A stretch of 64,000 nt of DNA from Enterococcus sp. (GTDB taxonomy: Bacteria; Bacillota; Bacilli; Lactobacillales; Enterococcaceae). The position numbers were made by a program, and so were the translations under genes. The notes below the pieces were generated by a model that worked only from the letters and a program-made list of their open reading frames with translations, did not search any database and was not told the DNA's origin. The DNA is taken from assembly GCF_022711995.1 (NCBI RefSeq), contig NZ_JALAHI010000116.1:41459-105458 (forward strand), written 5' to 3'. Of this stretch, positions 1-64,000 are shown one piece after another (the stretch's first letter is position 1; each line of letters starts with the position of its first letter).

Positions 1-761
1 CTTATTTAGCAGCCGAAGGGATTCCCCAAACAGAATTCTTCCATCGCTATATTTTAGGGGTTTATGCCCTTTATCAGAAAATCTTAACAGAATTTCCGGA
101 GATTTTGATCGAAGGCTGTGCTGGCGGCGGCGGTCGTTATGATTTAGGGATCTTGTTTTACAGTCCTCAGATTTGGCCGAGTGACGACAGCGATGCCGTG
201 GAACGACTACAGATTCAAACCGGCACATTACTTGGCTATCCGATGTCTTCATTCAGCAATCATGTCTCCGCTTGTCCAAATCATCAAGTGGGGCGCAATA
301 CGTCACTGGCATTTCGGCAATCGGCGGCTATGTTTGGTCCATTAGGCTACGAGCTGGATCTTTTCAGTTTATCAGCAGCTGAAAAACAAGCAATCAAAGA
401 ACAAATCATTTTCTATAAAGCTCATCGACAACTTCTGACATATGGCACCTTCTATCGGATGACCGATTTGAGCCAAAAAAATGAAGTTGTATGGGGAGTC
501 TCTCATCAAGAGGAGGCATTGATTGCTTATTTTCGGATTCTTGCTGAAGCAAATCCGGCAGCGGAAGCTTTTATACCGGTACCCTTCGTTGATCCGGATC
601 GAAGCTATCTGCTGGAGAATGCGCAGTTGTCTGGCAAGGTTTTGAAGCAAATTGGACTGCGCAAACCGTACTTATTCAATGCTGTCAATCACCAAACGGC
701 GCAAGCAACAGGAGATTTCCAGTCGTTTGTTTATCAAATCAAAGCAATCAAAAAGGAGTAA
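1..761 (+). CDS. Alpha-galactosidase GH36, C-terminal part (5' end outside window)
   Basis: The frame is open from base 3, so only the last roughly 250 residues are present. They match the C-terminal half of family GH36 alpha-galactosidases, which hydrolyse terminal alpha-1,6-galactose from raffinose, melibiose and similar oligosaccharides. Visible family blocks are EGCAGGGGRYDLG, then PQIWPSDDSD, which carries the aspartate that acts as acid/base in this family, then SNHVSACPNHQVGR and GYELDL. The catalytic nucleophile block lies upstream, outside the window. There is no signal peptide in the visible part. The stop codon is 4 bases before the start of the GH42 beta-galactosidase, whose ribosome site overlaps this gene's end, so the two are co-transcribed for galactoside use. 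Confidence 0.93.
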   Translation, partial: YLAAEGIPQTEFFHRYILGVYALYQKILTEFPEILIEGCAGGGGRYDLGILFYSPQIWPSDDSDAVERLQIQTGTLLGYPMSSFSNHVSACPNHQVGRNTSLAFRQSAAMFGPLGYELDLFSLSAAEKQAIKEQIIFYKAHRQLLTYGTFYRMTDLSQKNEVVWGVSHQEEALIAYFRILAEANPAAEAFIPVPFVDPDRSYLLENAQLSGKVLKQIGLRKPYLFNAVNHQTAQATGDFQSFVYQIKAIKKE

Positions 762-765
762 AAAG

Positions 766-2826
766 ATGACGAATTATTTCTTTGATCAGCGGTTCCTACA
801 TGGTGGGGACTATAATCCCGATCAGTGGCTTGATTATCCGGAAATCCTAAAGAAAGATTTGGCGTATATGCAAAAAGCTCACATCAATACGGTCACACTA
901 GGGGTGTTTGCTTGGAGTGCTTTGGAACCAACAGAAGGGGTCTATCAGTTTGACTGGCTTGATGAACAGTTTGATGCGATCCATGCTATGGGGGGCAATG
1001 TCATTTTGGCTACCCCCAGCGGTGGTCGTCCTCAGTGGTTGAGTCAGAAATATCCGGAAGTCAATCGCACCAATGCGTATGGACAAAAACATACCCATGG
1101 CTTTCGCCATAATCATTGCTATTCTTCACCTATCTATCGCGAAAAAGTGCGGCAGATCAACACAAAATTAGCTGAACGCTATGGCGACCATCCGGCACTA
1201 GCCATGTGGCACATTTCCAATGAGTATTCAGGGGAATGCTTTTGCGAATACTGCCAAGAAAATTGGCGTGACTGGTTAAAGAAAAAGTACAAAAACCTAG
1301 AAGCATTGAATCATGCATGGTGGATGAGTTTCTGGGGTAATCGCTATTCTGATTGGAAACAAGTCTTGCCCCCTTCCCCTTTAGGAGAACACAAAGTTCA
1401 TGGGATGGATCTGGATTGGAAACGATTTGTCACCGATCAGACCATTGATTTTTATTTGAATGAGATTGCCCCTATTCGGGAACGAACCCCTGATATTCCG
1501 GTAACGACGAATTTTATGGCGGAAGGTCATGCCACACAGGATTTCATTCCTTTGGAAGGAATCGACTATGGCAAGTTTTCTCAGCATGTGGATGTGGTTA
1601 GTTGGGATAGCTATCCCGATTGGAACAATCGCTTTGAAGCAATCTCTACAACCGCTATGAAGTCTGCCTATGTCCATGATCAATATTGGTCTTTGAAGAA
1701 ACAACCCTTTTTAGTTATGGAATGTACCCCAAGTTATGTCAATTGGCACCAATACAACAAATCCAAGCGCCCCGGGGTCCATATTTTAAGTAGTATGCAG
1801 CAGTTAGCTCATGGGTCAGATAGTACCTTGTATTTCCAGTGGCGCCAATCTCGCGGCAATTCGGAGAAATTCCATGGTGCCGTTGTCAGTCATGATGATT
1901 CCACGAACAATCGAGTATTTAAAGAAGTTGCTGAATACGGGTCTCGTCTCGAAAAAATCAGTGAAATCAAAGGAACCATCCGCAAGAAAGAAGTGGCGAT
2001 TCTCTTTGACTGGGAAAGCAATTGGGCATTGAAGCGTGGGGGAGGATTCGGCCGTCCTACGAGACGTTATCCCCAAACGTTGCAGGAGCATTATCAGGTT
2101 TTCTGGGAACAAGACATCCCGGTTGACATTCTGACTCCTGAGCAGGATTTTTCTGATTATCAGTTAGTCATTGCGCCAATGCTGTATATGATGACAGAAA
2201 AAACGATGCAAAAATTAACGAGCTATGTTGAAAAGGGTGGAATACTAATATCCAGCTATTTCACAGGAATGGTCAATGAAACAGATTTGCTTTATATTGG
2301 CGGATTGCCTCAACCATTAAAGGCGCTCTTTGGCATTGAGGTATTAGAGCTTGAAACACTTTTAGAAGACGAACACAATCAGATTGATTTTCAAGATCAG
2401 CAATTTGTTACCAAAGATTATTCGGCGATCATTGACGTGTTGGATGCAGAAGTTTTAAGCCGTTATCAGACAGATTTCTATCAAGGCACACCTGCGGTTA
2501 CGAAGAAGCCATTCGGTGCAGGGTCGTCGTATTATTTGGCTGCCCGTACGAACAGTGATTTCTTAGCTGCTTTTTATCAAGAGTTGATTGAAAAGTTGGG
2601 GTTGAGAAGAACAGCGATTGCTGAAGCACTTCCTGAGGTATCGATTCAAACACGCATCGGAGGGCAACGAGAGTATGCTTTCATCATGAATTTTTCAGAG
2701 GAAGAACAGCAACTAGTATTGAAGCAGCCAGTAACCGATCTGGAAAAAAATCAACAGTTAGCGGGAGAGATCACGTTGGCACCTTATGAAGTCAGAGTCG
2801 TGTATCACCCCTCTGAAGTATACTGA
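766..2826 (+). CDS. Beta-galactosidase, GH42
   Basis: This 686-residue intracellular enzyme belongs to glycoside hydrolase family 42, which removes terminal beta-galactose from oligosaccharides. Start: ATG at 766, preceded by AAAAGGAGTA; a longer frame runs upstream but has no ribosome site. The N-terminal TIM barrel contains HISNEYSGE, giving general acid/base Glu153, and LVMECTPSYVN, giving nucleophile Glu319. Cys118, Cys158, Cys160 and Cys163 form the zinc cluster seen in many GH42 enzymes. A trimerisation domain and a beta domain fill the rest, and the length is normal for the family. It is the last gene of the alpha-galactosidase operon. Confidence 0.95.
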   Translation: MTNYFFDQRFLHGGDYNPDQWLDYPEILKKDLAYMQKAHINTVTLGVFAWSALEPTEGVYQFDWLDEQFDAIHAMGGNVILATPSGGRPQWLSQKYPEVNRTNAYGQKHTHGFRHNHCYSSPIYREKVRQINTKLAERYGDHPALAMWHISNEYSGECFCEYCQENWRDWLKKKYKNLEALNHAWWMSFWGNRYSDWKQVLPPSPLGEHKVHGMDLDWKRFVTDQTIDFYLNEIAPIRERTPDIPVTTNFMAEGHATQDFIPLEGIDYGKFSQHVDVVSWDSYPDWNNRFEAISTTAMKSAYVHDQYWSLKKQPFLVMECTPSYVNWHQYNKSKRPGVHILSSMQQLAHGSDSTLYFQWRQSRGNSEKFHGAVVSHDDSTNNRVFKEVAEYGSRLEKISEIKGTIRKKEVAILFDWESNWALKRGGGFGRPTRRYPQTLQEHYQVFWEQDIPVDILTPEQDFSDYQLVIAPMLYMMTEKTMQKLTSYVEKGGILISSYFTGMVNETDLLYIGGLPQPLKALFGIEVLELETLLEDEHNQIDFQDQQFVTKDYSAIIDVLDAEVLSRYQTDFYQGTPAVTKKPFGAGSSYYLAARTNSDFLAAFYQELIEKLGLRRTAIAEALPEVSIQTRIGGQREYAFIMNFSEEEQQLVLKQPVTDLEKNQQLAGEITLAPYEVRVVYHPSEVY

Positions 2827-2833
2827 GAAAAAA

Positions 2834-2871
2834 GGACCATTCGTTACGGCAATCAGCGCAACGAATGGTCC
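2834..2871 (-). terminator. Terminator hairpin, mainly for nnrD
   Basis: GGACCATTCGTT at 2834-2845 pairs perfectly with AACGAATGGTCC at 2860-2871. Read on the minus strand, the stem is followed by a run of six T. The hairpin overlaps the last codons and stop codon of nnrD, and it can also fold in the transcript of the convergent GH42 gene, though that side has no T run. Confidence 0.8.
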
Positions 2872-3680
2872 TTCATAAATTTAGGCAATGCTTCACTGAT
2901 CTGGGTGGGCAAGACAACATAGTTCTCGTCAGCTAAATGTTCGCCAATCAAACTGTGGAGATAAACTGCGGCATGGATCGTTTCTTCGGTTCGATCAAAT
3001 TGTGCCAAAAAACTGGTAATGATTCCGGCTAAGGTATCACCAGTGCCGCCAGTGGCCATAGCTGGCGTTCCTAATGGGTTTTCGACGATTTCTGTGCCAT
3101 AAATCTGGGTGCGATGACTTTTTAAGACCACGATACTGGCTAATTTTTTCTGGAAGGCTGCATTTTTCTCCGGCGTTTGCTCACTGATCTCGATGCCGCT
3201 TAATCGTTGCCACTCCATTTGATGAGGGGTAAATACGACTTGATTAGGGTAAGGGAAAGTCAATGGGTATTTCGCAGCTAAATTGATCGCTGACCCGTCA
3301 ACGACTAGCCATTGGTGGCTTTTTTGGGCAGCGACGACTGTTTGCAGCAGATTGAAACTGGTCTTGCCTTCGCCCATCCCGGGACCAATCAATAGGACAT
3401 CCGCAGATTCAGTGACTGTGCCGATAAGCTCAGTCTGATCCCAAGAGACGAACATCGCTTCTGGCAGTCGCGCATGTAACGCCGTGCGATTGACAGGGTC
3501 AGAGATCACCGTGGTAAGGCCTGTTCCGCCATACACACTGGCTTGTGCCGCCATTAAGATCGCACCCCCGTACTGCTGGTTACCGCCAATCACTACCGCA
3601 CGACCAAAGGTACCTTTGTGGCTTTCGGCGGGGCGTTTGCGAATCACTGATGCTAAAATAGTTTGCTCCAGTTGTTTCAT
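2853..3680 (-). CDS. nnrD: ADP-dependent NAD(P)H-hydrate dehydratase
   Basis: The 275-residue protein is a YjeF C-terminal/CARKD-type dehydratase. This metabolite-repair enzyme uses ADP or ATP to turn damaged NAD(P)HX back into NAD(P)H in the cytoplasm. Ribokinase-fold motifs are visible: an N-terminal GTFGRAVVIGGN block, LLIGPGMGEGK, VFTPHQMEW, and near the C terminus GGTGDTLAGII, which carries the catalytic aspartate of this family. No epimerase (YjeF N-terminal) domain is fused, unlike the bifunctional enterobacterial protein. The start follows GGAGTCATTGT. The gene is divergent from pepV, and its last codons lie inside its own terminator. Confidence 0.93.
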   Translation of the reverse strand: MKQLEQTILASVIRKRPAESHKGTFGRAVVIGGNQQYGGAILMAAQASVYGGTGLTTVISDPVNRTALHARLPEAMFVSWDQTELIGTVTESADVLLIGPGMGEGKTSFNLLQTVVAAQKSHQWLVVDGSAINLAAKYPLTFPYPNQVVFTPHQMEWQRLSGIEISEQTPEKNAAFQKKLASIVVLKSHRTQIYGTEIVENPLGTPAMATGGTGDTLAGIITSFLAQFDRTEETIHAAVYLHSLIGEHLADENYVVLPTQISEALPKFMKDHSLR

Positions 3681-3850
3681 ACAATGACTCCTTTTCTGTT
3701 TCTTTCACTGGGTTCATTTTCTGGAATAAACCGGCTGCTTTTATTATACTCGTTTTATGAAAGATATCGTCTGAAAATACACAATTTTTTTTCCTTTTTT
3801 CAGTTAAGAGTGTTATCATAAAAGGCGAGAAAAGAATTGGAGGGAATCGT

Positions 3851-5275
3851 ATGACAATCGATTGGAAAAAAGAAGTCGAAGCGCGTAAAGACGATTTGCT
3901 GAATGACTTGATTGATCTTTTGAAAGTAAAAAGTGAACGGGAAGATGATAAGGTAACGGCAGATGCTCCGTTTGGCCCTGGACCTCGTGATGCCTTGCTG
4001 CATATGTTGGCTTATGGGGAACGCGATGGCTTCACTGTCAAGAATGTCGATAACTACGCTGGACATATTGAATTTGGTGAAGGAGACGAAACGTTAGGAA
4101 TCTTCGGCCACATGGACGTTGTCCCAGCAGGGGATGGTTGGGCGACGGATCCTTACGAACCTGTGATCAAAGACAATAAAATCTTTGCTCGTGGTTCTTC
4201 CGATGATAAAGGTCCTTCAATGGCAGCTTATTACGGAATGAAGATCATTAAAGAGTTAGGCTTGCCATTATCTAAAAAAATCCGCTTTGTCGTAGGATCT
4301 GATGAAGAAAGCGGCTGGGGCGATATGGATTACTATTTCGAGCATGAAGAAAAACCTGATTTTGGTTTCTCTCCTGATGCTGAATTCCCAATCATCAATG
4401 GCGAAAAAGGGAACGTCACATTAGGGCTTCATTTCCAAGGAAATAACGAAGGTGCTTATGAATTACAACAATTCACTGCTGGTTTGCGGGAAAACATGGT
4501 ACCAGGAACTGCGGTTGCAAAATTGACTGCCCCATCTACAGAAGCTGCATTAGAAATGGAAAAAGCTTTCTTTGATTATGTCGAAGGTCAACCAGTGACT
4601 GGCACCATCGAAACAGAAAACGAAGAAGTTACCATTGAACTAGTTGGTAAAGGCGCCCATGGTGCAAGTCCTCAGTCTGGGATCAATGCAGGAACTTTCT
4701 TAGCAGTCTTTTTAGACGGCTTTGCTTTTGGCGGCGGTGCAAAACAATACATCCATACGGCAGCTACTTATGTCCATGAAGATTTTTATGGTGAAAAATT
4801 AGGCGTGGCGTATGAAGATGAAAAAATGGGTAAACTAACCATGAATGCTGGTTTATTTGCTTTTAAAGCCAACCAATCAGGCGTTCAAGCAGACAACTTT
4901 ATTGCCTTGAATTTCCGTTACCCACAAGGGGTGACTGCAGAAGGTCTGGAAATCGGTATTGAAAAGACCGTTGGCATGGAAGGCGCAACTGTGACTCGGA
5001 ACGAACGCAACATGGAGCCTCACTATGTACCAATCGATGATCCATTGGTGAAAACATTGTTGGAAGTTTATGAAGAACATACTGGTCAAAAAGGCTATGA
5101 ACAAATCATTGGCGGTGGTACTTATGGCCGTTTATTAAAACGTGGTGTCGCTTATGGAGCAATGTTCCCAGGCTACACAGATACGATGCACCAAGCAAAC
5201 GAATTTATGAGCTTGGACGATCTATTCAACGCGGCAGTGATTTATGCAGATGCCATCTACCGTTTGGCAAAATAA
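3851..5275 (+). CDS. pepV: Dipeptidase PepV (M20 metallopeptidase)
   Basis: This 474-residue cytoplasmic zinc dipeptidase cleaves a wide range of dipeptides and is usual in lactic acid bacteria. M20 motifs are in order: FGHMDVVPAGDGW with zinc ligand His87, SSDDKGP with the bridging aspartate, SDEESGWGD with the catalytic glutamate pair, PDAEFP, then GKGAHGASPQSG from the lid domain, and GGGTYGR near the C terminus. Length is normal for PepV. The start follows TTGGAGGGAATCGT. The gene stands alone between the divergent nnrD and a strong terminator. Its codons look like those of a well-expressed housekeeping gene. Confidence 0.95.
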   Translation: MTIDWKKEVEARKDDLLNDLIDLLKVKSEREDDKVTADAPFGPGPRDALLHMLAYGERDGFTVKNVDNYAGHIEFGEGDETLGIFGHMDVVPAGDGWATDPYEPVIKDNKIFARGSSDDKGPSMAAYYGMKIIKELGLPLSKKIRFVVGSDEESGWGDMDYYFEHEEKPDFGFSPDAEFPIINGEKGNVTLGLHFQGNNEGAYELQQFTAGLRENMVPGTAVAKLTAPSTEAALEMEKAFFDYVEGQPVTGTIETENEEVTIELVGKGAHGASPQSGINAGTFLAVFLDGFAFGGGAKQYIHTAATYVHEDFYGEKLGVAYEDEKMGKLTMNAGLFAFKANQSGVQADNFIALNFRYPQGVTAEGLEIGIEKTVGMEGATVTRNERNMEPHYVPIDDPLVKTLLEVYEEHTGQKGYEQIIGGGTYGRLLKRGVAYGAMFPGYTDTMHQANEFMSLDDLFNAAVIYADAIYRLAK

Positions 5276-5285
5276 AACAACTCGA

Positions 5286-5323
5286 AACACCTCATGAAGA
5301 ACTTCTTCATGAGGTGTTTTTTT
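5286..5323 (+). terminator. Rho-independent terminator of pepV
   Basis: AACACCTCATGAAG at 5286-5299 pairs perfectly with CTTCATGAGGTGTT at 5305-5318 around a short loop. It is followed by a T run to 5323. Confidence 0.93.
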
Positions 5324-5375
5324 GATGGAGATCGTCTAGCGACCGGTAACAAGGAGCAGGTGCTTGTTTTCACAG

Positions 5376-6110
5376 TTACTGTGTCAAAAAGCCCTGCTTT
5401 TTCAAAAATTTTTCTACGTCCGGACGGCGGGGTTCTTGGAAAAAGCCAGTCATTTTGGTTTGCCAATCCGTTTTTTGTTGGTTGCTTCCCCGATGGGCAT
5501 AGTAGTTCGCGGTAGTTTCATTGTAGCGAGCAATGAGGTCTTCGGTCAGAGGCTGATAGTGATCGACACTTAACACAGCGGATTGCGGTAAGCGGACTTT
5601 TGGCTCATTTTTCGTTGCCGGATAACCAATGGTCAATCCAAACAATGGCAGTGTATACGGGGGCAGATTCGTAAGTTCAGCGATGCGGAACAAGTCATTC
5701 CGGATTCCGCCAATGTAGCAGATACCCAGACCTTGGGTTTCTGCAAAGGCTGCCATGTTTTGAGCAGCGATGGTGGTATCTACGACCGAAACCAAGAGGG
5801 CCTCCATATTCGATAGTCCATCACTAGGCAGAGTTGCTTGCTGCAACAATTGATGGTGTTTGTACAAGTCTGCAACAAAGAGATAAAAGACGCCTGTCTG
5901 GGTGATATAGTGGGGAGCTCCGGCGATTTTCTCGATTTCTGCCAATCTTTCAGGATCTTTGATCTCGATGATCGAATAGGCTTGAACGAAATTTGAACTT
6001 GAACCGCTTTGTGCGACTTTGACAAGCTGTTGCTTCATTTCTGCCGATAGAGGCTGTTTTTTGAAGTCTCTAACGGAGGTGTGTTGGGTAAAAAAATCAA
6101 TGGTTTCCAT
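5376..6110 (-). CDS. NADPH-dependent nitroreductase family oxidoreductase (FMN)
   Basis: This 244-residue member of the nitroreductase superfamily (NfsA/Frp/NfrA branch) uses FMN and NADPH for two-electron reduction of quinones, nitro compounds or flavins. Visible signatures are the N-terminal HTSVRDFKKQPL with the FMN phosphate-binding Ser-x-Arg, SGSSSNFVQAYS, GLGICYIGGIRND and LFGLTIGYPA. The start was placed at the ATG at 6110, because CATAGGAGGAACAATA lies just before it. The frame extends further upstream but would run into the divergent promoter region. The physiological substrate cannot be told from the sequence. Confidence 0.88.
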   Translation of the reverse strand: METIDFFTQHTSVRDFKKQPLSAEMKQQLVKVAQSGSSSNFVQAYSIIEIKDPERLAEIEKIAGAPHYITQTGVFYLFVADLYKHHQLLQQATLPSDGLSNMEALLVSVVDTTIAAQNMAAFAETQGLGICYIGGIRNDLFRIAELTNLPPYTLPLFGLTIGYPATKNEPKVRLPQSAVLSVDHYQPLTEDLIARYNETTANYYAHRGSNQQKTDWQTKMTGFFQEPRRPDVEKFLKKQGFLTQ

Positions 6111-6149
6111 TATTGTTCCTCCTATGTAACGCGTATCACGCTGTAGATT

Positions 6150-6179
6150 AGTGTAACAGAAAAAAGTCGCAGATTTCAA
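6150..6179 (-). promoter_or_regulatory. Probable promoter of the nitroreductase gene
   Basis: On the minus strand, TTGAAA (6174-6179) and TACACT (6150-6155) are separated by 18 bases, about 40 bases upstream of the start codon. Confidence 0.5.
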
Positions 6180-6218
6180 AAAAATTTGTTTAAGAAAGAG
6201 CAAAGCTATACGTAAAGG

Positions 6219-6247
6219 TTGCACTTTGCAAAAAAATTCGTTATGAT
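6219..6247 (+). promoter_or_regulatory. Promoter of the Mn riboswitch / P-type ATPase transcript
   Basis: TTGCAC (6219-6224) and TATGAT (6242-6247) are separated by exactly 17 bases. They lie just upstream of the riboswitch. Confidence 0.75.
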
Positions 6248-6263
6248 GGTTCTACATTCTGAT

Positions 6264-6400
6264 AAACCCTTAGGGGAGTAACCAGTAGCTTCGGCTGCGA
6301 TAATATCAACAGTAAGTAAACTGGCGACAGTTTTCTGGTATTATATGAAATGGTGAGACCTAAGACAAGCATCCACTTGTCTTAGGTCTCACTTTTTTTT
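6264..6400 (+). promoter_or_regulatory. yybP-ykoY manganese riboswitch with terminator platform
   Basis: The leader starts with CTTAGGGGAGTAAC, contains CAACAGTAAGTAAACTGG and ends with GGTGAGACCTAAG, the conserved core of the yybP-ykoY family, which senses Mn2+. Helix P1 pairs CTTAGG at 6269-6274 with CCTAAG at 6359-6364. The same 3' strand is also the left arm of a perfect 15-bp terminator: GAGACCTAAGACAAG at 6355-6369 with its complement at 6376-6390, then eight T. The two structures exclude each other, so ligand-stabilised P1 should prevent termination. Expectation: metal-induced expression of the downstream ATPase. Confidence 0.92.
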
Positions 6401-6452
6401 CTGAATGAGAGACTTTAGACAAGGGATAGCAACTACCAAAGGAGAGAAAATA

Positions 6453-9113
6453 GTGGCAAAAGAGATGTATCAAAAAGAAATTACAGAGGTTATCAACGAG
6501 GTAAACAGCAGTCCCACCGGATTGACGCAGCAAGAAGCGACAAAACGCTTGGAAAATGGCTTGAATCAGCTGAAAGAAGCACCAAAAAAATCAAGTGTAA
6601 CACTCTTTTTAGAAACCTTCAAAGATGCGATGGTGATCGTTTTGCTGATCGTGGCAATCGTCCAGATGATTATGGGGGCCCATGTTGAATCGATCGTCAT
6701 CTTTGCCGTTTTGCTACTGAATTCGGTTGTTAGTGTCATCCAAACGAAAAAAGCAGAAGGATCGTTGGACGCATTGAAAAGTCTTTCGGCCCCCAATGCC
6801 AATGTCATCCGAGACGGAAAGGAACAAACGGTACCAGCCAAAGAATTGGTAGTAGGGGATATCGTTATTCTAGAAGCAGGGGACTATGTACCTGCCGATG
6901 GCCGTCTAATTGAAGAAGGGGCATTGAAAGTCGACGAAGGAATGCTGACCGGTGAATCGACACCTGCGGAAAAAGAACTTGGAGTCATTGACCGCATCGC
7001 ACCGATTGGTGATCGTGACAACATGGTTTTCAGTGGGACGATTGTGACTTATGGTCGCGGCCGCTTTATTGTGACTGCAACAGGAAATGCCACAGAAATT
7101 GGACAAGTTGCTGGTTTATTGGAAAATACGGTGGAACACAAAACACCATTGCAACGCGGGTTGGATCGCTTCAGTAAAAAGCTGAGCTTGGCAATCCTCG
7201 TTCTCTCCTTGATTATTTTAGGGGTCCAAGTTGCTCGCTTGTTTTTAGGCGATGGGTCGGGAGATATGACGGCGGACTTAGTCAACGCCTTTATGTTTGC
7301 AGTTGCTGTGGCAGTAGCAGCGATTCCTGAAGCACTCCAATCGATCGTTACCATTGTTTTATCGATTGGGACTAAACAAATGGCTCGTCAGCATGCGATC
7401 ATTCGTAAGCTGCCAGCGGTGGAAACACTAGGCTCTACGAGTATCGTTTGTACAGATAAAACTGGAACATTGACCCAGAATAAAATGACGGTGGTTGATT
7501 TTTATTTGCCGAATGGACAGACGGGTGAATTTCCTAAGAATCCTGCGGAATGGACATTGCCTGAACGACGTTTGATTGAGATTAGTGTGCTTGCAAATGA
7601 CGCGGCAATTAGTCCCGAAGGAGCCAAACTAGGAGATCCCACAGAGATTGCCTTTCTTGATTATACAGAAACGTTGAACCAACCGTATCGTGAGATTCGG
7701 CAACGCTACCCCCGCTTACAAGAATTGCCCTTTGATTCCGATCGGAAATTGATGTCCACATTGCATACCATCGATTCAGAACAACTCCTTTTGACCAAAG
7801 GAGGTCCGGATATTGTGATCGGACGAAGCACAAAGGTGCTGATCAATGATGAAATCGTCCCATTGACAGAAGAAATCAAACAGCAGTTGCAGCATCAAAA
7901 TGAAGCCTTCGCGAAACGTGCGCTGCGGGTTTTGGCTTTTGCTTATCGCCCACTGACAGTGTCTGAAGACGAAGAATTGCATTTAGGTGTCGAAGAAGAG
8001 TTGATCTTTGTTGGTTTGATGGCGATGATCGATCCCCCTCGGAAGGAAGTCAAGCAAGCCGTGGCAGACGCGAAATCGGCTGGCATCAAAACGGTGATGA
8101 TCACTGGTGACCACAAAACGACGGCGGTGGCCATTGCTCAGGAGATCGGAATTGCGCAAGCAGGTGACTTAGCATTGACCGGTACCGAGCTTGATGCCCT
8201 GTCGGAAGAAGAACTGACGAATCAGTTGGAGAAAATCACCGTTTACGCCCGCGTCTCTCCTGAAAACAAAATCCGCATTGTGCGAGCATGGCAAGAGAAA
8301 GGAAAAATCTCTGCTATGACCGGTGATGGCGTCAATGATGCACCAGCATTGAAACAAGCAGACATCGGGATTGCGATGGGGACCGGCACGGACGTGGCAA
8401 AAGATGCCGCAGCAATGGTCTTGACAGATGACAACTTTGCTTCCATTATTCGAGCGGTAGAAGTGGGCCGCAATGTGTTTGATAATATCAAAAAGGCGAT
8501 TTCTTATCTTTTTGCCGGTAACCTCGGTGCGATTATCGCCATTGTCTTTGCACTGGTCATGGGCTGGGACAATCCATTTACAGCTTTGCAATTGCTGTTT
8601 ATCAACTTAGTGAATGACTCGCTTCCTGCAATTGCTTTAGGGATGGAAAAAGCGGAGCCAACCATCATGCAAAGAGAACCGAGAAATCCTGATGCTGGCA
8701 TCTTTTCTGGTAAAACGCTGATCTCAGTTACTTATCGTGGGATCTTGATTGCGGCAGTAGTGATCGTGGCGCAATGGATTGGGATGAATCAATCGCCAGA
8801 GTTAGGTGTTGCCATGGCATTCTCAACGTTGATCTGGAGCCGGACACTCCAAACATTGCCTGCTCGTTCCAATACAGAGACGGCTTGGCAAGCTGGATTG
8901 TTTGCGAATAAAATGGTTTGGCTAGCGATCGTGGTCTGCGGTCTGCTTTACAGTTTGACATTGATTCCAGGGATTCGGGAAGTCTTCGCCATTCCAGAAA
9001 CCTTTACAATGAACCATGTTGGATTAAGTATGGCGATGGCAGCCGGTGCTGTCTTGCTGATGGAAATGACCAAACTGATTATTTTGGCAGTACAGTCGCG
9101 AGACAAGAACTAA
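6453..9113 (+). CDS. P-type cation ATPase, probable Mn2+ (or Ca2+) exporter
   Basis: This 886-residue P2-type ATPase has about ten membrane segments. Motifs seen: actuator LTGESTPAEK; the M4 ion-site motif AIPEALQ; phosphorylation site CTDKTGTLTQ with Asp335; the nucleotide-binding region KGGPDIV; MITGDHKTTAVA; MTGDGVNDAPALKQAD; and FINLVNDSLPAIALG in M6. Start: GTG at 6453, preceded by AAAGGAGAG; an upstream ATG at 6405 in the same frame has no ribosome site and lies against the terminator. By sequence alone it could be called a Ca2+ ATPase. The Mn riboswitch in its leader, as for Lactococcus YoaB and the pneumococcal homologue, argues that it protects the cell from excess manganese by efflux across the plasma membrane. 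Confidence 0.93.
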   Translation: MAKEMYQKEITEVINEVNSSPTGLTQQEATKRLENGLNQLKEAPKKSSVTLFLETFKDAMVIVLLIVAIVQMIMGAHVESIVIFAVLLLNSVVSVIQTKKAEGSLDALKSLSAPNANVIRDGKEQTVPAKELVVGDIVILEAGDYVPADGRLIEEGALKVDEGMLTGESTPAEKELGVIDRIAPIGDRDNMVFSGTIVTYGRGRFIVTATGNATEIGQVAGLLENTVEHKTPLQRGLDRFSKKLSLAILVLSLIILGVQVARLFLGDGSGDMTADLVNAFMFAVAVAVAAIPEALQSIVTIVLSIGTKQMARQHAIIRKLPAVETLGSTSIVCTDKTGTLTQNKMTVVDFYLPNGQTGEFPKNPAEWTLPERRLIEISVLANDAAISPEGAKLGDPTEIAFLDYTETLNQPYREIRQRYPRLQELPFDSDRKLMSTLHTIDSEQLLLTKGGPDIVIGRSTKVLINDEIVPLTEEIKQQLQHQNEAFAKRALRVLAFAYRPLTVSEDEELHLGVEEELIFVGLMAMIDPPRKEVKQAVADAKSAGIKTVMITGDHKTTAVAIAQEIGIAQAGDLALTGTELDALSEEELTNQLEKITVYARVSPENKIRIVRAWQEKGKISAMTGDGVNDAPALKQADIGIAMGTGTDVAKDAAAMVLTDDNFASIIRAVEVGRNVFDNIKKAISYLFAGNLGAIIAIVFALVMGWDNPFTALQLLFINLVNDSLPAIALGMEKAEPTIMQREPRNPDAGIFSGKTLISVTYRGILIAAVVIVAQWIGMNQSPELGVAMAFSTLIWSRTLQTLPARSNTETAWQAGLFANKMVWLAIVVCGLLYSLTLIPGIREVFAIPETFTMNHVGLSMAMAAGAVLLMEMTKLIILAVQSRDKN

Positions 9114-9160
9114 CGAGTGATACCCGCGAAATTGTTTTCGCTGATCAGATGAACAACATA

Positions 9161-9201
9161 AAAACCGAAGGCGCTGAATACAGCAGGCGTCTTCGGTTTT
9201 T
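9161..9201. terminator. Bidirectional terminator between ATPase and transglutaminase gene
   Basis: AAAACCGAAG-GCG (9161-9173) pairs with CGT-CTTCGGTTTT (9188-9200) with a small mismatch. There is a T run on both strands, serving the two convergent genes. Confidence 0.85.
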
Positions 9202-9214
9202 GCTATTGGTTGCT

Positions 9215-11362
9215 TTAATGCACATGACTGATTTTCTTTAATTGATTGATTTGTCGGGCAACATGCAAGATCAGCTGCTGCTGATTGGTAGTAAGTGTTC
9301 CTCCATAAAGATACGCTTCATAGCTCTCAGTCAGTTGGACAAAACTGCCATGAAAAATAGGATAAATAGCCTCCAATCGGCGGGCATACTCACTAAGCGG
9401 TTCCGAATCAGCGTGAAAAAGCACCTTTGTCATTTGTTTCAATAAGAGAGGGTAGGCCGTCGCTAATGGTTCCGGGCGAAAACGACAAATCAACCAAATG
9501 CGTATCCGGAAAAAGTAACGGCGCAAAAGATACAGCAATCCCAACACGATCAAACAAGCAGCCCCTCGTAGAAAATAGCGGAGCCATTGCGTTGTTTCAG
9601 TGGTAGCCGGCTGCATCTCCGTTGATGAAACAGTGGAGCTGCTGGTGGTCGACGGGCTGGTCTCGCTGCTGCTGGCAGAAGTGAGGCTAGAACTGCTGGT
9701 TTCGGGTACTTCTTCTGAAGAGACCGTGGTTGTTGGCAATTCAGGACGATCAGGATTTTGAAAGTTCGGCGTTGGCTCAAAGGGTACCCAGCCAAAACCG
9801 GCAAAGTAGACTTCAGCCCAAGAGTGGGCGTTGCGGTTTCTCACGGTAAATGTCGTCAAGCCATTTTCAGTTTGAGCATCTCCCGGCGAAAACCCTTTGA
9901 CCCAGCGAGCTGGAATATCGAGTGTCCGTAATAACACCACCATTGCGGAAGAAAAATTGTCGCAATAGCCAACTTTAGATTCAAACAAAAATTGATCGAC
10001 ATAGTCTTGTTCTTCTGCTGGATAGACGGCATCCGTCTTTGAATAGCGGAATTCAATCGAATTTTTCAAGTGATTTTCAATGGCTGTGACTTGTTCGAAG
10101 ACAGTATCTTGCTCTTCTGTGATCGAGCGGGCAAGTGCCGGAATCCGTTCGGGAAGGTTCTCTGGCAATTGCGTATAATCAACGGGAGTATCTGGCTGTT
10201 GCAGCGGCAATGACTGCAATGCTTCAGCGGCGTATTCCGCTGGCTGCCAAGCCAGTGAGATTTCGATCTGTTGCTGCGGCTCCATTAAATCCACTCGCTG
10301 GACCGCATCATCAACGATAAATCCAGTGGCGCCTTCTTCAATCGTAATTTCGCTGCTTCCGTAGGGTAGTGGCAAATAGTCCCCTTGATTGGCTAAATAA
10401 AGTTGGATGTTTGTCATTTCCAGATAGGGCTGCTGGTAACTGCTATCGGCGATCTTCAGGGAGTGTGGGTCTGTCCGCAGGTCTTCTTCCCGCTGCGTAT
10501 TGATCCATCCCTTGCCAGAATAGAAATCTTTGCTTTCTACTCGCCAATAGTGGCGGGTCTCCTGCCGTGCGGTAAACAAGACCGTATCATCGTCTAGTAA
10601 GGGGCCGCCTAATTGTCGGTCATTCTCACTAAAGCCTGTTCGTGATCCACTAGGTGCACCGTATTCCTCGACAAAGCGATAAAATCCTATCTGATTGGCT
10701 TGCGTGCGGATTCCTGTAGTAGCAGCTACCAAGCGATCACGAATCCCTGTTTTTGGCAACAAGCTCCCACCTACCAAGAGAAATGCGCATAGCAGTGTCA
10801 GACCTAACCAGAATCGCCATTCCCTAATTGTCTTTAGCTGTTGCGTTTTGATCAGGCTACAAAGAACTCCGCAAAAACAGACACCTAGCAAATGCCAGGT
10901 TAAATTGAAATCATTAAAAATCACGACAGTCAGCAAATAAACGGCCATTCCTCCGTAGACGAGAGAAAAGCGCTGAAGATAAATCGAACACACGGCTAGC
11001 AAGAGAATACTGGTAACAATAATTGTTACCGCAACAATTTCAGTAATATAACCGACCCTGCCAGCTAGAATCTCGCTGACAGCTGTTAGCAGGTCGTCGA
11101 AATACCGGACAAACCAGGTGAAGGAGAAACTTTCTCCGTAAGGAAAAAAACGATAAAGAGTCACTAGCCAGCCGATGAAATAAAAGGGCAAGCTGTAGCG
11201 AATCCGCGGACTTACTATACTCACGAGGCAAACCAGCAATGCATAGAGTAGTAGGGTGGGTTGATGCCCCAAGTGGTAGACGGCTAAAAACGGTAGTGCC
11301 GTCAAAAGGATGCCTAAATAAGTCAATGCTCCGATTACCGCTTTTTTGATCAAACGATTCAT
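9215..11362 (-). CDS. Membrane transglutaminase-like protein (TgpA/YebA type)
   Basis: The 715-residue protein begins with about six membrane segments (residues 1-210). A large extracellular part follows with a transglutaminase-core domain: Cys467 in GYCDNFSSAMVVLL, His513 in NRNAHSWAEV, and Glu529 in the usual aspartate position (VPFEPTP). A Ser/Thr-rich linker, one more membrane segment and a cytoplasmic tail complete it. This architecture is the DUF3488-transglut-DUF4129 family. These proteins are always found next to MoxR and DUF58 genes, as here, and are thought to act in envelope or cell-wall assembly; their reaction is not established. The ATG overlaps the DUF58 stop by 4 bases (ATGA). 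It is the last gene of the operon. Confidence 0.9.
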   Translation of the reverse strand: MNRLIKKAVIGALTYLGILLTALPFLAVYHLGHQPTLLLYALLVCLVSIVSPRIRYSLPFYFIGWLVTLYRFFPYGESFSFTWFVRYFDDLLTAVSEILAGRVGYITEIVAVTIIVTSILLLAVCSIYLQRFSLVYGGMAVYLLTVVIFNDFNLTWHLLGVCFCGVLCSLIKTQQLKTIREWRFWLGLTLLCAFLLVGGSLLPKTGIRDRLVAATTGIRTQANQIGFYRFVEEYGAPSGSRTGFSENDRQLGGPLLDDDTVLFTARQETRHYWRVESKDFYSGKGWINTQREEDLRTDPHSLKIADSSYQQPYLEMTNIQLYLANQGDYLPLPYGSSEITIEEGATGFIVDDAVQRVDLMEPQQQIEISLAWQPAEYAAEALQSLPLQQPDTPVDYTQLPENLPERIPALARSITEEQDTVFEQVTAIENHLKNSIEFRYSKTDAVYPAEEQDYVDQFLFESKVGYCDNFSSAMVVLLRTLDIPARWVKGFSPGDAQTENGLTTFTVRNRNAHSWAEVYFAGFGWVPFEPTPNFQNPDRPELPTTTVSSEEVPETSSSSLTSASSSETSPSTTSSSTVSSTEMQPATTETTQWLRYFLRGAACLIVLGLLYLLRRYFFRIRIWLICRFRPEPLATAYPLLLKQMTKVLFHADSEPLSEYARRLEAIYPIFHGSFVQLTESYEAYLYGGTLTTNQQQLILHVARQINQLKKISHVH

Positions 11363-12384
11363 CCAGACACCTCTTTTCTTGCCATTCGTTGAATCAAGTC
11401 TTGATAGGTATAAATTTGTAGTGTGTTGCCTCGCACCATGGTTTCTCTATAGGCTTCTAGTGCAGAGGAGATAACCGGTGCAAGGATAATCACATGATGG
11501 CCAGAAATTTTTGGTAGTTGTTGCGGCGTCGCGGTAAAGGGTTGAATCGCTGCGAAAGCACCAGCTTGAACCTGATAAGGAGAAGCGAGCTTTTCGCCGA
11601 TCAGCACTGGTTGAAAAGTAATTTTTTTATACAAAAGATTGTGTAACGAAAAAAAGAGGGCCAATGTCTCTTCAAACAGTGCATGAGATTCACCCCAAAA
11701 CAGCAAAGTCAACTCCTGCTGCTGCTCCGTTTCATGTTCCCGATAGATCAGTTCTTGCTGTTTGCTGGACAGCTTCCAGTCAATATGCTTCAATGAATCT
11801 CCTTGCTGGTAATTGCGGTAATTGCGAATCGTGAAATTCGGCTCGCCGTAAGTATATTTTCGCACCTGTTTTTCAAAAAGCGTCAGTAATGAGATGACTT
11901 CGGGCTTATTTTCTGGCAATACAAGTAGCTCTTGTTGTAGTTGAAGGATCCGCTTTTTCTTGAAAATTCCCCAGAGATCATGACTTGTTAAGGTTACTGG
12001 TAGACCACTGTATACCCCGCGAGCGGTGGGGAGCCATAACACCTCTAAGCGAAAGGATTCTCCCCGGTAAAAGGTGAGGGTCTGTTCCTGCTCTTGAAAG
12101 CGCAGCGTCAACTTAGGGATCGGCAATAGGGTTGGCCGATAGTTGAATACTTGCAGCGGCAAAGGCGTTTCTTGATTTCGTTGTGTTTGGATCGACTCTT
12201 CTAGTGTCACTTGGATTTTATTGAGGGAAGGCAATGTGAATAACAGGTCAGCAAGTAGTAACAAGGTCAGAAAAAAGAAGAGGCTCCAGCCTGCTTCATT
12301 ATTAAAAACAATGCAATAGCTTAGTAGAAGGAAATAAGTGGCAAAAAACAAACAAAATTTTCCAATCAAACGCGTTCGTCTCAT
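11359..12384 (-). CDS. DUF58 domain protein
   Basis: This 341-residue protein has two closely spaced membrane segments at residues 10-55. A beta-rich region and a DUF58/von Willebrand-A-like domain follow, with the family hallmark YRNYQQGDSLKHIDWK near residue 190 and YREHETEQQQ after it. DUF58 proteins pair with MoxR ATPases and membrane transglutaminases; the biochemical role is unknown. The gene starts two bases after the moxR stop, with GAGG in the end of moxR as ribosome site, and ends in a 4-base overlap with the next gene. Tight translational coupling suggests a fixed complex. Confidence 0.9.
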   Translation of the reverse strand: MRRTRLIGKFCLFFATYFLLLSYCIVFNNEAGWSLFFFLTLLLLADLLFTLPSLNKIQVTLEESIQTQRNQETPLPLQVFNYRPTLLPIPKLTLRFQEQEQTLTFYRGESFRLEVLWLPTARGVYSGLPVTLTSHDLWGIFKKKRILQLQQELLVLPENKPEVISLLTLFEKQVRKYTYGEPNFTIRNYRNYQQGDSLKHIDWKLSSKQQELIYREHETEQQQELTLLFWGESHALFEETLALFFSLHNLLYKKITFQPVLIGEKLASPYQVQAGAFAAIQPFTATPQQLPKISGHHVIILAPVISSALEAYRETMVRGNTLQIYTYQDLIQRMARKEVSG

Positions 12385-12386
12385 AA

Positions 12387-13325
12387 TCAGCGCCTCACTG
12401 GAACAGGAACTCGCTGAATCATCTGTTTCATGATTTCGGACAGGCTTTCTTGAGTGCCGGCGATTCCGCCTTTCAATAATAAGCGATGCCCAAAAACAGC
12501 TGGTAAGATTCGTTGCAAGTCTTGTGGTGTCACATACCTGCGACCTTCTGTCAATGCCAGCGCTTTTGCCCCTTTTAAAAAAGCAATCCCACCACGAGGG
12601 CTGATGCCTAAATCAATGGCATTATGATTGCGGCTTGCTTGGACCAATTGCAGCGCATAGCGGGCGACTTGGTCTTCTACCAACACTTGATCGACTCTTT
12701 GTTTCAGTAAGGTAACTTCTTGTGCGGTCAATATTGTTTGGATTTGTTCCAGCGATTGCTGACGCTGACCAATCAGTAAAGACAGCTCATCTTGAAAAGC
12801 AGGGTAGCCAATATGCAAGCGAAACAAAAAGCGATCCAGTTGTGCTTCCGGTAATGGATAGGTTCCTTCATATTCGATTGGATTTTGAGTGGCCAAAACA
12901 AAAAAATGTGGACTTAGCGGATAGGTTTGATTATCGATGGTGACATGGTTCTCCGACATGGCTTCCAATAAAGCCGCTTGCGTTCGAGGGGTGGTCCGAT
13001 TGATTTCATCTGCAAGTAACACAGAAGTAAAGATGGGACCCGGTCGAAATTCAAATTGCTGGTTTTCCGGGTTGAAGATCGATACACCTAAGATGTCATT
13101 GGGCAACAGATCGGGGGTAAATTGAATGCGTTTATAGTCGCTTTGGATGGCTTTTGCCAACGATTTGACCAGCATCGTTTTTCCTACTCCCGGAATATCT
13201 TCAAATAAAACGTGTCCCCCTGCCAGCAAAGCCGCCACAGTGAGTTGGATCACGTCTCGTTTACCTAAAATCACCTTCTCAACTTCATTGATCAGGGCGT
13301 CGATTTTTTGTAATTCATCTGCCAT
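12387..13325 (-). CDS. MoxR-family AAA+ ATPase
   Basis: This 312-residue cytoplasmic AAA+ ATPase shows Walker A GVGKTML, Walker B VLLADEINR, sensor 1 FVLATQNP and an arginine-finger region EAQLDRFLF. MoxR proteins are chaperone-like ATPases thought to mature or insert metal centres or assemble partner complexes. Here the partners are presumably the DUF58 and transglutaminase proteins encoded immediately downstream. The start codon follows AAGGAGGTTGAAA. It is the first gene of a three-gene minus-strand operon. No substrate can be read from the sequence. Confidence 0.93.
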   Translation of the reverse strand: MADELQKIDALINEVEKVILGKRDVIQLTVAALLAGGHVLFEDIPGVGKTMLVKSLAKAIQSDYKRIQFTPDLLPNDILGVSIFNPENQQFEFRPGPIFTSVLLADEINRTTPRTQAALLEAMSENHVTIDNQTYPLSPHFFVLATQNPIEYEGTYPLPEAQLDRFLFRLHIGYPAFQDELSLLIGQRQQSLEQIQTILTAQEVTLLKQRVDQVLVEDQVARYALQLVQASRNHNAIDLGISPRGGIAFLKGAKALALTEGRRYVTPQDLQRILPAVFGHRLLLKGGIAGTQESLSEIMKQMIQRVPVPVRR

Positions 13326-13383
13326 TTTTCAACCTCCTTGAGCCTTTTCTTTTATTGTATCGGTTTTTATTTGCAATCGCAAT

Positions 13384-15240
13384 TTATTGACGGCGACTTC
13401 CAGCTTCAGGAAGAAAACGAGTCAAGCAATGGGCAGCTATCTGATCTGCTTGTCGCAAATTCCAAGCGTTTGTTCCTGGTTGCGCTGTGGCGGCGGTTAG
13501 CCAGTGAATGCCTTCTGTCGGAATGCCAAAACAGTAAAGCCCTTCTTGGACTTGATCGTTTGGATCAAGCAATTGACCTGTGGTCGGATCGACGGCAATG
13601 GCTCCTGTGTAAAAAGGGGGTTCCTCAGGAATGTATAACTTATGAGGATGGGCAATGCCATCAGCGAGTAATTGCCGTAACAATGGATTAGCGGTACGAC
13701 GAATATCTGTCGATTGAATCCGAGCCTCCAATACCTGCTCGGCGGAATATCGTTGTTGGGGATAGTTTGTTGAATAGGCCACGAAGGTGTCGCTTTCTTC
13801 AAGGGTCATTTTTGGACCAAGTATCGTGACGATATCTGCTTCGATCAGTGCGATCAATTCTCGAATGCGCTGAAGTGGGGGACCAATCGATAAAAAGGCG
13901 TTCAAAGGAACGAATGACTGCCAGAATGTTTCTTTCAATGCTTTTGGCGAAAACAATTGATGATCAAGCATAAAGCGCAAGGGATCTCGCAAATCTTTTA
14001 ATAGTTCAAACATACTGCTGATGGGGCTAGTTAAATTTCCTTTGGCCGCTTCTGTGACATCCCAAGTAAGATAGGTTAACAGAAAGTCGCGCAGCGATTG
14101 GCCCTCTTTTCTTTCGTAAGGATCTAAGATATAGCGCCAGTCTAACCAATTTTGGCGAGGGATTTGGAAGTCTATCAAAACATCGGTGGCTCCATTTTGG
14201 CGGACAAACTGTTCAGTAAAAGCCGCTTGAAAAGCCGCTTGATCACCTTCAGACTCTTGAGACAGCCAGCGTTGATAATACACAAGTTCCATTTCTTTTT
14301 GCAAATAAAAGAAAAACTCAGTGGACTGATCTGGCCCTTGTACTTGCCAAGAGCGGAGTCGTTCCGTTGTCAAGAAGCGGGGCGTAATCTGTTCTGTTGG
14401 CTGCTTCTGATTGGCTCCTCGTGCATGGTAGGGCACACCTCTTCCTGAGCCGGCAATGATTAGGGGTTCATTGCCCGAAGGAATGTAGCGAAGGTGATCA
14501 GAACCAATAAAGACACCGCCGCGATCTGTGGTCAAACGGGTGACATAATCAAAGAAGGTCAATCCTAGACCTCGCAGAATGACAGGTTCTCCGCCTTTAA
14601 CTTTATGGAAATCGACATCCGCGGCATTCTGAGGCGGAGAGTACAAAAAGCCTTTCTGGCGAGCAAATTCGTTTAATCGATTTTCTTCTTCTGTAGGCAA
14701 GACTTGATGATGCCCGACTGCCAGAATCACTCGGTCCAATTGGAAAGAATGACTGTCTGTTTCAAGTAAATAGCAGGATTGTTTCAGTTTCAGGCCAATG
14801 GCGTTTTCTTGCAAGTATGTCAATGTGATGAATGGGGGCAGAGTTTCAATCAATTGCTGATAAAACCATTTCTGATACAGCCCGTATAATGCCCGAGAAC
14901 AATGACCGTCAGGATCTAAGTTGTCAATTTCTAGTACCAGTGAGGGCTGATTTTTTTTAGCAAAATTCCTACCGTCTTTTTTTGCCCACTCGTACAGGCT
15001 GGGACCGGGATTGATTGGGCCGCCAGTTCCTAACGTTTCGTCAGTAAAGAGGGTGACTTGACTGGTTACAGAATTGAGTAATAAACTTTGCGGTTGATTC
15101 GTTTGCCAAATCGCCCCTCCTGGTGGATAGGGATCAATCAATGTAAGGGATAGGGACTGCTGGTTGACACTGGCTTGAGCAATCAACCTTTCACATAGTG
15201 ACAATCCACGTGGTCCGGCACCGATGACAGCGATGTTCAT
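13384..15240 (-). CDS. Large FAD/NAD(P)-binding protein (NAD_binding_9 family)
   Basis: About 618 residues with an N-terminal dinucleotide fold, IAVIGAGPRGLSLCERL, continuing with PYPPGGAIWQTNQP. This is the FAD-NAD(P)-binding family typified by PF13454. The C-terminal part has GLYCFGIPTEGIHWLTA, which closes the FAD site in such proteins. These proteins are uncharacterised flavoproteins, sometimes likened to lysine/ornithine N-monooxygenases. Two ATGs lie six bases apart: the one at 15246 sits directly against GGAGGA, so the one at 15240, seven bases from it, is preferred. The gene is monocistronic, separated by 58 bases from moxR and divergent from the glyoxalase-fold gene. Its substrate is unknown. 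Confidence 0.85.
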   Translation of the reverse strand: MNIAVIGAGPRGLSLCERLIAQASVNQQSLSLTLIDPYPPGGAIWQTNQPQSLLLNSVTSQVTLFTDETLGTGGPINPGPSLYEWAKKDGRNFAKKNQPSLVLEIDNLDPDGHCSRALYGLYQKWFYQQLIETLPPFITLTYLQENAIGLKLKQSCYLLETDSHSFQLDRVILAVGHHQVLPTEEENRLNEFARQKGFLYSPPQNAADVDFHKVKGGEPVILRGLGLTFFDYVTRLTTDRGGVFIGSDHLRYIPSGNEPLIIAGSGRGVPYHARGANQKQPTEQITPRFLTTERLRSWQVQGPDQSTEFFFYLQKEMELVYYQRWLSQESEGDQAAFQAAFTEQFVRQNGATDVLIDFQIPRQNWLDWRYILDPYERKEGQSLRDFLLTYLTWDVTEAAKGNLTSPISSMFELLKDLRDPLRFMLDHQLFSPKALKETFWQSFVPLNAFLSIGPPLQRIRELIALIEADIVTILGPKMTLEESDTFVAYSTNYPQQRYSAEQVLEARIQSTDIRRTANPLLRQLLADGIAHPHKLYIPEEPPFYTGAIAVDPTTGQLLDPNDQVQEGLYCFGIPTEGIHWLTAATAQPGTNAWNLRQADQIAAHCLTRFLPEAGSRRQ

Positions 15241-15418
15241 TTTCATTCCTCCTTCGCAAACGGGAGAATTTTTTTTTGATCAATGACTTATTTTCTTTCA
15301 CTTTAGAGAAATTTTAGCGGAACTGCAACTATTGCGACTGCTTTTAGAAAAACCATTCAAGTAATGGCTAAAAATAAGAGGAAAGAAGAAAGCGGATTGC
15401 TCTGTGATAGGAATAAAA

Positions 15419-15447
15419 TTGCTGGAAAGCGGAAACTTCGATACAAT
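15419..15447 (+). promoter_or_regulatory. Promoter of the glyoxalase-fold gene
   Basis: TTGCTG (15419-15424) and TACAAT (15442-15447) are separated by 17 bases, about 80 bases upstream of the start codon. The remaining 170 bases back to the divergent FAD gene hold A/T-rich sequence with nothing else recognised. Confidence 0.65.
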
Positions 15448-15526
15448 GAAGAAGAGAAGAATCGGGAATGATCAAAAGACAAATACAGTCGATTCTTTTC
15501 AGACTAAAAGCGAAAAGAGGGATACG

Positions 15527-15907
15527 ATGTTTGTAGAACACATTGCCATTTGGGTTCGTGATTTAGAAAAAATGGCCGAATTTTATGAAACCTATTTTGG
15601 TGCCCAACGTTCTGAAAAATACCACAATACCAAGACTGGCTTTCAATCTTATTTTTTGCGTTTTGACTCCGGCAGTCGGATCGAATTAACGACAAAACAG
15701 CATCTTCACCCTGGCGGAACCGACACATTGGGCTACACGCACTTAGCGATGGCGCTGAAAAGCCAAGCAGAAGTCGATGCCTATGCCCAACGGTTTGTTG
15801 CAGATGGCTTTCCTTTACTGAGTGGTCCCAGAACCACAGGGGATGGCTACTATGAAGCGGTAATCCAAGACCCTGAAGGAAATCTGATCGAAATTACGGT
15901 AGCCTAA
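15527..15907 (+). CDS. VOC/glyoxalase-fold metalloenzyme or resistance-like protein
   Basis: This 126-residue protein is one vicinal-oxygen-chelate domain made of two beta-alpha-beta-beta-beta modules. It opens with VEHIAIWVRDLEKMAEFY and has likely metal ligands His5 (EHIAIW), His in YTHLAMAL, and Glu in the C-terminal GNLIEITV. It may be a lactoylglutathione-lyase-like detoxifying enzyme, but the family also includes dioxygenases and antibiotic-binding proteins, so the substrate is open. The start at 15527 was chosen because AAGAGGGATACG precedes it; upstream in-frame codons lack a ribosome site. The gene stands alone between its own promoter and a terminator. Confidence 0.85.
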   Translation: MFVEHIAIWVRDLEKMAEFYETYFGAQRSEKYHNTKTGFQSYFLRFDSGSRIELTTKQHLHPGGTDTLGYTHLAMALKSQAEVDAYAQRFVADGFPLLSGPRTTGDGYYEAVIQDPEGNLIEITVA

Positions 15908-15908
15908 C

Positions 15909-15978
15909 AAAAAACGAACGTTCTCTTTGCATTTGACGTACATAGACGCTTGAATGAAAGACTCACGTTCGTTTTTTT
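15909..15978. terminator. Bidirectional terminator
   Basis: AAAAAACGAACGT at 15909-15921 pairs with ACGTTCGTTTTTT at 15965-15977, with a 43-base loop. T runs occur on both strands, serving the glyoxalase gene and the convergent ROK gene. Confidence 0.8.
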
Positions 15979-16006
15979 GCCAACCTTATTGAACAACAGT
16001 GAGGGG

Positions 16007-17002
16007 TTAGCAGGATAAATCATAAGGGGTGTTGCGGAAAAGCAGCCAGTGAAGTCCGAAGATCATCGCTTGATCGAAGTCTTGCACAAAGGTATAGATA
16101 GGTTGATTAGGCTGCTTGGCAATCAATGGATCTTGGGTGATGGCCGCTAACAAGTCCTCTTCAATGGCTGCTGTACTGGCGAAAATAAACCGGTCCGGTG
16201 CTAAGGCAGCATTGTAAAAAGGGACTAATGCAGCTAGACGAGCAATTAATTCCTGGATACTCTTCGGTGCGCCTTGATCGAGAAAGCCTGGCAAGTATTT
16301 TGCTTCTCCAGCCAGGGCGTTTTTTCCTTCCAAAAGCCAAGCGTTGAAAATCAACGTGATCCCCGGCATGCTATTTTCAGGGTTATAGATCCCTACGATG
16401 TTTTCTGACAAGGAAATTTGTTTAGCGATACAGTGGCCCACAGTCAGCAGGTGGGCGTCGTTTTGATACACGCAAGGCAGAGAAGTAACTTCTTTAAATA
16501 GCTGGTCAAGATTCCAGCCATCAAATTTTTCATACCAACTGGAGGTCACCACACCTTGACTGATTTTCCCTGGTAACAGCACAGCGATTTGCTGCGCTTC
16601 GGGGAAGGCTTCGATGGATTGGCGAACCAGGATTTGAAAGGCAGCGGGTGTGATTTCAGTGAATGCCTGTTGCTGAGTGGCTAAGACTGTTCCTTTTAAA
16701 TCAATGAGATAGCTTTTTAACACCAACTTGCGGTCAACTTCTACCAATGCCAATAAGAGTGATTTGGCGTATTGATAATTAAAGCGATATTCGATCGCCG
16801 GCCGGCCGATTTCTCTTTGAATGAGCTCGCCCTTGGTCACGCTGCCTTCTGCAACAAGTTCCTTTAATAAAGAATTGATCGTTACCATGCTGATGCCGGT
16901 ATCTTTCACTAGGTCGGATGCAAAAGAGGATCCTTTCTTGAATAACTCTTTTAAAACGACTTGAATATTCTGTTGCCGAATCAAGTTTTTGTTGGCAGAC
17001 AT
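16007..17002 (-). CDS. ROK-family transcriptional regulator
   Basis: This 331-residue protein has an N-terminal winged helix (residues 1-65: ASDLVKDTGISMVTINSLLKEL, then GRPAIEYRF in the wing) followed by a ROK sugar-binding domain without a clear ATP phosphate motif. This is the NagC/XylR pattern: a DNA-binding repressor released by a sugar or sugar phosphate. The usual ROK zinc motif (GHxxC...CxCGxxGC) is not evident, so ligand recognition may be divergent. It is divergent from a HAD phosphatase gene, and AT-rich palindromes with a shared half-site lie between them. It most likely represses itself and that gene. The start codon follows a GGAGG-type site. Confidence 0.85.
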   Translation of the reverse strand: MSANKNLIRQQNIQVVLKELFKKGSSFASDLVKDTGISMVTINSLLKELVAEGSVTKGELIQREIGRPAIEYRFNYQYAKSLLLALVEVDRKLVLKSYLIDLKGTVLATQQQAFTEITPAAFQILVRQSIEAFPEAQQIAVLLPGKISQGVVTSSWYEKFDGWNLDQLFKEVTSLPCVYQNDAHLLTVGHCIAKQISLSENIVGIYNPENSMPGITLIFNAWLLEGKNALAGEAKYLPGFLDQGAPKSIQELIARLAALVPFYNAALAPDRFIFASTAAIEEDLLAAITQDPLIAKQPNQPIYTFVQDFDQAMIFGLHWLLFRNTPYDLSC

Positions 17003-17028
17003 TAGGTTGCCTCCTTTAATGAATCTAG

Positions 17029-17039
17029 TTAATTAAGTA
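17029..17039. promoter_or_regulatory. Candidate operator half-site near the ROK gene
   Basis: TTAATTAAGTA here repeats the half-site of the palindrome at 17096-17117. It lies about 30 bases upstream of the ROK regulator start. Confidence 0.5.
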
Positions 17040-17081
17040 TAGCGACGAAGGAAGGGAATGTAAAGAAAGTTCGGATAGTGA

Positions 17082-17110
17082 TTGACGGTTTTTAGTTAAA
17101 TAAGTATACT
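17082..17110 (+). promoter_or_regulatory. Promoter of the HAD phosphatase gene
   Basis: TTGACG (17082-17087) and TATACT (17105-17110) are separated by 17 bases. The -10 box lies inside the palindrome at 17096-17117. Confidence 0.8.
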
Positions 17111-17117
17111 TAATTAA
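17096..17117. promoter_or_regulatory. Candidate ROK-repressor operator
   Basis: TTAAATAAGTA and TACTTAATTAA are inverted copies, matching at 10 of 11 positions. They cover the -10 element of the HAD gene promoter, so binding would block transcription. A further TTAATTAA lies at 17123-17130. Confidence 0.7.
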
Positions 17118-17164
17118 TAAAGTTAATTAAATAGAAAAGCGGATAGAGAAGGATGTGGCATAAG

Positions 17165-17974
17165 ATGATCAAACTGATCATTACAGATTTGGACGGAACC
17201 TTTTTAAACAGTCATGGAGATTTTGATCGGCAGCACTTCAAAAAAGTCAGTCAGTTGCTGGAACAAAAAGGCATTGCATTTGCTGCTTGTACAGGCAAGC
17301 AATGTGAGCGTGTCGAAGAGCTTTTTGGTGAGGAAGCAGCGAAAATTTGGATATTAGGGGATAGTGCAACACGAATCAAGCATCAGGGAGAGTATGTGTT
17401 TGAATCTTTACTTCCCAACGCATTGGGTCAGCGGCTGATCCAACAATTGGAACAGGTAGCAGATGACCATGTGATCATTGCTTGTACACCAACTGCTGCT
17501 TATATCAAGGAGACAACAAACCAAGAGAATGCCAAGAAGGTTCGCGGTTCTTATCGCGTGGTCAAGACCGTTGCTAGCTATCAGGAGTTTCAAGAAGATT
17601 TTGTAAAAGTAACCGTCTATGATCCGAAACTGCGCTGTTTTGATACCGTCAAGCACTTAGATTCTTTTGCTGAGGAATCTTATATCGTGGCTTCGGAAGC
17701 GGCGTGGATCGATATCACCAATCAAGGAGTTCATAAAGGAACGACAGTAGCCAAGCTGCAAGAACAGCTGGCAGTCAGCAAAGAAGAGACGATGGTCTTT
17801 GGGGATGGCTTGAATGATAGTGAATTAATGGCGGCTGGTACGTATAGCTTTGCCATGAAAAATGCTTTTGAAGAAATCAAAGAAGCTGCCGCTTTTGTGA
17901 CCCGCTCAAACGATGAAGACGGCGTGCTGCGAACCATTGAACTGCTGTTGGCATTACAGGAATCCAATCATTAA
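17165..17974 (+). CDS. HAD-superfamily (Cof-type) phosphatase
   Basis: This 269-residue cytoplasmic phosphatase is of the HAD IIB/Cof type. Motif I is ITDLDGTFLNS near the N terminus, with the nucleophile and acid/base aspartates. Motif IV is VFGDGLNDSELM near residue 215, preceded by the conserved lysine in VHKGTTVAKL. A C2 cap lies between. Such enzymes dephosphorylate sugar phosphates or related small molecules; the exact substrate is not visible. Two in-frame ATGs exist, at 17153 and 17165; AAGGA sits directly against the first, so the second is preferred. The gene is likely controlled by the divergent ROK repressor, which suggests a sugar-phosphate substrate. Confidence 0.87.
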   Translation: MIKLIITDLDGTFLNSHGDFDRQHFKKVSQLLEQKGIAFAACTGKQCERVEELFGEEAAKIWILGDSATRIKHQGEYVFESLLPNALGQRLIQQLEQVADDHVIIACTPTAAYIKETTNQENAKKVRGSYRVVKTVASYQEFQEDFVKVTVYDPKLRCFDTVKHLDSFAEESYIVASEAAWIDITNQGVHKGTTVAKLQEQLAVSKEETMVFGDGLNDSELMAAGTYSFAMKNAFEEIKEAAAFVTRSNDEDGVLRTIELLLALQESNH

Positions 17975-18010
17975 GCCGATCCTCCACACTTGCGAGAATA
18001 GAAAAAGCAA

Positions 18011-18066
18011 AAGGGACACAACCACAGGTTTCCTCTTTGAGGCCTGTCGTTGTGTCCCTTCGTTTT
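18011..18066. terminator. Bidirectional terminator between HAD and GH92 genes
   Basis: AAGGGACACAAC (18011-18022) pairs with GTTGTGTCCCTT (18049-18060). An inner stem pairs ACAGG with CCTGT. A short T run follows on the plus strand. The element lies between two convergent genes. Confidence 0.8.
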
Positions 18067-18080
18067 AGATTGGCTGTTGT

Positions 18081-20234
18081 CTAATCCTCTTGACCATGTG
18101 TCAGACTATAAGGATACGCTTCTGTTGCCCATGTCTTACTGCGGGGAACGATGCCGAGATTGAAACGAATCGGCGCCCCGGTAAGCAGTTCTTCATGAGT
18201 AAAGAACAAGCGGGAGTGGCTCTTTCCGTCTCGTGTCACATGATCAATAAATTGTTGCTGGGGTTGATTTGGTGTAGTTTGGATCTTGAGTTTTTTGCCA
18301 TTCGACAATGAAAGAATGGCTTCGTCAAATAAAGGCATGCCCAGCACATATTCACCGGTACCCGGCGTCACCGGATAGAAACCTAATGCGTTAAAAACGT
18401 ACCAACCAGACATACTGCCGTTATCTTCATCACCAGGATACCCTTTAGGAGAAGCATCGAAACATTGGGTCAGCAGCTGTTTGATCAAGGGCTGCGCCAT
18501 TTCCGGCTTGCCAATGTAACTAAAGAGATAAGGGTAGTGGAAACTAGGTTGATTCGAGATAGCTAATTGACCGAAATCCAATGCTGCCATTTCGCTCATC
18601 TCGTGGATTTCAAAACCATAGCCTTCGGTTGTATAGCGAGGCTCTTGGTTGCATAGATCAACCAATTTCTGTTCAAAAGTCTGTTTGCCGCCATGGGCTG
18701 CGATCAAGCCGGCAAAGTCATGGAACACGGCAAAGCTGCTTTGCCACGCACTGCCTTCTGCATAGTCACGACCCCAGCGATAAGAATCAAAATCTGCGCG
18801 AAAGTCCCCGTTTTTATCCTTTGCTCGCATAAAGCCTGTTTCGCTATCAAAGATCGCCAAGTAGTTTTTGGCTTGCTTCTGGTAATGGCTTGCTTCAGGA
18901 TCAGCAAGGGAATTGGCCACCTGAGCAATGCAAAAATCACTGTAGCAATAATCAAGGGTATGGTTGACGGATTCGTGGTATTCACTAGGAACATAGCCAT
19001 ACTTCAAGTAATCAGCGGTTCCTTGGCGACCATAATTGGGATTTTCACTCTGAACGGTGGCCGCTTTTTTCATAGCAGTTAAGAATTCCGGCATCAAGTC
19101 AAGACGTATCCCTTTGACGCAGGCATCGGCAATCACTGCATCGATCAGTGTGCCAGGCATCAGTCCTCGCTCATCTGGAGACAACCATTTCGGTAAGAAT
19201 CCGCTTTCTTTATAACTGTTCAAAAATCCTTCCAACATATCTTCAAGCTGCTCGACCGCAATCAGAGAAAAGAGGGGATAGACTGTTTTGTAGGTATCCC
19301 AAAAGCCATTATTCGTATATAGCGGTCCTGGTTTGATGGTTTTGGCTAAGGTATCGTAATGCATTTTTTGACCAGATTGATCCCACTCATAAAACGTTTG
19401 CGGGAATAAAAACAGCCGATAAAAATTGTGATAAAAAGTAGCAACTTGTTGAGGGTCGTGATGGGTGATAGCGATTCGATTCAAGTAGCCCTCCCAAGCT
19501 TGTTGAGCATTAGCCAAATAGTCAGCAGTCGTTTGATCAAGTTCACGGCTAAGATTCAAAGCAGCCTGTTGGGGGCTTAAAAAAGAAGTAGCTAAATGGA
19601 TCGTTTGCTGGTTTTTTTCTGCAAAACGAATCACGACAAAACCGTTTTCCCCAGATAAAGCACCTTCAATGGCATGCACGGCTGTTTCAAATCGTAAGCT
19701 GAAATGGAAGGTCAAATCCTTGTCTTCGCAGCCGGAATAATTGATCACTGTTCCGATGACAGTTCCTTCGTCGACTTGTTGCAGCTGATAGCGTCCGGGT
19801 AATGAGATTCCCAATCCCGGATCTGTGACAGCACCTTCCAGTTCAAGAATGGCGCCGTACATGCTAGGAACCAATGTCGTGGTGAGTTGATACCGCTGGC
19901 TTTTTACTTTCAGGTAAGCCGGATTGAAGACACTTTCTTCTGGGCGGTAGGAGCTTTGGGCATGGAAAAGAGTATTTTCCGATAATTTCCCATTGATCGG
20001 CAAAAACGTCAGATGACTAAAGTCTCCCATCCAGGGACTTGGTTGATGGGTCAGTCGAAAGCCTTGAAAGGTGCAGTCTTCCGGATGAAACCACCAGCTT
20101 CCTCGTTGGTCGCTTGTTTGAGGGGCAAAATAGTTCATGCCGAATGGAACACCTGTATAAGGGAGACAGTTGCCATGGGAAAAGCTGTATTGATTGTCGG
20201 TGCCGTGTCTGGTATCGATTTGTGTTACTTTCAT
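18081..20234 (-). CDS. Alpha-mannosidase GH92 (probably alpha-1,2)
   Basis: This 717-residue GH92 enzyme is a Ca2+-dependent exo-alpha-mannosidase; most characterised members cut alpha-1,2 (or 1,3/1,4) linkages of high-mannose N-glycans or yeast mannan. Family blocks seen: RHGTDNQYSFSHGN and GFRLTHQPSPWMGD in the N-terminal beta domain; then NNGFWDTYKTVYPL, SEYHESVNHTLDY and GDEDNGSMSGWYVFNALGFYP in the barrel. No signal peptide, so it acts inside the cell. The start at 20234 is preferred because AGGAG lies eight bases upstream; a GTG at 20243 is too close. It follows the GntR repressor gene by 21 bases in the same operon and is divergent from GH125 and GH38. Confidence 0.94.
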   Translation of the reverse strand: MKVTQIDTRHGTDNQYSFSHGNCLPYTGVPFGMNYFAPQTSDQRGSWWFHPEDCTFQGFRLTHQPSPWMGDFSHLTFLPINGKLSENTLFHAQSSYRPEESVFNPAYLKVKSQRYQLTTTLVPSMYGAILELEGAVTDPGLGISLPGRYQLQQVDEGTVIGTVINYSGCEDKDLTFHFSLRFETAVHAIEGALSGENGFVVIRFAEKNQQTIHLATSFLSPQQAALNLSRELDQTTADYLANAQQAWEGYLNRIAITHHDPQQVATFYHNFYRLFLFPQTFYEWDQSGQKMHYDTLAKTIKPGPLYTNNGFWDTYKTVYPLFSLIAVEQLEDMLEGFLNSYKESGFLPKWLSPDERGLMPGTLIDAVIADACVKGIRLDLMPEFLTAMKKAATVQSENPNYGRQGTADYLKYGYVPSEYHESVNHTLDYCYSDFCIAQVANSLADPEASHYQKQAKNYLAIFDSETGFMRAKDKNGDFRADFDSYRWGRDYAEGSAWQSSFAVFHDFAGLIAAHGGKQTFEQKLVDLCNQEPRYTTEGYGFEIHEMSEMAALDFGQLAISNQPSFHYPYLFSYIGKPEMAQPLIKQLLTQCFDASPKGYPGDEDNGSMSGWYVFNALGFYPVTPGTGEYVLGMPLFDEAILSLSNGKKLKIQTTPNQPQQQFIDHVTRDGKSHSRLFFTHEELLTGAPIRFNLGIVPRSKTWATEAYPYSLTHGQED

Positions 20235-20255
20235 CTTGTTCACTCCTTTGTTCTT

Positions 20256-21314
20256 TCAGGCAATGGTCGAATTTCTGACAACTAAAGAAACGGCTACTTT
20301 CTGATTTTCTGCATTAGCCTCCTCAAAAGGAGAGCTGGCCAAGGCGTTGGTGTCTGATTGGATCATTTGCATTAATTTTGTACCAGCCAAACGACCTAAC
20401 TCTGCAAAATCTTGTTTTACTGTGCTGAGAGGGGGATCGACTAAAGCCGCTGCTTGAATGTCGTCAAAGCCGATCACAGCAAAATCGCTAGGAATTTGAA
20501 GCCCTGCTTGTTTTAGCTGTCGCATCAATTCAATCGCCACTAGATCATTTTCACAGACAGCAGCGGTTAACTGATTTTGTTGGATGTAGGGAACCGCTGC
20601 AGGCAAAAGCGCTTGGGGATCATCCAACTTTGTTCGAAAGGGCGCCTGCTGACTTTTCAATTGATCCACGTAGCCTAGATAACGCTGGCGGACAGATTGG
20701 GGATGGTGGCCTTCGCCAAAAATATACCCGATCCGCTGATGGCCTTGTGCTAAAAGATGCGCTGTCGCTAACTGTCCCCCTTCAAAGTTGTCTGCCAAAA
20801 CGGCTGGAAAAGAAAATTCGTGTAACGCTTTATCAAGTGTCACAACAGGAAAGCCGTGTGATGCTAACTCGAAAAGAAGATCATAATTTGAATTTGTATT
20901 GCTGGCGTAGTAGATCATCCCATCAAATTCTTCTGACAATGCTTCTGCTGTCGTTTGTTCAAGATAGTCAACCGGTGTCAGCATTAATTCAAAACCTTCT
21001 TCCTGCATGACCGGATAGATTCCTTCCGTAAAATTGCCGAGGGAAAGGTCATTGGCAAAGGGCAAAATAAACAGCACTTTTCCTTTTGATTGCGGCTGAA
21101 TGGGGCGTCGAACAAAACTGCCGCTTCCTTGAATACGATAGATCAGCTGATTTTGTTCCAATTCAGTCAACGCTCGTTTAGAAGTGATGCGGCTGACTTG
21201 GTATTTCTCTGATAATTCTTTTTCAGTAGGAACGCGGCTTTCTGGTGGCAGCTCGCCGCTTTGGATTTGCGCATACAACTCGTGATAAATTTTTTTGTAC
21301 AACGGCTCTTTCAT
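20256..21314 (-). CDS. GntR/LacI-type repressor of the mannosidase genes
   Basis: This 352-residue regulator has an N-terminal GntR winged helix (residues 1-70: PTEKELSEKYQVSRITSKRAL, RIQGSGSFV). A LacI-type periplasmic-binding-like sensor domain follows (QRIGYIFGEG, IGFDDIQAAALVDPPLSTVKQD), as in AraR. It would bind a mono- or disaccharide, plausibly a mannose derivative. The start was placed at 21314, after AAGGGG; an upstream in-frame ATG at 21341 lies inside an operator-like palindrome. Two identical 10-bp palindromes flank the divergent promoter region, one just upstream of this gene and one upstream of GH125. It therefore probably represses both operons. Confidence 0.9.
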   Translation of the reverse strand: MKEPLYKKIYHELYAQIQSGELPPESRVPTEKELSEKYQVSRITSKRALTELEQNQLIYRIQGSGSFVRRPIQPQSKGKVLFILPFANDLSLGNFTEGIYPVMQEEGFELMLTPVDYLEQTTAEALSEEFDGMIYYASNTNSNYDLLFELASHGFPVVTLDKALHEFSFPAVLADNFEGGQLATAHLLAQGHQRIGYIFGEGHHPQSVRQRYLGYVDQLKSQQAPFRTKLDDPQALLPAAVPYIQQNQLTAAVCENDLVAIELMRQLKQAGLQIPSDFAVIGFDDIQAAALVDPPLSTVKQDFAELGRLAGTKLMQMIQSDTNALASSPFEEANAENQKVAVSLVVRNSTIA

Positions 21315-21330
21315 GAGTAAAACCCCTTTT

Positions 21331-21340
21331 TGATATATCA
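21331..21340. promoter_or_regulatory. Candidate GntR operator 1
   Basis: The perfect palindrome TGATATATCA lies 17 bases upstream of the GntR start. It is repeated exactly at 21440-21449. Confidence 0.7.
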
Positions 21341-21398
21341 TATTTTCAGAATAGCATATTCCAACAAAATTGAAAATAGAGTTTTAACAAAATCTTAC

Positions 21399-21427
21399 TA
21401 GACAATCTCAAGAAATATCGTTATACT
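21399..21427 (+). promoter_or_regulatory. Promoter of the GH125-GH38-ROK operon
   Basis: TAGACA (21399-21404) and TATACT (21422-21427) are separated by 17 bases. The second palindrome lies about 13 bases downstream, at the expected transcript start. Confidence 0.75.
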
Positions 21428-21439
21428 GAGTCCGTGAAA

Positions 21440-21449
21440 TGATATATCA
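21440..21449. promoter_or_regulatory. Candidate GntR operator 2
   Basis: A second exact copy of TGATATATCA lies just downstream of the -10 box of the GH125 operon. That position suits repression by blocking early transcription. Confidence 0.7.
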
Positions 21450-21468
21450 AATTTAGGATGGTGACCAA

Positions 21469-22758
21469 ATGGCTTATCAAGAAATACCAAATTCAGTTGC
21501 GACATTCATGCAGGAAATAACCGAACGTTGTGGAAATGAACATGCGGACTGGGCAAAAAACTTTAACGCTGCCTTTGCCAACACATTGTTGACGACGGTC
21601 AAACGCCACGAAGACGGCACAACATTTCTGCTGACGGGAGACATTCCAGCGATGTGGTTGCGAGATTCCACCGCACAGGTACGGCCTTATTTAGTAATTG
21701 CCAAAGAAGATGAAGAATTAGCAGCGATGATCAGTGGGTTAGTCAAGAAGCAATTCTTTTATATTACTATCGATCCTTATGCCAATGCCTTTAATGAAGC
21801 GGCAAATGGCGCCGGCCATCAAAGCGATTTGACCGAGATGAATGACTGGATCTGGGAACGAAAATATGAAATCGATTCTTTGTGTTACCCCATTCAATTG
21901 GCGTATCTGTTGTATAAGAATACTGGCAGAACAGATCAGTTTAATGATGATTTTGTGAGCGGTATCAAAAAAGCCCTTCATGTGTTTGCTACGGAACAAA
22001 ATCATCAAGAATCGCCTTATCGCTTTGAAAGAGAAACCTGGCGGAAAGAAGATACCTTGATCAATGACGGGAAAGGAGCACCTGTTGCGCCTACTGGTAT
22101 GACCTGGTCAGGATTTCGTCCCAGTGATGATGCCTGTACCTATGGTTATCTAGTGCCTTCGAATATGTTTGCGGTAGTGGTCTTAGGCTACATTGCTGAA
22201 ATTTTCAGTTCTATCTTGGATGAACCAGAGATCGTGGCCCAAGCAAAACAGCTCCAATCAGAGATCCAATCAGGGATCGATGCGTTTGGCAAAACCACCA
22301 ATCAAGCGGGTCAAACAATCTATGCCTATGAAGTCGATGGTCAAGGCAATGCCACTGTGATGGATGATAGTAATGTGCCCAATTTGATTGCCGCTCCTTA
22401 CTTAGGCTATGGATCAGATCAAGATGAAACTTATTTAGCCACACGCAAAACGTTGCTTAGTTCCGAAAATCCTTACTTCTATGAAGGAAAATATGCGAAG
22501 GGAATCGGAAGCTCCCATACACCAGAAAACTACGTTTGGCCGATTGCAATGGCAATGGAAGGCATGACGACACCGGATAAGGCGGAGAAAGAACGGATTC
22601 TTAATCAATTGGTCGCAACCGATGCTGGCACCCATTTGATGCATGAAGGATTCGATGTAGATGATCCGACGAAATATACCCGGGAATGGTTCTCATGGGC
22701 CAATATGATGTTTTGTGAGCTAGTCATGGATTACTTTGATATTCGAGTGGAAAAATAA
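21469..22758 (+). CDS. Exo-alpha-1,6-mannosidase GH125
   Basis: This 429-residue member of GH125 (formerly DUF1237) is an inverting, metal-independent alpha-1,6-mannosidase, (alpha/alpha)6-barrel fold. Family blocks seen: GDIPAMWLRDSTAQVRPYL near residue 55, DEEL-type helix repeats, FRPSDDACTYGYLVPSNMF near residue 215, and NYVWPIAMAMEG near residue 350. In pneumococcus the homologue trims alpha-1,6-mannose from N-glycan cores. No signal peptide. It is the first gene of a three-gene operon with GH38 and a ROK kinase, behind a promoter with a GntR operator. Length is normal for the family. Confidence 0.93.
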   Translation: MAYQEIPNSVATFMQEITERCGNEHADWAKNFNAAFANTLLTTVKRHEDGTTFLLTGDIPAMWLRDSTAQVRPYLVIAKEDEELAAMISGLVKKQFFYITIDPYANAFNEAANGAGHQSDLTEMNDWIWERKYEIDSLCYPIQLAYLLYKNTGRTDQFNDDFVSGIKKALHVFATEQNHQESPYRFERETWRKEDTLINDGKGAPVAPTGMTWSGFRPSDDACTYGYLVPSNMFAVVVLGYIAEIFSSILDEPEIVAQAKQLQSEIQSGIDAFGKTTNQAGQTIYAYEVDGQGNATVMDDSNVPNLIAAPYLGYGSDQDETYLATRKTLLSSENPYFYEGKYAKGIGSSHTPENYVWPIAMAMEGMTTPDKAEKERILNQLVATDAGTHLMHEGFDVDDPTKYTREWFSWANMMFCELVMDYFDIRVEK

Positions 22759-22790
22759 GCATCTCCGGCAAAAACGAGAGGAGTAAGACA

Positions 22791-25475
22791 ATGAAAAAAC
22801 AAATTTATATCGTATCTCATAGTCATTGGGATCGTGAGTGGTATATGCCTTATGAACAGCACCATATGCGTTTGATTGAATTGATGGATGATTTATTGGA
22901 ATTGTTTGAGAAAGATCCTGAGTTCCACAGTTTTCACTTAGATGGTCAGACCATCATTCTAGATGACTATTTGGAAGTTCGTCCGGAAAAGCGGGCAGCG
23001 GTCAAACGAGCAATCGATCAAGGGAAATTACAAATTGGTCCTTTTTATATTCTTCAAGATGACTTCTTGATTAGTTCAGAGTCCAATACTCGCAATATGT
23101 TGATTGGGATGGCTGAAAGCAAAAAATGGGGAACGCCTGTTATGCTGGGCTATTTCCCAGATACCTTCGGGAATATGGGACAAACACCGCAAATGATGAA
23201 ACAAGCCAACTTGCATAGTGCCGCTTTTGGCCGTGGGGTTAAGCCGATTGGGTTTGATAACGAAGTCTTACCGGATGATCAATTTACCTCCCAATACTCA
23301 GAGATGAATTGGCGAGGTCCAGATGGCAGCGAGATCTTTGGCTTACTCTTTGCTAACTGGTATTCCAATGGCAATGAGATTCCGGTTGATCGGGAAGAAG
23401 CACGCCAGTTTTGGACCCAAAAATTGCAGGATGTTGAGAAATTTGGTTCGACAAATCATTATTTGATGATGAATGGTGTCGATCATCAGCCTGTTCAAAA
23501 AAATATCAGTGAAGCGATTCGCTTAGCCAATGAATTGTTTCCTGATTATGAATTCAAACATGCGGGGTTCACGGAGTATCTGGCAGCAGTTCAAGGGGAT
23601 TTGCCAGCAGACCTAGGCACCGTCAATGGTGAATTAACAAGTCAAGAGACAGATGGCTGGTATACGTTAGCCAATACGGCTTCTTCGCGGGTTTATTTGA
23701 AACAATGGAACACACGGGTCTCACGACAATTAGAAAATGTGGCAGAGCCATTGGCAACAATGGCGTATGAGGTAACGAAGAAGTATCCTCATGATGTGTT
23801 GGATCACGCATGGAAACTGTTGATGCAAAATCATCCTCATGATAGTATTTGTGGCTGTTCGGTGGACGAAGTGCATCGGGAGATGATGCCGCGGTTTGAA
23901 AAAGCCAATGAAATCGGCAAGTATGTCGCTGATGAAGCAGTAGCACAGTTGCTAAATGCTATTGATACTTCCGCTTTTCCCAAAGAGAGTCGCCCATTTG
24001 TAGTCTTTAATACCACAGGGACACTACGCTCAGGAATCGTTGAAGTGGAAGTAGAGTTAAGCCGGAAAACATTCCGAGAAGGACTTCCAAGTCGTTTGTA
24101 TCATGAGTTACAGGAACAGCCTAAAGGTTTCTACCAAATCATTGATTCTGAAGGGAATATCCTGCCGGCAACAATCAGCGAAGAAGAAGTGCTGTTTGAT
24201 TATGAGTTACCGAAAGATGCTTTCCGGATTCCGTTTATGAAGCGCTTTGTCAATGTGCAAATCCAAGTGGACCAAATGCCGGAATTTTCATGGCAAACCT
24301 TTGCACTGATCGAGGCTGACGAGCCACAAGTAGCAGCTGCGACAGAAAAAATCGTTTCAGCAGATGGGCGTGTGTTAGAAAACGCGTTTGTCAAAGCAAC
24401 CATCACTTCAGATGGCAGTCTGACCATCAAAGAAAAAGCAACCGGCAAAGAATTAAAGGATTTATTGGTTTTTGAAAATGTTGGCGATATTGGCAATGAG
24501 TATATTTTCAAACAACCAGAAGGGGATCGCGCCATTTACTCAACAGCTTTCCCTCATCAAATTGAGGTCGTCGCAAATTCGGCACTTTATGGTGTCGTTA
24601 AAGTGACACAGATGATGCAAATTCCAGTATCTGCGGATGAGCAATTACTTGAAGAACAAAAAGCAGTCGTCGATTTCCGTTTCCGTAAAGCACAGCGGGC
24701 ACAACAAACAGTGCCGTTTACCTTGGAAACAGAAATTCGCTTGGACTGCAACAGTAAACGCATCAGTTTTAAAACGACAGTGGATAACCAAAGCAAAGAC
24801 CACCGATTACGGGCGCTTTTCCCTACGGGTATCCATACAGATCAACATGAAGCCGATAGTATCTACGAAGCCGTTAGAAGACCAAACCAAGTCTCTAGCC
24901 ATTGGCAAAATCCGACAAATCCGCAGCATCAACACGCATTTGTTAATTTGCATGAGGAAGATTTCGGCGTTACCGTTTCTAATACTGGGTTAAATGAATA
25001 CGAGATCGTAGAAGACAAAATTTGTTTGACATTGTTACGATGCACAGGAGAACTTGGGGATTGGGGCTATTTCCCAACACCAGAAGCACAATGTATCGGT
25101 AAGCATACCTTTGAGTACGGCATTGAACTCCATGGTCAAGCCCATCAACGTTACGAAACTTATCGTCAAGCACAAGCGGCTCAAGTACCTTGGATCGCTC
25201 GGCAAACAGCGATCCATTCGGGTCAACTAGAAAAGCAGACACAATTCGTGGAAGCACAGGGTGAATCAGTGGCGGTCACGGCTCTTAAACGTCGGCGTCA
25301 AGATGATTTGCTCGTTCTAAGAGGGTACAATCTTGCCGATACCGCAACGCCGTTTGTCGTGAAAAAAGAGAAAACGGATCGCTGCCTGCTTAATTTGTTG
25401 GAAGAAGAACAGCCGCAATCAGTTGAAGACACACTGGCTGCTTATGAAATTTGGACGATCGGTTTGAAGGAGTGA
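22791..25475 (+). CDS. Alpha-mannosidase GH38
   Basis: This 894-residue cytoplasmic retaining alpha-mannosidase depends on zinc. Motifs: SHSHWDREW at the N terminus, with zinc ligands His12 and Asp14; YFPDTFGNMGQTPQM with nucleophile Asp124; and NHPHDSICGCSVDEVHREM around residue 350 with the third histidine block. A long beta-sandwich C-terminal half follows, as in bacterial MngB-like and pneumococcal GH38 enzymes, which favour alpha-1,3-mannose. It follows GH125 by 32 bases with AGAGGAGTAAGACA as ribosome site. It would cooperate with GH92 and GH125 to reduce imported mannose-rich glycans to mannose. Confidence 0.95.
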   Translation: MKKQIYIVSHSHWDREWYMPYEQHHMRLIELMDDLLELFEKDPEFHSFHLDGQTIILDDYLEVRPEKRAAVKRAIDQGKLQIGPFYILQDDFLISSESNTRNMLIGMAESKKWGTPVMLGYFPDTFGNMGQTPQMMKQANLHSAAFGRGVKPIGFDNEVLPDDQFTSQYSEMNWRGPDGSEIFGLLFANWYSNGNEIPVDREEARQFWTQKLQDVEKFGSTNHYLMMNGVDHQPVQKNISEAIRLANELFPDYEFKHAGFTEYLAAVQGDLPADLGTVNGELTSQETDGWYTLANTASSRVYLKQWNTRVSRQLENVAEPLATMAYEVTKKYPHDVLDHAWKLLMQNHPHDSICGCSVDEVHREMMPRFEKANEIGKYVADEAVAQLLNAIDTSAFPKESRPFVVFNTTGTLRSGIVEVEVELSRKTFREGLPSRLYHELQEQPKGFYQIIDSEGNILPATISEEEVLFDYELPKDAFRIPFMKRFVNVQIQVDQMPEFSWQTFALIEADEPQVAAATEKIVSADGRVLENAFVKATITSDGSLTIKEKATGKELKDLLVFENVGDIGNEYIFKQPEGDRAIYSTAFPHQIEVVANSALYGVVKVTQMMQIPVSADEQLLEEQKAVVDFRFRKAQRAQQTVPFTLETEIRLDCNSKRISFKTTVDNQSKDHRLRALFPTGIHTDQHEADSIYEAVRRPNQVSSHWQNPTNPQHQHAFVNLHEEDFGVTVSNTGLNEYEIVEDKICLTLLRCTGELGDWGYFPTPEAQCIGKHTFEYGIELHGQAHQRYETYRQAQAAQVPWIARQTAIHSGQLEKQTQFVEAQGESVAVTALKRRRQDDLLVLRGYNLADTATPFVVKKEKTDRCLLNLLEEEQPQSVEDTLAAYEIWTIGLKE

Positions 25476-25480
25476 GAAAG

Positions 25481-26350
25481 ATGTTGTATGGTGCAATTGA
25501 GGCCGGTGGAACAAAAATGAACTGTGCGGTCGCGGATGAAGAGACCATCATTGATGAATGTTCGCTACCGACGACGACACCAGAGGAAACACTGGCTGCT
25601 ATTTTTGCTTTTTTTGATCAGTACACCTTAGCTTCCTTAGGGGTAGGCTCCTTTGGCCCGATCGGGATCAATCCGCAACAGGAAACCTATGGCAAAATCT
25701 TAGCAACTCCTAAAAAAGGCTGGCAGCAGTTTGATTTTTTAGGGACGTTGAAAAAACGCTACCCTGACACTTGTTTGGCTTGGACGACAGATGTCAATGC
25801 GGCAGCTTTTGGGGAACTGAAACAAGGAGCGGCACAAGGAATGCGCAGTTGTGTCTATCTGACTATTGGTACTGGTATTGGAGCGGGAATCGTGAGCAAT
25901 GAGGAAATCTTCCAAGGCGCAGGACATCCGGAAGTGGGACACACATTTGTGAAACGGCATCCGCAAGATGATTATGCCGGCACCTGCCCCTATCACGGGG
26001 ATTGTCTGGAAGGGCTAGCAGCTGGTCCCTCACTGGAAGCACGGACAGGCATTAAAGGTCAGGATTTGCCGAAAGAGCATGAAATTTGGGATTTACAAGC
26101 TTTTTATATTGGGCAAGCGCTTGTGAATATTACTTTGACAGTTGCCCCTGATCGAATCATTTTAGGCGGCGGTGTCATGAATCAGCCGCATCTGTTAAAG
26201 AAGATCCAAGAGCAGTTTATTGAACAAATGGCCGGCTATATGGAAACACCGCCAGCCTCGGAGTACATCGTTGCTTGGGGACTGCCGAACAAAAGCGGTA
26301 TTATTGGCAGTCTGTTATTAGGAAAAGCAGCCTACCAAGAAAATCAATAG
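25481..26350 (+). CDS. ROK-family sugar kinase (mannose/fructose kinase)
   Basis: This 289-residue ROK kinase shows the N-terminal ATP motif AIEAGGTKMNCAVAD, YLTIGTGIGAGIV with the sugar-contact region, and GHPEVGHTF followed by a zinc site of the form H...CPYHGDCLEGLAAGP. This CxxHxxC pattern is typical of Firmicute fructokinase/mannokinase ROK enzymes (ScrK, GmuE). In this operon the most likely job is phosphorylating the mannose released by GH125, GH38 and GH92 to mannose-6-phosphate for glycolysis. The start at 25481 overlaps nothing; GGAGTGAGAAAG precedes it, just after the GH38 stop. Confidence 0.92.
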   Translation: MLYGAIEAGGTKMNCAVADEETIIDECSLPTTTPEETLAAIFAFFDQYTLASLGVGSFGPIGINPQQETYGKILATPKKGWQQFDFLGTLKKRYPDTCLAWTTDVNAAAFGELKQGAAQGMRSCVYLTIGTGIGAGIVSNEEIFQGAGHPEVGHTFVKRHPQDDYAGTCPYHGDCLEGLAAGPSLEARTGIKGQDLPKEHEIWDLQAFYIGQALVNITLTVAPDRIILGGGVMNQPHLLKKIQEQFIEQMAGYMETPPASEYIVAWGLPNKSGIIGSLLLGKAAYQENQ

Positions 26351-26355
26351 AGAGG

Positions 26356-26387
26356 ACAAGCAGCAATGATTTGCTGCTTGTTTTTTT
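26356..26387 (+). terminator. Terminator of the GH125-GH38-ROK operon
   Basis: ACAAGCAGCAA (26356-26366) pairs perfectly with TTGCTGCTTGT (26371-26381) around a 4-base loop, followed by seven T. Confidence 0.93.
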
Positions 26388-26504
26388 GTGAAGAAAAATC
26401 GCTTTTTGATCGATTTTGATCGATGAAGAAAATCATACAAAAAATAATAGCAGAGACAAAATCTTTAATTTGTTTCTTTTTACCTTTAGTTTGTTCCTTA
26501 AATA

Positions 26505-26532
26505 TTCACAATGAAAGCGTTATTCTTATAAC
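26505..26532 (+). promoter_or_regulatory. Promoter of the ABC importer operon with cre-like site
   Basis: TTCACA (26505-26510) and TATAAC (26527-26532) are 16 bases apart. The spacer holds TGAAAGCGTTATTC at 26512-26525, close to the catabolite-responsive element consensus with two mismatches. This suggests CcpA repression when glucose is present. Upstream, TTTTGATCGA is repeated in tandem at about 26404-26423. Confidence 0.5.
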
Positions 26533-26550
26533 AGAAGGAGTTGATCAAAT

Positions 26551-27486
26551 GTGAAGAAAAAGGGATTTTGGAAAAATGTGTGGCAATATAAAGCACTTAT
26601 CTTAATGGCACTTCCTGGTGTCATTTGGTTCATCTTTTTTTTCTATATTCCAGTATTTGTCAATGTCGTTGCATTCAAAGATTTTCGTCTTTCACCAGAC
26701 GGATTTTTTGCCAGTCTGCAACAGAGCCCGTGGGTCGGGTTTGATAATTTTAAATTTTTATTTGCATCAAATGATGCGTGGCTGATCACTAGAAATACAT
26801 TGCTTTACAACATCGTGTTTCTAGCATTCAATCTATTTTTTGCCATCGCATTTGCCATCGTAATGAGCGAATTACGGAACAAGCGATTGGTCAAAGTGTA
26901 TCACACCATGTCATTGCTGCCTTATTTTCTTTCATGGGTAGTCATTTCCTATTTTGTCTATGCCTTTTTGAGTCCAGACAAAGGAATCATCAATCAATGG
27001 ATCACCAATGCTGGCGGTGAAGGGATCAACTGGTATGCCGATCCGAAATGGTGGCCATTCATCTTTGTCTTCATGAATGTTTGGAAGAGCTTGGGTTACA
27101 ACAGCATCATTTATTACGCCTCAGTGATGGGGATCGATCAAACCTATTATGAAGCAGCGATGGTGGATGGTGCCAATAAATGGCAGCAAATCAAAAATGT
27201 CACACTGCCGCAGCTGATTCCAATGATTTCCGTCTTATTGATTTTAAACATCGGCGGGATCTTCCGAGCCGACTTCGGGCTGTTTTACCAAGTTCCTCGT
27301 AACTCAGGGGCATTGTATCAAGTGTCTTCCGTACTAGATACTTACATCTATAACGGCTTGACGGCCACAGGTGACTTTGGCATGACTGCTGCCGCTGGCC
27401 TGTATCAATCCGTAGTGGGTATGTGCTTGCTCTTAGCTGCCAACTTAGTGGTACGGAAATTAGAACCAGATTCAGCATTATTCTAA
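26551..27486 (+). CDS. ABC transporter permease 1 (LplB/NgtP1-like)
   Basis: This 311-residue polytopic permease has six predicted membrane segments and the conserved cytoplasmic loop EAAMVDGANKWQQIKNVTLP, the EAA motif that docks the ATPase. It belongs to the LplB/YteP group used by importers of complex oligosaccharides. Start: GTG at 26551, preceded by AGAAGGAG ten bases upstream; a nearby ATG is followed at once by a stop in its own frame. No ATPase gene occurs in the cluster, so a shared MsmK-type ATPase elsewhere must energise it, as is common for these systems. Confidence 0.92.
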   Translation: MKKKGFWKNVWQYKALILMALPGVIWFIFFFYIPVFVNVVAFKDFRLSPDGFFASLQQSPWVGFDNFKFLFASNDAWLITRNTLLYNIVFLAFNLFFAIAFAIVMSELRNKRLVKVYHTMSLLPYFLSWVVISYFVYAFLSPDKGIINQWITNAGGEGINWYADPKWWPFIFVFMNVWKSLGYNSIIYYASVMGIDQTYYEAAMVDGANKWQQIKNVTLPQLIPMISVLLILNIGGIFRADFGLFYQVPRNSGALYQVSSVLDTYIYNGLTATGDFGMTAAAGLYQSVVGMCLLLAANLVVRKLEPDSALF

Positions 27487-27499
27487 GGAGGATGGACGA

Positions 27500-28420
27500 A
27501 TGAAAAAGAAAGTAGCAAAGGTCGAAGTCCGTTCCTTTAATCCAACGGTCAACCTGATTTTCAATATTGTTTTGGCACTATTTGCCTTTTCTTGTGTCTT
27601 ACCATTTTTATTTGTAATTGCGATTTCCTTGACAAATGAGACGTCGCTAGCTGAAAATGGCTATCGCTTCTGGCCCGGTGAGTTTTCATTTGCAGCCTAT
27701 AGCTATCTCTTCAGTGGCGCCATGAGCAGTAAGATTTTTCAAGCATTTGGGATCTCCGTCTTCATTACGGTTTTCGGGACGGTCATCAATGCAACCATGA
27801 CGTCATTGTATGCCTATGTGATTTCTCGTTCCAATTTCCCATTTCGGCGCTTCTTTACACTCTTTGCATTGGTAACGATGCTTTTTGCCCCAGGGATGGT
27901 AGCCAATTACCTCGTAATGGTTAATTTGATTCAATTAAAAGACACGATCTGGGCATTGATTTTGCCGATTGCATTAGGCCCTTTCAATATTTTAGTGATG
28001 CGGACTTTCTTCAAGAAGACTGTGCCAGACAGTATTATTGAGTCAGCACGGATCGATGGTGCCAGCGAAATGAAAATTTTCTTATCGATCGTGTTACCAT
28101 TAGCGGTTCCTGGAATCGCCACGATCAGTTTGTTTGCGGCACTAGGTTATTGGAATGATTGGTTCAATGCGTTGTTGTATATTCAAAAGGATTCACTAGT
28201 GCCGTTACAAGCACTATTGATGCGGATTCAATCAAACTTGGATTATTTAGCGAAAAGCACCGGTATGGCTGCTCAAGTCCAAGGAGGATTGGCTGCATTG
28301 CCAAACGAGACGGCTCGGATGGCAATCGTTGTGGTAGCAACATTACCAATTGCCATTACTTACCCATTTTTCCAACGCTATTTTGTGGGTGGCTTGACAA
28401 TTGGCGGTGTCAAAGAATAA
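27500..28420 (+). CDS. ABC transporter permease 2 (LplC/NgtP2-like)
   Basis: This 306-residue second inner-membrane permease has six membrane segments and an EAA loop, ESARIDGASEMKIFLSIVLP. It pairs with permease 1 to form the heterodimeric channel. The start follows AAGGAGGATGGACGA. The gene is 13 bases after permease 1 and 22 bases before the binding protein. The family (YtcP/LplC) is typical of oligosaccharide importers lacking a dedicated ATPase gene. Confidence 0.92.
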   Translation: MKKKVAKVEVRSFNPTVNLIFNIVLALFAFSCVLPFLFVIAISLTNETSLAENGYRFWPGEFSFAAYSYLFSGAMSSKIFQAFGISVFITVFGTVINATMTSLYAYVISRSNFPFRRFFTLFALVTMLFAPGMVANYLVMVNLIQLKDTIWALILPIALGPFNILVMRTFFKKTVPDSIIESARIDGASEMKIFLSIVLPLAVPGIATISLFAALGYWNDWFNALLYIQKDSLVPLQALLMRIQSNLDYLAKSTGMAAQVQGGLAALPNETARMAIVVVATLPIAITYPFFQRYFVGGLTIGGVKE

Positions 28421-28442
28421 TAAGGATATAGGAGGAAAACAA

Positions 28443-29912
28443 ATGAAATCGTGGAAAAAAACAATGTTTGCAGGCTTCGCTTCAGCAATGCTGTTGAGCT
28501 TAGCGGCCTGCGGGTCAAACGGGGAAAAAGATTCAAGTTCCAACAGTGCGGATGGCGTAACGACGTTGCTGATGTATCAAGTAGGGGACAAACCAGAGAA
28601 CTTCGATCAATTGATGGAGATCGCCAACAAACGAATCGAAGAAAAAATCAATGCCAAGATCGATCTGCAGTACATTGGCTGGGGTGATTGGGATCAAAAA
28701 ATGAGCACCATCATTTCTTCTGGTGAAAACTATGATATTTCTTTTGCATCCAACTTTGTAGCGAATGCTCAAAAAGGCGCCTATGCGGATCTGACGGATC
28801 TGGCACCGAAATATGCTAAGGAAGCTTATGATCAATTAGACGAATCATATATCAAAGGCAATACCATCGATGGCAAACTATATGCCTTTCCAGTTAATGG
28901 CAACGTGTATGCGCAACAAGTATTGACATTCAACAAACAATACCTTGATAAATACGACATTGATATCAGCAATATCAATTCCTATGCCGATGCCGAAGAT
29001 GCCTTGAAGAAATTCCATGAGAAGGAACCAAATATTGCCAGCTTCGCAATTGGTCAAACCTTCAACATTTCCGGGAATTATGACTACGTCATGGGGAAAG
29101 ATTATCCGTTTGCGGTCAAACTTGACGGAGACACCACAAAAATCATCAATCCATATGAAGATGATGAACAAATGGCCAACTTGAAATTGATGCACAAATG
29201 GTACAAAGAAGGCTTGATTCCAACAGATGCTGCAACCAATACCACAGGTTATCCATTAGAAGGAAATACGTGGTTCATGCGTGAAGAAACTCAAGGACCA
29301 ATGGATTACGGCGATACCATCTTGAACAATGCTGCCGGTCATGAATTGATTTCTCGCCCGCTTACTAAACAATTGAAATCAACAGCACAAGCACAAATGG
29401 CCAACTTCGTGGTGGCAAATGTTTCTAAAAACAAAGAAAAAGCCGTCGAATTCCTTGGTTTATTGAACAGTGATCCTGAATTGTTGAATGGACTTGTTTG
29501 GGGTGTTGAAGGAGAAGCTTGGGAAAAAGTAGAAGGACAAGACAACAAAATCAAATTGTTGGATGGCTACAAACCAAACACTCACATGGCCGCATGGAAC
29601 ACGGGGAACAATATGATCTTGTATACACAAGAATCCATCACCGATGAAATGATCAAAGAACGTGACGAAAACATTGCTAAAGCAGAAACATCACCAATTT
29701 TAGGTTTCAACTTTAAGACAGACAGTGTAAAAACTGAAATCACCAACATTGCCAATGTGATGAATCGTTACAAAGCAAGTTTAGCAACAGGTACCATTGA
29801 TCCAGAAGAAAATGTACCAAAATTAACCGAAGAGTTGAAAACTGCTGGTTGGGACAAAGTCCGCGACGAAATGCAAAAACAATTCGACGAATTCCGTGCA
29901 TCACAAAAATAA
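28443..29912 (+). CDS. Solute-binding lipoprotein of the oligosaccharide ABC importer
   Basis: This 489-residue extracellular lipoprotein has the signal peptide MKSWKKTMFAGFASAML and lipobox LSLAAC, giving a lipidated cysteine near residue 22, then a Ser/Asn-rich linker. It is in the LplA/NgtS-like group of large binding proteins, with DUF3502-like C-terminal sequence (MNRYKASLATGTIDPEEN). The start at 28443 follows ATAGGAGGAAAACAA. The context, between the mannosidase operon and a sensor kinase pair, suggests it captures mannose-rich N-glycans released from host glycoproteins. The ligand is inferred from neighbours only. Confidence 0.9.
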   Translation: MKSWKKTMFAGFASAMLLSLAACGSNGEKDSSSNSADGVTTLLMYQVGDKPENFDQLMEIANKRIEEKINAKIDLQYIGWGDWDQKMSTIISSGENYDISFASNFVANAQKGAYADLTDLAPKYAKEAYDQLDESYIKGNTIDGKLYAFPVNGNVYAQQVLTFNKQYLDKYDIDISNINSYADAEDALKKFHEKEPNIASFAIGQTFNISGNYDYVMGKDYPFAVKLDGDTTKIINPYEDDEQMANLKLMHKWYKEGLIPTDAATNTTGYPLEGNTWFMREETQGPMDYGDTILNNAAGHELISRPLTKQLKSTAQAQMANFVVANVSKNKEKAVEFLGLLNSDPELLNGLVWGVEGEAWEKVEGQDNKIKLLDGYKPNTHMAAWNTGNNMILYTQESITDEMIKERDENIAKAETSPILGFNFKTDSVKTEITNIANVMNRYKASLATGTIDPEENVPKLTEELKTAGWDKVRDEMQKQFDEFRASQK

Positions 29913-29941
29913 TCGAGTCAATTAACCAACTATAGCAGGGA

Positions 29942-29987
29942 ACAGATGAGGAGTAGCAGAGGTTTGCTTATGTCACTCCTCATCTGT
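29942..29987 (+). other. 13-bp hairpin between binding protein and DUF624 gene
   Basis: ACAGATGAGGAGT (29942-29954) pairs perfectly with ACTCCTCATCTGT (29975-29987). No T run follows, so it is either a weak terminator or an RNA-stability element that would keep the binding-protein message abundant. Confidence 0.6.
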
Positions 29988-30081
29988 TGTACATAGGTAG
30001 TGAGCACCAAGCAATGCTTTTTGATAAGTGAGTAAAACAAGTTATAATATAACAGATATGTACTAAGAGGAGATGGATAAA

Positions 30082-30702
30082 ATGAAAGATACAACCAGTG
30101 GGGGACTCGTACAGGCTTTTCGCTTGATTTGGGGGATCATTAAACTGAATCTTTTCTTTGTATTGTTTACACTGATGGGTGGAATTGTGTTTGGCATAGG
30201 ACCTGCGTTTCAAACCATCAGTGACTTGATCGAGGCAAACGGGTTATCTTATGAAGATCAAACGCTGAAGCAGGCATTTAGCCGCTGGAAGCAAAATTTT
30301 TGGCGGGCCAATGCTCGTTTTTATCTGTTTTTTACTTTACAGGCGATCGTCTTGTATAATTTGTATCTCTCAAGCCAGATCCAAGGACTCCTATGGCTGA
30401 TGATCGACTTTTTGTTAGTCGTTGTGAGTGGTCTGTTATTGCTCTTGTATTTGTACAGTTTGTTGTTTGAATCGAGCTATGAAACCTCTTTGTTAAATAC
30501 AATCAAACTGGCATTTATCAGCTTATTTTTGAGTTTTGGTACCTTTGCAAAAATCATTTTTGGCATGGCTAGTATCGTGTTGCTCACGTGGAGCATGAAA
30601 GGACTCTTCTTATTTGGTACCTTTAGTTTGCTCTTATTTTGGGTCCATTTTGCTTCCCGCAAAGACCGTGGGTTGATCGATGGAAAACTGCACTATGAAT
30701 AA
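30082..30702 (+). CDS. DUF624 (YesL-like) membrane protein
   Basis: This 206-residue membrane protein has about five hydrophobic segments (residues 15-45, 75-95, 100-130, 145-165 and 170-190). It is of the YesL/DUF624 family, which is regularly found beside oligosaccharide ABC importers and YesM/YesN two-component systems; the function is unknown. The ATG at 30082 is nine bases after GAGGAG; an ATG at 30073 is too close. The gene overlaps the start of the sensor kinase by 8 bases, pointing to co-translation. Confidence 0.85.
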   Translation: MKDTTSGGLVQAFRLIWGIIKLNLFFVLFTLMGGIVFGIGPAFQTISDLIEANGLSYEDQTLKQAFSRWKQNFWRANARFYLFFTLQAIVLYNLYLSSQIQGLLWLMIDFLLVVVSGLLLLLYLYSLLFESSYETSLLNTIKLAFISLFLSFGTFAKIIFGMASIVLLTWSMKGLFLFGTFSLLLFWVHFASRKDRGLIDGKLHYE

Positions 30703-32440
30703 ACGAGTCTTAGCCCTTTTCAAGCGTGACTTCCTGATCAATCAATTGATGCAGCTCTATAGTGTCTTGCTGATATTGATTTCGCTTTTGATCATGCTAG
30801 GATTGAGTGTCTATACCGGTGTCGATCGCTTTCGCATGAGCAATCGGCTCGTCGATGCCACCAGTACGTACTTAGATACGTATATCCAAGAGCGTAATAC
30901 GATCGTTTCGGAAGTATTAGGAGAATTCACTAGTTCAGATGCCACGTTTGAATCGTTGCGCAACTATTTACAGCTGTCGACTTCCGATTATTTTTCCTAC
31001 AGTAATGACGTGTTTCGGCAATCGGGCCAAAATATTTATTTGCCGAATATTCTCTATCGTTTGATCAGCAGCCATCCTGATATTGAAGAAATCATCATTC
31101 AATTGGATGAAAGCAAAGAATACTTGGTCGCCACACCAGAGCGACCTTATGGTGAAAAAGTGCAAGGCAAGCAGATTCAATTAAAGAACCGGCTTTTTTT
31201 TGCGCGGTCGATTGCCCAACCAAGTAATTTTGCCCAGCCCATGGGACAAGTGTTTGTGGTATTTAATGAAGAAAACGTTTTAGCGAATCGCAGCGAGGAT
31301 AATAGGGAACATGGTATCAAAAGTTTTATCTATACCAATAGTGGTCAGCGTCTCTATAAAGATGCACCAAATCTGGATCAAGCGATGATCGACAAAATCG
31401 ATCAAGCAATGGCCAACAATCAAAAAGAGATCGTGCCGAAATTGTCCCATGATTTTTACATAAAAAAACAAAGGACGATCAATGGAGAAGGCATTCTGGT
31501 TTTACTGGATAAGCAAGTGATCTGGCGGGATGTCCTTAATTATACATTGTTGATTTTTGGCTGCGGAACATTGATTCTTTTGGTGCTGTTGCTGATTTTA
31601 CATCGGACCTTCAAGCGTTACACCCAACAAGTCAAGCGAATCGTGCAAGCAACTCAGAAAGTCAGTCAAGGAGATTTTAATGAGCGCATCGATACAACGG
31701 GGGTCCAACAAGAATTAAAAACCATCGCCGAAGCGATCAATCAAATGACTGGCAGTATCAATGATTACATTGAAGACATCTATACCCTGGAAATCAAACA
31801 GCGGGATGCGGATATGCGCGCATTACAAGCCCAGATCAATCCTCATTTTCTATACAATACCCTCGAATACATTCGCATGTATGCGTTAAGTCGGCAACAG
31901 GAAGAGCTGGCAGATGTGGTATACGCGTTTTCTGCGCTTCTGCGCAACAATACGACCCAGGAAAAGGTGAAAACTTTAGCAGAAGAAGTGGCTTTTTGTG
32001 AGAAGTATGTCTATTTGTATCAAATGAGGTATCCGGATAAAATTGCCTATCATGTAAGTATCGAAGAAGACTTAAAACAGCTGCTCTTGCCAAAGTTCAC
32101 ATTGCAGCCATTAGTAGAGAATTATTTTGTTCATGGAATCGACTATCAGCGAAATGATAATGCCATCAGCATCAAAGCCTTCCGACAAAATGGCAAAATT
32201 ATTCTACTGGTAAGGGACAACGGCAAAGGAGCAGATCCCAAACAATTAGCAATGATTCGCCAAGAACTCGCCGATGAGCGAGTTGTGGTACAGACATCCA
32301 TCGGCATGAAGAATGTCCATGAACGTTTAAGGGGGATGTTTGGCGATCATTATCAGATGGAAGTTGAATCTGAAAGAAATCACGGCTTCAAGATTTCCAT
32401 AGCGATCGATGAGGAGATGTTGAATGATGAGTTTATATAA
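30695..32440 (+). CDS. Sensor histidine kinase, YesM-like
   Basis: About 581 residues: membrane segment at 20-40, extracellular sensor region of about 240 residues, second membrane segment near 285-305, HAMP domain with the Q-x(n)-GDFNERID pattern, then a His_kinase domain with phosphorylated His384 in INPHFLYNTLEYIRM, and an ATPase domain with LQPLVENYFVHG and VRDNGKGAD. This is the family of LytS/YesM kinases that sense extracellular sugars, often through the neighbouring binding protein. Start is uncertain: ATG at 30695 overlaps the preceding gene and ATG at 30680 is also in frame; neither has a strong ribosome site. Confidence 0.92.
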   Translation: MNKRVLALFKRDFLINQLMQLYSVLLILISLLIMLGLSVYTGVDRFRMSNRLVDATSTYLDTYIQERNTIVSEVLGEFTSSDATFESLRNYLQLSTSDYFSYSNDVFRQSGQNIYLPNILYRLISSHPDIEEIIIQLDESKEYLVATPERPYGEKVQGKQIQLKNRLFFARSIAQPSNFAQPMGQVFVVFNEENVLANRSEDNREHGIKSFIYTNSGQRLYKDAPNLDQAMIDKIDQAMANNQKEIVPKLSHDFYIKKQRTINGEGILVLLDKQVIWRDVLNYTLLIFGCGTLILLVLLLILHRTFKRYTQQVKRIVQATQKVSQGDFNERIDTTGVQQELKTIAEAINQMTGSINDYIEDIYTLEIKQRDADMRALQAQINPHFLYNTLEYIRMYALSRQQEELADVVYAFSALLRNNTTQEKVKTLAEEVAFCEKYVYLYQMRYPDKIAYHVSIEEDLKQLLLPKFTLQPLVENYFVHGIDYQRNDNAISIKAFRQNGKIILLVRDNGKGADPKQLAMIRQELADERVVVQTSIGMKNVHERLRGMFGDHYQMEVESERNHGFKISIAIDEEMLNDEFI

Positions 32441-33914
32441 AGCAATGTTTGTGGACGATGAGTATATGATTTTAGAAGGTCTGAAAATGATCATTCCTTG
32501 GAAAGAATTAGGCTTTGAAGTGGTTCATACAGCGAAAAGTGCTTCGGAGGCGTTGGACTATCTGGAAAAACAACCCATCGACCTTTTGATCACGGATATT
32601 CGCATGCCGGAAATGAATGGCATCGATATGATTGCCAAAGCACAGGCTAAAGGCAACACCTTCTTTTCCATCATTTTATCCGGTTACCAAGAATTTGCTT
32701 TTGTCAAACAAGGCATGCAGCTAGGGGTTCGTAATTACTTGGTCAAGCCAGTCAATAAGGTCGAGCTTTATGAAAGTGTGCAGGCAATCGCTGAAGAACT
32801 GGCCCATCAGCAACGCATCGATGAACAAAATGATTTGTATCGCGAATCCAGCCTGTTGCTTTGGTTGAATGATGAACTAAATGAAAGTGAGTACCACTTG
32901 TTACTGGAACAATCCGCACTGCCTATCCATCCGCCGTATACGATTTTACAGCTGACAGGAACACAAGAGATCCTTGATAAGGGCTTTGGTTTTTTTGTCG
33001 AAAAGGAGCAACCGCTGCTGTTACCAGGACGATTGGGAGAAGATCAGCTGTTGATTATTTTCTATGGGGAACGCCGAAATCTCTGGTGTCTACTAAAAGA
33101 ACTGTCAGCAGTTTTGTCAGGAGACTGGCAATTGGTGGTCAGTGAAACGATCAACGAATGGGAAAATCTATATAAAGGGTATGAAAAGATCAAACAGGTC
33201 CAATCGTTGCAGACGTTTTATCCGGATTTACTGATCAACGAACAAATCATTCAAGTCGATATTCTGGATCGCAATGAAGCATTGCCTTTTTTGTCTTTCA
33301 ATAAAGCGTTGACCATTGGAGATACCAAAACCGTTCAAGATGAATTGGATAACATTTTTTCACGACTTGAGCAGGTACAGGCAGATCCGGAACACGTTCG
33401 CTATGTGGCCTTTTTATTATTTAATGATATTTACCGGCAGTTTCCTGCATTGACTAGAGAAAACTATGATCGGATCATCACTCGGATTCGCAGCTCGAAT
33501 ACGATTCAAGTCCTGCGCCAGCTCTTCAATGAGATTTTGCAACTAGCCAAAGACCAGCCGCAACAAAAACGCTATTCTGAAATTGTTCAAAAAGCTGTTG
33601 GGATGATCGAAGCCAACTACACGCAAGAATTGACCGTGAAGGCAGCGGCTGAGGTGCTTCATATCAGTGTAGTTTATCTTGGCCAGCTGTTTAAGAAAGA
33701 AACGGAACTGAGTTTTAATCAATACGTCAATTTTATTCGCATCAAAAAAGCCCAGCAATTGCTGCTTCACACTGGGCAAACGATCAATGAAATTGCGGAT
33801 GCCATCGGCTACAACAATACCAATTATTTCTCAAAGATGTTCAAGAAGCTGAATGGGTTGACGCCAAAAGAATTTCGGGAGAAATACGAACAAAGTTACG
33901 AATCACTGGATTGA
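32424..33914 (+). CDS. Response regulator, YesN-like (REC + AraC)
   Basis: This 496-residue response regulator has an N-terminal receiver domain (MFVDDEYMILEGL acidic pocket, phosphorylated Asp58 in LITDIRMPEM, lysine in YLVKPVNK). A middle region of unknown fold follows, then a C-terminal AraC-type pair of helix-turn-helix motifs (KAAAEVLHISVVYLGQLFKKE, INEIADAIGYNNTNYFSKMF). It overlaps the kinase stop by 17 bases and uses GAGGAG in the kinase end. It probably activates the ABC importer genes in response to extracellular glycan. It is the last gene of this group. Confidence 0.93.
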   Translation: MMSLYKAMFVDDEYMILEGLKMIIPWKELGFEVVHTAKSASEALDYLEKQPIDLLITDIRMPEMNGIDMIAKAQAKGNTFFSIILSGYQEFAFVKQGMQLGVRNYLVKPVNKVELYESVQAIAEELAHQQRIDEQNDLYRESSLLLWLNDELNESEYHLLLEQSALPIHPPYTILQLTGTQEILDKGFGFFVEKEQPLLLPGRLGEDQLLIIFYGERRNLWCLLKELSAVLSGDWQLVVSETINEWENLYKGYEKIKQVQSLQTFYPDLLINEQIIQVDILDRNEALPFLSFNKALTIGDTKTVQDELDNIFSRLEQVQADPEHVRYVAFLLFNDIYRQFPALTRENYDRIITRIRSSNTIQVLRQLFNEILQLAKDQPQQKRYSEIVQKAVGMIEANYTQELTVKAAAEVLHISVVYLGQLFKKETELSFNQYVNFIRIKKAQQLLLHTGQTINEIADAIGYNNTNYFSKMFKKLNGLTPKEFREKYEQSYESLD

Positions 33915-34014
33915 CCGATTGCAGGTTTTTTTAGACGGAAAGAGTAGTAATCTCTGTGGCGGCAAGGTACACTTAAAGAGTCTAGAAAATCTACGAAGAA
34001 AAGAGCGTGATGTC

Positions 34015-34599
34015 GTGAATAAAATTTTTCAGATCTTGTTAGGTACTTGTTTGATTGCACTTGCTATTTCCTTACTGATCACCGCCCACCAAGGCTACGA
34101 TACGATCAGTACATTTTTATTAGGAATTTTGAATCATGTGTCTGTTCCTTTCTGGGTTGCCAGCCTCTGCTTTAATCTTATCATTTTAGGAATCATCGCG
34201 ATCATTGATCGGCAAGAGTTAGGGATCGGCAGCTATCTTAATGGAATCGGACTTGGGTTGCTGATTGGGATTTTTGAGCCAGTCATGGATAAGATTTTTG
34301 TTCATTTGCCCTATTATTCTTGGTTGGCGATTTTTTCCGCCCCGATTTTGTTCGGAATAGGCGCGGGAATCTATGTCTCTGCAAATCAAGGATCGGCGGC
34401 ACTGGAAGCATTGACTGCGGTGATTTATAAACGCACGAAGCTGACCCAAAAAACGATCCGGATCGGTTTGGATGCCACGATGGTGTTGGTTGGTTTTGGA
34501 TTAGGCGCCAGGATTGGACTGGGAACATTGTTGTGCATTCTTTTTGTGGGCCCGATTTTTGAAGCTACCGTCAAAACTCTAGCCGCACGGCGAAAATAA
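34015..34599 (+). CDS. YczE/YitT-like integral membrane protein
   Basis: About 194 residues with five hydrophobic segments and short glycine-rich loops, of the YczE/YyaS group of DUF161-related membrane proteins. Their function is unknown; YczE of Bacillus is linked to surfactin production. The start is uncertain. GTG at 34015 is chosen because it begins the hydrophobic protein, whereas the upstream 32 codons look like untranslated leader; no strong ribosome site is seen. The gene lies 100 bases downstream of the response regulator in the same direction and could be a read-through gene. Confidence 0.72.
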   Translation: MNKIFQILLGTCLIALAISLLITAHQGYDTISTFLLGILNHVSVPFWVASLCFNLIILGIIAIIDRQELGIGSYLNGIGLGLLIGIFEPVMDKIFVHLPYYSWLAIFSAPILFGIGAGIYVSANQGSAALEALTAVIYKRTKLTQKTIRIGLDATMVLVGFGLGARIGLGTLLCILFVGPIFEATVKTLAARRK

Positions 34600-34628
34600 C
34601 ACAATGCTTGCGCAAACGATCGTAAAGT

Positions 34629-34746
34629 GAAAGGAGATGTCAGCCGATTTTAAAGGTAATGCAACTGGTTGAGCATCCGCTCCTTCAGACAGCAATTCTT
34701 TTCTATGATCCTTCTGTCCGATCATCACCTTTCAAAATCGTCTTTC
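34629..34746. repeat. Long imperfect intergenic hairpin
   Basis: GAAAGGA...CGATTTTAAAGGTAATG (34629-34661) is mirrored by CATCACCTTTCAAAATCGTCTTTC (34723-34746), forming an interrupted stem of about 20 pairs around a 60-base loop. It follows the YczE-like gene and has no T run. It could be a small RNA or a decayed mobile repeat. Confidence 0.5.
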
Positions 34747-34840
34747 AATAAAAATTCTTTATCAAGCTAAGGGATTGATAGCAGATGTGCAAGGGCTTTT
34801 ATTGGAAGGGTCGTTGCTATCCTATGATACATACAAGAGT

Positions 34841-34884
34841 GCTAAAAAAACTTCAAAAATTGCTTTTTTAGTCGTCTTTTTTTA
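34841..34884 (+). terminator. Possible terminator
   Basis: CTAAAAAA (34841-34848) pairs with TTTTTTAG (34863-34870) and is followed by a T-rich stretch. It is weak because the stem is mostly A-T pairs. Confidence 0.4.
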
Positions 34885-34887
34885 AGG

Positions 34888-35050
34888 GAACGAGGGGCTG
34901 TGCCATAAGTCTCCGACAAGTCATACTATCCGAAACTATTATTGCTCTTGCTGTGCAGGGACTCCTCGTCGCAAAAGTAGGAATCTATCGCAAGAGACTA
35001 TTGTTCGGTGTAGCTTGTTGGATAATGACTTATGTCACAGGCCCCCTTTT
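34888..35050. repeat. Long intergenic inverted repeat
   Basis: GGGGCTGTGCCATAAGTC at the left end is mirrored by GACTTATGTCACAGGCCCC at the right end, with further interrupted pairing inside, for example CTCTTGC with GCAAGAG. The right arm is followed by a T run, so the whole can act as a terminator. No coding potential is seen. The end motif resembles those at about 53540 and 63864. Confidence 0.65.
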
Positions 35051-35198
35051 TTTAGTAGACGGGTCAGAGTTTAGAATTGTTTAGAGAAGAGTGAAACTGC
35101 TGTCAAAAGGAGAATATTCTCCAGCTTTTTAAAGCGAATTTTCCATGGTGATAGAGAAGGGGCTTTTGCTATACTAAATAAATCTGGAGGAGGTAAAT

Positions 35199-36410
35199 AT
35201 GAAAAATTATCAACACACGGTCTTTGCTTGCTTTGCAGGGTACATTGTTCAAGCAATCATCAATAACTTTGCGCCTTTATTATTTTTGACATTTCAAACA
35301 CAATATCAGATTCCGTTAAGTCAAATCACACTTTTGGTGACATTTAACTTCTTGACGCAGCTGGCTGTGGATTTTGCGGCCATCTTTTTTGTCGATCGGA
35401 TTGGGTATCGGATCTCCATCGTTGCGGCTCATTTATTTGCGGCGGTCGGATTGATCGGATTAGCTGTTTTTCCGATGCTTTTTCCAACACCTTTCAGCGG
35501 CTTATTGCTGGCGGTCTTTATTTATGCGATTGGCGGTGGCCTTTTGGAAGTATTGGTGAGTCCTATCGTGGAAGCTTGTCCTACGCCAAATAAAGAGAAG
35601 ACCATGAGTATGCTCCATTCGTTTTATTGCTGGGGCTATGTGGGGGTTGTTCTAGTCTCAACGCTATTTTTCTTTGTCTTTGGCATTGCCCGTTGGCCGT
35701 TTCTCACATTGATCTGGGCTATTTTTCCACTGGTCAATTTGGTTGTTTTTACTCAAGTGCCATTAGCACCGATCGTAGCAGAAGGCGAAGTCGGACTGAA
35801 GAATCGCGAATTGTTTTCATTGAAAAGCTTTTGGCTGTTTCTAGTCATGATGGTCTGTGCCGGTGCAAGTGAACAATCCGTTAGTCAATGGGCGTCAACC
35901 TTTGCCGAACAAGGGCTTGGTGTCTCCAAAACAGTGGGGGATCTAGCCGGTCCCATGTTATTTGCGATCATGATGGGGCTAGCACGCCTGTATTATGGCA
36001 AGTTTGGGGAACGTATCCATCTGCGGCAGTTTATGTTTGCCAGCTTATTGCTGTGTTTGATGGCGTATCTTTTGATTGGGTTATCAAGTGTCCCAATTCT
36101 AGGATTTATCGGGTGTGGATTGAGTGGGTTCGCTGTCGGTATTTTATGGCCGGGGATTTTCAGTTTGACGACAAAATACATTCGAAATGGCGGCACGGCG
36201 ATGTTTGCTTACCTCGCTTTAGCAGGGGATTTAGGTTGCTCGTTGGGTCCTTCACTGGTGGGTTTCTTGGCAGAAGGCAGTGACAAAGGATTGCAACAAG
36301 GCATTTTAGGAGCAGGGATTTTTCCTTTGATTCTCTTGATGACAGTTTTCCTCGTGAAACGAATGCATCAGCGGCGTACGCAAGTTTTGGTTCCGCCAGT
36401 AAATAAATAA
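35199..36410 (+). CDS. MFS sugar transporter (FucP/FHS-like)
   Basis: This 403-residue major-facilitator protein has twelve predicted membrane segments in two halves. Sequence such as GGGLLEVLVSPIVEACP in the N half and GASEQSVSQWASTF opening the C half is typical of the FucP-like FHS branch, which moves sugars by proton symport. The substrate cannot be read from the sequence. The start follows TCTGGAGGAGGTAAAT. It is a single gene between the palindromic intergenic element and a terminator. Confidence 0.85.
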   Translation: MKNYQHTVFACFAGYIVQAIINNFAPLLFLTFQTQYQIPLSQITLLVTFNFLTQLAVDFAAIFFVDRIGYRISIVAAHLFAAVGLIGLAVFPMLFPTPFSGLLLAVFIYAIGGGLLEVLVSPIVEACPTPNKEKTMSMLHSFYCWGYVGVVLVSTLFFFVFGIARWPFLTLIWAIFPLVNLVVFTQVPLAPIVAEGEVGLKNRELFSLKSFWLFLVMMVCAGASEQSVSQWASTFAEQGLGVSKTVGDLAGPMLFAIMMGLARLYYGKFGERIHLRQFMFASLLLCLMAYLLIGLSSVPILGFIGCGLSGFAVGILWPGIFSLTTKYIRNGGTAMFAYLALAGDLGCSLGPSLVGFLAEGSDKGLQQGILGAGIFPLILLMTVFLVKRMHQRRTQVLVPPVNK

Positions 36411-36414
36411 GAGG

Positions 36415-36445
36415 GAACAGTTGCTCATGAGCAGCTGTTTTTTTA
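36415..36445 (+). terminator. Terminator of the MFS gene
   Basis: GAACAGTTGCTC pairs with GAGCAGCTGTTT (one G-T pair) from about 36415 to 36440, followed by a run of T. Confidence 0.85.
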
Positions 36446-36525
36446 TTTTTGCAAAGGAATCACTCTAGCCAACCTGGGATCTATCCGCTATACTTTGATT
36501 TAGTCAAAAAAAGGAGAGTGAGTAT

Positions 36526-37842
36526 TTGAAAAGTCAATTAAAAAAAGAAATCAGTTTTTTCGGAGCGCTATAAAAAGTCATGTGAACAGTGATTGGCGCA
36601 GGCGTGTTTTTCAAAGCAGCGGCTGTGGTTCAGCAGACCCAATCCACCGGTTTGACTTTGTTGGTATGGCTACTTGCCGGTTTTCTAACCATTTGCGGCG
36701 GCTTGACCGTGGCAGAGTTGGCAACGGCAATTCCCGAAACCGGCGGTCCCATTCGCTATATTGAAAGAATTTATGGGAAGTTACCCTCTTTTTTATTAGG
36801 CTGGGCACAAAGTATCATTTACTTTCCAGCGAATGTTGCAGCATTAAGTATTATTTTTGCTACCCAGTGTTTGAACTTATTTCATCTTCCAAGCAATTAT
36901 TTGCTTCCTTTATCGATTTTAACGGGAACGAGTGTGACTTTGATCAATCTTTTAGGGACAAAAGTCGCCGCTCAAGTCCAGTCTCTCACCTTAGCTGTCA
37001 AGTTGATCCCGATTGCAGTGATCATCGTGGCAGGTCTGCTGACACCTGGACAAGTCTCGGTCTCATTGGTTGATGTTTCTTCCAACACTCAAGGCTCCCT
37101 AGCCGCGGGTATTAGCAGTGCCCTTTTAGCGACACTTTTTGCTTATGACGGCTGGATGGGTGTGGGCAATGTTGCCGGGGAAATGAAGCGACCAGAAAAA
37201 GATTTGCCTAAAGCCATTATCTTTGGGTTGAGTTTTGTCACATTGGTCTACGTGTTGATCAATATCGCTTTTTTGAAAACATTGCCGATTGATCAAATCG
37301 CCGGCAATTTGAACAGTGCCTCAGAAACAGCGATGGCTTTGTTCGGCAGTTTTGGCGGTAAGCTGGTCACGATTGGTATTTTGATTTCTGTTTATGGGGC
37401 ATTGAATGGCTATACTATGACTGGATTGCGAGTCCCTTATGCCATGGCGCTGGAAGACGAAATTCCTTTTAGCAAGACCTTTGCAACTTTAAGTAAAAGG
37501 ACCAATGCCCCTTATGCGGCGGCCTTTTTACAATTAGGGATCGCTTGTGTCATGATGCTTTTAGGAACCTTTGATCTATTGACCGATATGCTGGTTTTTG
37601 TTATGTGGTTCTTTAGCGTGTTATTGTTTATCGGGGTTTTTCGTTTGCGAAAGACAGAACCGCAGATGAAGCGTCCATATAAAGTTCCCTTCTATCCCAT
37701 CATTCCATTGATCGCGATCCTAGGTGGCTGTTTTATTTTGATCATGACATTGATCACTGACACTTGGTTAGCGATAGTGGGGATCGGTGTGACTTTATTA
37801 GGGATTCCTGTTTTTTATGCAAAAGCAAAACGAGAGGAGTGA
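36526..37842 (+). pseudogene. Amino-acid permease (APC/SteT-like) with two in-frame stops near the start
   Basis: A normal APC-family permease frame starts at TTG 36526, behind AAAGGAGAGTGAG, and reads LKSQLKKEISFFGAL. It then meets TAA at 36571 and TGA at 36583, followed in the same frame by VIGAGVFFKAA, the conserved substrate-binding turn of transmembrane segment 1. From GTG 36589 the frame is open for 417 codons with about eleven more membrane segments and all family features. Both stops sit inside segment 1, where the family has residues like I and G, so point mutations are the simple reading. A product starting at GTG 36589 would lack half of segment 1. The gene is probably inactive, though recently so, unless this is an assembly error. 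Confidence 0.8.
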
Positions 37843-37846
37843 AAGA

Positions 37847-38815
37847 ATGAAAATCGTTGTACTTGATGGCTATGCCTTGAATCCTGGCGATTTGGACTGG
37901 CAAGGTTTTGAAGAATTGGGGGAGGTGACGGTTTATGATCGCACCTCGTATACAGATCGGCTAGAAATAATTGAGCGGATCGGTAATGCCGAAGCGATTT
38001 TGACAAATAAAACACCGATCACCGCAGATGTGATCCAGGCTTGCCCACAATTAAACTATATCGGGGTCTTAGCAACTGGCTACAATGTTGTTGATTTAGA
38101 GGCGGCTACCTCACAAGGAATTACCGTAACCAATATTCCTAGTTATAGTACAAATTCAGTGGCACAAGCGACATTTGCATTATTGCTTGAGGTGACCAAT
38201 CAAGTAGGCAGGCATAACCAATCGGTTCATCAAGGAGATTGGCAGAATAGTCCCGATTTTTCTTATTGGCAGACACCTTTGATGGAACTGGCTGGCAAGA
38301 CGATTGGGTTGATTGGCTATGGCGCAATCGCACAGGCGGTTGCCGAAATTGCTCACGCGTTTCAGATGACCGTCATCTATTACAATCATCGCCCCAAAAC
38401 ACCACAAGCGGAATGGGCAGAACAAGTTTCCTTGGAACAACTCTTTCGACAAGCTGATATCATCAGTTTGCACCTGCCGCAATTTCCTGAAACAGAGAAA
38501 ATGATCGACGCCCATGCACTGTCTCAAATGAAAAAAGCAGCGATTTTAATCAACACGGCTCGAGGAGGACTGCTGGATGAAACAGCAGTGGCAGAAGCAT
38601 TAAGTGCTGGACAAATCGCGGCTTTGGCGGCGGATGTGGTCTCTCAGGAACCAATCACCGCAGACAATCCGCTGCTCCATGCGCCTAACTGCTACTTAAC
38701 CCCTCATATTGCTTGGGCACCGTTGGAGACCCGCCAACGATTGCTGACGATTGCTGTTTCAAATTATCGACACTTCTTAGAACAACAGCCAATCAATGTC
38801 GTCAACGGCAAATAA
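37847..38815 (+). CDS. D-2-hydroxyacid dehydrogenase
   Basis: This 322-residue NAD(P)-dependent dehydrogenase is of the D-2-hydroxyacid family (glycerate/hydroxypyruvate-reductase type). The NAD-binding motif GLIGYGAIAQAVAEIA lies mid-protein; the catalytic arginine is in NTARGGLLDE, the glutamate in VVSQEPI and the histidine in TPHIAWAP. Substrate-domain signature LATGYNVVDLEAA is also present. The start follows GAGAGGAGTGAAAGA, five bases after the permease stop, so the two were co-transcribed. It may have processed the 2-oxo acid of an amino acid carried by that permease; this is inference. Confidence 0.9.
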   Translation: MKIVVLDGYALNPGDLDWQGFEELGEVTVYDRTSYTDRLEIIERIGNAEAILTNKTPITADVIQACPQLNYIGVLATGYNVVDLEAATSQGITVTNIPSYSTNSVAQATFALLLEVTNQVGRHNQSVHQGDWQNSPDFSYWQTPLMELAGKTIGLIGYGAIAQAVAEIAHAFQMTVIYYNHRPKTPQAEWAEQVSLEQLFRQADIISLHLPQFPETEKMIDAHALSQMKKAAILINTARGGLLDETAVAEALSAGQIAALAADVVSQEPITADNPLLHAPNCYLTPHIAWAPLETRQRLLTIAVSNYRHFLEQQPINVVNGK

Positions 38816-38823
38816 AGAGCTAA

Positions 38824-38853
38824 CAACTACTGTGGCTTTTGTTACAGTAGTTG
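38824..38853. other. Perfect 10-bp hairpin after the dehydrogenase gene
   Basis: CAACTACTGT (38824-38833) pairs with ACAGTAGTTG (38844-38853), without a T run. It precedes a proper terminator. Confidence 0.55.
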
Positions 38854-38874
38854 AAAGCCAATAGTTTTGATAGG

Positions 38875-38908
38875 AAAGTTTCCCTCGGTCGAGTGGAAAC
38901 TTTTTTTG
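38875..38908 (+). terminator. Terminator of the permease-dehydrogenase unit
   Basis: AAAGTTTCC (38875-38883) pairs with GGAAACTTT (38894-38902), followed by a T run. Confidence 0.9.
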
Positions 38909-39004
38909 TTTTTCTTTTAAAAAAAATCTGGCTGACTCGAAACAAACAATCATTTAGTAAGTTTGGCAAGATTAAGTCAAAAATAATATCTCTGGATAAA
39001 GTCC

Positions 39005-39032
39005 TTGCAATCACTTAAAAAATCGGTATAAT
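39005..39032 (+). promoter_or_regulatory. Promoter of the manganese importer
   Basis: TTGCAA (39005-39010) and the perfect TATAAT (39027-39032) are 16 bases apart. Confidence 0.8.
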
Positions 39033-39042
39033 TGATCATAAG

Positions 39043-39056
39043 TTAGGCGTGCCTAA
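39043..39056. promoter_or_regulatory. DtxR/MntR-family operator candidate
   Basis: TTAGGC and GCCTAA flank a 2-base centre, a perfect palindrome about ten bases downstream of the -10 box. This TTAGGC-type site resembles those bound by Mn-dependent DtxR-family repressors (EfaR, MntR, SloR). Repression of import when Mn is plentiful is expected. The regulator gene is not in the window. Confidence 0.7.
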
Positions 39057-39103
39057 AAAATAAATAAACGATACTTTAATATAAATGCCAAGGAGGACAA
39101 ATC

Positions 39104-39835
39104 ATGCTCACATTTTCAGATATTTCGGCAAGCTATGATGGGAAAAACCAAGCGATTACTGGCCTATCATTCACTGTCGATCAACCTGCTATCGTTGGGA
39201 TCGTCGGGCCCAACGGGGCAGGGAAATCAACTTTCATCAAAGCCGCACTTCAGCTGATTCCTTCAGAAGGGACAGTCACTTCTGAAGGGAAGAAGCTCAA
39301 TACATTTCAAAAAACGATTGCTTATGTGGAACAAAAAACAGCAGTGGACTATACGTTTCCCATCACAGTCAAAGAAGTGGTGTCATTGGGACTTTATCCC
39401 CAGCTGACTCTCTTTCAACGCATCAAGAGCAAGGAGTGGCAAAAAGTCACTACGGCATTGGAATCTGTGCAAATGGCAGATTTTGCTGAACGTCAGATTG
39501 GTGAACTATCTGGTGGCCAATTCCAACGAGTGCTGATTGCTCGTACATTAGTTCAGGATGCCAAATACATTTTTTTAGATGAACCCTTTGTAGGAATCGA
39601 TGCCATGAGCGAGGCGATTATTATCGACCTTTTACGGACGTTTCGCGAACAGGGAAAAACGATTTTTATCGTTCATCATGACTTGGGGAAGGTGACAGAA
39701 TACTTTGATGAATTGGTAATGATGAATCAACGGTTGATTGCCTATGGACCAACGGCGTCTGTTTTTACGGAAGCCAATTTGAAAAAAACGTTTGGCGATG
39801 CAATCATCGTAAAAGGAGGCGTTTCAGATGATTAG
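39104..39835 (+). CDS. Metal ABC transporter ATPase (EfaC/PsaB-like)
   Basis: This 243-residue cytoplasmic ATPase has Walker [12 protein letters not shown]-loop [12 protein letters not shown] signature LSGGQFQRV, Walker [13 protein letters not shown] and H-loop IVHHDLGK. The PsaB/EfaC/ZnuC branch serves manganese or zinc uptake. The gene overlaps the next by 8 bases and the start follows CAAGGAGGACAAATC. Promoter and DtxR-like operator sit just upstream. Manganese is favoured by the ligand set of the fused binding protein encoded next. Confidence 0.94.
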
Positions 39836-41585
39836 TCATTTTATTGATGGATTAGTCAATTATCACTTTCTGCAAAATGCGTTGATTACGGCTGTGGCGA
39901 TTGGGATCGTTGCCGGAGTGATCGGATGTTTTATTATTTTGCGAGGGATGTCATTGATGGGGGATGCCATCTCTCATGCCGTGCTGCCGGGCGTGGCACT
40001 ATCCTATATTTTAGGGGTGAATTTTTTTGTGGGGGCGATTTTCTTTGGTGTTCTTGCTTCCATCATCATCACTTATATTTCCAACAATAGTTTGATCAAA
40101 AGCGATACGGCCATTGGGATCACCTTCAGTTCCTTTTTGGCACTAGGGGTCATCTTGATCGGAGTTGCCAACAGCTCTACGGATTTGTTCCACATTTTAT
40201 TTGGGAACGTGCTAGCTGTACAAGATGGCGATAAGTGGATCACCATTGCGATTGCTCTAGTCGTTCTGGCACTGATCCTGCTCTTCTTTCGACCGTTGCT
40301 GATCACTTCTTTTGATCCCATGATGGCAAAAGCCTTTGGAATGAACGTACAAGTCTATCACTACTTGTTGATGCTGCTTTTGACATTGGTCTCTGTGACT
40401 GCGATGCAAAGTGTGGGTACCATCTTGATCGTGGCATTGCTGGTCACGCCAGCTGCAACAGCGTATTTGTATACAAAGCGGCTGAGCCACATGATGGTGA
40501 TTGCAGGGATACTAGGCGGTGCTTCTTCTGTAATCGGGCTATTTATCGGCTATACCTTTAATATTGCTGCGGGATCAAGCATCGTTCTCACTGCAGCTGT
40601 CTTGTTTGTCTTAGGATTTCTCTTTTCACCCAAACAACAAACGACTCCTGCCAAACGTTGGCTGACCACCGCAACAGTTTCTGCGGCAGCCATTGCCGGT
40701 GGCTTCTTGATTTATCAGCAAACAGAGCAAGCCGCAGCCGTTGAGGACAAGTTAAATGTTGTAGTAACTAATTCGATTTTAGCAGATATAACCAAAAACA
40801 TTGCAGGGGACAAAATCAATCTCCACAGTATTGTTCCAGTAGGACGTGACCCTCATGAATATGAACCTTTGGCAGAAGATGTCCAGAAAGCCACCGATGC
40901 CGATCTGCTCTTCTACAATGGCTTGAACTTGGAAACTGGCGGCAATGGCTGGTTTACCAAATTGATGAACAATGCCAACAAAAAAGCGGATGAAGACTAC
41001 TTTGCTGTCAGTGATGGCGTCGAGGTGCTTTATCTTTCTGATGATGAGGATCACACAAAAGCAGATCCCCATGCGTGGCTCAACTTGGAAAATGGCATGA
41101 TCTATGCCCAAAATATCGCCAAACATTTAAGCAGCAAAGATCCCGCAAATCAAGCCTTTTATCAAGAGAACTTGGAGCAGTATCTCAAGCAGCTTTCAGA
41201 ATTAGATCAGCAAGCCAAAGCAAACTTTGCCGCGATTCCCAAAGAAAAGAAATTGATCGTGACCAGCGAAGGGGCATTTAAGTATTTTTCTAAAGCGTAT
41301 GGCGTCCCGTCGGCCTATATCTGGGAAATCAATACCGAAGAGGAAGGTACTCCTGCCCAAATCAAAAACTTAGTCGATCAATTGCAAGCGTCCGCCGTGC
41401 CTTCACTCTTTGTCGAAAGTAGTGTCAATACCCGCCCCATGCAAAGCGTCTCTCGGGATTCAGGGATACCGATCTATGGTACGGTCTTTACCGACTCGAT
41501 TGCTGAACCTGGAGAAGATGGCGATAGTTATTATGCGATGATGAAGTGGAACTTAGAAACGATCTATAACGGATTACGCCAATAA
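39828..41585 (+). CDS. Fused metal ABC permease and PsaA/EfaA-type Mn-binding protein
   Basis: This 585-residue single chain holds two normally separate subunits. Residues 1 to about 270 are an ABC-3 permease with eight or so membrane segments ([29 protein letters not shown]). About residue 283-298 is an extra hydrophobic segment in place of a lipobox. From about 305 on comes a full cluster A-I binding protein: [20 protein letters not shown], His in GRDPHEYEP, His in ADPHAWLN, Glu in TSEGAFKYF and Asp in [10 protein letters not shown] His-His-Glu-Asp set without a His-rich loop is the PsaA/MtsA manganese pattern. The frame is continuous with no stop or frameshift. The membrane anchor should place the binding domain outside the cell. 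Confidence 0.92.
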
Positions 41586-41588
41586 ATA

Positions 41589-41651
41589 AACAAGCTCTGA
41601 AGCTGCTCAGCTATCTTAGTCAAGATAGTGAAGGGGGCTTAAGAGCTTGTT
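41589..41651. terminator. Bidirectional terminator
   Basis: AACAAGCTCT (41589-41598) pairs with AGAGCTTGTT (41642-41651), with an inner TATCTT/AAGATA stem. It lies directly between the convergent manganese-importer and phosphoesterase genes. Confidence 0.75.
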
Positions 41652-42512
41652 TTAGGCTACGGCATGTTTCTCAGCCGGCACGAGATGATAATAAGTGATT
41701 TCCGGAGGCACTGCAAAACGCGCTGGAATTGCGGTCGTACCGACACCACTGGAAACACTAAGTAATGTATTCGGTGCTAAAAGATAAAGGCCATCTGTAT
41801 ATTTAAGGGCACCTTTGGTCTTGGCAAAATAAAAGGGCACGCGAATCTGTCCGCCGTGACTGTGACCGGAGAGAACTAGGTCGTAATCACGAATGTTGTC
41901 TACGCGCGAGACATAGTCGGGTTCATGAATCAGGAGGATCTGCCATTCCGCTAATGTCGGTTCGTAGTGATAATGCACATTTTTGCTGGCGCTATCGATT
42001 CCTACGATATTCATTGAAGTTTTTTCGTCAGAGCCAAAAATTGATTCGTTATCTAATAATGTAAAATTTGCGTTTTTATACACTTCACTTACAAAAAAGT
42101 GTCCATCGCTTAAATGATCATGATTGCCTAAAACCGCAATTTTACCCATTGGGGCATTCAACTTCTTCAATTTTTCAACAAGACGACTGGTGGAACGATG
42201 GGGCCACTTGCGGTAATCATCAATCAAATCACCGGTAATGATGATTAAATCAGGCTTGTTTAAAATCGTGGACCGAATGATGCGATTGATTCGCTGTGGC
42301 TTGAACCAATGGGAAAAGTGAAGATCACTGATATGGGCGATGACGACATTCTTCTCATCTTGATAAAGATCATACGCTTTGGAAATATCAAGAACCGTCT
42401 GCTTCTCTTTTTTGATCAAATAATGCCGTTGTTTCAAGCGCCTCGGTTCGATGATAAAGGCATAAAAAAGCAAGCCCACAAGGAAGGAAAAGATAAAAAT
42501 GAAGGTCAACAT
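41652..42512 (-). CDS. Membrane-anchored metallophosphoesterase
   Basis: This 286-residue protein has one N-terminal membrane segment (residues 2-22) and a calcineurin-type phosphoesterase domain. Metal-site motifs: VIAHISDLHF, ITGDLIDD, VLGNHDH, LLIHEPD and GHSHGGQIRVPF. The arrangement is that of YkuE/YaeI-type enzymes, which act at the membrane on lipid-linked or nucleotide substrates. The actual substrate is not visible. The start follows AAAAGGAGACCCGCC. It is a single gene, with a T-rich intergenic region upstream. Confidence 0.88.
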   Translation of the reverse strand: MLTFIFIFSFLVGLLFYAFIIEPRRLKQRHYLIKKEKQTVLDISKAYDLYQDEKNVVIAHISDLHFSHWFKPQRINRIIRSTILNKPDLIIITGDLIDDYRKWPHRSTSRLVEKLKKLNAPMGKIAVLGNHDHLSDGHFFVSEVYKNANFTLLDNESIFGSDEKTSMNIVGIDSASKNVHYHYEPTLAEWQILLIHEPDYVSRVDNIRDYDLVLSGHSHGGQIRVPFYFAKTKGALKYTDGLYLLAPNTLLSVSSGVGTTAIPARFAVPPEITYYHLVPAEKHAVA

Positions 42513-42991
42513 GGCGGGTCTCCTTTTTTGTTTAACTAACTAATAGCATAGTAGATTCATCTCAAAAAAGCAATCAAACAAAAGACATTCAGTAAAAAAA
42601 TTAAGTCTTTTTTTGATTGCTTTTCAATAGATAAAAAAACACAACGTGGAATCCTATTAAATGACCAACAAATGAATATTCATTGAAAATGATTCAGCTA
42701 GGATAACAACGGTGACCGTTTCGACAGCAGAACAGTTAGCGGCAAGCAAAGCTGTTCTGCTCATCTTGTTTGGTAAAGGAAAAGAACCCAAGCAATCTCA
42801 CTTGGCTGTAATATTTGCCAAAGCATTTGCGTCACAGTTCCATTGTTGCAAGCAAAGATTTTCCCAAAAGCTCCTTTTTTAAAATGAATCCACTCGAACA
42901 CAATCCAATCGGTTTCAAATAGGAGGAATCCCCGGGACGATACCGGAAGTAAAATGCTGCCAGTAGATACGAGTATACAGCTCATTAGAAA
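42513..42991. other. 479-base intergenic region without a supported gene
   Basis: Both flanking genes are on the minus strand. A perfect 10-bp hairpin, AGCAGAACAG (42726-42735) with CTGTTCTGCT (42752-42761), lies in the middle. A 74-codon minus-strand frame at 42761-42985 ends at the hairpin but has no ribosome site and no recognisable family. The sequence may be decayed coding DNA or hold a small RNA. Confidence 0.4.
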
Positions 42992-43675
42992 TTATTTGAT
43001 ACGTGAAAATTTTTGCAAGCGCCGACCTTTTTTTGAAGGAAGCAAGACAGTCAAGCAATCATAGGGCGCAGTGAGCAGTCGCCAAGCAAAGGCTTTACTA
43101 GAAGCGGTGGGATAATTTTTCTTGAACAACAAATGACCACTGATCAGTGCAAAAACAACTGCTGCAATCATGATCCATCGATCATCCCATGCTGTAAAAT
43201 GATGGATCGCTGTAATCAAGAACGGATAGCTGTAAAAATACATTGCTGTAAAGATAAAGGTCACGTTTCTCGTCAATTGTTTAAGTGTCAATAAAAAGAA
43301 AAGGGCTGAAAACAATAGACCTAGTGGTGGAAACAGCGTCACCAAAAACGAATAAAGAACTCCCAGAAGAATCATCCCTGGACCTTTGACAAGGGCAGCG
43401 ATCACAAAAACCAATAAAAGAAATAAGAGCTGTTGCGTGAAGGTGGCAACCGTCAATAAACTAAATAAAATCAATAAGAACCAGTGGGAGAATGTTGCTG
43501 TTTGATCATTGGTAGTTGGCTTTTGTTGCAACTTGAGCCAGTTCGCAAAACTTGGGAAATCTTTTTGAAAATCATTTTTGAAATTCCCCTGATATTGTTG
43601 GTGGGCGTTTTGCTGGCGATAATAGGTATAGCGCTGTCGTAAGGTACATTTTGTAAATGGTTTTGATTTTTCCAT
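42992..43675 (-). CDS. Hypothetical membrane protein
   Basis: The 227-residue protein starts with a basic, Gln-rich cytoplasmic region of about 65 residues (RQRYTYYRQQNAHQQYQG). About five hydrophobic segments follow at 68-105, 108-135, 140-158, 170-185 and 190-205, then a basic tail. I do not recognise a family. The start at 43675 is chosen because GGAGGTG lies six bases before it; a TTG 15 bases upstream overlaps the ribosome site. It is divergent from tatD. The strong ribosome site and hydrophobic pattern support a real gene. Confidence 0.75.
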   Translation of the reverse strand: MEKSKPFTKCTLRQRYTYYRQQNAHQQYQGNFKNDFQKDFPSFANWLKLQQKPTTNDQTATFSHWFLLILFSLLTVATFTQQLLFLLLVFVIAALVKGPGMILLGVLYSFLVTLFPPLGLLFSALFFLLTLKQLTRNVTFIFTAMYFYSYPFLITAIHHFTAWDDRWIMIAAVVFALISGHLLFKKNYPTASSKAFAWRLLTAPYDCLTVLLPSKKGRRLQKFSRIK

Positions 43676-43865
43676 CTTTTTCACCTCCAAGTCTGATGGA
43701 TCGTAAGTCTATTATAGTCGAAGCTTATTTTTCCTCCCTCCACCTTGGGACTGATTTTTTCGTGATTGCTGAAAACTTTCTTTAGCGAATGAAAAAACAA
43801 GGAGGATTCATTTCTTAAAGCTGCAAAATATGCTAGAGTATAGAGGGAAACAAGGAGGAATTAGA

Positions 43866-44628
43866 ATGATTTTTGATTCACACACGCATTTAAATGCGGA
43901 ACAATTTAATGACGAGATTCCCGAAACGATTGCCAGAGCCTATGAGCTTGGAGTAACCAAAATGGCAGTTGTCGGATTTGATCAACCTACGATTGAAAAA
44001 TCATTGGCGTTAAGTCAAGAATATGACGGGATATATAGCATCGTTGGCTGGCACCCGACAGAAGCTGGGTCTTATACAAAAGAAATCGAGACGTTTATTC
44101 AAGATCGCTTAACCAAGCCAAAAGTTGTGGCATTAGGCGAAATTGGGTTGGACTATCATTGGATGGAAGATCCCAAAGATGTGCAAGCTGCTGTCTTTCG
44201 CCGACAAATCGCCATTGCCAAAGAGATGAAGCTGCCAATTAGTATTCATACTCGGGAAGCACTGGAAGATACTTATCAGATTTTAAAAGAAGAAAAAATC
44301 TTTGATATCGGTGGGATCATGCATAGTTTTAGCGGTGATGGGGAATGGGCAAAGCGCTTTTTGGATTTAGGGATGCACATTTCATTTAGTGGTGTAGTGA
44401 CCTTCAAAAAAGCCCTCGATGTCCAAGAAGCTGCGCAAGTGGTTCCAATGGATCGACTGTTAGTAGAAACGGATGCGCCTTATCTTGCGCCGATGCCTTA
44501 CCGAGGAAAACGGAATGAACCGGGCTATACCCGTTATGTTGTCGAAAAGATTGCAGAATTGCGGCAACTATCTTTTGACGCAGTTGCCCAACAAACCTAT
44601 ACCAATGCCGAAAAGTTGTTCAATTTGT

Positions 44629-44639
<11 letters not shown>
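43866..44639 (+). CDS. tatD: TatD-family metal-dependent DNase
   Basis: This 257-residue TIM-barrel metallohydrolase is of the TatD family, with 3'-5' exonuclease activity on DNA reported for homologues. Metal ligands are visible in order: [30 protein letters not shown] and [10 protein letters not shown]. The start at 43866 follows AAGGAGGAATTAGA; upstream in-frame codons lack a site. It is the first gene of the conserved tatD-rnmV-rsmA cluster of Firmicutes and overlaps rnmV by 11 bases. Confidence 0.94.
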
Positions 44640-46088
<1,449 letters not shown>

Positions 46089-46278
46089 GACAACTGAATG
46101 AGTAACGAAACTACAAAAGCTGTGATCCAAGTCGATCAACAAATAGACAATCCGAAGCGTTTGACGTGCCTCCACTATTCAGTAGGGCAGAGGGCACTTT
46201 CGTAAAAAAAAATTCAACGAAAGTGAGAGGTTGGGCTATGTTTGTCTGGAATGACTTGGGATACAGCTTTATTTTTTT

Positions 46279-46340
46279 GTGTCTTGACACCTTTTGTTTT
46301 TCAAGCTACAATGAGCGAGATAAATGTGTCAAGACACATT
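46279..46340. promoter_or_regulatory. niaX promoter with two NiaR-like operators
   Basis: TTGACA (46284-46289) and TACAAT (46307-46312) are 17 bases apart. Operator 1, GTGTCTTGACAC at 46279-46290, covers the -35 box. Operator 2, AATGTGTC-AA-GACACATT at 46323-46340, lies at the transcript start. The shared GTGTC-WW-GACAC pattern resembles sites of NiaR, the nicotinate-responsive repressor; that assignment rests on memory of the motif. Confidence 0.75.
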
Positions 46341-46356
46341 AGAGGAGGAGTTATTC

Positions 46357-46971
46357 ATGAAAAAACATTCAGTTCGTCATTTAACCATTGCCGCGCTTTT
46401 GATCGGTATGGGGATCGTTATTCCGATGGTGATGCCAAAGATCGTCATTGGTCCTGCTTCCTTTACATTAGCAAGCCACGTCCCTTTATTTATGGCCATG
46501 TTCTTTTCGCCAGGAATGGCAATCGCAGTTGCTTTAGGAACCACCTTCGGCTTTTTTCTCACATTGCCGCCAATCATTGCATTGCGGGCACTTTCCCATG
46601 TTGTTTTTGCTGTGATCGGTGCCATTTATTTACAAAAGAATCCCGGTATCTTATTAAAAAATGGCAAGCCAACATTGCTCAATGGCCGTTTTCAAGCATT
46701 TAACCTAGTGATCGGTTTGATTCATTCGATTGTGGAGATGCTTGTTGTTGCAGTCTTTTACTTTACCGGCAACGTACCAGGTACCGCTTTTGATGGCAAT
46801 TTTTATTACTTCTTGTTCGTGTTGATGGGTGTTGGCGGCTTGATCCATAGCTTAGTGGATTATAATCTGGCTTATTTTGTCGCCGGCGCATTAAGCAAGC
46901 AGTTTGATATCTACTCTTTTTCAAGAGCCAAAAAATTAGGGATCGGAAAAAAAGAACAAGCCCTTTCTTAA
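46357..46971 (+). CDS. niaX: ECF transporter S component, probably niacin (NiaX)
   Basis: This 204-residue membrane protein has about six segments and the substrate-capture pattern of ECF S components, with an N-terminal MKKHSVRHLTIAALLIGMG helix carrying the Ala-rich contact face for EcfT. It would bind a vitamin outside and rely on the shared EcfAAT module. Niacin is inferred from the two NiaR-like operators over its promoter. The start at 46357 follows AGAGGAGGAGTTATTC; a longer frame runs through operator 2. It is a single gene with its own terminator. Confidence 0.75.
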   Translation: MKKHSVRHLTIAALLIGMGIVIPMVMPKIVIGPASFTLASHVPLFMAMFFSPGMAIAVALGTTFGFFLTLPPIIALRALSHVVFAVIGAIYLQKNPGILLKNGKPTLLNGRFQAFNLVIGLIHSIVEMLVVAVFYFTGNVPGTAFDGNFYYFLFVLMGVGGLIHSLVDYNLAYFVAGALSKQFDIYSFSRAKKLGIGKKEQALS

Positions 46972-46993
46972 ACCAAATAAGAACCAATCTGCT

Positions 46994-47033
46994 AAAAGAT
47001 AAGGAAAGCATCATCATTCCTTATCTTTTTTGT
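46994..47033 (+). terminator. Terminator of niaX
   Basis: AAAAGATAAGGAA (46994-47006) pairs perfectly with TTCCTTATCTTTT (47017-47029), followed by T. Confidence 0.92.
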
Positions 47034-47172
47034 GGCCTTTTTTGTTGTGCAGAATGGTTTAAGCAGAAAAACTGCGCCCTTGATTTTCAATACCTTCATT
47101 TTTAAAAATATAAATTCTTTTCGTTTGGTTGCTATTCAAGGTATAATAATCAAGTAAGAAAGGGGTAAACTG

Positions 47173-47943
47173 ATGAAAAAGAAAAGCATTCGATTGCTTT
47201 TAGGTTTGCTAGCATGTAGTTTTTGTTTTTTTTGGTTATTTTACGATAAAGCAGGGGAATCTCCCTATGTGAAGAAAAAAGAGATTGCGGATGTACAACT
47301 GGCCACTACTATCTCAGAACAAAAGCTGGTTGCAGAGAAAGACCCAGTGATCCAGCTAGATGTTCCGTTAGAGAACCAATTTGATGAAGAATATTTAGGC
47401 AATGGCTGTGAAGTAACCGCATTATCCATGTTGTTGAACTTCTATGGCTTTGAAACAAATAAAAATGCACTTGCCGCTGAATTAGATTATGTTCCTGTAT
47501 ATGTGGATGGTACCCATCGAGGAGATCCTCGTGAAGGGTTTGTAGGGGATATTTATGGCGGAGACGGTGCTATGGGGGTTGCGGTAGAACCTATTGCCAA
47601 AGTTGCCAGTCAAGTGGTAGGCACCTCTTATCAAGTGGTGAGTGGTCGAGACAAATCTTTTGAGGATATTATTGAAGTTTTGGAACAGGGAACGCCTATC
47701 TGGATGATCGCCACACTAGAATTACAAGTGCCAACCAATGCAGATTTTTTTGAATGGCCGACGCAATCTGGCATGATTTATGAGACTGCATTGATCCATT
47801 CCGTCGTGATCACAGGAATCGACGGGGATAAAATGTATGTCAATGATCCTTATGGCTACAAAGATCGTGAAGTCTCCCGTGAAGATCTTCAAGAAATCTA
47901 TGAACAGATGGGGCAACAATACCTTTATCTTTCCAAAAAATAA
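47173..47943 (+). CDS. Secreted/anchored C39-like cysteine peptidase family protein
   Basis: This 256-residue protein has an N-terminal signal anchor (MKKKSIRLLLGLLACSFCFF) and an extracellular domain of the Peptidase_C39_2/YvpB type. Cys is in NGCEVTALSMLLNFYG, His in LIHSVVITGID, and Asp in MYVNDPYG, the papain-like triad. Such proteins are surface proteins of Gram-positives with unproved substrates, unlike ABC-fused C39 bacteriocin processors. The start follows AAAGGGGTAAACTG. It stands alone, upstream of the T-box leader. Confidence 0.85.
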   Translation: MKKKSIRLLLGLLACSFCFFWLFYDKAGESPYVKKKEIADVQLATTISEQKLVAEKDPVIQLDVPLENQFDEEYLGNGCEVTALSMLLNFYGFETNKNALAAELDYVPVYVDGTHRGDPREGFVGDIYGGDGAMGVAVEPIAKVASQVVGTSYQVVSGRDKSFEDIIEVLEQGTPIWMIATLELQVPTNADFFEWPTQSGMIYETALIHSVVITGIDGDKMYVNDPYGYKDREVSREDLQEIYEQMGQQYLYLSKK

Positions 47944-47965
47944 GCAGATTATTGAAAAAAGTCAA

Positions 47966-47994
47966 TTGACATTGAATGAAAGAACGATTATAAT
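47966..47994 (+). promoter_or_regulatory. Promoter of the T-box leader
   Basis: Perfect TTGACA (47966-47971) and perfect TATAAT (47989-47994) are 17 bases apart. Confidence 0.92.
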
Positions 47995-48002
47995 TCTTAG
48001 AA

Positions 48003-48278
48003 ATTACAAATAGAAATGAAACGTTGAAGAGAAGAGTAATCGCTACGTTGAAGGTACAGAGACTCCGGAGGGTGAAAAAGGAGACAGGAGACAAGCGATG
48101 AAGATGAACTCTGAGTTTTTATTTGGTTCACGCCAAATAGACGGTATGCGCCCGATAACGCGCCAAGTATCATTGGTACTGTTGAGGTGACTGCCTGCAA
48201 AGGCAGCACGAATTAGGGTGGTAACACGAGTCAGTCGTCCCTTTTATCGTTAATAAACGGTAAAAGGGACGACTTTTT
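48003..48278 (+). promoter_or_regulatory. T-box riboswitch upstream of metA
   Basis: The T-box core AGGGTGGTAACACG is at 48215-48228. A perfect 13-bp terminator, GTCGTCCCTTTTA (48234-48246) with TAAAAGGGACGAC (48261-48273), is followed by five T. In stem I, ATCG and CGAT flank a loop whose 3' side reads GAAGATGAA. The specifier is ATG (Met) or GAT (Asp), depending on register. The TGGT that pairs with the tRNA end calls for discriminator base A, which fits tRNA-Met but not tRNA-Asp, and the downstream gene is metA. Uncharged tRNA-Met should allow read-through. Confidence 0.9.
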
Positions 48279-48430
48279 GCTGTTCATCATCTGGACTGCT
48301 TTGCAGACCATGCAAATCCTGCTTCAACTTAGAAGTGACTGCAAGTTTTCAGAATAGACCAGAAAATGAACGACCAGAAGACCGAAGGATTAGAAACAGG
48401 AATCAGAGCCAATGGAAAAGGAGTGAGAGA

Positions 48431-49390
48431 ATGCCGATCATTATTCCCAAAGAATTACCTGCAGCAGCCATTTTGCAGCACAATATTTTTGCGTTACAAG
48501 AAAAGTGGGCGGTCAAGCAAGAGATTCGACCGTTGAAAATTGCGATCCTAAACCTAATGCCGCAAAAAATCACGACGGAAAATCAGCTCTTGCAGCTTTT
48601 GTCCCAGAGCCCTTTGCAAATCGAAGTGAAATTAGTGAAGATGCAGCAACATGAAAGTAAAAATACCAGCAGTCATCATTTGGAAAAATTTTATGTCCCA
48701 TTTCAGTCAATCCAAGAGGAACGTTTTGACGGCTTGATCATTACTGGGGCACCGGTCGAGAAGATGCCTTTTGCTGCAATTGATTATTGGCAGGAACTTC
48801 AAGAAGTGATGGCTTGGAGTCAAACAAATTGTACCTCGGTATTACATATCTGCTGGGGGGCACAAGCGGGTCTATACTATCATTACCAGATCGATAAGAT
48901 CCGTTACCAGCAAAAACTGTTTGGCATTTTTGAACAACAGGTGACCCGAAGCCATCCGTTGATCCGGGGCTTTGATGATTCTTTTAAGATGCCTCATTCT
49001 CGTTACACCGGGATCAATGAGGCGCAGCTGCAGCAGGCACCTCTAGCCGTGATTGCTGCGAGTGCTGAAACTGGACCAGCGATCTTGGTATCTGACGATC
49101 ATAAAAATGTTTTTCTGTTAGGTCATTTTGAATATCATACGGAAACATTGAAAGAGGAGTATTTACGGGATCAAGCCAAAGGACTTTCTACGAGGATTCC
49201 AGAAAACTATTTCGCTGATCCTCAAGGAACTATCGTCAATCGTTGGCGAGGGCATGCTTCTTTATTTTTCAGCAATTGGATCCATGAAACGTATCAGCGC
49301 ACTCCGTATGATTTGCATGTTTTACCTACACATAGTGGCTATTATATAGGAAATGATTTGGAGGACTTAGAGACAAACGAGAACGCATGA
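48431..49390 (+). CDS. metAA: Homoserine O-acetyltransferase, MetA type
   Basis: This 319-residue enzyme of methionine synthesis transfers an acyl group to homoserine. The MetA glutamine-amidotransferase-like fold shows nucleophile Cys141 in HICWGAQAGLYYHY and the histidine block RWRGHASLFFSNW. The residue that sets acyl specificity is Glu110 (TGAPVEKM). In this family Glu gives acetyl-CoA use and Gly gives succinyl-CoA use, so the product should be O-acetylhomoserine although annotation pipelines may call it a succinyltransferase. The start at 48431 follows AAAAGGAGTGAGAGA. It is the first gene behind the T-box. Confidence 0.92.
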   Translation: MPIIIPKELPAAAILQHNIFALQEKWAVKQEIRPLKIAILNLMPQKITTENQLLQLLSQSPLQIEVKLVKMQQHESKNTSSHHLEKFYVPFQSIQEERFDGLIITGAPVEKMPFAAIDYWQELQEVMAWSQTNCTSVLHICWGAQAGLYYHYQIDKIRYQQKLFGIFEQQVTRSHPLIRGFDDSFKMPHSRYTGINEAQLQQAPLAVIAASAETGPAILVSDDHKNVFLLGHFEYHTETLKEEYLRDQAKGLSTRIPENYFADPQGTIVNRWRGHASLFFSNWIHETYQRTPYDLHVLPTHSGYYIGNDLEDLETNENA

Positions 49391-49767
49391 ATCTTTAGTG
49401 AAACAAAGGGATATCTCGAAGGAGGTTGAAAGGCAAGCTGTGTTTCGCAAGTCAAAGCGATAAAGCATCGAAAATAAACGGAAGAGGTTGACTGAGAATA
49501 GTTGCTACTAGCGGTAAAGGACTAGTTTTCCACAAGGAATCGTAAAAAAGAGGATATTTTGCTTCATTGTTTCACAAAAGGTTCTTCCTTGGTAGTTACT
49601 TGTTTGAAGAATGTCCCACAAAAATCGCCAGCAAAATTAGATACTCTACCCGCAACAAGGAAGGTAATTCTTAAGAGACTCCACTTCGTTTTTTATCGTC
49701 AGAATTTTGCGACAATCATGTTATCTTATTGCAAAAAAAGACCAGACACAGAAAGGAAAATGTGAGT
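49391..49767. other. 377-base gap between metA and the PLP enzyme gene
   Basis: No reading frame with a ribosome site and no recognised RNA is seen. No terminator is evident after metA, so the two genes may share the T-box transcript. I found no convincing promoter. Confidence 0.4.
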
Positions 49768-50859
49768 ATGACTATTGATATTGCAACTTTTTTAACGCAA
49801 CTGGGCAATCGTTCGGATCAGGCGACAGGAGCGGTCAGTGCGCCGATCTATCTTTCTACCACCTATGCTCATCCCGAACTAGGTCATAGCACGGGCTATG
49901 ATTATACGCGTACCAAAAATCCTACCAGAGAGTTATTAGAAGCGGGTTTAGCTACATTAGAAAATGGGGCTGGATGTGTGGTCACCAGTTCAGGGATGAG
50001 TGCCATTGCACTGGTTTTCGATCTTTTTCCTAGCGGAAGCGAATTTTTAGTATCAAGAGATTTATATGGTGGTAGTTTTCGCTTTTTTGAAGAATTAGCA
50101 GCGCGTCAGCTGGCTCATTTTCATTATTTCGCTACATTAGAAGACCTAACAGCACAAATCAATCCGAAGATTGAGGCGGTCTTTTTAGAGACCCCGACAA
50201 ATCCACTGATGACAGAAATCGATGTGGCAGCAGCTGCTGAACTTGCTCACCAGATAGAGGCGTTGCTGATTGTCGACAATACTTTTTTGACGCCATTGAG
50301 GCAGAAACCATTAGATCAAGGGGCAGACATTGTTCTTCATTCGGGGACGAAGTTTCTGACGGGGCACAATGATATTCTAGCCGGCGTGGTTGTTGCCAAA
50401 GAGGCAGCACTTGGCGAACGTTTGACCTACCTTGCAAATACGACAGGTCCTACTTTAAGCAGCTTTGATTGTTGGTTGTTTATTCGCAGCTTAAAGACAT
50501 TACCTTTACGGTTTGAAAGACAGGAACAAAATGCCAAAGAAATCGCTGATTTTTTAAAGCGTCAGCCAGCGATTAAAGAGGTTTTATATCCTGGGGTAGG
50601 GGGAATGATCAGTCTGCGATTAAAAGATGCAGGGAAAATCAAGGAATTTTTGAGGCGGCTTTCCCTCTTCACTTTTGCAGAGAGTTTGGGGGGAGTAGAA
50701 AGCCTCATTACGTATCCCACGACTCAGACCCATGCGGATATTCCCAAAGAATTGCGGGAGTCCTATGGGTTAACACCAGATCTTTTGCGGCTTTCTATTG
50801 GCATCGAAAAGCAACAAGATTTGATTGCAGATCTTACACAGGCATTGGCTCAAATTTAA
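49768..50859 (+). CDS. Cys/Met metabolism PLP-dependent enzyme (O-acetylhomoserine user)
   Basis: This 363-residue PLP enzyme is of the cystathionine gamma-synthase/lyase family. Signatures: YTRTKNPTRELLE, SSGMSAIALV, ETPTNPLM, IVDNTFLTP, and the PLP lysine Lys195 in LHSGTKFLTGHND. The C-terminal TYPTTQTHADIP and LLRLSIGIE are normal. Beside MetA it most likely condenses O-acetylhomoserine with cysteine or sulfide. Oddly, the usual stretch between the YPG motif and GGM (about 18 residues with conserved HP) is missing: the sequence runs VLYPGVGGMISLRL. The frame is otherwise intact. ATG 49768 is preferred; GTG 49762 is an alternative. Confidence 0.85.
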   Translation: MTIDIATFLTQLGNRSDQATGAVSAPIYLSTTYAHPELGHSTGYDYTRTKNPTRELLEAGLATLENGAGCVVTSSGMSAIALVFDLFPSGSEFLVSRDLYGGSFRFFEELAARQLAHFHYFATLEDLTAQINPKIEAVFLETPTNPLMTEIDVAAAAELAHQIEALLIVDNTFLTPLRQKPLDQGADIVLHSGTKFLTGHNDILAGVVVAKEAALGERLTYLANTTGPTLSSFDCWLFIRSLKTLPLRFERQEQNAKEIADFLKRQPAIKEVLYPGVGGMISLRLKDAGKIKEFLRRLSLFTFAESLGGVESLITYPTTQTHADIPKELRESYGLTPDLLRLSIGIEKQQDLIADLTQALAQI

Positions 50860-51064
50860 AAAATAGTTCTCCTGAAGTGTGTCTACAGACAGATATCCTG
50901 TAAGGATCAACTGGTGTTTCTTTATTGACAGTTTTTGGTGTATAAGATAAAGTTACACTACATATGAATAGTTATTCCGATGATCATTTTTTTGGTTTAT
51001 CAATGACAGAGAAATGGTCGAATGCAGGCAGCCTATTCAGACATTGCGTTTATCTGCGACATGT

Positions 51065-51084
51065 ACAAAAGCTACAGCTTTTGT
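51065..51084 (+). other. Tight hairpin upstream of the MetQ-like gene
   Basis: ACAAAAGCT (51065-51073) pairs perfectly with AGCTTTTGT (51076-51084) with a 2-base gap, about 37 bases before the start codon. It is too far from the ribosome site to be clearly inhibitory. Upstream, TTGACA (50925-50930) with a weak TAAAGT (50948-50953) at 17 bases may be the promoter. Confidence 0.5.
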
Positions 51085-51121
51085 AGGCTTCGTTCAAAGG
51101 GGGAAAAAAGGGGAAGAAAAA

Positions 51122-51934
51122 ATGAAAATACGTTGGAATAAATGGATTGGGGCATTTTTACTCCTGCTAGTATTTGCTTTAGCAGCGTGCAGCAAACCGG
51201 CTTCTAAGACGACAGTCAAGCTTGGCGTAGTGGGGGAACAAAATGAAGCTTGGGAATATGTACAGAAACAATTGCTGGAAAATGAGCAAATTGATCTACA
51301 GATCGTTAAGTTCACTGATTATCGCCAGCCTATCGAGGCATTAGAAGATGGTTCGATCGACTTGCATGCAGCATTGACAGAAATCTTTATGGATAATGTC
51401 AATCAAGAAAGTGGTTATTCCAATACAACGATTGCGTATACCACACTTAATCCATTAGGTATCTATTCAGATAAAATCAACGACATTTCTGAACTGAAAG
51501 AAGGTTCAGTCGTTGCGTTGCCGAATGATGTTTCAAATGAAAGTCGGGCATTGTTGCTGTTGCAGACGGCAGGAGTGATCACATTGGATCCAGCAAAAGG
51601 GTTACTGCCCACGACGAATGATATTACCGATAATCCAAAACAACTGACTTTCAAACTGTTAGATGCCAACCAGACCGCACGAGCGATAACCGATGTCGCT
51701 ATTTCACTGATCAATAACGGGATGGCGGTCGATGCCGGATTTATTCCAACAGAAGATGCGATTTTCTTGGAACCTGTCGCTGATTCGTCAAAACCTTACT
51801 ATAATGTCATTGCTTCACGTGCAGAGGACAAAGAAAATCAGACTTATCAGAAGATCGTTGACTATTATCAAACCGATGAAGTCAAAGAAATCATTGATAA
51901 AGTAACCAAAAAATCAAGTATACCTGTATGGTAA
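51122..51934 (+). CDS. MetQ/NlpA-family substrate-binding lipoprotein
   Basis: This 270-residue lipoprotein has a signal peptide ending in lipobox FALAAC, then the NlpA-family fold VKLGVVGEQNEAWEYVQKQL and GSIDLHAALTEIFMDN. The family binds methionine (D or L) for MetNI importers. No MetN or MetI gene is in the window; the next genes are a peptide importer. It either works with a distant MetNI or has been recruited to this operon. The start at 51122 follows AGGGGAAGAAAA. Spacing to the next gene is 15 bases, so they are co-transcribed. Confidence 0.85.
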   Translation: MKIRWNKWIGAFLLLLVFALAACSKPASKTTVKLGVVGEQNEAWEYVQKQLLENEQIDLQIVKFTDYRQPIEALEDGSIDLHAALTEIFMDNVNQESGYSNTTIAYTTLNPLGIYSDKINDISELKEGSVVALPNDVSNESRALLLLQTAGVITLDPAKGLLPTTNDITDNPKQLTFKLLDANQTARAITDVAISLINNGMAVDAGFIPTEDAIFLEPVADSSKPYYNVIASRAEDKENQTYQKIVDYYQTDEVKEIIDKVTKKSSIPVW

Positions 51935-51949
51935 GAAAGTAGGAGAACG

Positions 51950-53533
51950 ATGAAAAATTGGAAAAAAGGATTGATGGGAGCAGCAATCATTGGCTTAGGC
52001 TTTTTCTTAGCCGCTTGCTCATCAGGGGGTACAAAAGATTCATCAGCAAATACAACGACGCCAAAGGGGGATAGTGACACATTCACCTATGCAATTAACG
52101 GGGATCCTTCTTCAACGAATCCGATCAATACGAGTGACCGTTGGGGATTGACCGTGACGAATATGATCTACTCCCCTTTAGTGATCGTCGAAGCTGACGG
52201 AACGACGCAAAATGCATTAGCTGACTCGGTTGATCCAGCTGAAGACGGTTTGTCTCTGACTGTTCATTTGAAAAAGGATGTGAAGTGGTCAGATGGTGAA
52301 GCATTTACTGCAGATGATGTTGTGTTTACCTATGAACAAAAAGTGAAAAAAGAAAATGGCAACGCCGATGCTTTGTGGGTTGACGGAAAACCAGTCAGCA
52401 TTGAAAAAGTTGACGACTACACGGTGAAATTTGTCTTGCCTTCTGCAAGTGCCGCAGCACTAAATAATATCGCAACAGAGACATATATCATTCCTGAACA
52501 TATTTATAAAGATGTCACTGATTTTTCGGTCAACGAGTTGCCGGAAAAACCTGTAGGTACTGGCCCTTATAAATTAAAGGAATACAAACGCGGCGAGTAT
52601 TTCACTTTTGAAGCCAATGAAAACTATTATGGTGGCGAAGCTGCCATCAAAAATGTGACATTACGAATCATTGAAAGCAACGATACAGCCAAAGTCGCTT
52701 TGCAAAAAGGTGAAGTGGATGCAGCCGTTGTCTTGCCTTCTGATATTGAAGATTTAGATGACTCAACGATTTCCATTTATCCGTATTCTGAAAATCGGAT
52801 TGGTTATTTGGGATTGAATACGAATTCCGATGCCTTGAAAGATGTCAAAGTACGACAAGCCGTTCTTTATGCTTTGAACAAAAATGAAATGAATCAAGCA
52901 GCTTATTTGAGCGATAAGTATTATGATACGCCTTATTCATTCTTGCCACCTAACAATCCTTTTGCGACCGAAGACGTGGAAAAATACGAGACAAATGTTG
53001 AGAAAGCCAAAGAATTATTGCAAGAAGCCGGTGTATCCAATCTGCAACTAAATCTGGCATTTACTTCAACAGATCCAGCGCAAACGATTCAAGCAACACT
53101 GATCCAACAACAATTGCAACAAGCCGGAATCAATGTTTCATTAGAGGGGGGCGATGGCACAGCGATCTTCACTGAATTGAAAAAAGCCGGCTCCACAAAA
53201 TACAACCTATTTTTAGGCGGCTATATTATGGGAAATGATCCTGACCTTTATGGTATGCTATTTAAAACGGATGGCAGTTCCAATTATTTCCAAACAAAGA
53301 ACAAGACGACGGATGAGTTGTTTGCCAAAGCCGCAGTTGAGTTAGATGAAACCAAACGGAAAGAGTTGTATAATCAGCTGCAACAAGCGATTGCGGATGA
53401 TGCCCGCATCTATCCAATCGTAGACAATAAAAAGATTTTAGCGGTCAACAAGCGTATTGCCAATGTAGAAGAAGCGGGCTTGATTCCAATCTATACATTT
53501 GAAGATATGTCAAAATTGACGATCAAGGAATAA
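51950..53533 (+). CDS. Peptide ABC importer, substrate-binding lipoprotein (OppA/AppA-like)
   Basis: This 527-residue family-5 extracellular binding lipoprotein has a signal peptide with lipobox FFLAAC, Ser/Thr-rich linker, then the family core: TFTYAINGDPSSTNPI, LKKDVKWSDGEAFTADDVVF, GTGPYKLKEYKRGEYF, VRQAVLYALNK and LTIKE end. It would capture oligopeptides for the OppBCDF machine encoded downstream. The start follows AGTAGGAGAACG. It is separated from oppB by a 284-base structured region. Confidence 0.93.
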   Translation: MKNWKKGLMGAAIIGLGFFLAACSSGGTKDSSANTTTPKGDSDTFTYAINGDPSSTNPINTSDRWGLTVTNMIYSPLVIVEADGTTQNALADSVDPAEDGLSLTVHLKKDVKWSDGEAFTADDVVFTYEQKVKKENGNADALWVDGKPVSIEKVDDYTVKFVLPSASAAALNNIATETYIIPEHIYKDVTDFSVNELPEKPVGTGPYKLKEYKRGEYFTFEANENYYGGEAAIKNVTLRIIESNDTAKVALQKGEVDAAVVLPSDIEDLDDSTISIYPYSENRIGYLGLNTNSDALKDVKVRQAVLYALNKNEMNQAAYLSDKYYDTPYSFLPPNNPFATEDVEKYETNVEKAKELLQEAGVSNLQLNLAFTSTDPAQTIQATLIQQQLQQAGINVSLEGGDGTAIFTELKKAGSTKYNLFLGGYIMGNDPDLYGMLFKTDGSSNYFQTKNKTTDELFAKAAVELDETKRKELYNQLQQAIADDARIYPIVDNKKILAVNKRIANVEEAGLIPIYTFEDMSKLTIKE

Positions 53534-53542
53534 GAATGGTTG

Positions 53543-53799
53543 TGACAGAAGTCAAACAAAGAAAAAAAGAGTGACAGCTACTCGTTGCTTTTGATCAGAG
53601 CAGCTGTATCAAGAGGTTAGAGACTGGAACATCAAGGCGAAAGGATCTGCAGGGGCTGAGCTAGGAAGACAGGACGCATAAAGCGGATGTTTTCCTAGCT
53701 GTCATCTGCCTCTTTCCGAGAGCTTCCTTGAGCCATTGCTCTGACTGGCTTCTTGAGGTATTCTGTTTTTCGTTTAGCCGACTTCTGTCATGCTTTTTT
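53543..53799. repeat. Structured inverted repeat between oppA-like and oppB-like genes
   Basis: TGACAGAAGTC (53543-53553) is mirrored perfectly by GACTTCTGTCA (53780-53790), and a T run follows the right arm. Inside are smaller stems ACAGCT/AGCTGT (53582-53615) and GCTAGGAA/TTCCTAGC (about 53662-53701), and imperfect matches continue along the long arm. No gene is seen. It could reduce read-through so that more binding protein than permease is made. Confidence 0.65.
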
Positions 53800-53817
53800 T
53801 GAGAGAGAAGGAGAGAC

Positions 53818-54780
53818 ATGTTTCGATATATTTTAAAACGAGTATTGCAGGCGATTCCTTTATTATTCGTTATTTCATTTATCGTTTTTTCATTGATCCA
53901 CATTGCCCCCTATGATGTCATTGATTCAATCACTACGCCAAATATGAGCCAAGAGCAGATTGATCTTTTACGGCAACGTTACGGTTTGGATCAACCTTTT
54001 TTAGTGCAATACTTTTTATGGATCAAAAATATTTTTTCTGGTAATTTAGGTTTTTCTTTAGTTTCACAAAACAGTATTTCGCAAGAGTTGGCCGTCCGAA
54101 TCCCAAATACGATTCGCTTGGTTTTACCAGCTTACTTAACGGCGTTACTGTTAGCCATCCTTTTAGGATTACTAGCGGCAGCCAATAAAGGTAAGATTTG
54201 GGATCGAATCATTGATGGGGTCGCTTCTTTAGGAATTGCAGTACCTACTTTCTGGTTTGCAATGATCTTGATCTATCTTTTCGGGTATCGACTAAATCTA
54301 TTTCCGATTATCGGAATGTATACGGTGGGGCAAGAAGGCGATTTTAAAGACTTCCTGCAACATTTTATTTTGCCTTACGCGACATTGACAGTCGCCTTTT
54401 TCCCAGAATTGACTCGTTACATTCGGGCGTCAGCGACCCAACAAGTATCGGAGGATTATGTCGTGGTGCAGCAAGCGTTTCATGCCACGAAATGGCAGAT
54501 TTTCAGTCGTCATATCAGCCGTAATGTGATGATTCCCATCGTGACGCAAATAGGTCTGGCATTGCCCATGTTAGTGACCGGAGCAATCATTACAGAAACG
54601 ATCTTTGGTTGGCCAGGGGTCGGTCCTTATTTGATGAGTGCGACGAAAAGTTTAGATTACCCAGTGATCATGGCAATTATGTTGTTGTCGGCGACTTTAG
54701 TTATTTTAGGTAATTTATTAGCCGATGTTCTTTATTCGATTGTTGATCCAAGAATACGAAAAGGAGGGAGTCGTTCATGA
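53818..54780 (+). CDS. Peptide ABC permease 1 (OppB-like)
   Basis: This 320-residue OppB/DppB-type permease has six membrane segments. The N-terminal MFRYILKRVLQAIPLLFVI segment, the cytoplasmic loop YIRASATQQVSEDYV and the EAA-like helix before TEFIFGWPGVG-type C-terminal sequence (here TETIFGWPGVGPYL) are normal. The start follows GAAGGAGAGAC. It overlaps oppC-like by 4 bases. It forms half of the translocation channel. Confidence 0.93.
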   Translation: MFRYILKRVLQAIPLLFVISFIVFSLIHIAPYDVIDSITTPNMSQEQIDLLRQRYGLDQPFLVQYFLWIKNIFSGNLGFSLVSQNSISQELAVRIPNTIRLVLPAYLTALLLAILLGLLAAANKGKIWDRIIDGVASLGIAVPTFWFAMILIYLFGYRLNLFPIIGMYTVGQEGDFKDFLQHFILPYATLTVAFFPELTRYIRASATQQVSEDYVVVQQAFHATKWQIFSRHISRNVMIPIVTQIGLALPMLVTGAIITETIFGWPGVGPYLMSATKSLDYPVIMAIMLLSATLVILGNLLADVLYSIVDPRIRKGGSRS

Positions 54781-55607
54781 ATCGGTTACAAAAGGTCAGA
54801 AAAGCGATTTTTTCTTCTCCTGTGTATGCATTTTCGTTCCTCTTTTTGACAGTGTTGATTTTGCTTTCCCTCCTGGCACCATTGATTCCGATTGATCCCA
54901 ATGCGACGGATGTCAGCAATATGTCTCAAGCACCTAGCTGGGGGCACTTGTTCGGTACCGATGAAGTGGGACGGGATTATTTCATTCGAGTGGTTTATGG
55001 TGGACGGGTTTCGTTATTAGTAGGGGTCTTGGCGATGACCACAGCGACACTGATTGGCACAGTGGTGGGATTAACGGCTGGTTATTTTGGTGGTTGGGTG
55101 GATAGCATTCTCATGCGCCTTGTAGACGTTTTGTCTTCCATCCCTTGGCTAGTATTGGTTATTGTACTAAGTGTCTTTTTACGTCCGGGATTAACCACGA
55201 TCATTATTGTGATCGGCGGCTTTTCTTGGATGAATATTGCCCGGTTGATTCGGGGAGAAACGCTGGCTGCCAAAGAAAGAGAATATGTTGTTTATGGAAA
55301 ATTTATTGGTCGTTCAGCGATGAGTATTATTTTTCGGCATATTTTTCCGTCAGTTTTGCCCACACTGATTGTTGCAGCTTCTGCTAGTATTTCAGGAGCA
55401 ATCATGACAGAATCGGCATTGAGCTTTTTGGGTATGGGAATCCAGCAACCCATGGCTTCCTGGGGAAGTTTGTTACAAAATGCCCAAAGTAGTCTGCAGC
55501 GAGCGCCCTATATGGCGATCTTACCCGGTTTATTCGTGATCTTTACCATTTATTCGTTTAACAATCTTGGAGACATGATCAAGCGTGTCTTGCAGCGGGA
55601 GGTGTAG
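54777..55607 (+). CDS. Peptide ABC permease 2 (OppC-like)
   Basis: This 276-residue OppC/DppC-type permease has six membrane segments. Family blocks: HLFGTDEVGRDYFIRVVYG near residue 55, the EAA loop ARLIRGETLAAKEREYV, and TESALSFLGMGIQQP near the C terminus. It starts inside the preceding gene's end with GGAGGGAGTCGTTC as ribosome site. It ends 5 bases before oppD-like. Confidence 0.93.
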   Translation: MNRLQKVRKAIFSSPVYAFSFLFLTVLILLSLLAPLIPIDPNATDVSNMSQAPSWGHLFGTDEVGRDYFIRVVYGGRVSLLVGVLAMTTATLIGTVVGLTAGYFGGWVDSILMRLVDVLSSIPWLVLVIVLSVFLRPGLTTIIIVIGGFSWMNIARLIRGETLAAKEREYVVYGKFIGRSAMSIIFRHIFPSVLPTLIVAASASISGAIMTESALSFLGMGIQQPMASWGSLLQNAQSSLQRAPYMAILPGLFVIFTIYSFNNLGDMIKRVLQREV

Positions 55608-55612
55608 CAATC

Positions 55613-56476
55613 ATGACAGAATCGTTATTGACGGTAAAAAACTTGAATGTGGTTTTTCATAGAAAACAAGGCAATCAACAACTGCTGAAAGAAATCAACT
55701 TAGATATTCCTAAAGGACAAGTAGTGGGAATCGTTGGAGAATCAGGCAGTGGAAAAAGCATGACGATGAAGAGTGTGATGGGAATTTTACCAGAAAAGAT
55801 TTCGGATTCCTTTGATTCTTTTGTTTTTGACGGAAAACCAGTGACAGATCGCCATAAATTGCCTTTGGCGATGATTTTTCAAGACCCGATGACCTCCTTG
55901 AACCCTTTGCGCACCATTGGGTATCATTTAATCGAAGTCATTCGCAGAGGTCAAAAAATGTCAAAAAAATCCGCGCAAGCAATCGCTATTGCAGAGTTGG
56001 CCAAAGTAGGGATCCCGCTTCCAGAACAGCGGATGAAACAATACCCCCATGAACTATCCGGTGGAATGCGGCAGCGGGTCATGATTGCTATGGCGCTGTT
56101 GGCACAGCCAAAATTATTGATTGCAGATGAGCCCACGACGGCACTAGATGTAACGATCCAAGCCCAGATTTTGCTATTGATCAAAGAGTTGCAGCGGGCC
56201 GAGCATCTTTCAGTGGTATTAGTGACCCATGACTTCGGCGTTGTGGCGGGAATGTGTGATTATATCAAGGTCATGTATCAAGGCAGGATCGTGGAAGAAG
56301 GCACCACCGAAGAAATTTTCTACCAGCCGCAGCATCTTTATACGAAAAAACTGCTGCAAGCAGCCCATTTAGGGGAAACGGTAGTCTTTGACTATCATGA
56401 AGAACTTCCAGATGTGTTGCAGGTTCGAGAAATCACAAAAACGCATCGTGTCTGGGAAGGAGTGACCAACAAGTGA
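55613..56476 (+). CDS. Peptide ABC ATPase 1 (OppD-like)
   Basis: This 287-residue ATPase has Walker A GESGSGKSMT, Q-loop IFQDPMTSLNPL, signature LSGGMRQRVMIAMAL, Walker B LLIADEPTTALD and H-loop VTHDFG. It is shorter than the usual 330-350 residues of OppD; the C-terminal oligopeptide region with the iron-sulfur-like cysteines is mostly absent. Overlaps the next ATPase gene by 4 bases. It energises import together with OppF. Confidence 0.92.
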   Translation: MTESLLTVKNLNVVFHRKQGNQQLLKEINLDIPKGQVVGIVGESGSGKSMTMKSVMGILPEKISDSFDSFVFDGKPVTDRHKLPLAMIFQDPMTSLNPLRTIGYHLIEVIRRGQKMSKKSAQAIAIAELAKVGIPLPEQRMKQYPHELSGGMRQRVMIAMALLAQPKLLIADEPTTALDVTIQAQILLLIKELQRAEHLSVVLVTHDFGVVAGMCDYIKVMYQGRIVEEGTTEEIFYQPQHLYTKKLLQAAHLGETVVFDYHEELPDVLQVREITKTHRVWEGVTNK

Positions 56477-57363
56477 AAGAATTGATCCGAGTTGAAGCAG
56501 CCAGTAAAACTTTCCGCAGTAAAAATTGGCGTGGGGTAGTGACAGAAGTTCAAGCGGTAGATAATGTCAGCTTAACGATTCATCAAGGTGAGACGCTAGG
56601 TCTTGTGGGGGAATCAGGTAGCGGGAAAACGACATTGGGTCGAAGTATTTTAAATCTTGAAACATTGTCTTCCGGTAAAGTTTTCTTTGAAGGACAAGAA
56701 TTGGCTCATTTGTCAGCAGAGGAACAAAAAGACCGTTATCAGCAGATGCAAGTGATTTTTCAAGATCCTTATTCGGCATTGAACCCCCGGATGACGGCAC
56801 TGGAATTAGTGATGGAACCATTGCTGAAAGAAACGAAAGATGCCGCACGAGCGAAAGCAAAAGAAATCCTGGCCATTGTCGGAATCAAAGGGGAAGATAT
56901 CCATAAACTTCCTCGAAACTTCAGTGGCGGCCAACGTCAACGGATTGGGATTGCTCGAGCAGTGGTCAATCGACCAGCCTTTGTCTTGTGCGATGAACCC
57001 ACATCGGCATTAGATGTCTCGATTCAAGCCCAGATCATTCAATTGCTTTTGCAACTGCAGCAAGAATTTTCTTTGTCTTACTTGTTCATCTCCCACGATT
57101 TGTCTGTCATCCGCCATATCAGCGACCGGACAGCTGTGATGTATCAAGGGAAACTGGTTGAATTAGCGCCGACAGAACGGCTTTTTGAGAGCCCACAGCA
57201 TCCTTATACCAAGAAACTGTTAGCGGCAGCCCCTATTGCTGATCCCATTCAAGCACGAGCTGCGATGGCTAAAAAGAATATTCAAGAAACGATCACATTA
57301 AGTCCGATCTTTGACTGGGTAGAAGTCGAAGAAGGACATTTCGTAAGGAGAGAGAAACAATGA
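56473..57363 (+). CDS. Peptide ABC ATPase 2 (OppF-like)
   Basis: This 296-residue partner ATPase shows Walker A GESGSGKTTLG, Q-loop IFQDPYSALNPR, signature FSGGQRQRIGIARA, Walker B FVLCDEPTSALDVS and H-loop ISHDLSV. The C-terminal oligopeptide-transporter extension (QHPYTKKLLAAAPIADP) is present. It overlaps both neighbours by 4 bases. It completes the oppBCDF set; all five Opp subunits are in one direction. Confidence 0.93.
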   Translation: MKELIRVEAASKTFRSKNWRGVVTEVQAVDNVSLTIHQGETLGLVGESGSGKTTLGRSILNLETLSSGKVFFEGQELAHLSAEEQKDRYQQMQVIFQDPYSALNPRMTALELVMEPLLKETKDAARAKAKEILAIVGIKGEDIHKLPRNFSGGQRQRIGIARAVVNRPAFVLCDEPTSALDVSIQAQIIQLLLQLQQEFSLSYLFISHDLSVIRHISDRTAVMYQGKLVELAPTERLFESPQHPYTKKLLAAAPIADPIQARAAMAKKNIQETITLSPIFDWVEVEEGHFVRREKQ

Positions 57364-57752
57364 CTGTTGAAACATTAACATTGATCCAAGGAAAAGATAA
57401 ATTTGAATTACCACAACAAAATGGGAACTGGGTCTTAGCTAGAGAACTAGGCTATTCACCGGTGCAAATGCTCGTCACTGCAGCAGGAGCATGTGGTGGG
57501 TATGTTTATACTTCCGTTTTGGAAAATTCTCACGTACCAGCTGAAATTGAAAAAATCGAAGTCAGCTATACCAGAGATAAAGAGAAGAAAGCAGAACCGA
57601 TTTCTTCGATCCAAATCGCATTTTACGCTCGAATCGCTGAAGAATATCAAGAAAAAGCCATTCGTTGTCTCAAACTGGTTTCACCAAATTGCCCAGTGAT
57701 CCAATCTTTGGATCCAACGATCACGGTAGAAGAAACCGTTCATTTTATTTAA
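57360..57752 (+). CDS. OsmC/Ohr-family protein
   Basis: This 130-residue protein is of the OsmC/Ohr fold. Redox cysteines are in AGACGGYVYTSVL and LVSPNCPVIQSL, the spacing used by the peroxide-reducing members. It starts inside the end of the OppF-like gene (ATGA-type overlap), so it is translated with the peptide importer, which is unusual. It may reduce organic hydroperoxides, or act on a sulfur compound linked to the methionine genes upstream; the first is the family's known role and the second is inference. Confidence 0.85.
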   Translation: MTVETLTLIQGKDKFELPQQNGNWVLARELGYSPVQMLVTAAGACGGYVYTSVLENSHVPAEIEKIEVSYTRDKEKKAEPISSIQIAFYARIAEEYQEKAIRCLKLVSPNCPVIQSLDPTITVEETVHFI

Positions 57753-57771
57753 GCGGGAATCATTTCAAATG

Positions 57772-57814
57772 AAAAAAGCAGCTAGGACAAAAGCTTGTCA
57801 CAGCTGCTTTTTTA
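57772..57814 (+). terminator. Terminator of the peptide-importer operon
   Basis: AAAAAAGCAGCT (57772-57783) pairs perfectly with AGCTGCTTTTTT (57802-57813). Confidence 0.92.
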
Positions 57815-57891
57815 ATGCAAAGGGTTAGCGTCAGTTTCTGCGATGTTAGGCTGCAATGGCTTGCATCTGCCCATGTTTGTTGCAATTTTTT

Positions 57892-58548
57892 TTAAAAAAT
57901 AATGTTTTCGCGAATCAAGCCAATATCTAAAACCAATAGTTTTCGATCTTGGGTTTTGATGGCGCCGCTTTCTCGTAAACGCTGCATCATCCGATTGACA
58001 CTACTTGCTGAAGTGATGCCACAAAAGCGGGAGATTTCCTCATTGGTGACCTCAAAATCAATCAGCGTGCCTTCGTCTGTCGGGACACCAAAAGTTTCAT
58101 ATAGTTCATTCAGTTGCGTACAAACTGCCCCGAATTTGCCATTCATCAGCATTTGCTGCATTTTCTTCATGGAGTACATCAAGTTTTTACGGTAGTATTC
58201 TTTGACATAATCTTGTAGCGCTCGATTTTGATTGACATCTGTCCAAAATTGATCCCGGACGATTTTATACAATTCAGCTTCCTCTGATTCCACGCGTACA
58301 TTAAAGGGCGCTTCCACTTCTTGAGAAGATTCATCTTTAAAAAGAGAAACAATATCGAAATCATTCATATAGCGTAAGTTGAATTCTCGACCTTCGCGGG
58401 TAACAACACTCGTTTTGATGATCCCTTTCTTCAAAATATACACATAACGATCAGGGATTCCTTCATACGTCAAATAACTCCTTTTTTTGCGTATGACGAC
58501 TGGAATGTTATTTTCTTCCAAATATTCCATTAAAAGTTGTCTTACCAA
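57892..58548 (-). CDS. Crp/Fnr-family transcriptional regulator
   Basis: This 218-residue protein has an N-terminal cyclic-nucleotide-binding-like beta barrel (residues 15-105, YILKKGIIKTSVVTREGRE), a dimerisation helix, and a C-terminal winged helix with ISRFCGITSASSVNRMMQRL. No Fnr-type N-terminal cysteine cluster is visible. The group resembles PrfA/Ers-like regulators of Gram-positives, whose ligand is often unknown. Start: TTG at 58548, with GGAG eight bases upstream, is preferred over ATG at 58584, which has no ribosome site. It is divergent from an MFS gene, with a perfect palindrome between them. Confidence 0.85.
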   Translation of the reverse strand: MVRQLLMEYLEENNIPVVIRKKRSYLTYEGIPDRYVYILKKGIIKTSVVTREGREFNLRYMNDFDIVSLFKDESSQEVEAPFNVRVESEEAELYKIVRDQFWTDVNQNRALQDYVKEYYRKNLMYSMKKMQQMLMNGKFGAVCTQLNELYETFGVPTDEGTLIDFEVTNEEISRFCGITSASSVNRMMQRLRESGAIKTQDRKLLVLDIGLIRENIIF

Positions 58549-58699
58549 ACAAAGCACTCCTCTTGTTCCTATAGTCCTTTTCATTCCGTTTCATTGTTAC
58601 CTGCATTGAAACATTCCTATTTCATTAAAGAACATTTCGATACAAAAAGCAATAACAAATGTCAATGTTTTATGTTTTTGCTTTTTTTCAGCAACAAAA

Positions 58700-58759
58700 G
58701 CGAATTCGCGGTTGTTAAATTTCGGGTATAGTTAGACCTGTCATCTGAAACAGATGACA
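58700..58759. promoter_or_regulatory. Promoter and palindromes upstream of the MFS gene
   Basis: TATAGT at 58727-58732 is a likely -10 box. The 10-bp palindrome GCGAATTCGC (58700-58709) lies at the -35 position. TGTCATCTG-AAA-CAGATGACA (58739-58759), with perfect 9-bp arms, lies at the transcript start. Either could bind the divergent Crp/Fnr regulator; the second could also fold as an RNA hairpin. Confidence 0.6.
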
Positions 58760-58799
58760 AATGAGCAAAGAAACAATAAAAAAAGGAGCAAAACATAAA

Positions 58800-60026
58800 A
58801 TGTCAGAACATGAGCAACAAACAGAAAAACTATGGAACAAAGGCTTTATTACAATTACATTAATTAATTTTATCGTTTTTCTAGTCTATTACTGTTTTGT
58901 CGTCATCACGGCAAAGTTCGCCACTCAAGAATTAGGGGCTTCCGCAGCACAAGCTGGATTTGCGGCAGGGATCTATATCATCGGAACACTGATCGCCCGC
59001 TTGTATATCGGTAAAGTGTTAGAAATAGTTGGACGTAAAGCAATTCTTCGTTGGGGAATGATATTTTATGTTGTAACAACGGCGGCTTATTTGATCTCAT
59101 CAAATATTATCATTTTAGATAGCGTTCGTTTCTTGAATGGGTTCGCCTACGGTGCAGTGTCTACCGCAGCAAACGCCATCGTCACAGCTTATATCCCATC
59201 TTCAAAACATGGAGAAGGAATCAACTATTACGGATTAAGCACAAGTTTAGCTGCAGCTGTCGGACCATTTATTGGGATGTTGCTGTTACCTTCTTTAGGT
59301 TTTAATTTTATCATTATTTTGGCAACAGTTCTTTCCGTCTTAACAGCGATTGCTTGTTTTGCTTTCCCAGTAAAAAACATCGTCTTGACACCCGAACACA
59401 GAGCAGAACTCAAGAAATGGTCATTCAGCAGTTTTGTTGAGCCAAAAGTATTGTTTATCTCAGGACTGGCCTTTTTGATTGGCTTATCTTATTCCAGTGT
59501 ATTAGGATTCCTTTCAATCTATGCCAGCAACCTTGGTCTTGAAACAGCAGGGGCATTCTTCTTTGTTGTTTATGCATTGTCTGTAACCTTTACTCGTCCT
59601 ATGACAGGTCGCTTATTTGACCGTCGTGGTGCAGATGCCGTTATGTATCCAAGCTTTATCTTTTTGACATTAGGTTTGTTCTTGTTAAGCGTGACAGGTA
59701 ACAGCATCATGCTATTGATTTCCGGCTGTTTTGTCGGTCTTGGCTATGGTACGTTTATGTCAAATGGACAAGCCGTATGTTTGAAAGAAGTGGATTCTCA
59801 TCGAATCGGTGTCGCTCTTTCTACTTATTTCATTGGTCTTGATCTAGGTTTAGGGGTTGGCCCTTACGCATTAGGCAGCTTGAATGGCATGTTTAACTAC
59901 TCTCAAATCTACATCATTTGTGGATTGATCCCAGTGGTTGTCATCGTCTTGTATAAATTCTTTTACAAAACGAAAAAAGTAGTTGAAAATGCTGAAGCTT
60001 CAGAACGTTCGATCGAAGAAGAATAA
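58800..60026 (+). CDS. MFS transporter
   Basis: This 408-residue major-facilitator permease has twelve predicted membrane segments, with the loop 2-3 motif RLYIGKVLEIVGRKAIL and loop 8-9 RPMTGRLFDRRGADAVM. The branch looks like drug/proton antiporter-type exporters (YfkF/YdhP-like), but the substrate is unknown. The start at 58800 follows AAAAGGAGCAAAACATAAA; the in-frame ATG at 58761 lacks a site. It is followed after 21 bases by a 60-aa coiled-coil gene and is likely controlled by the divergent Crp/Fnr protein. Confidence 0.88.
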   Translation: MSEHEQQTEKLWNKGFITITLINFIVFLVYYCFVVITAKFATQELGASAAQAGFAAGIYIIGTLIARLYIGKVLEIVGRKAILRWGMIFYVVTTAAYLISSNIIILDSVRFLNGFAYGAVSTAANAIVTAYIPSSKHGEGINYYGLSTSLAAAVGPFIGMLLLPSLGFNFIIILATVLSVLTAIACFAFPVKNIVLTPEHRAELKKWSFSSFVEPKVLFISGLAFLIGLSYSSVLGFLSIYASNLGLETAGAFFFVVYALSVTFTRPMTGRLFDRRGADAVMYPSFIFLTLGLFLLSVTGNSIMLLISGCFVGLGYGTFMSNGQAVCLKEVDSHRIGVALSTYFIGLDLGLGVGPYALGSLNGMFNYSQIYIICGLIPVVVIVLYKFFYKTKKVVENAEASERSIEEE

Positions 60027-60047
60027 CCAACAAGGAGTATAAAAACA

Positions 60048-60230
60048 ATGGACAGCAATCAATTGATTTTAGAAGCATTAAATAAATTGGTGACAAATAT
60101 TAATGAATTAAATAAAGAAATTCATTCGATGGAAGAAGTCAATCAACGTTTGACCATCGAACAAGTCGAGATCGCCCATGAATTAAAAGCAATCAAAAGT
60201 GTCTTGATCAACGATAATATTATCGGCTGA
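60048..60230 (+). CDS. Small coiled-coil protein (60 aa)
   Basis: The 60-residue protein is almost wholly a predicted amphipathic helix: heptads of Leu, Ile and Val run through ALNKLVTNINELNKEI and beyond, with an acidic/basic mix and no membrane segment. AAGGAGTATAAAAACA precedes the ATG, and a terminator follows, so it is a real gene in the MFS operon. I do not recognise a family. It may oligomerise or bind the transporter. Confidence 0.75.
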   Translation: MDSNQLILEALNKLVTNINELNKEIHSMEEVNQRLTIEQVEIAHELKAIKSVLINDNIIG

Positions 60231-60249
60231 TTCATTCTTCAAAAAGAGG

Positions 60250-60291
60250 CTGTGCACTCACGGAGCAAATCTGTGCTTGCACAGTTTTTTT
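60250..60291 (+). terminator. Terminator of the MFS operon
   Basis: CTGTGCA (60250-60256) pairs with TGCACAG (60278-60284), followed by a run of seven T. Confidence 0.85.
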
Positions 60292-60353
60292 ATCGAAAAG
60301 CAGCGAAAAAACGAACGATTCTCAAAAAAGTTTGATCAGTAGAGTGACGAAAA

Positions 60354-60382
60354 TTGAAGCGGGTTTGGATCTGTGCTATAGT
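60354..60382 (+). promoter_or_regulatory. folT promoter
   Basis: TTGAAG (60354-60359) and TATAGT (60377-60382) are 17 bases apart, with TG one base before the -10 box (extended -10). Confidence 0.7.
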
Positions 60383-60410
60383 TTGTCTGGGTAGAAATAC
60401 CTAAATAAAT

Positions 60411-60505
60411 CAGAGTAGGAAATAAAGCGTTAAGTGCCGAAAGGATGGGATGTTGCCTTTTGGACGAAGAACGATCTGTTCGCGGTTTTATTTTCGCATT
60501 CGCTG
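60411..60505 (+). promoter_or_regulatory. Tetrahydrofolate (THF) riboswitch
   Basis: The conserved THF-aptamer blocks are all present: AGAGTAGGA (60412-60420), GCGTTAAGTG (60427-60436), GGATGGGATGTTG (60443-60455) and, at the 3' end, GCGGTTTTATTTTCGCATTC (60482-60501). The leader lies about 40 bases upstream of folT. A GCTGC/GCAGC stem between aptamer and ribosome site may be the switch to translation control. Confidence 0.9.
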
Positions 60506-60542
60506 CATGAATTTGTAGCAGCTCTAAAAGGAGATGCTCGTT

Positions 60543-61064
60543 ATGAAAAGAAAAGTCGACGCACATATGATCGCGGTCATGGGGCTTTTGATTGCCCTGA
60601 TGGTGGTCTTGTCGCAAATTTTGGGTTTTGAAACCGCCTATTTGAAACTCACTTTCACTTTTGTTCCTGAATTGATCATGGGAATGCTTTTTGGGCCATT
60701 CTGGACTGCTGTAGGGGCTTCGGTCGCCGATATAGCAGGAATGATCCTTTTCCCTAAATCCGCCTTCTTCTTCGGATTTACGATCAATGCGTTTATCGGG
60801 GGATTGATCTACGGCTACTTTTTCTATCGAAAAGAAGTCACTTGGAAACGGGCAGTGACGGTTGTTTTGCTGAATACCGTTTTGATCACATTGATTTTGA
60901 CTCCGATTTGGTTGGCGATGATGTTGAATATCCCGTTGACAAGTTGGGCGATCTGGTCTGTTCGCTTAATGAAGGCGGCAATTATGTTCCCAATCCAAAC
61001 AGTGTTGATCTACGTTGTTGGCCGTGCGGTACCTTATAAACGATTGACACGACGTTTCAGCTAA
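60543..61064 (+). CDS. folT: ECF folate transporter S component FolT
   Basis: This 173-residue membrane protein has six hydrophobic segments and is of the ECF S-component family. N-terminal helix HMIAVMGLLIALMVVLSQI shows the Ala-x-x-x-Ala-like face for EcfT. Folate specificity follows from the THF riboswitch in its leader, as in other Firmicute folT genes. The start at 60543 is nine bases after AAAGGAG; the ATG at 60534 touches the ribosome site. A terminator follows at 61094-61135. It depends on EcfA1, EcfA2 and EcfT encoded elsewhere. Confidence 0.9.
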   Translation: MKRKVDAHMIAVMGLLIALMVVLSQILGFETAYLKLTFTFVPELIMGMLFGPFWTAVGASVADIAGMILFPKSAFFFGFTINAFIGGLIYGYFFYRKEVTWKRAVTVVLLNTVLITLILTPIWLAMMLNIPLTSWAIWSVRLMKAAIMFPIQTVLIYVVGRAVPYKRLTRRFS

Positions 61065-61093
61065 ACACTAAGAAATTAAGACAAACATCCATT

Positions 61094-61135
61094 AAAGCGA
61101 CAGGAACCTGCAAGTGAGTCCTGTTCGCTTTTTTT
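61094..61135 (+). terminator. Terminator of folT
   Basis: AAAGCGACAGGA (61094-61105) pairs with TCCTGTTCGCTTT (61119-61131) with one bulged base, followed by T. Confidence 0.88.
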
Positions 61136-61186
61136 CTGTTAAAGAGCGTGCTAAACTAATCAAAAACAGGGAGCAAGGAGAAACAT

Positions 61187-62374
61187 ATGAATAAAAAAGG
61201 AATCTTTATGGGTGGGTTCATTCTGCTCCTATTGCTTATTATAGGAGGAATGAAGTGGCTGATGAATCAACAGACAAATCAAGAAGAGCCAGCGGCATCT
61301 GTCCAAACGTCTTCATCGACAAGCAGTGCCTCAAGTAGTAGTGAAAGTACAGCGAGTGTGGAGGAAGAACCAACGATCGCTGATCAGATGGCCCACATGA
61401 GTTTGGAAGAAAAAGTTGGACAATTATTTTTTGTTCGGGTACCTGAAATCAATCAACTGGAGGATATCCGCGACTATCATTTAGGTGGTTACCTGTTATT
61501 TGGTCGAGATACCGAAAACGAAACAGCAGAGTCATTGAAACAAAAGATTCGAGACTACCAGAAAGCTAGTACCATCCCTCTCTTGATCGGAATGGATGAA
61601 GAAGGAGGAACTGTCACTCGAATCAGTCGCAACCCCGCTTTGGTACCAGCTCCTTTTCTATCTCCTCAGCAGCTTTACCAGCAAGGCGGTTGGCAAGCAG
61701 TTGACGAGGACACCGCTCAAAAGGCCGCGATTTTCCATGATTATGGAATTTCTACTGGATTGTTTCCGGTCGCAGATGTGTCAACAGATCCCCATTCGTT
61801 TATTTATGATCGAACGATTGGCTTAGATGCAGCAGGCACCAGCGAATTTGTTCGCAGAACGGTTGCAGTGTTAAAAGAAAACCAGATCGGTTCAACGTTG
61901 AAACATTTTCCCGGCTATGGCAACAACCGGGATTCGCATGTAGAGATCGTCACGGATGATCGCTCGTTGAAAGAACTGGAAACGAAAGACTTTTTGCCCT
62001 TCGAAGCAGGGATCAAAGCTGGAGCAGATAGTATTTTAGTATCCCATAATATTGTCACCAGTATTGATGCCAGCGTGCCAGCTTCCATCTCAAAACCCGT
62101 CCATGAACTCTTGCGAAATCAACTGAATTTTAAGGGAGTGATCATGACAGACGACATGGATATGGCTGGTTTAGCCGACTTTATTTCACAATCGGAAGCC
62201 GGATTGAAAGCGTTGGAAGCTGGAAATGATTTAGTGATGTCTTCTACGTATCAGCAGCAGATTCCTGTCATCATAGCTGCTATCAAGCAAGGGGACTACT
62301 CAGAAAAAGCCCTTGATGCTTCTGTTAAACGAGTGTTGGAGTGGAAAGCCTCGCTAGGATTAATCAACGAATAA
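61187..62374 (+). CDS. GH3 beta-N-acetylhexosaminidase, membrane-anchored
   Basis: The 395-residue protein has an N-terminal membrane anchor (residues 5-25, no lipobox cysteine), a Ser/Thr-rich linker of about 45 residues, then a GH3 catalytic barrel. Markers are GMDEEGGTVTRISR, KHFPGYGNNRDSH with the histidine acid/base of the NagZ-type group, and MTDDMDMAGL with the nucleophile aspartate. It would remove beta-1,4-GlcNAc from peptidoglycan fragments or glycans at the cell surface. The single GH3 domain without the second domain fits NagZ-like enzymes. The start follows AAGGAGAAACAT. Confidence 0.92.
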   Translation: MNKKGIFMGGFILLLLLIIGGMKWLMNQQTNQEEPAASVQTSSSTSSASSSSESTASVEEEPTIADQMAHMSLEEKVGQLFFVRVPEINQLEDIRDYHLGGYLLFGRDTENETAESLKQKIRDYQKASTIPLLIGMDEEGGTVTRISRNPALVPAPFLSPQQLYQQGGWQAVDEDTAQKAAIFHDYGISTGLFPVADVSTDPHSFIYDRTIGLDAAGTSEFVRRTVAVLKENQIGSTLKHFPGYGNNRDSHVEIVTDDRSLKELETKDFLPFEAGIKAGADSILVSHNIVTSIDASVPASISKPVHELLRNQLNFKGVIMTDDMDMAGLADFISQSEAGLKALEAGNDLVMSSTYQQQIPVIIAAIKQGDYSEKALDASVKRVLEWKASLGLINE

Positions 62375-62441
62375 AAAAAACGATCTGAAGGTCACTGTCT
62401 TGCCGTTGATTGGCAAAGAGGGGCCTTAGATCGTTTTTTTG
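62374..62441. terminator. Bidirectional terminator
   Basis: AAAAAAACGATCT (62374-62386) pairs with AGATCGTTTTTTT (62428-62440), with a further AAGG/CCTT helix inside. It serves GH3 and the convergent Rgg gene. Confidence 0.85.
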
Positions 62442-62447
62442 CAGCGA

Positions 62448-63335
62448 TTATCCAAAGGGTTCTTCGGTAGGTACGATGGCTAAAAGAACACTGGTGGCTA
62501 AGTCGGAGAGTTCATTCGCATAAGCTGATTGACCTAAAAAACGCAAGACTTCAAGGGATCGTGTAATCGTTTGCTTCCCACTATCGATTTCACCGTGAAA
62601 AAGTGCGCTGATCCCCTCAAAATAGCGAATCATCAAACGAATCCGATCATTGTCTAAAGGGATGTTTTTAGTCATATAGAAAAGAATTTGTTCAAGCTGA
62701 TCGATTTGCTTCCGATCAATGAACAGGAAGGCCGCGTTAGTCAATAGCTTTGAATAAATATGATAATTGAGGCTAAGCAAGTTATTATAAAATTCTTGCT
62801 TATTTAATTGTTCGATTTGAAATAAAATGTATTCGTCTGTAAACAGAAACATGAGATTGACGAAAATCGTGATTTCAAATTTGCCCCACGTTTCGATTCG
62901 ATTGAGGTAGTCTTTGATCGATGTCTCAATTCGTTCGATTTCATCAGTAGTATGTATCTGTCCTTTTTTCATCAGAATCAAATAGTATTGGCTATAAAGC
63001 AAATAATAATAAAAGTCTTGTGTCTCTTGATAGAGCCCTTTTGACGCTTCGATCAAACAAGCTAACTGATCGAAATCATGCTGATAATAAGCTGTGTGAA
63101 ATTGTTTGGAAAGCTGCTTCTTTTCATTTAACTGATTGTTCGTCAAATGGTATTCGAATTCCTCAAGAGTGACATTTAAACGATCGAGGTACTTGTAAAG
63201 AGTATCGAAAGCGATCCGATGCCCTTTTTGTTCAAATGAAGCCAGTGTACTGCGTTCAGATATGTCTGCTGCCAGCTTTCTTTGAGAGAAATTCCGTTCT
63301 GTTCGTAATTTTTTAAGCAATTGATTGGCTTCCAA
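62448..63335 (-). CDS. Rgg/PlcR-like (RRNPP) regulator
   Basis: This 295-residue regulator has an N-terminal HTH_3 domain (residues 1-65: RNFSQRKLAADISERSTLASF) and a C-terminal all-helical TPR-like region of about 230 residues, the Rgg/MutR layout. Such proteins bind a small imported peptide and switch a nearby promoter. Start: TTG at 63335, eight bases after TAGGAGG; the upstream GTG (63356) lies inside the palindromic operator and has no ribosome site. It is divergent from a 23-residue peptide gene starting 115 bases away. Autoregulation through the palindromes between them is likely. Confidence 0.85.
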   Translation of the reverse strand: MEANQLLKKLRTERNFSQRKLAADISERSTLASFEQKGHRIAFDTLYKYLDRLNVTLEEFEYHLTNNQLNEKKQLSKQFHTAYYQHDFDQLACLIEASKGLYQETQDFYYYLLYSQYYLILMKKGQIHTTDEIERIETSIKDYLNRIETWGKFEITIFVNLMFLFTDEYILFQIEQLNKQEFYNNLLSLNYHIYSKLLTNAAFLFIDRKQIDQLEQILFYMTKNIPLDNDRIRLMIRYFEGISALFHGEIDSGKQTITRSLEVLRFLGQSAYANELSDLATSVLLAIVPTEEPFG

Positions 63336-63347
63336 AAAAAAACCTCC

Positions 63348-63369
63348 TAGGTGCACCTAAATTTAGGTG
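63348..63369. promoter_or_regulatory. Palindromic operator between the Rgg-like gene and the peptide gene
   Basis: CACCTAAATTTAGGTG (63354-63369) is a perfect 16-bp palindrome. The overlapping TAGGTGCACCTA (63348-63359) is a perfect 12-bp one. Together they hold three alternating copies of the TAGGTG half-site, next to the regulator's ribosome site and upstream of the peptide gene. Confidence 0.75.
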
Positions 63370-63449
63370 GACGAAAAAATAGTCCAAATCAACTATAGTT
63401 ATATTTTCCATTTAAACTAAAGGAAAGTCAATTAAAGGAGGAAAAGAAA

Positions 63450-63521
63450 ATGTTCCAATTTTTTGGATTTCCATGGGAAGTAGTTGAAAATATGATCAAC
63501 ATTTTTTCTTTCTTACGCTAA
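63450..63521 (+). CDS. 23-residue peptide, candidate pheromone of the Rgg-like regulator
   Basis: The ATG at 63450 lies eight bases after AAAGGAGGA. The peptide reads MFQFFGFPWEVV then ENMINIFSFLR, ending at TAA 63519-63521. It is hydrophobic, with an amphipathic C-terminal half (ENMINIFSFLR), and lacks the lysine-rich start of SHP precursors. A TATAGT -10 candidate is at 63394-63399, without a good -35 box, as expected of an activator-dependent promoter. The position, opposite an RRNPP regulator and behind a palindrome, suggests a signalling peptide. Alternatives are a leaderless bacteriocin-like or type I toxin peptide. Confidence 0.7.
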   Translation: MFQFFGFPWEVVENMINIFSFLR

Positions 63522-63560
63522 CACCCCTTTTGTAAAATAGGGTTAGATACTTTTTCATTC
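63522..63560 (+). terminator. Weak hairpin after the peptide gene
   Basis: CCCTTTT pairs with AAAATAGGG (bulged) just after the stop codon, then TACTTTTTC. It would be a weak terminator at best. Confidence 0.4.
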
Positions 63561-63599
63561 ACATATAAATAAGTGGTTTCTAGTAATAATTTACTATTT

Positions 63600-63728
63600 G
63601 CTCCTCCAAAATTGGTGACCTCTCCCCAGAGTCCTGTATATCAGGCTTTCCAGGCTGTCAATTTTAGGAGGAAACAGGAACTTGAACAGAAGAAAACAGA
63701 AAAACAGCGATTTCTGTTTTTTTCTTTT
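63600..63728 (+). ncRNA. Structured non-coding segment ending in a terminator
   Basis: TCCTCCAAAATTG (about 63602-63614) pairs with CAATTTTAGGAGGA (63659-63672), with a CCTG/CAGG hairpin inside. A strong terminator follows: AAAACAGAAA (63693-63702) with TTTCTGTTTT (63711-63720) and a T run. No gene lies in it. It could be the 3' part of the peptide transcript or a separate small RNA. Confidence 0.5.
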
Positions 63729-63863
63729 GCCTCAAAATAAAAAAGCGAGGGTGGCAGACGTGGGCTGTTTCAAGAATTAAGCTGGAATATCCGAAAATGA
63801 TTGCCCGTTTTTGTAACAGTTGGATTTATTTCCAAAGAAAATACATCGTTTGATAGGAAAAGA

Positions 63864-64000
63864 GGCTGGGACAGAAGTGTTAAACTCCGAGAAATAAGGA
63901 GGAAGACACGGAAATTGCTTTTCAAATTTTTGGGTATTACGACTTATTTCCGAAGGAGTTGCTTCTGCTCCCGCCGTTTATACGTGATAAGAGCGTGGGA
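63864..64000. repeat. Left part of a dispersed intergenic repeat, cut by the window end
   Basis: It opens with GAGGCTGGGACAGAAGTG and folds ACTCCGAGAAATAAG (63885-63899) onto CTTATTTCCGAAGGAGT (63944-63960). The opening motif is shared in part with the elements at 34888 and 53540. The remaining bases 63729-63863 show nothing recognisable. Confidence 0.5.

Follow-up and report, generated by a model that had tools for sequence, protein, structure and literature searches.

We describe a 23-codon reading frame in Enterococcus that diverges from a gene of the Rgg family. With a probability of about 0.7, we consider its product likely to be a leaderless signal that is bound by the Rgg, which then activates the peptide's own promoter. 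This reading rests on sequence: the pair itself, its conservation in 4/6 genomes of the genus, a peptide core that is shared across genera, the geometry between operator and −10 box, and co-variation between peptide and sensor domain. In the mechanism we propose the peptide would be translated, and would either leave and re-enter the cell or act within it. Its W-E-V core would then bind a TPR-like pocket of the Rgg, and the peptide-bound Rgg would serve as an activator at the inverted repeat TGGAC-N9-GTCCA.

The regulator and the divergent reading frame

Positions refer to the window, the whole stretch of 64,000 nucleotides that was analysed. Our genus sample consists of six genomes: the window's own, E. 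gallinarum (G002), E. casseliflavus (G001), E. innesii (G003), Enterococcus sp. 8G7_MSG3316 (G005) and RIT-PI-f (G004). The features of the intergenic region and the two genes are as follows.

62448..63335, minus strand: gene for a regulator of the Rgg/GadR/MutR family by profile matches; TTG start, 295 aa including the initiator Met
63343..63348, minus strand: Shine-Dalgarno sequence AGGAGG of the regulator, 7 nt upstream of the TTG (63335-63333)
63348-63359 and 63354-63369, no strand: overlapping perfect palindromes; imperfect in E. gallinarum, absent in E. casseliflavus
63368..63386, no strand: conserved inverted repeat TGGAC-N9-GTCCA, the predicted Rgg operator; in 6/6 genomes, with one variable base (A/G)
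63403..63431, minus strand: predicted sigma-70 promoter of rgg, TTGACT-17-GAAAAT; TTGACT and the AAAAT of the −10 kept in 6/6 genomes
63413..63418, plus strand: predicted −10 of the peptide promoter, TAAACT, 27 nt from the operator and with no good −35; TAAA[CA]T in 6/6 genomes
63434..63441, plus strand: Shine-Dalgarno sequence of the peptide frame, AAAGGAGG, 8 nt before the ATG; duplex energy −11.7 kcal/mol
63450..63521, plus strand: peptide reading frame MFQFFGFPWEVVENMINIFSFLR, divergent from rgg; 23 codons, with the W-E-V core at residues 9-11

A preliminary description of this DNA had reported a TTG-start Rgg-like regulator and a divergent 23-residue frame with a strong ribosome site, and we recover the same coordinates, starts and Shine-Dalgarno sequences. 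By its profile matches the regulator is assigned to the Rgg/GadR/MutR (RRNPP) family. The Rgg C-terminal domain (Pfam PF21259, 67 bits against a cut-off of 27, 2.2e-18) and an N-terminal HTH (HTH_3, PF01381, 32.3 bits against 23, 1e-7) both score above their cut-offs, as does the NCBIfam model TIGR01716 (79.1 bits against 36.9, 3.6e-22). Sequence matches include RopB (E 1.6e-9) and 9lth, the NrpR of S. salivarius (E 6.5e-13). An AlphaFold2 model built from a 15-sequence alignment (pLDDT 87.5, pTM 0.70) has the SHP receptor Rgg2 as its top Foldseek match in the PDB (E 8.7e-9), with NrpR, PrgX, Rgg144 and ElrR among the further matches, and the regulator is predicted to have their TPR-like alpha-helical peptide-binding fold. 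A plasmid collection queried with the DNA of the locus gave no match, and the Rgg protein matched only one record there, a partial 32.7% match from E. mundtii.

The peptide has no lysine or arginine in its first 8 residues and one in all 23, in agreement with the earlier remark that it lacks a cationic leader. By the Nei-Gojobori method the frame differs from that of E. gallinarum by 2 synonymous changes and 1 non-synonymous change (dN/dS 0.09), and from that of E. casseliflavus by 6.5 synonymous and 12.5 non-synonymous changes (dN/dS 0.25). By these ratios the changes are of the purifying type.

Conservation and probable loss within the genus

The Rgg is found in 6/6 genomes, the five others being 86, 63, 63, 58 and 56% identical to that of the window. 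A pattern made from the first ten codons of the peptide, allowing up to 3 mismatches, has matches in 4/6 genomes, and every match adjoins the Rgg. The peptide is MFQLFGFPWEVVENMINIFSFLR in E. gallinarum (22/23 residues identical to the window's) and MFDFFSFPWEVVELMANVFSFFK in both E. casseliflavus and E. innesii. In the alignment the frame itself holds and divergence starts right past the stop codon.

The remaining two genomes, G004 and G005, count against a signal. Although the Rgg, its promoter and the inverted repeat persist in both, neither has an ATG, GTG or TTG with a ribosome site in frame with the retained TGGGAAGT bases (Trp-Glu-Val). G005 has a 17-codon ATG frame, which is in another frame and has no ribosome site. 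The preliminary description took a missing frame beside a kept regulator as evidence against the pair; this holds in part, for G004 and G005, and four of the six genomes keep the peptide. Between G004 and G005 the rgg dN/dS is 0.08, with synonymous sites near saturation. Since the outgroup receptors of E. caccae and Ca. E. avicola (the latter with a TTG start) have peptides with a W-[ED] pair, a loss of the peptide in G004 and G005 is the simpler reading.

A glycosyl hydrolase family 3 (GH3) gene, at 61187-62374 and convergent with rgg, is also missing at this place in G004 and G005 and present in the other four genomes. It could have a function linked with the peptide; G004 and G005 are one lineage, so this is a single observation.

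Peptides with a W-[E/D]-[V/I/L] core beside other Rgg relatives

The W-[ED] core first recurred in MEFEPFGPWEINPFKN, the divergent 16-aa reading frame of an Rgg paralogue (32-33% identity) in E. casseliflavus and E. innesii, and then in loci of other Enterococcaceae. We collected Rgg relatives from 105 Enterococcaceae genomes (33 of them positive at E <= 1e-20) and from a contig scan that gave 71 loci; the resulting 126 loci hold 100 distinct Rggs, each treated as one row. The rule called for a frame of 8-40 codons on the divergent strand, 60-190 nt out, with an anti-Shine-Dalgarno energy of at most −5.5 kcal/mol and a W-[ED] pair.

Such frames lie 87-134 nt from the Rgg start in 22/100 upstream regions and encode 18 distinct peptides, so the rows are not independent. 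Their hosts are Enterococcaceae, Lapidilactobacillus, Paenibacillus and Bacillus-like genera. Dinucleotide shuffles (200) gave a mean of 0.335 rows and a maximum of 3. The same rule found 1/100 on the opposite strand, 1/100 on the same strand at 191-449 nt, and 0/97 downstream of the Rgg on either strand. Together with the recurrence at the same place, and with similar sequence, in four of the six genus genomes, this excess over shuffles marks the peptide frame as more than chance. The earlier proposal of a peptide paired with an RRNPP regulator is supported, and relatives conserve the pair. Of the 49 rows contributed by the contig scan alone, none of which belonged to the set in which the motif came to light, 7 are positive (mean 0.17 and maximum 3 in 300 shuffles); this set is a partial hold-out only, because the exact rule (W-[ED], energy threshold and distance) was fixed after all rows had been seen. 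The W-[ED] pair is followed by V, I or L in 22/22 cases (in L120, after its second pair), a residue that the search rule does not contain. Examples are the following.

MYPNSPWEVEVF: three genomes
MYPDSPWEVEVF: E. dispar
MFDFFEEKIWEVVPPQ: a further W-[ED] peptide
MIFEIHEDGIWEVVLPL: Lapidilactobacillus achengensis, with a Shine-Dalgarno energy of just −5.7
MYLYAVGDNIWELVPSL: E. durans
MNPYTWEIEPPQKIEK: two genomes
MIDFFILIWDIIGGN: Lysinibacillus piscis

The peptides of L043 and L111 depend on TTG and GTG starts. Eight rows were listed with a Trp and no W-[ED] pair; five of these (L044, L051, L097, L100 and L101) are counted as look-alikes, in which the Trp peptide lacks the acid, and L105, L134 and the second frame of L120 were set aside.

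The other side of the count is that 78/100 upstream regions have no W-[ED] frame, which also argues against a signal. They include a clade of 13 rows inside the wider group (L046, L048, L050, L060-L063, L065, L083, L084, L089, L092 and L094). Several members of this clade stand back to back with a gene whose secreted-looking product contains an AAD..D-MPDIS region.

In a tree of 96 Rggs, 17/20 receptors with W-[ED] peptides fall into one clade of 51 rows (support 95/92), which also includes many receptors without such a peptide; the tree leaves out L058, L111, L117 and L134, whose Rgg reads are fragmentary, and several long branches make placements unsure. Across 17 pairs (L111 and duplicate peptides dropped), similarity between peptide cores is correlated with similarity of the C-terminal sensor domain at a Mantel r of 0.75 and with that of the HTH at 0.62 (partial r 0.55), with common ancestry feeding all three values. 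By this measure the cores co-vary with the sensor domain. The preliminary description had looked to the C terminus of the peptide for co-variation with the TPR pocket. Co-variation with the sensor side is what we find, but what recurs from genus to genus is the internal W-E-V and not the C terminus.

The same peptides bear on where the signal would act. The 17 tabulated W-[ED] peptides have 10-23 residues, and in 15/17 the first eight positions hold no basic residue. Together with the missing leader this would fit a peptide that binds Rgg inside the producer without export, as an intracellular cofactor or a positive-feedback switch and not as a cell-to-cell signal. Leaderless SIP and LCP peptides are, in the excerpts of PMC10518010, secreted and re-imported by unknown routes, which speaks against taking the lack of a leader as lack of export. 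We consider a purely intracellular role unlikely, if still deserving of serious weight.

Predicted operator and promoters

Around the operator the conserved form is GTGGACG[A/G]AAAAATAGTCCA in 6/6 genus genomes. TGGAC-N9-GTCCA, with R at the variable base, has one exact match per genome, at the rgg locus, in 6/6. The perfect palindromes that the preliminary description had pointed out in the shared upstream region do exist in the window, but they are not this conserved operator, being imperfect in E. gallinarum and absent from E. casseliflavus.

A looser expression (GGACG or GACG-N7/8-[GA][TA][ACT]C) is present in 13/22 W-[ED] systems, in 2/2 peptide-less members of the genus, in 0/5 rows with Trp only and in 4/71 others, where shuffles average 0.11, 0.02, 0.01 and 0.35, respectively; this enrichment is descriptive, because the expression was derived from these same sequences, and the 13 rows include near-duplicates. 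It fails in 9/22 W-[ED] loci. Within a search span of 18-35 nt, into which no geometry was built, the best −10 sits 27-29 nt past the operator in 11/13 operator-bearing loci; in the remaining two the distance is 23 nt, and a TAAACT stands at 28 nt as an alternative. The best −35 in these 13 loci scores 2-3 of 6, and none scores above 3. Since the −35 is poor, the promoter would be activator-dependent. In silico the operator of the window lies at or just upstream of the −35 position of the peptide promoter, as is the case for RopB and its LCP peptide, and the spacing to the −10 is the layout reported for RopB-type activators (PMC10518010, in excerpts).

A scan for promoter-like sites found 6, where shuffles gave 5.0, so the rgg promoter alone is not beyond chance. 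The operator lies downstream of this predicted promoter, which fires towards it, and feedback of the Rgg on its own gene through the same operator is therefore expected.

Extra operator copies were seen at two places. On a 3.5-kb contig of E. gallinarum (L146:533-552) a copy with perfect arms, and a −10 candidate at the 27-nt gap, precedes a secreted-looking reading frame with homologues in 5/105 family genomes; a second E. gallinarum homologue, the only one inspected, has no operator site. The second place is in the genome of the window itself, where a copy with a single mismatch lies at a contig edge (L151:15-34) that cuts off its downstream side. As rough arithmetic gives a chance expectation of ~0.1-0.4 copies per genome, these are leads only.

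The predicted transcript downstream of the peptide

Three further features follow the stop codon.

63574..63595, plus strand: conserved element TGGTTTC-N5-ATAATTTAC in the predicted 3' UTR; 6/6 genomes, with one substitution in G001 and G003
63601..63672, plus strand: hairpin CTCCTCCAAAATTG / CAATTTTAGGAGGA in the 3' UTR, predicted by folding
63690..63727, plus strand: intrinsic terminator hairpin of the peptide transcript, predicted by folding

The 3' element is retained even in the genomes that lost the peptide, and each of the six folds has hairpins after it. Between the window and E. gallinarum the hairpin at 63601..63672 shows, by eye, two double changes at paired positions and a third pair that has turned into G-U. 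A terminator consensus scan found none and did not list the hairpin at 63690-63727. Furthermore, the synonymous sites of the peptide segment are less diverged (2/11.8 changed) than those of rgg (134/180), which points to selection on something besides the amino acids. The kept element, the paired changes and the low synonymous divergence make an RNA function a live rival or companion of the peptide. In its strong form, the plus-strand transcript would be mainly a small regulatory RNA under Rgg control, its 3' half doing the work and the peptide a lesser passenger that can be lost. This form has to contend with peptides of the same core in other genera that co-vary with their receptors, and Rfam holds no family that matches at the peptide transcript; we judge it improbable. 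The two roles can coexist.

The idea that the element is a repeated genomic motif was rejected, as there are few copies beyond its own locus, where it has 0-1 mismatch in each genome: one other site with 1 mismatch occurs in each of G000, G003 and G004, G002 has two such sites, and G001 and G005 have none. In G004 and G005 (L011 and L012), ATAATTTACT or AATAATTTACT, as in the 3' element of the window, recurs upstream of another Rgg paralogue.

Neighbouring genes and possible targets

The right edge of the window is the end of the contig, and the regulated target had been suspected beyond it. The relatives do not support this: by prediction the peptide transcript stops at its terminator, and the right-hand neighbour that they share (L163-L167), a gene for a 348-aa protein without a Pfam match, is not adjacent throughout the genus. 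In G004 and G005 a distance of 0.7 kb separates it from the operator. In E. gallinarum it comes 2.5 kb after the peptide, on the far side of a 551-aa gene; the distance in E. innesii is about 17.6 kb, in E. casseliflavus it sits on a different contig, and nothing in the assembly of the window matches it. Next to the operator in G004 and G005 only, and far or absent in the other four, it is no adjacent target genus-wide; it may still be one in some species. Synteny on the left is common to all six genomes, except for GH3. With no adjacent gene common to the whole genus, targets of the Rgg would lie elsewhere.

Outside the genus sample the neighbours vary. Secreted-looking proteins without an informative Pfam match follow, by eye, the W-[ED] peptides of L059 and L115 and the W-only peptides of L044, L097 and L100. 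In E. caccae (G070, L137:3661-7224) the gene for a W-E peptide lies immediately ahead of a radical-SAM gene that somewhat resembles YydG, after which come genes for a 227-aa protein and an ABC transporter; in Enterococcus sp. MSG2901 the peptide gene is followed by one for an ABC transporter and one for a radical-SAM protein. With no other small frame with a strong Shine-Dalgarno sequence listed at the E. caccae locus, this set is possibly a new RiPP cassette. Such neighbours are what one would look for if the peptide were a substrate or product controlled by the Rgg (a RiPP precursor or a small antimicrobial) and not a signal. They were recognised downstream of just these two of 22 peptide loci (by eye over 0.2-2.9 kb, with eight proteins profile-scanned) and nowhere in the genus of the window, and the E. 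caccae radical-SAM protein falls far below the YydG cut-off (75.6 vs 300 bits), so that we hold this reading to be highly improbable. That the frame is an attenuation leader peptide or a chance frame is barely credible: it does contain a Trp and is followed by hairpins, one of them terminator-like, but it has a single Trp codon and no universal downstream gene, and the recurrence of the motif across families, with the shuffle and strand controls, stands against both.

Some 5-10 kb to the left of rgg there is an oligopeptide-type ABC operon (51950-57363) with a family 5 binding protein, two permeases and two ATPase reading frames; the permease and ATPase genes are syntenic in relatives. By position alone, it is a possible import route for the peptide. 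THF riboswitches (Rfam RF01831) were seen near an ECF-type transporter gene in G005 (L007:763-860) and G004 (L008:737-834).

Relation to known systems

SHP precursors have a basic leader at their start and are matured from the C terminus. The pair described here resembles the Rgg/SHP systems (Rgg2/Rgg3 and Rgg1358) in regulator family, fold, the group I divergent arrangement and an acid followed by aliphatic residues. Unlike the SHPs, the 23-residue peptide has no basic N-terminal leader with a hydrophobic pheromone at the C terminus; it is leaderless and its core is internal. ComR/XIP (ComRS) also combines an Rgg-type receptor with a short Trp-containing peptide, and comS sits downstream of comR. 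WW peptides adjoin two of the Rgg relatives (L097 and L101), and many XIPs carry WW in Table 1 of PMC13361665. None of the confirmed peptides in that table has W-[ED]-[VIL].

The RopB/LCP systems, of which the S. pyogenes SIP is an example, share a tiny leaderless frame divergent from a receptor of the Rgg fold (the leader being judged here from composition alone), a predicted operator by a poor −35, and varied neighbours that include biosynthetic clusters and ABC transporters (PMC10518010, in excerpts). LCPs, however, are mostly of 8-10 residues, all of them mature, and highly hydrophobic, whereas the W-[ED] peptides have 10-23 residues (23 in the window) and an acid after the Trp. A few longer LCPs are reported in the same excerpts, which also name candidate LCPs for two enterococci: those of E. 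casseliflavus contain charged, polar and proline residues, and those of E. durans exceed the usual length. Some of the W-[ED] peptides may be among these candidates, which limits any claim of novelty. No description of the W-[ED] motif was found in the portions available of PMC10518010, PMC13361665, PMC10075063, PMC12700828, PMC12445099, PMC9765709 and PMC9426450. RopB/LCP and Rgg/SHP are the closest known systems, and we regard our pair as a variant of these, possibly overlapping the published LCP tables.

We also entertain a wider hypothesis, to which we give a little less than an even chance: W-[E/D]-[V/I/L] peptides would join the SHPs and LCPs as a third major class of Rgg signal, leaderless, of 10-23 residues, recognised by way of an internal core of Trp, acid and aliphatic residue, and spread over the Enterococcaceae and beyond. 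The transcript in the genus of the window would then also be a regulatory RNA, and one sister lineage would have lost the signal and kept the receptor as a listener.

Reading frames this short are easily overlooked, with the result that an enterococcal Rgg may pass for an orphan. Given a brief motif at a constant position, a good number of these regulators become testable ligand-receptor pairs, peptides for synthesis suggest themselves, and there is a candidate operator to examine. The results have implications for the relation between leaderless peptides and SHP-like signals, and for the control of some secreted-protein and radical-SAM gene sets of enterococci. If the peptide is the signal of its Rgg, these loci would represent a largely uncharted set of bacterial communication peptides.
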